From Deltaproteobacteria bacterium (GTDB lineage: Bacteria; JAUYMQ01), in NCBI GenBank assembly GCA_030698575.1, contig JAUYMQ010000027.1:1-10696 (forward strand): a DNA stretch of 10,696 nucleotides, given 5' to 3'. Shown piece by piece: positions 1 through 10,696 of the stretch. The position numbers and the translations under genes were made by a program. The notes under the pieces were generated by a model. It was given only the letters and a program-made list of their open reading frames with translations, did no database searches and was not told the origin of the DNA. Each line of letters starts with the position of its first letter. The stretch's first letter is position 1.

Positions 1-202
1 CGCCCGCGTGAACCTTGCGACCCACTATATGCGCTAGAATGTCGCGCTCCCGTTCCGAAAGCACGCCGACGCCGGCAACCGCCCCGGCGAGCGCCGCGGC
101 GGCCGTCGCCGCGGGGAGGCGCGCCAATGCGGCGAGGGAAACCGCGAGGCCCGAACGGCGGAGGAAGGCCCGGCGCGTGAGGCCCGGCTGATCGATCGAC
201 AT
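1..202 (-). CDS. N-terminus of a Tat-exported protein (partial, runs off left edge)
   Basis: An open frame begins with ATG at 202 and stays open for 67 codons to the window edge. An AGGA Shine-Dalgarno lies about 6 nt upstream. The N-terminus reads MSIDQPGLTRRAFLRRSG, with the twin-arginine core T-R-R-A-F-L-R at residues 9-15. A long Ala/Leu-rich hydrophobic stretch follows to about residue 47, which is a textbook Tat signal, so the product is probably exported folded. The first mature residues (LSERERDILAHIV) resemble the start of gluconate 2-dehydrogenase subunit 3-type proteins, whose members are often Tat-exported partners of GMC oxidoreductases. That assignment rests on about 20 residues and is only a guess. 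The gene is divergent from the hydrolase at 366. Confidence 0.7.
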   Translation of the reverse strand, partial: MSIDQPGLTRRAFLRRSGLAVSLAALARLPAATAAAALAGAVAGVGVLSERERDILAHIVGRKVHAG

Positions 203-223
203 GGGGTTCCTACACCATTGAGT

Positions 224-249
224 GTCTCAAGGCCGCGCGGCCTTGAGAC
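224..249. promoter_or_regulatory. Perfect 26-bp palindrome in divergent intergenic region
   Basis: The half-site GTCTCAAGGCCGC is followed immediately by its exact reverse complement, so all 13 base pairs match (centre 236/237). It lies between two divergent genes, 21 bp upstream of the Tat-protein start and 116 bp upstream of the hydrolase start. No T-run follows on either strand, so it does not look like an intrinsic terminator. The position suits an operator for a dimeric regulator or a leader hairpin; which of these is inference. Confidence 0.6.
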
Positions 250-309
250 GGATGAAGATGAGTCCCGGTGGCGCAAATCCTGCGGCCGGGAGTTTCGCCG
301 CATCGAGAC

Positions 310-338
310 TTGACCGCGGCGCGCGTAGAGTCAACACT
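310..338 (+). promoter_or_regulatory. Putative sigma-70-type promoter for the SCP2-hydrolase
   Basis: A TTGACC -35 (310-315) is followed by a 17-bp spacer and AACACT (333-338) as a weak -10. Transcription would start about 20 bp before the ATG at 366, leaving room for the GGGAGG Shine-Dalgarno at 351-356. The -35 is good and the -10 poor, so this is tentative. Confidence 0.35.
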
Positions 339-365
339 GAAAGCGAACCGGGAGGACCAGGGACC

Positions 366-1622
366 ATGGCGCAGCCGCCAGCCAGCCTCGATGCGCTCAT
401 CCGCCGCTATGACGCCGGCGTTTTCGAACCGCCTCCGGAGGGGTTGCGCGTCCGCCTGATCGCCTCGGGCGCCGGCGAATGGGACGTGACCCTGAAGCCA
501 GGGAACGCCGAAATCGGCGCGGCGCGGGGACCGGCCCCCGAAGCCACGCTTGCGGCCGATACGGGCACCTGGGCGGAGATCGCGGAAGACGGGCGAGCGG
601 GGCTCCTGGCCTTCCGGCAGGGGCGGCTTATCATTCGCCGAAATTTGAATCTGGGGGTCGCGCTGCTGGCCGCAACGAGCGGCGTCACGGGGCCCGGGCG
701 GCTCCGCTTCCGTCAGGTCGAGACCGCTTCGGGCGTGCTTTCGGTGATGGAGGGGGGCGCCGGCGTCCCGGTCATCCTGATCCACGGCCTCGGCGCGACC
801 AAGGGATCCTTTCTCCCCACCCTCCTCGGGCTCTCCGGCGCTTTCAGATTGATCGCACTGGATCTACCGGGCTTCGGCGATTCCACGAAGCCCTTGCTCG
901 CCCCCTACCACGCCCCCTTCTTCGCCCGCGCCGTCGCCGAGTTGATGAACTCGCTGCACATCGATCGGGCGCACGTCATCGGGAACAGCATGGGCGGGCG
1001 CACCGCCCTCGAGGTGGGCCTGCGCTATCCGAAGCGGGTCCGGCGGCTCGTGCTGCTCGCGCCGTCGCTCGCCTGGAAGCGCGAGCGCCCGTGGGCGCCT
1101 CTCGTGCGGCTGCTCCGCCCCGAGCTCAGCTTGATCCAGCTCGCGCCCAGACCGGTCATCGAGGGATTTGTCCACCGGATGATCCCGGGCGCCGAGACCA
1201 ACTGGGTGCGCGCCGGCGTGGACGAGTTTCTGAGATCCTACATGACGCCCCGGGGACGCATGGCGTTCTACGCAGCGGCACGGCAGATCTATCTGGAGGA
1301 GCCGCACGGCTCGAAAGGCTTCTGGACACGGCTCGCCCGCCTCGAGCCCGAGGCGCTGTTCATCTGGGAGAAGCGTGACACGCTCGTGCCGATAGCGTTC
1401 GCCAGCCACGTGCGCCGCGCGCTCCCGCCCGCGCGACACCTCGAGCTCGATTGCGGCCACGTACCGCAAATGGAGTGCACGCTGGAGACCAACGCCGCCA
1501 TCGCAGAGTTCCTCTCGGCTGCCCCGATGGACAAGACCGCCGCGCGCCGGCCCGGGAGGGCGCTCGGCGAAAGGCGCGCTTACGGGGAACCCGGTCTGAC
1601 GCCCCCCTCCCAGAGTCCGTGA
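366..1622 (+). CDS. Alpha/beta-fold hydrolase with N-terminal SCP2-like domain
   Basis: 418 aa. The ATG at 366 is preferred over the in-frame start at 222 because GGGAGG sits 9 nt upstream and the longer version adds low-complexity sequence. Residues about 15-115 resemble the SCP2 sterol/lipid-carrier fold: strands ending in a 'GRAGLLAFRQGRLIIRRNLNLGVALL' type pattern, as in SCP2 'aFmtGklkikGd'. Residues about 120-385 are an alpha/beta hydrolase: oxyanion-loop HGLG at 140-143, nucleophile elbow G-N-S-M-G-G with Ser208, acid Asp338 (EKRD) and His365 (CGH). All three triad members are present, so it should be an active esterase or lipase-like hydrolase. The substrate is unknown; the SCP2-like half suggests a hydrophobic acyl or sterol ligand (inference). 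The C-terminal 35 residues are polar and probably disordered. No signal peptide is seen. It ends only 7 bp from the convergent folC stop. Confidence 0.85.
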   Translation: MAQPPASLDALIRRYDAGVFEPPPEGLRVRLIASGAGEWDVTLKPGNAEIGAARGPAPEATLAADTGTWAEIAEDGRAGLLAFRQGRLIIRRNLNLGVALLAATSGVTGPGRLRFRQVETASGVLSVMEGGAGVPVILIHGLGATKGSFLPTLLGLSGAFRLIALDLPGFGDSTKPLLAPYHAPFFARAVAELMNSLHIDRAHVIGNSMGGRTALEVGLRYPKRVRRLVLLAPSLAWKRERPWAPLVRLLRPELSLIQLAPRPVIEGFVHRMIPGAETNWVRAGVDEFLRSYMTPRGRMAFYAAARQIYLEEPHGSKGFWTRLARLEPEALFIWEKRDTLVPIAFASHVRRALPPARHLELDCGHVPQMECTLETNAAIAEFLSAAPMDKTAARRPGRALGERRAYGEPGLTPPSQSP

Positions 1623-1629
1623 TTCAACT

Positions 1630-3000
1630 TCAGACAGCCCCCGGGAGCACGGGCGCGCGCCCGGCGCCTCTCGAGAGATGCGCGCGCGCCTCGCCGACCA
1701 CATAGAACGAACCCGATACGAGCACGAGATCCTCGCCCGTCGATTCGCGCAACGCCGCATCGACTGCCCCGGCGACCGACGGGATTGTGCGCGCCCGCGC
1801 CCCGAGTTTCCTGAGCGCTCGTGCGATCTCCGTCCCGCTAGCCGAACGATCGAACGCCGCCGCGGTGGCCAGGGCGATCCCTCGGGTCCGGCGCACCTCG
1901 CGCGCCAGCGGCCCGAGGAGCTTCGGCAGATCCTTGTCGGACATCGCACCACAGACCAGAACGAGCCTGCGGTAGGAGAAGACCCGCGGCAGCGCGCGGG
2001 CCAGCGCCCGGGCGCCGGCCGGATTGTGCGCGCCGTCGAGAACGACGGCGCCGCGCCGCGCCGTAGCCGGGAGGACGCGCTCGAGCCTTCCGGCAAGGCG
2101 CGCCGCTGTCACGCCGCGACGCATGTCTCTCTCGCCCACGGCGAGGCCGCGCCCGGACAGGCGCTCGCAGGCTGCGAGCGCAACCGCCGCATTCTCCTGC
2201 TGGTGCGGCCCGAGGAGCCCGCAGCGAAGGCCGGGGAGCTTGGCCCGCAATCCCACGTAGTCGAAACGTTCCTCCGGCTGCGCCAGCGCATGAAAGTCGC
2301 GCCCGAGAAACGAGAGGCAGGCGCCCTGCTCGCGCGCCCGCCGCTGGATCACCCGCCGCGCGGCGGGCGCCTGGGCCGCCGAGACCACGGGCACGCCGCG
2401 CTTCACGATGGCGGCCTTCTCGCCGGCGATGGCCGCAAGCGTGCGCCCGAGGTACCGCTGATGTTCGAGGCTGATGGGCGTGATGGCGCAGACGAGGGGC
2501 GTGGCGACGTTCGTGGCGTCGTAACGGCCTCCCATGCCCGTCTCGATCACGGCCGCCTCGACGCCGCGCTCGGCGAAGTGCAGAAAGGCCATCGCGGTCG
2601 TCGCCTCGAAAAAGGTGACGCCGCGGCCCACTCGGGAGGCCACTTCGGGCATCGCGGCGATGACGCGGCCGGTGAGATCGAGAAGCGCGCGCCGGCCGAT
2701 GGTCCGGCCGTCCACCCTGATTCTCTCGGCAAAGTCGATGAGGTGAGGCGAGGTGTAGAGCCCGGTGCGCCACCCCGCCTCGCGGAGAATTGCCTCCGCG
2801 ATGGCCGCCGTGCTCCCCTTCCCGTTCGTTCCCGCGACGTGAAGGATCCGGAGCTTCTTCTCCGGCGCTCCGAGCGCGTCGAGGAGCGCGCGGGCAGCTT
2901 CGAGATCGAGCTTCATTCCGAACCGCCGGAGGCCGTACAGCCAGGCCAGGCGCTCGGGGAGCGGCGCAGCGGGCCTCCGTGACGATCTTCTGGGAGTCAC
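1630..3000 (-). CDS. folC: Folylpolyglutamate synthase / dihydrofolate synthase
   Basis: 456 aa, normal length for FolC, a cytoplasmic Mur-ligase-family enzyme. It adds glutamate to dihydropteroate (dihydrofolate synthase) and extends the polyglutamate tail of folates, using ATP. Visible motifs are the P-loop GTNGKGST (57-64), TSPHL (83-87), IETGMGGRYDATN (152-164), the LGRTLAAIAGEKAAIV segment (184-199), HQQENA (266-271) and LDGAHNP (321-327). The start is GTG at 3000, with GGAG about 8 nt upstream. It is last in the ccdA-tlpA-DUF2064-accD-folC run. Pairing with accD is conserved in many bacteria. The convergent hydrolase gene ends 7 bp away with no clear terminator between them. Confidence 0.95.
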   Translation of the reverse strand: MTPRRSSRRPAAPLPERLAWLYGLRRFGMKLDLEAARALLDALGAPEKKLRILHVAGTNGKGSTAAIAEAILREAGWRTGLYTSPHLIDFAERIRVDGRTIGRRALLDLTGRVIAAMPEVASRVGRGVTFFEATTAMAFLHFAERGVEAAVIETGMGGRYDATNVATPLVCAITPISLEHQRYLGRTLAAIAGEKAAIVKRGVPVVSAAQAPAARRVIQRRAREQGACLSFLGRDFHALAQPEERFDYVGLRAKLPGLRCGLLGPHQQENAAVALAACERLSGRGLAVGERDMRRGVTAARLAGRLERVLPATARRGAVVLDGAHNPAGARALARALPRVFSYRRLVLVCGAMSDKDLPKLLGPLAREVRRTRGIALATAAAFDRSASGTEIARALRKLGARARTIPSVAGAVDAALRESTGEDLVLVSGSFYVVGEARAHLSRGAGRAPVLPGAV

Positions 3001-3047
3001 CTTCGGTTCTCCGGGAAGGGGCGCGCAGGCGTCGCCGGGGCATTCAT
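2997..3047 (-). CDS. Possible 16-codon leader ORF overlapping the folC start
   Basis: In the accD-folC gap, ATG at 3047 opens a 16-codon frame (MNAPATPARPFPENRR). Its TGA stop shares the bases GTGA with folC's GTG start. Such overlaps can couple translation. The Shine-Dalgarno before this ATG is poor, and a random short ORF of this size is easy to find in GC-rich DNA, so this is a weak candidate only. Confidence 0.2.
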   Translation of the reverse strand: MNAPATPARPFPENRR

Positions 3048-3067
3048 GGGAACGACCCGTGAGGGCC

Positions 3068-3547
3068 TCAGGCGGTGCGGACGGGCGCAGGCGGCGGAAC
3101 GAGAAGGGCGAGCAGGCGCGCGAGTGTCGGGCGAAGCTTGCGCCGGTCGACGACGCGATCGATGAGGCCGTTCCGCAGCAGCGTTTCTGATCGCTGGAGG
3201 TCAGGCGGGAGCTCCGTCTCGATCATCTCCTCGATGACCCGCGTCACCTTCTCGCCCACCACACTCCCCATGCTCCCGCCCATGAACGCCATCTCGAAAA
3301 ACGCGAAGAGCGCGCGATTGCCTTCCACGGATCCCTCGCCGCAGATGACCGCCTCGTCGAGAATTCCCCGTAGCCGTTCGCGGGCGGGCATGCGGCTGTG
3401 GTGACTGCACTTCGGGCAGACCTGGAGGTTCCTGGCCAGTTCGCCGGCGTGGACGATCTCGCCGCACGCCGTGCAACGACTCCAGTCCGCCCCCGTCTTC
3501 TTCCCGGGCGAGCCACCCACTTTTCGTTTTCCGCGCAGCCAGGCCAA
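3068..3547 (-). CDS. accD: Internally shortened AccD: acetyl-CoA carboxylase carboxyltransferase beta subunit lacking the catalytic core
   Basis: 159 aa, whereas AccD is normally about 280-300. TTG start at 3547 with GAGGAGGG 7 nt upstream; the resulting MAWLRGKRK start is typical of AccD. The four-Cys zinc ribbon is intact (C25, C28, C44, C47), followed by HHSRMPARERLRGILDE, as in real AccD. The sequence then jumps at residues 63-67 to the strand before FMGGSMGSVVGEK (88-100). At residues 103-107 it jumps to the C-terminal ELPPDLQRSETLL...LIDRVV block. By comparison with E. coli AccD from memory, about 38 and about 90 residues are missing, including SASGGARMQEG, the DPTTGGV region and IAEPGALIGFAGP. 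The acyl-CoA and carboxybiotin active site is therefore absent. The reading frame is uninterrupted. It lies in the classical place before folC. Options are a decaying pseudogene, a derived zinc-ribbon protein, or an assembly error. Confidence 0.85.
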   Translation of the reverse strand: MAWLRGKRKVGGSPGKKTGADWSRCTACGEIVHAGELARNLQVCPKCSHHSRMPARERLRGILDEAVICGEGSVEGNRALFAFFEMAFMGGSMGSVVGEKVTRVIEEMIETELPPDLQRSETLLRNGLIDRVVDRRKLRPTLARLLALLVPPPAPVRTA

Positions 3548-3554
3548 GCGCCCG

Positions 3555-3562
3555 CCCTCCTC
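3555..3562 (-). promoter_or_regulatory. Shine-Dalgarno deciding the TTG start of accD
   Basis: GAGGAGGG on the minus strand lies 7 nt before TTG 3547. It supports that start even though no ATG is available, and shows that the shortened gene still has a good translation signal. Confidence 0.7.
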
Positions 3563-3572
3563 AATCTCTCCG

Positions 3573-3603
3573 CCCGGGCCGATCCCTCAGGCAGCGGCCC
3601 GGG
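3573..3603 (-). repeat. 9-bp inverted repeat (intercistronic hairpin) upstream of accD
   Basis: On the minus strand, CCCGGGCCG is separated by 13 nt from its exact complement CGGCCCGGG. The hairpin falls between the stop of the DUF2064 gene (3610) and the accD ribosome binding site. No U-run follows, so termination is unlikely. An mRNA processing, stability or attenuation role is inference. Confidence 0.5.
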
Positions 3604-3609
3604 GTCACG

Positions 3610-4320
3610 TCAATTTTCCCCAGGGGTATTCCGCAGCGCCGGAATCGTCGCGAGCATGCGTCGCGTCTCGGGCGCGCCACCGGCGGCCGCCGGCCCGAGC
3701 GTTTCGAGATGGCCGCGGAGCATTCGCAGATCCGCGATCACGTCGACGTCGTACCAGGTAGGCGTGTAAGCCAGACGGAGCCCCGCGCGCTCGACGTTGG
3801 CCCGGGTTGCGGCAAGCGCGCCGTCGGTGTCCCAGGGAACCCCGGCAAAAACGGCGCCGGGCGCCGCGGCTGGTCCGAGGGCCGCCAGCGTGTAGCCGCC
3901 ATCGAAGCTCGGCCCGAGGACCACGTCGCGCCCCGCGCGCAGCCGCGCAAAAGCGAGATCGACGAAGGCCCTCGGCAGCGTCGGGGAGTCGGCGCCGATG
4001 AAGAGGACCCGCGCCGCGCCGCCGGCCCGGGCTCGCGCCGTCGCGTCGGCGAGGCGCTCGGTCAGATCGGCGCCCCGCTGCACATCGAGCGAAAGGCGCC
4101 AGGTCCCGGCCAGGGTGCGGAGAAACTCGTCGGGCGCCGGTGTGCACGCGAGCGTCCCCGCGAGACCCGCCTCCGTGAAAACCGAGCGCACCGTGTCGGC
4201 CACCATCGCGCGGTAGAGCCTGGCGGCCATATCGGCGCCGATCACGAGCGCGAGCCGCGTCTTCACGAGGCCGGGCGAGGGCGCCTTGGTGAAGACGATC
4301 ACGCGCTCGGCGGCGCTCAT
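3610..4320 (-). CDS. TIGR04282/DUF2064 family GT-A fold transferase
   Basis: 236 aa, ATG at 4320, with a modest AGGGG 25 bp after the tlpA stop. The family is a GT-A-fold nucleotidyltransferase/glycosyltransferase group, some members of which are annotated in arsenosugar biosynthesis. Diagnostic pieces are the N-terminal FTKAPSPGLVKTRL (10-23), the IGADSPTLP segment (108-116) with the metal-site-like Asp111, GPSFDGGYTL (136-145), FAGVPWDTDGAL (158-169) and WYDVDVIADLRML (189-201). In the third motif Phe139 stands where family members usually have an acidic residue before DGGY. No signal peptide or membrane segment is seen; it should be cytoplasmic. No arsenosugar partners (such as ArsS or ArsM) lie in this window, so that role is not supported here. 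The substrate is unknown. Confidence 0.85.
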   Translation of the reverse strand: MSAAERVIVFTKAPSPGLVKTRLALVIGADMAARLYRAMVADTVRSVFTEAGLAGTLACTPAPDEFLRTLAGTWRLSLDVQRGADLTERLADATARARAGGAARVLFIGADSPTLPRAFVDLAFARLRAGRDVVLGPSFDGGYTLAALGPAAAPGAVFAGVPWDTDGALAATRANVERAGLRLAYTPTWYDVDVIADLRMLRGHLETLGPAAAGGAPETRRMLATIPALRNTPGEN

Positions 4321-4345
4321 GGCCGCCCCTGAGCACAGGCGCGGC

Positions 4346-4828
4346 TCAAAGCAGGGTCTTGATGAGCGATTCGTACTCCTCGCGATCCACGATGCCCACG
4401 AATCGGCGGACGATCTGACCCTGGCGGTCGATCAGGAACGAGGCCGGGATGCCGGGAATGCCGCCGAATGCGCGCGTGGTTCCCTCGTCGCCGAGAAGCA
4501 CATCGTAGTCCATCCGCCGCTCGGCGGCGTAGGGCGCCACGACCTTGCTCCCGCCCACGTCGAGGGCGATGCCGACCACCTGGAAACCCCGTTCGCCGTA
4601 AGAAGCCTGGAGTTTGGAGAGAAGCGGGATGGATTCCTCGCAGGGAGCGCACCAGGTGGCCCAGAAGTCGATGAGCAGGACCTTCCCCCGGTAGCCCGAG
4701 AGCGCCACCTCGCGCCCGTCGAGCCCCTCCAGCATGACATCCGGGAGATCCGCAACCGGCGCGATCTCATGGGGCGCGCCGCAGCCGAGAATCACCAGGA
4801 AGGCCAGCGCAGCCGCCACCGCCCTCAA
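4346..4828 (-). CDS. TlpA/ResA-like thioredoxin-fold lipoprotein
   Basis: 160 aa from TTG 4828. That TTG overlaps the ccdA stop as TTGA and has GGGGGA 5 nt upstream, so translation coupling is likely. GTG 4849 is an alternative start that gives a more basic signal peptide (MGFRGKALR) but has no Shine-Dalgarno. The N-terminus is hydrophobic, ending in the lipobox-like I-L-G-C with Cys16 as the probable lipidated residue. The thioredoxin domain runs from about 25 to 160: FWATWCAPC with redox pair Cys60/Cys63, cis-proline Pro128 in GIPGIPASF, then FLIDRQGQIVRRFVG. Members are periplasmic thiol reductants, often for cytochrome c maturation, recharged by CcdA. The neighbouring ccdA fits this exactly. 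No cytochrome c assembly genes are in the window, so the client protein is unknown. Confidence 0.9.
   Translation of the reverse strand: MRAVAAALAFLVILGCGAPHEIAPVADLPDVMLEGLDGREVALSGYRGKVLLIDFWATWCAPCEESIPLLSKLQASYGERGFQVVGIALDVGGSKVVAPYAAERRMDYDVLLGDEGTTRAFGGIPGIPASFLIDRQGQIVRRFVGIVDREEYESLIKTLL
4825..4828 (-). other. TTGA stop-start overlap joining ccdA and tlpA-like gene
   Basis: The ccdA TGA (4827-4825) and the likely TTG start (4828-4826) of the thioredoxin gene share bases. The Shine-Dalgarno-like GGGGGAAGG lies inside the ccdA end at 4831-4839. This arrangement suggests coupled translation of the two redox partners. Confidence 0.55.
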
Positions 4829-5556
4829 AGCCTTCCCCCGAAATCCCACTGGGGGAGATAGTTCAGGATGATCGTCATGCGATCGGCGACCAGCAACACG
4901 CCGAGGATGACGAGCACGCATCCGGCGAGGATCTCGACGGTGCGGATGTGGCGGCGGAAGCGCTTCATGCCGGAGAGGAACACCGGAATGGCGAGGGCCG
5001 ACAGGAAAAAAGGAATGCCGAGCCCCAGGCTGTAGAGGCACAGGAGCCCTACCCCCTCGCGGACGGTCTCCTGCGCAGCCGCCATCGTCAGAATGGTGGC
5101 CAGCACCGGGCCGATGCAAGGGAGCCAGCCGAAGCTGATGGCGGCGCCCAGAACGAAACTGCTGCCGAAGAGGCCCGTTCGCGCGGGGAGGTTCTGGAAA
5201 CCGCGAATGCGATAGATAAAGCTGAGCTTGAGCAAGCCGATGAGGTGCAATCCGAAGAGGATGACGATGACCCCGGCGATGCGTCCGAGGATGTGCCGGT
5301 AGGAGACCAGAAGCTGCCCGGCCGAGGTGGCCACGGCGCCCATGGCGATAAAGATCGCGGAGAAGCCCAGGATGAACGCGATGGCGTTCCAGAGAACGCG
5401 CGGTGGGACGCGGTGGTGGCTCTCCTCGGCGGCGATCTCGTCGAGGGTGAGCCCTGAAATGTAGGAGACGTAACCTGGCACGAGCGGCAGGACGCAGGGT
5501 GAAGCGAACGAGACGAAGCCGCCGACGAGGGCGCCGATGACGGTAACCTGTTCCAA
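4825..5556 (-). CDS. ccdA: Cytochrome c biogenesis / DsbD-type thiol transporter CcdA
   Basis: 243 aa from TTG 5556, chosen because a perfect AAGGAGGT lies 4 nt upstream. The longer frame to 5649 would cover the promoter. CcdA is an inner-membrane protein of about six helices that carries reducing equivalents from cytoplasmic thioredoxin to periplasmic thioredoxin-like partners. Seen here are the paired conserved motifs FASPCVLPLVPGY (17-29, Cys21) and GWLPCIGPVL (143-152, Cys147), with the redox Cys in each. Hydrophobic helices lie at about 5-35, 57-79, 88-112, 131-160, 169-196 and 207-224. Length and layout are normal for stand-alone CcdA, without the DsbD C-terminal thioredoxin domain. That part is supplied by the overlapping downstream TlpA-like gene. 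First gene of the operon. Confidence 0.95.
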   Translation of the reverse strand: MEQVTVIGALVGGFVSFASPCVLPLVPGYVSYISGLTLDEIAAEESHHRVPPRVLWNAIAFILGFSAIFIAMGAVATSAGQLLVSYRHILGRIAGVIVILFGLHLIGLLKLSFIYRIRGFQNLPARTGLFGSSFVLGAAISFGWLPCIGPVLATILTMAAAQETVREGVGLLCLYSLGLGIPFFLSALAIPVFLSGMKRFRRHIRTVEILAGCVLVILGVLLVADRMTIILNYLPQWDFGGRL

Positions 5557-5560
5557 AGAT

Positions 5561-5568
5561 ACCTCCTT
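5561..5568 (-). promoter_or_regulatory. Perfect Shine-Dalgarno of ccdA
   Basis: AAGGAGGT on the minus strand, 4 nt before TTG 5556. It settles the ccdA start. Confidence 0.85.
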
Positions 5569-5610
5569 ACCCTTTCGTGGCTTATCCCTTCTTGGCTCAT
5601 CCCCTCGTGG
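5566..5610 (-). repeat. Three tandem 15-nt repeats in the ccdA leader
   Basis: On the minus strand the units are CCACGAGGGGATGAG (5610-5596), CCAAGAAGGGATAAG (5595-5581) and CCACGAAAGGGTAAG (5580-5566). Neighbouring units match at 12 of 15 positions. The last unit runs into GAGGT and so forms part of the ccdA Shine-Dalgarno. Each unit contains a purine-rich, Shine-Dalgarno-like core. With the promoter at 5621-5649 they make up nearly the whole 5' untranslated region. Confidence 0.75.
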
Positions 5611-5620
5611 CCGGACTCTT

Positions 5621-5649
5621 CTTATAGATAATCGACACGGCCCTTTCAA
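5621..5649 (-). promoter_or_regulatory. Near-consensus sigma-70 promoter of the ccdA operon
   Basis: On the minus strand TTGAAA (5649-5644, -35) is followed by exactly 17 nt and then TATAAG (5626-5621, -10). Five of six bases match consensus at the -35 and four to five at the -10. AT-rich bases stand out in a GC-rich background. The predicted start near 5614 gives a leader of about 58 nt before ccdA and fits TTG 5556 rather than a longer ccdA. Confidence 0.75.
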
Positions 5650-5706
5650 CGCGCGGTGTGCGAGGCGCCGCCTGGAGAAGCGAACCAGTCGCGGCGTGCC
5701 GGGCTT

Positions 5707-5735
5707 TTGCGGTCGCCAGCGACGTGGGTTAATCT
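5707..5735 (+). promoter_or_regulatory. Putative promoter for the histidine-phosphatase gene
   Basis: TTGCGG (5707-5712) is followed by a 17-bp spacer and TAATCT (5730-5735). The spacer holds a short inverted repeat GTCGC-CA-GCGAC (5712-5723). It is divergent from the ccdA promoter, with the two -35 boxes about 58 bp apart. Both boxes are imperfect. Confidence 0.4.
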
Positions 5736-5801
5736 GCCCGTTCGGACGCGCCGTGACCCCGCAACGTGAACAGGCGCCCGACCCATGCAGAGGGAGCGTC
5801 A

Positions 5802-6512
5802 GTGCCGCCTGATAACGCGAAGTCCCCGCTCAGGATCCACCTCGCCCGCCACGCCGAGACCGAGTGGAATCGCGTGCGCCGTGTCCAGGGCGTCTCCGAC
5901 ATTCCGCTGAACGAGCGCGGAATGGCCCAGGCGTCGGCCCTGGGGGCGCGTTTCGCCGCGGAGCCCCTCGAGGCGGTCTACGCGAGCCCGCTTGCGAGGG
6001 CGCGGCAGACCGCCGAGGCCATCGCCTCTGCTCACGGCCTCGAGGTCCAGATTATCGGAGACCTCTCCGAGTTCGATCAGGGCGACCTCGAGGGGCGCTA
6101 CCTGAGTGACATCGCCCGCGAGTACCCGGAGCTCCTCGCCGCCTTCGGGAAGGAGCCGGGGAAAGTCCGCATCCCCGGTGGCGAAACCCTGACCGAGGTT
6201 CAGACACGCGCCTGGCGCGCTTTCACCCTGCTTCTCGATCGCCACACCGGGGGCAGCATCGTCGCGGTCTCACACAATATGACGCTCCTCACCCTGCTCT
6301 GCCGCTTCCTCGGGATGAGCCTCACGCACTTCCGGCGCCTCACACAGAGCTCGACCGGCGTGACGAGCTTCGAGCGGGGAATCCAGGGCCTTCACCTGCG
6401 CGTCCTGAACGACATCTCTCATCTGCCCCCGGAACTCCGCCCCGAGGAGCCGGGGATCCAGCCGGTCCACCTCCGGCCCGGTGAGGAGAACGGCCCGGCC
6501 GAGAACGCCTGA
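5802..6512 (+). CDS. Histidine phosphatase family protein (phosphoglycerate-mutase-like)
   Basis: 236 aa from GTG 5802, which has GGGAG 5 nt upstream. An in-frame GTG at 5766 lacks a Shine-Dalgarno. The phosphohistidine motif is LARHAETEWN with Arg16 and His17. SPLARARQTA (62-71) supplies the second phosphate-binding Arg66. The LSEFDQGDLEG segment (88-98) carries the probable general acid Glu90, and VSHNMTL (156-162) holds the second catalytic His158. The whole family set is present, so the enzyme should be an active phosphatase or mutase of the cofactor-dependent PGM superfamily. Motif layout resembles GpmB/CobC-type phosphatases; the substrate cannot be told from sequence. The C-terminal 30 residues are Pro/Glu-rich and beyond the usual fold. 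Probably co-transcribed with the DsbA-like gene 45 bp downstream. Confidence 0.9.
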   Translation: MPPDNAKSPLRIHLARHAETEWNRVRRVQGVSDIPLNERGMAQASALGARFAAEPLEAVYASPLARARQTAEAIASAHGLEVQIIGDLSEFDQGDLEGRYLSDIAREYPELLAAFGKEPGKVRIPGGETLTEVQTRAWRAFTLLLDRHTGGSIVAVSHNMTLLTLLCRFLGMSLTHFRRLTQSSTGVTSFERGIQGLHLRVLNDISHLPPELRPEEPGIQPVHLRPGEENGPAENA

Positions 6513-6557
6513 TCGGGGGGAGCCTGTGGCGTCAGTCATTAGGAGGCCCTCGCGCGG

Positions 6558-7013
6558 ATGGGGCTCAGCGGGAGGTGGCGCCGGGTCGAGGAGTTCGCGG
6601 CCGGGGCCGGTGTGCCCATCGCGCAACCTCCGCTCCTTCCCTCGAGCCGGCTCGCTCTGGAGGGCGCTGAGCTGGCGCGGCGAGAAGGGCGCCTGGACGC
6701 CTACCGCGAGCGCGTCTTCAGAGCCTACTTCATCGAGGGAGCGGACATCGGCGACCGGAACGTGCTCTGCGATATCGCGGCCGAAACAGGCCTCGACCGC
6801 TCGCGCTTCGAACAAGAGGTCATCGGACGACGTTTCCGCGACGAACTGGACCGCCACCGGGAGGATGCGGAGGATCTCCTGGTGACCGGCGTTCCTGCAT
6901 TCTTCCTGCACGGGGTGGCCGTTGTCGGCGCCCGGTCCCCCGGGGAATACCACGCGGCTTTCTCCCGCATTCTCGCCCGCAGGGCCGCCAAACGGGACGC
7001 CCCGCCCGCCTGA
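6558..7013 (+). CDS. N-terminally shortened DsbA/FrnE-like thioredoxin-fold protein
   Basis: 151 aa from ATG 6558; TAGGAGG lies 11 nt upstream and includes an in-frame TAG at 6540, so no longer start exists. Residues about 5-135 match the helical insert and C-terminal part of DsbA-family oxidoreductases of the FrnE/2-hydroxychromene-2-carboxylate isomerase type: PSSRLALEGAELARREG (28-44), FRAYFIEGADIGD (54-66), LCDIAAETGLD (70-80) and the cis-Pro segment TGVPAFFLHG (110-119, Pro113). The first 60-80 residues of the family, with beta-strand 1 and the C-P-x-C active site, are missing. The only cysteine is Cys71, so it cannot be a disulfide oxidoreductase as it stands. The 45 bp upstream do not encode the missing part in any frame. 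It may be a deletion remnant or a redox-inactive derivative. It is followed by a strong terminator. Confidence 0.8.
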   Translation: MGLSGRWRRVEEFAAGAGVPIAQPPLLPSSRLALEGAELARREGRLDAYRERVFRAYFIEGADIGDRNVLCDIAAETGLDRSRFEQEVIGRRFRDELDRHREDAEDLLVTGVPAFFLHGVAVVGARSPGEYHAAFSRILARRAAKRDAPPA

Positions 7014-7022
7014 GCCCCAACG

Positions 7023-7058
7023 GAGAGAGGGAGCCCTGGGGCTCCCTCTCTCGTTTTT
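7023..7058 (+). terminator. Strong intrinsic terminator
   Basis: GAGAGAGGGAGCC pairs with GGCTCCCTCTCTC around a CTGG loop: a perfect stem of 13 bp (14 if the closing C-G pair is counted), followed by G and TTTTT. It ends the phosphatase/DsbA-like unit 10 bp after its stop. On the minus strand the same hairpin has no T-run, but it could still form at the 3' end of transcripts from the 155-aa gene. Confidence 0.9.
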
Positions 7059-7130
7059 CACCATGAGATCCTCGATCACGCGCCATGAGCCCGGCCGGGG
7101 GGAAACCGGAGCAACGCGCGCCGCTCCTCT

Positions 7131-7598
7131 CTAGAACTGCTCCTCGACGATTCCCGAATCACCGCCGGCGACCATGCCGCCCTGCTGATCGGGCGGGTAG
7201 TCAGCCTCCGCCGTGCTGGTTGTTGAGTAACGCTCGCTGCCGACGAAGTGGATCGTATCCTCGCCGGTCAGATGCCGGGGCGTCAGCACGTAGGTGCCGC
7301 GGAGCGAGGGCGTGAAGATACGATCCGCCACCTCCCCGTCGCCGCCCGTGAGGATCCATCCGGCGCTTCCCGTGGTGAGACCGAGCGCGCCGTAGATCAA
7401 CTTCGCCGGGACGTAGAGGAAATCAGCTCCGATGGCCGCGATCCCCAGACCCGCCTGGGCCCAGGTTGATTCTTCTTCTTGCTGTTCCACCTGGTAATTC
7501 TGATCGTAGGTGCCGCCGGTGTCCGACGCGACCGCCGGCGGCGCCGGCGCAAACACGAGCGCCAGGGCCAGCCCGAAGGCCGCCGTTCGCAGAAACAT
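7131..7598 (-). CDS. Secreted protein of unknown function (155 aa)
   Basis: ATG 7598, preceded by GGAGG about 8 nt upstream. Residues 1-24 form a Sec signal (MFLRTAAFGLALALVFA..., cut probably after Ala24 in PAVA-S), giving a mature protein of about 131 aa with no cysteine. An acidic Gln/Glu-rich linker (36-44) leads to a hydrophobic, Gly-rich centre (50-84: GADFLYVPAKLIYGALG, then TTGSAGWILTGG). Next comes a polar block with SLRGTYVLTPRHLTGEDTIHFVG (98-120). The tail is Gly/Asp-rich and probably disordered. I recall vaguely similar central motifs in uncharacterised proteins of other high-GC Gram-negatives but know no function. The hydrophobic centre could contact the outer or inner membrane (inference). 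It has its own promoter at 7667-7695. Confidence 0.8.
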   Translation of the reverse strand: MFLRTAAFGLALALVFAPAPPAVASDTGGTYDQNYQVEQQEEESTWAQAGLGIAAIGADFLYVPAKLIYGALGLTTGSAGWILTGGDGEVADRIFTPSLRGTYVLTPRHLTGEDTIHFVGSERYSTTSTAEADYPPDQQGGMVAGGDSGIVEEQF

Positions 7599-7666
7599 GT
7601 TCCCCCCCCTCCGGAGACGCCCCTGTGCGGGACTTCCCCGGAATCACCGGACAATCGCGCAGCCTG

Positions 7667-7695
7667 AGTGTGACGGCTGCCCCGTGGCGTGTCAA
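7667..7695 (-). promoter_or_regulatory. Putative promoter of the 155-aa secreted protein gene
   Basis: A perfect TTGACA -35 (7695-7690) is followed by a 17-nt spacer and CACACT (7672-7667) as a weak -10. The -35 overlaps the TGA stop of the upstream membrane-protein gene. A start near 7660 leaves a leader of about 60 nt. Confidence 0.5.
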
Positions 7696-8174
7696 GAAAG
7701 TTCTGTGGGAGCGGGGGGCGCGGAGTCGCCGGCGGAGCGCCTGAGGGCCAGCGCGAAGCCGATCGTGAGAAGAAGCAGGATCGCGACCGTGACGATCAGA
7801 TATTCAAAATCGTGGAGTGGCCCCCGCAACCCCTCCCACCAGGCCAGCCGGTTCAACCGCGGGATGAACCATTCGGTCATGCGCTGCACGCGCCTCATCG
7901 CCGGATAGACTTCGATGGCGCGCGAGATCTGCACGGCGAGCATCGAGACGAGAAAGAGGAATGAGACCCCGCCGTAGATCCGGCGCAGCCGCGCAGTCGC
8001 GCCGCCGCGCAGCAGCCCGATGAAGCAGCTCGCCATGGCGAAGATTGCCGCCACCAGGAAGATCGCTCCCCGAAGCAGCAACTGCCTGGCCTCCGTAACT
8101 TCCGTGCCGAGGAATACGAGGAACGTGAGGAGAAGGAGGAACAGGACGGACTGGACTAGATAGAACGTGGGCAA
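7692..8174 (-). CDS. Four-helix membrane protein of unknown function
   Basis: 160 aa from TTG 8174, which has GGATGG 4 nt upstream. The frame stays open into the mreB end, but no ATG or GTG is available there and the upstream TTG at 8246 lies inside mreB. Predicted membrane segments lie at about 5-23, 36-56, 68-85 and 123-144, with a polar Arg-rich loop between helices 3 and 4 (about 86-122, including Trp102, Trp112 and Trp113). The C-terminal tail is Pro/Ala/Ser-rich. It follows mreB by 28 bp on the same strand, where mreC or mreD is often found. It lacks the MreC layout and I see no clear MreD likeness, so a role with MreB is inference from position only. The start codon is the least certain part. 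Confidence 0.65.
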   Translation of the reverse strand: MPTFYLVQSVLFLLLLTFLVFLGTEVTEARQLLLRGAIFLVAAIFAMASCFIGLLRGGATARLRRIYGGVSFLFLVSMLAVQISRAIEVYPAMRRVQRMTEWFIPRLNRLAWWEGLRGPLHDFEYLIVTVAILLLLTIGFALALRRSAGDSAPPAPTELS

Positions 8175-8185
8175 GGGGCCATCCG

Positions 8186-8202
8186 GCGCGCGTCGGGCGC
8201 GC
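8186..8202 (-). repeat. Small GC-only hairpin directly after the mreB stop
   Basis: GCGCGC, a 5-nt loop, then GCGCGC, immediately after mreB's TAA. There is no T-run. It may separate or stabilise the two cistrons, or be chance in GC-rich DNA. Confidence 0.35.
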
Positions 8203-9234
8203 TTAGTCCATGCAGACGCGGCGATACTTGGGAATGTCTTCCACAACCCTTCCGGTGCCCCGGACGACGGTGGTCAGGGGATCATCAGCCACCCGGACCT
8301 TGAGTGACGTCTCCTTGGCGATCCGCTCGTCGAGGCCGCGCAGCTGGGCGACCCCGCCCGCGAGGACGATGCCCGTCTTCAGCAGCTCCGCCGAGATCTC
8401 CGGCGAAAGCTTTTCGAGACATTTCAGGATGAACTTCGCGATCAGATCGACGGTCGGGCTCAGGGCTTCGCGGATCATGTCGTCGGAGACGGGGATCTGC
8501 TTGGGGACGCCGCTGATCAGGTCACGGCCCATCACGTCGGTCACCTTCCTCTCGCCGAGCGGCAGGGCGGAACCGATCTGGATCTTCGTGCGCTCGGCCT
8601 CATAGGGACCGATGTCGAGATTGAGATTTTTTCGCACGGCGTTGACGATGGCCTCGTTCAGCTCGTCGCCGGCGACGCCGACGGACTCCGCGAATGCCGT
8701 GGCGTTGTAGGCGATCACGCCAACCTCGGTCGTCCCGCCGCCGATGTCGACAATCATGTGCGCGCCGGTCTCGTGAATGGGGATGTCGGCCCCGATGGCC
8801 GCCGCCATGGTCTCGCCGATGAGGTAGACGCGGCGCGCCCCTGCCTCCTGGCCGCTCTCGATAACCACGCGCTTCTCGACGTCAGTGATGTTCGACGGTA
8901 CGCAGATGACCACGATCGGCCCGATGAGCCCGCCTCGCCGGGAGACCTTGCGGACGAAGGCGTTGATCATCTTGCTCGTTGCGTCGAAGTCGGCAACGAC
9001 GCCGTCCTTGAGGGGCCGGATGGTGCGGACGTGCTGCGGGGTCTTGCCGTAGATCTCCTTGGCCGCTCGCCCGACGGCGACGACGTCGCCGTCCTGCCCC
9101 GAAAGCGCCACGATCGAGGGCTCGTTCAGGACGATCCCTCGACCCTTCATGTGGATGAGGGTGTTGGCCGTGCCGAGATCGATGGCGATGTCGCGGGGAA
9201 TTATCGAGAACAAACCTTCGTCGGGCCGTTCCAT
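8203..9234 (-). CDS. mreB: Rod shape-determining actin homologue MreB
   Basis: 343 aa, normal MreB length. MreB polymerises with ATP under the inner membrane and steers the elongasome. The actin-fold motifs are present: phosphate-1 IDLGTANT (18-25), phosphate-2 VDIGGGTTEVGVI (162-174) and the adenosine motif GIVLAGGVAQLRGL (288-301). The RPLKDGVVADFDAT and VPSNITDVEKR segments are also typical. In the adenosine motif Val295 replaces the third Gly of the common GGGA. ATG 9234 has only a weak Shine-Dalgarno. A TTG at 9213 would give the family-like start LFSIIPRDIAIDLGTANT without the MERPDEG extension, but its GAAGG is too close. No mreC, mreD, pbp2 or rodA is visible in the window. dcd lies 54 bp upstream on the same strand. 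Confidence 0.95.
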   Translation of the reverse strand: MERPDEGLFSIIPRDIAIDLGTANTLIHMKGRGIVLNEPSIVALSGQDGDVVAVGRAAKEIYGKTPQHVRTIRPLKDGVVADFDATSKMINAFVRKVSRRGGLIGPIVVICVPSNITDVEKRVVIESGQEAGARRVYLIGETMAAAIGADIPIHETGAHMIVDIGGGTTEVGVIAYNATAFAESVGVAGDELNEAIVNAVRKNLNLDIGPYEAERTKIQIGSALPLGERKVTDVMGRDLISGVPKQIPVSDDMIREALSPTVDLIAKFILKCLEKLSPEISAELLKTGIVLAGGVAQLRGLDERIAKETSLKVRVADDPLTTVVRGTGRVVEDIPKYRRVCMD

Positions 9235-9288
9235 GGGCGGGAGGCTAACACGCGTCGGAGACGGGCGGCAAGCGGCGGGCCGGGCCCA

Positions 9289-9801
9289 TCAGACGCTGGC
9301 CTGATCCTTGAAGATTCCCTCATATACCGCGTGTCCCTCGGTGCGCTCGAAGATGAACTGGCAGAGCCGGAGCCCCGCGCGGAGAGCGAGGGGCTCCCGC
9401 GAGGTGTTCGAGAGTTCGAGGACCTGGTGGTTGTCTATGCCCGGCTGGATGAAACCCGCCGTCACGTGAATCATGAGCCCGAGCCGGGCGAACCGGGACC
9501 GTCCCTCCAGCCAGCCGCAAATGTTCCCGGGAAGCCTGATGCGCTCCCGCGTCAGGCCGTGGATGGTTGCGCCGGGCTCGAGCACGAATTGACCGTCGAT
9601 CGGCAGCCGTTCGGTTACCGCCTCGTAGTCAGGCTGGTCGTCCACCACGAAAGGCGCGCTCTCGCGCTTGAAGACCCGGATTTCGTCTCCCAGGTGAAGA
9701 TCCACGGATCCGGGGCCGACCATGGCCTCATCGTAAGGATCGATCGCGATCCTTCCCTCCTGAATCTCGCGGATAATTTCGTCATGGGTGAGCACGCACA
9801 T
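9289..9801 (-). CDS. dcd: dCTP deaminase family protein
   Basis: 170 aa from ATG 9801, set by AGGAGG 5 nt upstream; a longer frame to 9846 has no support. Dcd converts dCTP to dUTP, or in bifunctional forms to dUMP, to feed thymidylate synthesis. The family signature is clear: VGPGSVDLHLGDEIRVF (28-44), GRSRFARLGLMIHVTAGFIQPG (100-121), the catalytic Glu129 in QVLELSN, and PLALRAGLRLCQFIFE (137-152). Differences from E. coli-type enzymes are Arg103 for the second Ser of GRSS, and Gln119 where the usual Asp of DPG sits next to the sugar site. TAGFIQPG is nearer to the dUMP-forming style (TAGFIDPG). The activity is therefore likely but the product uncertain. It lies between the ABC gene and mreB, all on the minus strand. 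Confidence 0.88.
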   Translation of the reverse strand: MCVLTHDEIIREIQEGRIAIDPYDEAMVGPGSVDLHLGDEIRVFKRESAPFVVDDQPDYEAVTERLPIDGQFVLEPGATIHGLTRERIRLPGNICGWLEGRSRFARLGLMIHVTAGFIQPGIDNHQVLELSNTSREPLALRAGLRLCQFIFERTEGHAVYEGIFKDQASV

Positions 9802-9806
9802 CGGCG

Positions 9807-9812
9807 CCTCCT
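9807..9812 (-). promoter_or_regulatory. Shine-Dalgarno of dcd
   Basis: AGGAGG, 5 nt before ATG 9801. It decides this start over the in-frame codon at 9846. Confidence 0.8.
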
Positions 9813-9893
9813 GATTCACAAGGGCAAGCGTTCGTGTCGAGATCATCGGGTGCCGCAGGCCGCGGCTTGAGAGGATCCCGCGGGGCGTCCGGC

Positions 9894-10696
9894 TCAGCCC
9901 CCGCCTCCGGCTACCGGGGGCGGCGCGGCTACCGGGACGGGCTCCTGGTTCTGGTACTGGAGCTGGTAGAGCTTGTAATAGATTCCGCGCTCGGACAGCA
10001 GTTCCGCGTGCGTGCCTACCTCCCGCACCTTCCCCTTGTGAAGGACGATAATGCGGTCGACGTAGCGGATGGTGGAGAGCCGGTGCGCAATGACGACAGA
10101 CGTCCGCCCGGACATGAGTTTGTGCACCGCGTCCTGGATGAGGATCTCGGTCTCGGTGTCCACGCTCGAGGTCGCCTCGTCGAGCACCAGGATCGCCGGG
10201 TCGTAGGCCAGCGCCCGGGCGAAGGAGAGGAGCTGCCGCTGCCCGACGGAAAGGTTGCCCCCCCGCTCGCGAATCTGCTCGTGATAGCCGTTGGGAAGGC
10301 GCTCTACGAATCGATCCGCGTTCACGTGGCGCGCCGCCTCTCGCGCGCGCTCCGGGGAAATGTCCGGATTGCCGAGGCGGATGTTGTAGTCGATGTCGCC
10401 CGAGAAGGCGAAGACGTCCTGCAGCACGATGCCAATGTGGCGGCGGAGATCGTGGAGGCGCAGCCGGCGGATGTCGACGCCATCGAGGAAGATCTGCCCG
10501 GACTGCGGCTCGTAGAACCGCGCCAGCAGCTTGATGATGCTCGTCTTCCCCGCGCCCGTATGCCCGACCAGCGCGATCTTCTCCCCCGGCTTCACGATGA
10601 AAGAGACGTCGTGAAGGATGACGTCGCCCGGGTTGTAGGCGAACGTCACGTTGCGGAACTCGATCTCCCCGCGGACGCGATCGAGCCGGACGGGAT
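9894..10696 (-). CDS. ABC exporter, C-terminal ATPase domain (partial, runs off right edge)
   Basis: 266 residues are visible, open to the window edge in the frame [19 protein letters not shown]. This is the complete nucleotide-binding domain of an ABCB/MsbA-type half transporter: Walker A GHTGAGKT (44-51), Q-loop Gln92, signature NLSVGQ (147-152), Walker B ILVLDE (168-173) and H-loop His204 in IAHRLSTI. The [15 protein letters not shown] lead-in is typical of the linker after a membrane domain, so the transmembrane half should lie beyond the right edge. An in-frame GTG at 10649 is internal, not a start. All catalytic residues are intact. The C-terminus ends in a Pro/Ala/Gly-rich tail ([12 protein letters not shown]). 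Substrate is unknown; lipid or drug export is usual for the family. It ends 92 bp before dcd. Confidence 0.92.

Follow-up and report, generated by a model that had tools for sequence, protein, structure and literature searches.

Organization of the accD locus

The window (the whole stretch of 10,696 nucleotides that was analysed) contains a shortened accD gene next to folC, its usual neighbour. The gene is a 159-codon open frame on the reverse strand, at positions 3068 to 3547, which begins with TTG and encodes a product of 159 amino acids. The features to which the text refers are the following.

1630 to 3000, reverse strand: folC, intact (TIGR01499, 361 bits, profile positions 1-397 of 400), adjoining accD
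3095 to 3244, reverse strand: retained C-terminal block of accD (TIGR00515 positions 232-281)
3218 to 3244, reverse strand: joint 2, with about 87 residues absent, including SGGARMQE and DPTTGGV
3218 to 3358, reverse strand: retained middle block containing FMGGSMGSVVGEK (TIGR00515 positions 107-153)
3353 to 3358, reverse strand: joint 1, with about 39 residues absent (profile positions 70-106), placed by the overlap of the flanking profile matches and by alignment
3353 to 3493, reverse strand: retained zinc-ribbon block with four cysteines (TIGR00515 positions 23-69; PF17848 Zn_ribbon_ACC positions 1-26 of 26)
3548 to 3562, reverse strand: strong AGGAGG ribosome-binding site upstream of the accD TTG, read from the sequence
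6543 to 7013, forward strand: gene for a DsbA-like protein whose N-terminus (profile positions 1-62) is absent (PF01323 positions 63-187 of 191)

The match of the accD frame to TIGR00515 is split into exactly three pieces and scores 114.4 bits, whereas the family cut-off is 317.45. These pieces overlap by about 2 and 9 codons at the joints, which implies that about 39 and 87 residues are missing; an alignment to 36 full-length AccD proteins agrees with these lengths and a BLAST comparison gives 39 and 87. The loss amounts to about 126 residues in total and the reading frame is preserved across both joints. What the product still shares with AccD is the zinc ribbon, the GGSMGSVVGEK loop, the C-terminal LPxxxQRSE block and the site beside folC, and the alignment confirmed that the four zinc cysteines and MGGSMGSVVGEK are present, whereas the catalytic motifs SGGARMQE and DPTTGGV are gone. 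The original prediction had described two in-frame losses of about 38 and 90 residues, a kept zinc ribbon and C-terminal block, a lost GGARMQEG/DPTTGGV core, a strong ribosome-binding site and an adjacent folC, and this description holds in all these respects. Joint 2 sits on RVIEEMIE, a stretch that fits both sides (TRAIE... and PRVIEQT...). No unusual folding was found in a search for hairpins at the joints.

A search for a second full accD or a fused accDA had also been suggested. Neither was found in the genome: the profile search with TIGR00515 left the copy in the window as the sole accD, and no other accD match supplied the missing motifs. The short form was likewise sought in relatives, and all 43 genomes with an accD match retain frames of 230-476 amino acids. 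No homologous locus was found in viral contigs. This genome is the only one of its phylum in the comparison, which gives no means of showing that the short form is inherited.

Partner subunits

The gene accA lies on a separate contig (C390), directly behind the stop codon of miaA. Its first approximately 40 codons are absent, no start codon stands where one would be expected, and about 33 further codons have been lost out of frame after SPEGCAAILW, at a joint lying on a short stretch that fits both sides. The intact AccA partner that is expected in a genome with a member of the AccD family is consequently lacking here. Among the 45 genomes with an accA match, no comparable short accA was found outside this one. 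A loss of invariant residues from AccA was considered and rejected, since 4 of 54 are broken as compared with 3-6 in other AccA proteins. For canonical accB, no frame in the genome reaches the family cut-off.

Survey of the assembly

The assembly comprises 4.13 Mb in 653 contigs, with 91.6% completeness and 4.6% contamination. The survey extended over 81 contigs with 506 kb in total, or about 11% of the genome once 11 contigs are left out, and used as references proteins from the complete relative G010, from E. coli and from accD-bearing loci. Among 107 gene regions, corresponding to about 36,000 aligned residues, convincing internal deletions were found only in accA and accD. In addition, 30 further genes scanned with Pfam and NCBIfam gave full-length matches or no match, and neither runs of N nor scaffold gaps were found in the surveyed contigs. 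The original prediction had offered an assembly collapse as one explanation of the short gene; as a general state of this assembly it is rejected on these grounds, although a local artefact is possible.

Apparent deletions in rpoB, in HtrA-like and PhoH-like genes and in others were rejected, being explained by inserts in the reference, domain sharing or an intein. The PhoH-like gene (contig C391, positions 1-1300 of locus L175, reverse strand) is interrupted at ...IEVAPLAFMRGR by an apparent intein (PVTSRVLTPFGWRQIGHLEVGDHV...). On contig C7, a region of about 6.5 kb (positions 864-7358 of locus L134) contains no predicted gene with the codon usage of the genome and gave no Rfam match.

The DsbA-like gene is a second truncated gene within the window, on the same contig as accD, and is an exception to the otherwise sound survey. 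The gene upstream of it ends at position 6512, which leaves no room for the missing N-terminus. Those 62 profile positions are where the CxxC motif is usually found in this family.

State of the retained sequence and predicted fold

The ratio of accD to folC tree distances is 0.743 in this genome as compared with 0.474 ± 0.071, the highest among 85 genomes. It is still the highest when the joints are left out (0.699 versus 0.479 ± 0.054), and a tree-free version of the comparison gave a z of 3.3. Measured against FolC, the retained AccD thus changes more rapidly than its counterparts in the 84 other genomes. For accA the acceleration is weak, the branch of this genome taking a share of 0.42 of the change against 0.33 ± 0.07, second among 20 genes. 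The accD frame has no stops, its GC3 of 0.83 is close to the genome mean of 0.837, and the cysteines and the glycine loop are conserved. These two lines of evidence disagree: the acceleration speaks for decay, whereas the clean frame, the GC3 and the kept residues speak against a long decay.

In the AlphaFold2 prediction the 159-residue product had a pTM of 0.39; a full-length AccD control with a nearly equal number of aligned sequences reached 0.74. Confidence was low at residues 85-108, a disordered stretch around joint 2, whereas the zinc ribbon itself was predicted with confidence. By this model the chain forms no single folded unit, which makes a working mini-enzyme or an mRNA-binding remnant unlikely.

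Fatty-acid synthesis and other biotin-dependent carboxylases

The gene fabD is intact and above its family cut-off. It is clustered with putative fabG and fabF genes (read from the sequence), both of full length in comparison with G010, so malonyl-CoA should be needed. Other biotin carboxylases are encoded in the genome. On contig C186 an accC gene forms an operon with a carboxyltransferase of the propionyl-CoA carboxylase (PCC) type, a biotin carrier and methylmalonyl-CoA mutase. Another accC, on contig C413, is located beside a small biotin carboxyl carrier protein (BCCP) and an enoyl-CoA-hydratase-like frame.

Contig C175 carries a long frame in which biotin carboxylase (BC) and BCCP domains, recognized by Pfam, are followed by the start of a carboxyltransferase (CT) domain, PF01039. 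The three domains are on one chain, the last being incomplete because the contig end cuts the frame. Such a fused BC-BCCP-CT frame is rare, and a 300-residue part of the protein had no match in 58 relatives. The frame adjoins a gene which, from our own reading of the sequence, probably encodes a phosphopantetheinyl transferase. Multidomain bacterial acetyl-CoA carboxylases that supply malonyl-CoA have been described, namely AccS of Shewanella (PMC11602165) and SACE_4237 of Saccharopolyspora (PMC6491548), and they are a precedent for the supply of malonyl-CoA by a single chain. The frame on C175 is likened to them by its domain make-up; unlike theirs, its sequence breaks off where the contig ends. 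It may be regarded as a candidate replacement, an enzyme that may supply malonyl-CoA in this organism.

Origin of the short accD

The explanation that we slightly favour, at about even chances, is that the canonical carboxyltransferase has really decayed, fairly recently, after being replaced. The supply of malonyl-CoA would have shifted to another biotin-dependent carboxylase, either the fused enzyme of C175 or the PCC-type one; selection on accA and accD would then have weakened, and parts of both genes would have been lost by deletion, perhaps between short repeats. The canonical acetyl-CoA carboxylase carboxyltransferase would no longer be functional and accD would be a decaying remnant. 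What tips the balance towards decay is that the losses strike both subunits of a single enzyme while the rest of the surveyed assembly is sound, together with the failure to find accB, the presence of candidate replacements and the acceleration of AccD. The original idea that carboxyltransferase activity has moved elsewhere gains support from the same observations. Nevertheless, several large deletions with no other disabling change are odd under neutral decay, and the good state of the retained parts (no stops in accD, GC3, cysteines, glycine loop and the AccA invariants) counts against it. Moreover, with an assembly that is 91.6% complete, the absence of the accBC operon could be due to chance. 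The more specific proposal, a lineage in which AccA and AccD have been swapped for a fused BC-BCCP-CT or a PCC-type enzyme while both old genes are still recognisable and decaying, is put forward tentatively, with rather less than even confidence.

The main competitor is an artefact in which reads that were locally missing or chimeric were joined at short repeats, the living cell having full-length accD and accA. Its chance is somewhat below even. Such an origin would suit a genome split into 653 contigs, the short stretches fitting both sides at joint 2 of accD and at the accA joint, and the restriction of the short form to this genome among its relatives; it would also suit retained segments that are still open and still carry the coding signature and the conserved residues, an intact user of malonyl-CoA in fabD, and the start missing from a third gene, the dsbA-like one, on the accD contig. 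What it does not account for so easily is that the 107 gene regions contain no other convincing deletion and the surveyed contigs no N gaps, that accB was not found, and that AccD shows its acceleration in the retained parts outside the joints as well; it is also unlikely that both subunits of one enzyme were struck by chance.

It had been conceived, too, that the short AccD might be a regulatory remnant, that is, a maintained product without carboxyltransferase activity such as a zinc-ribbon protein binding acc mRNA. This is very improbable. The frame kept across both joints, the strong ribosome-binding site, the four cysteines, the maintained GC3 and the confident prediction of the ribbon would all fit it, but no positive evidence for it emerged: the protein as a whole is predicted less well than full-length AccD and has a disordered stretch at joint 2, no relative has the short form, and accA, its supposed target, is itself broken. 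Furthermore, the model of mRNA binding and autoregulation in E. coli was challenged by Smith and Cronan in 2014, according to a passage of PMC11602165 that cites them.

Significance

In most bacteria AccABCD is the source of malonyl-CoA for fatty-acid synthesis, and it is a drug target. If the joints are artefactual, they call for caution, as a sequence with two in-frame losses can be taken for a short gene even in a draft genome rated 92% complete. If the replacement is true, this genome would have been caught in the middle of a swap and would show how an essential enzyme of several subunits gets exchanged.
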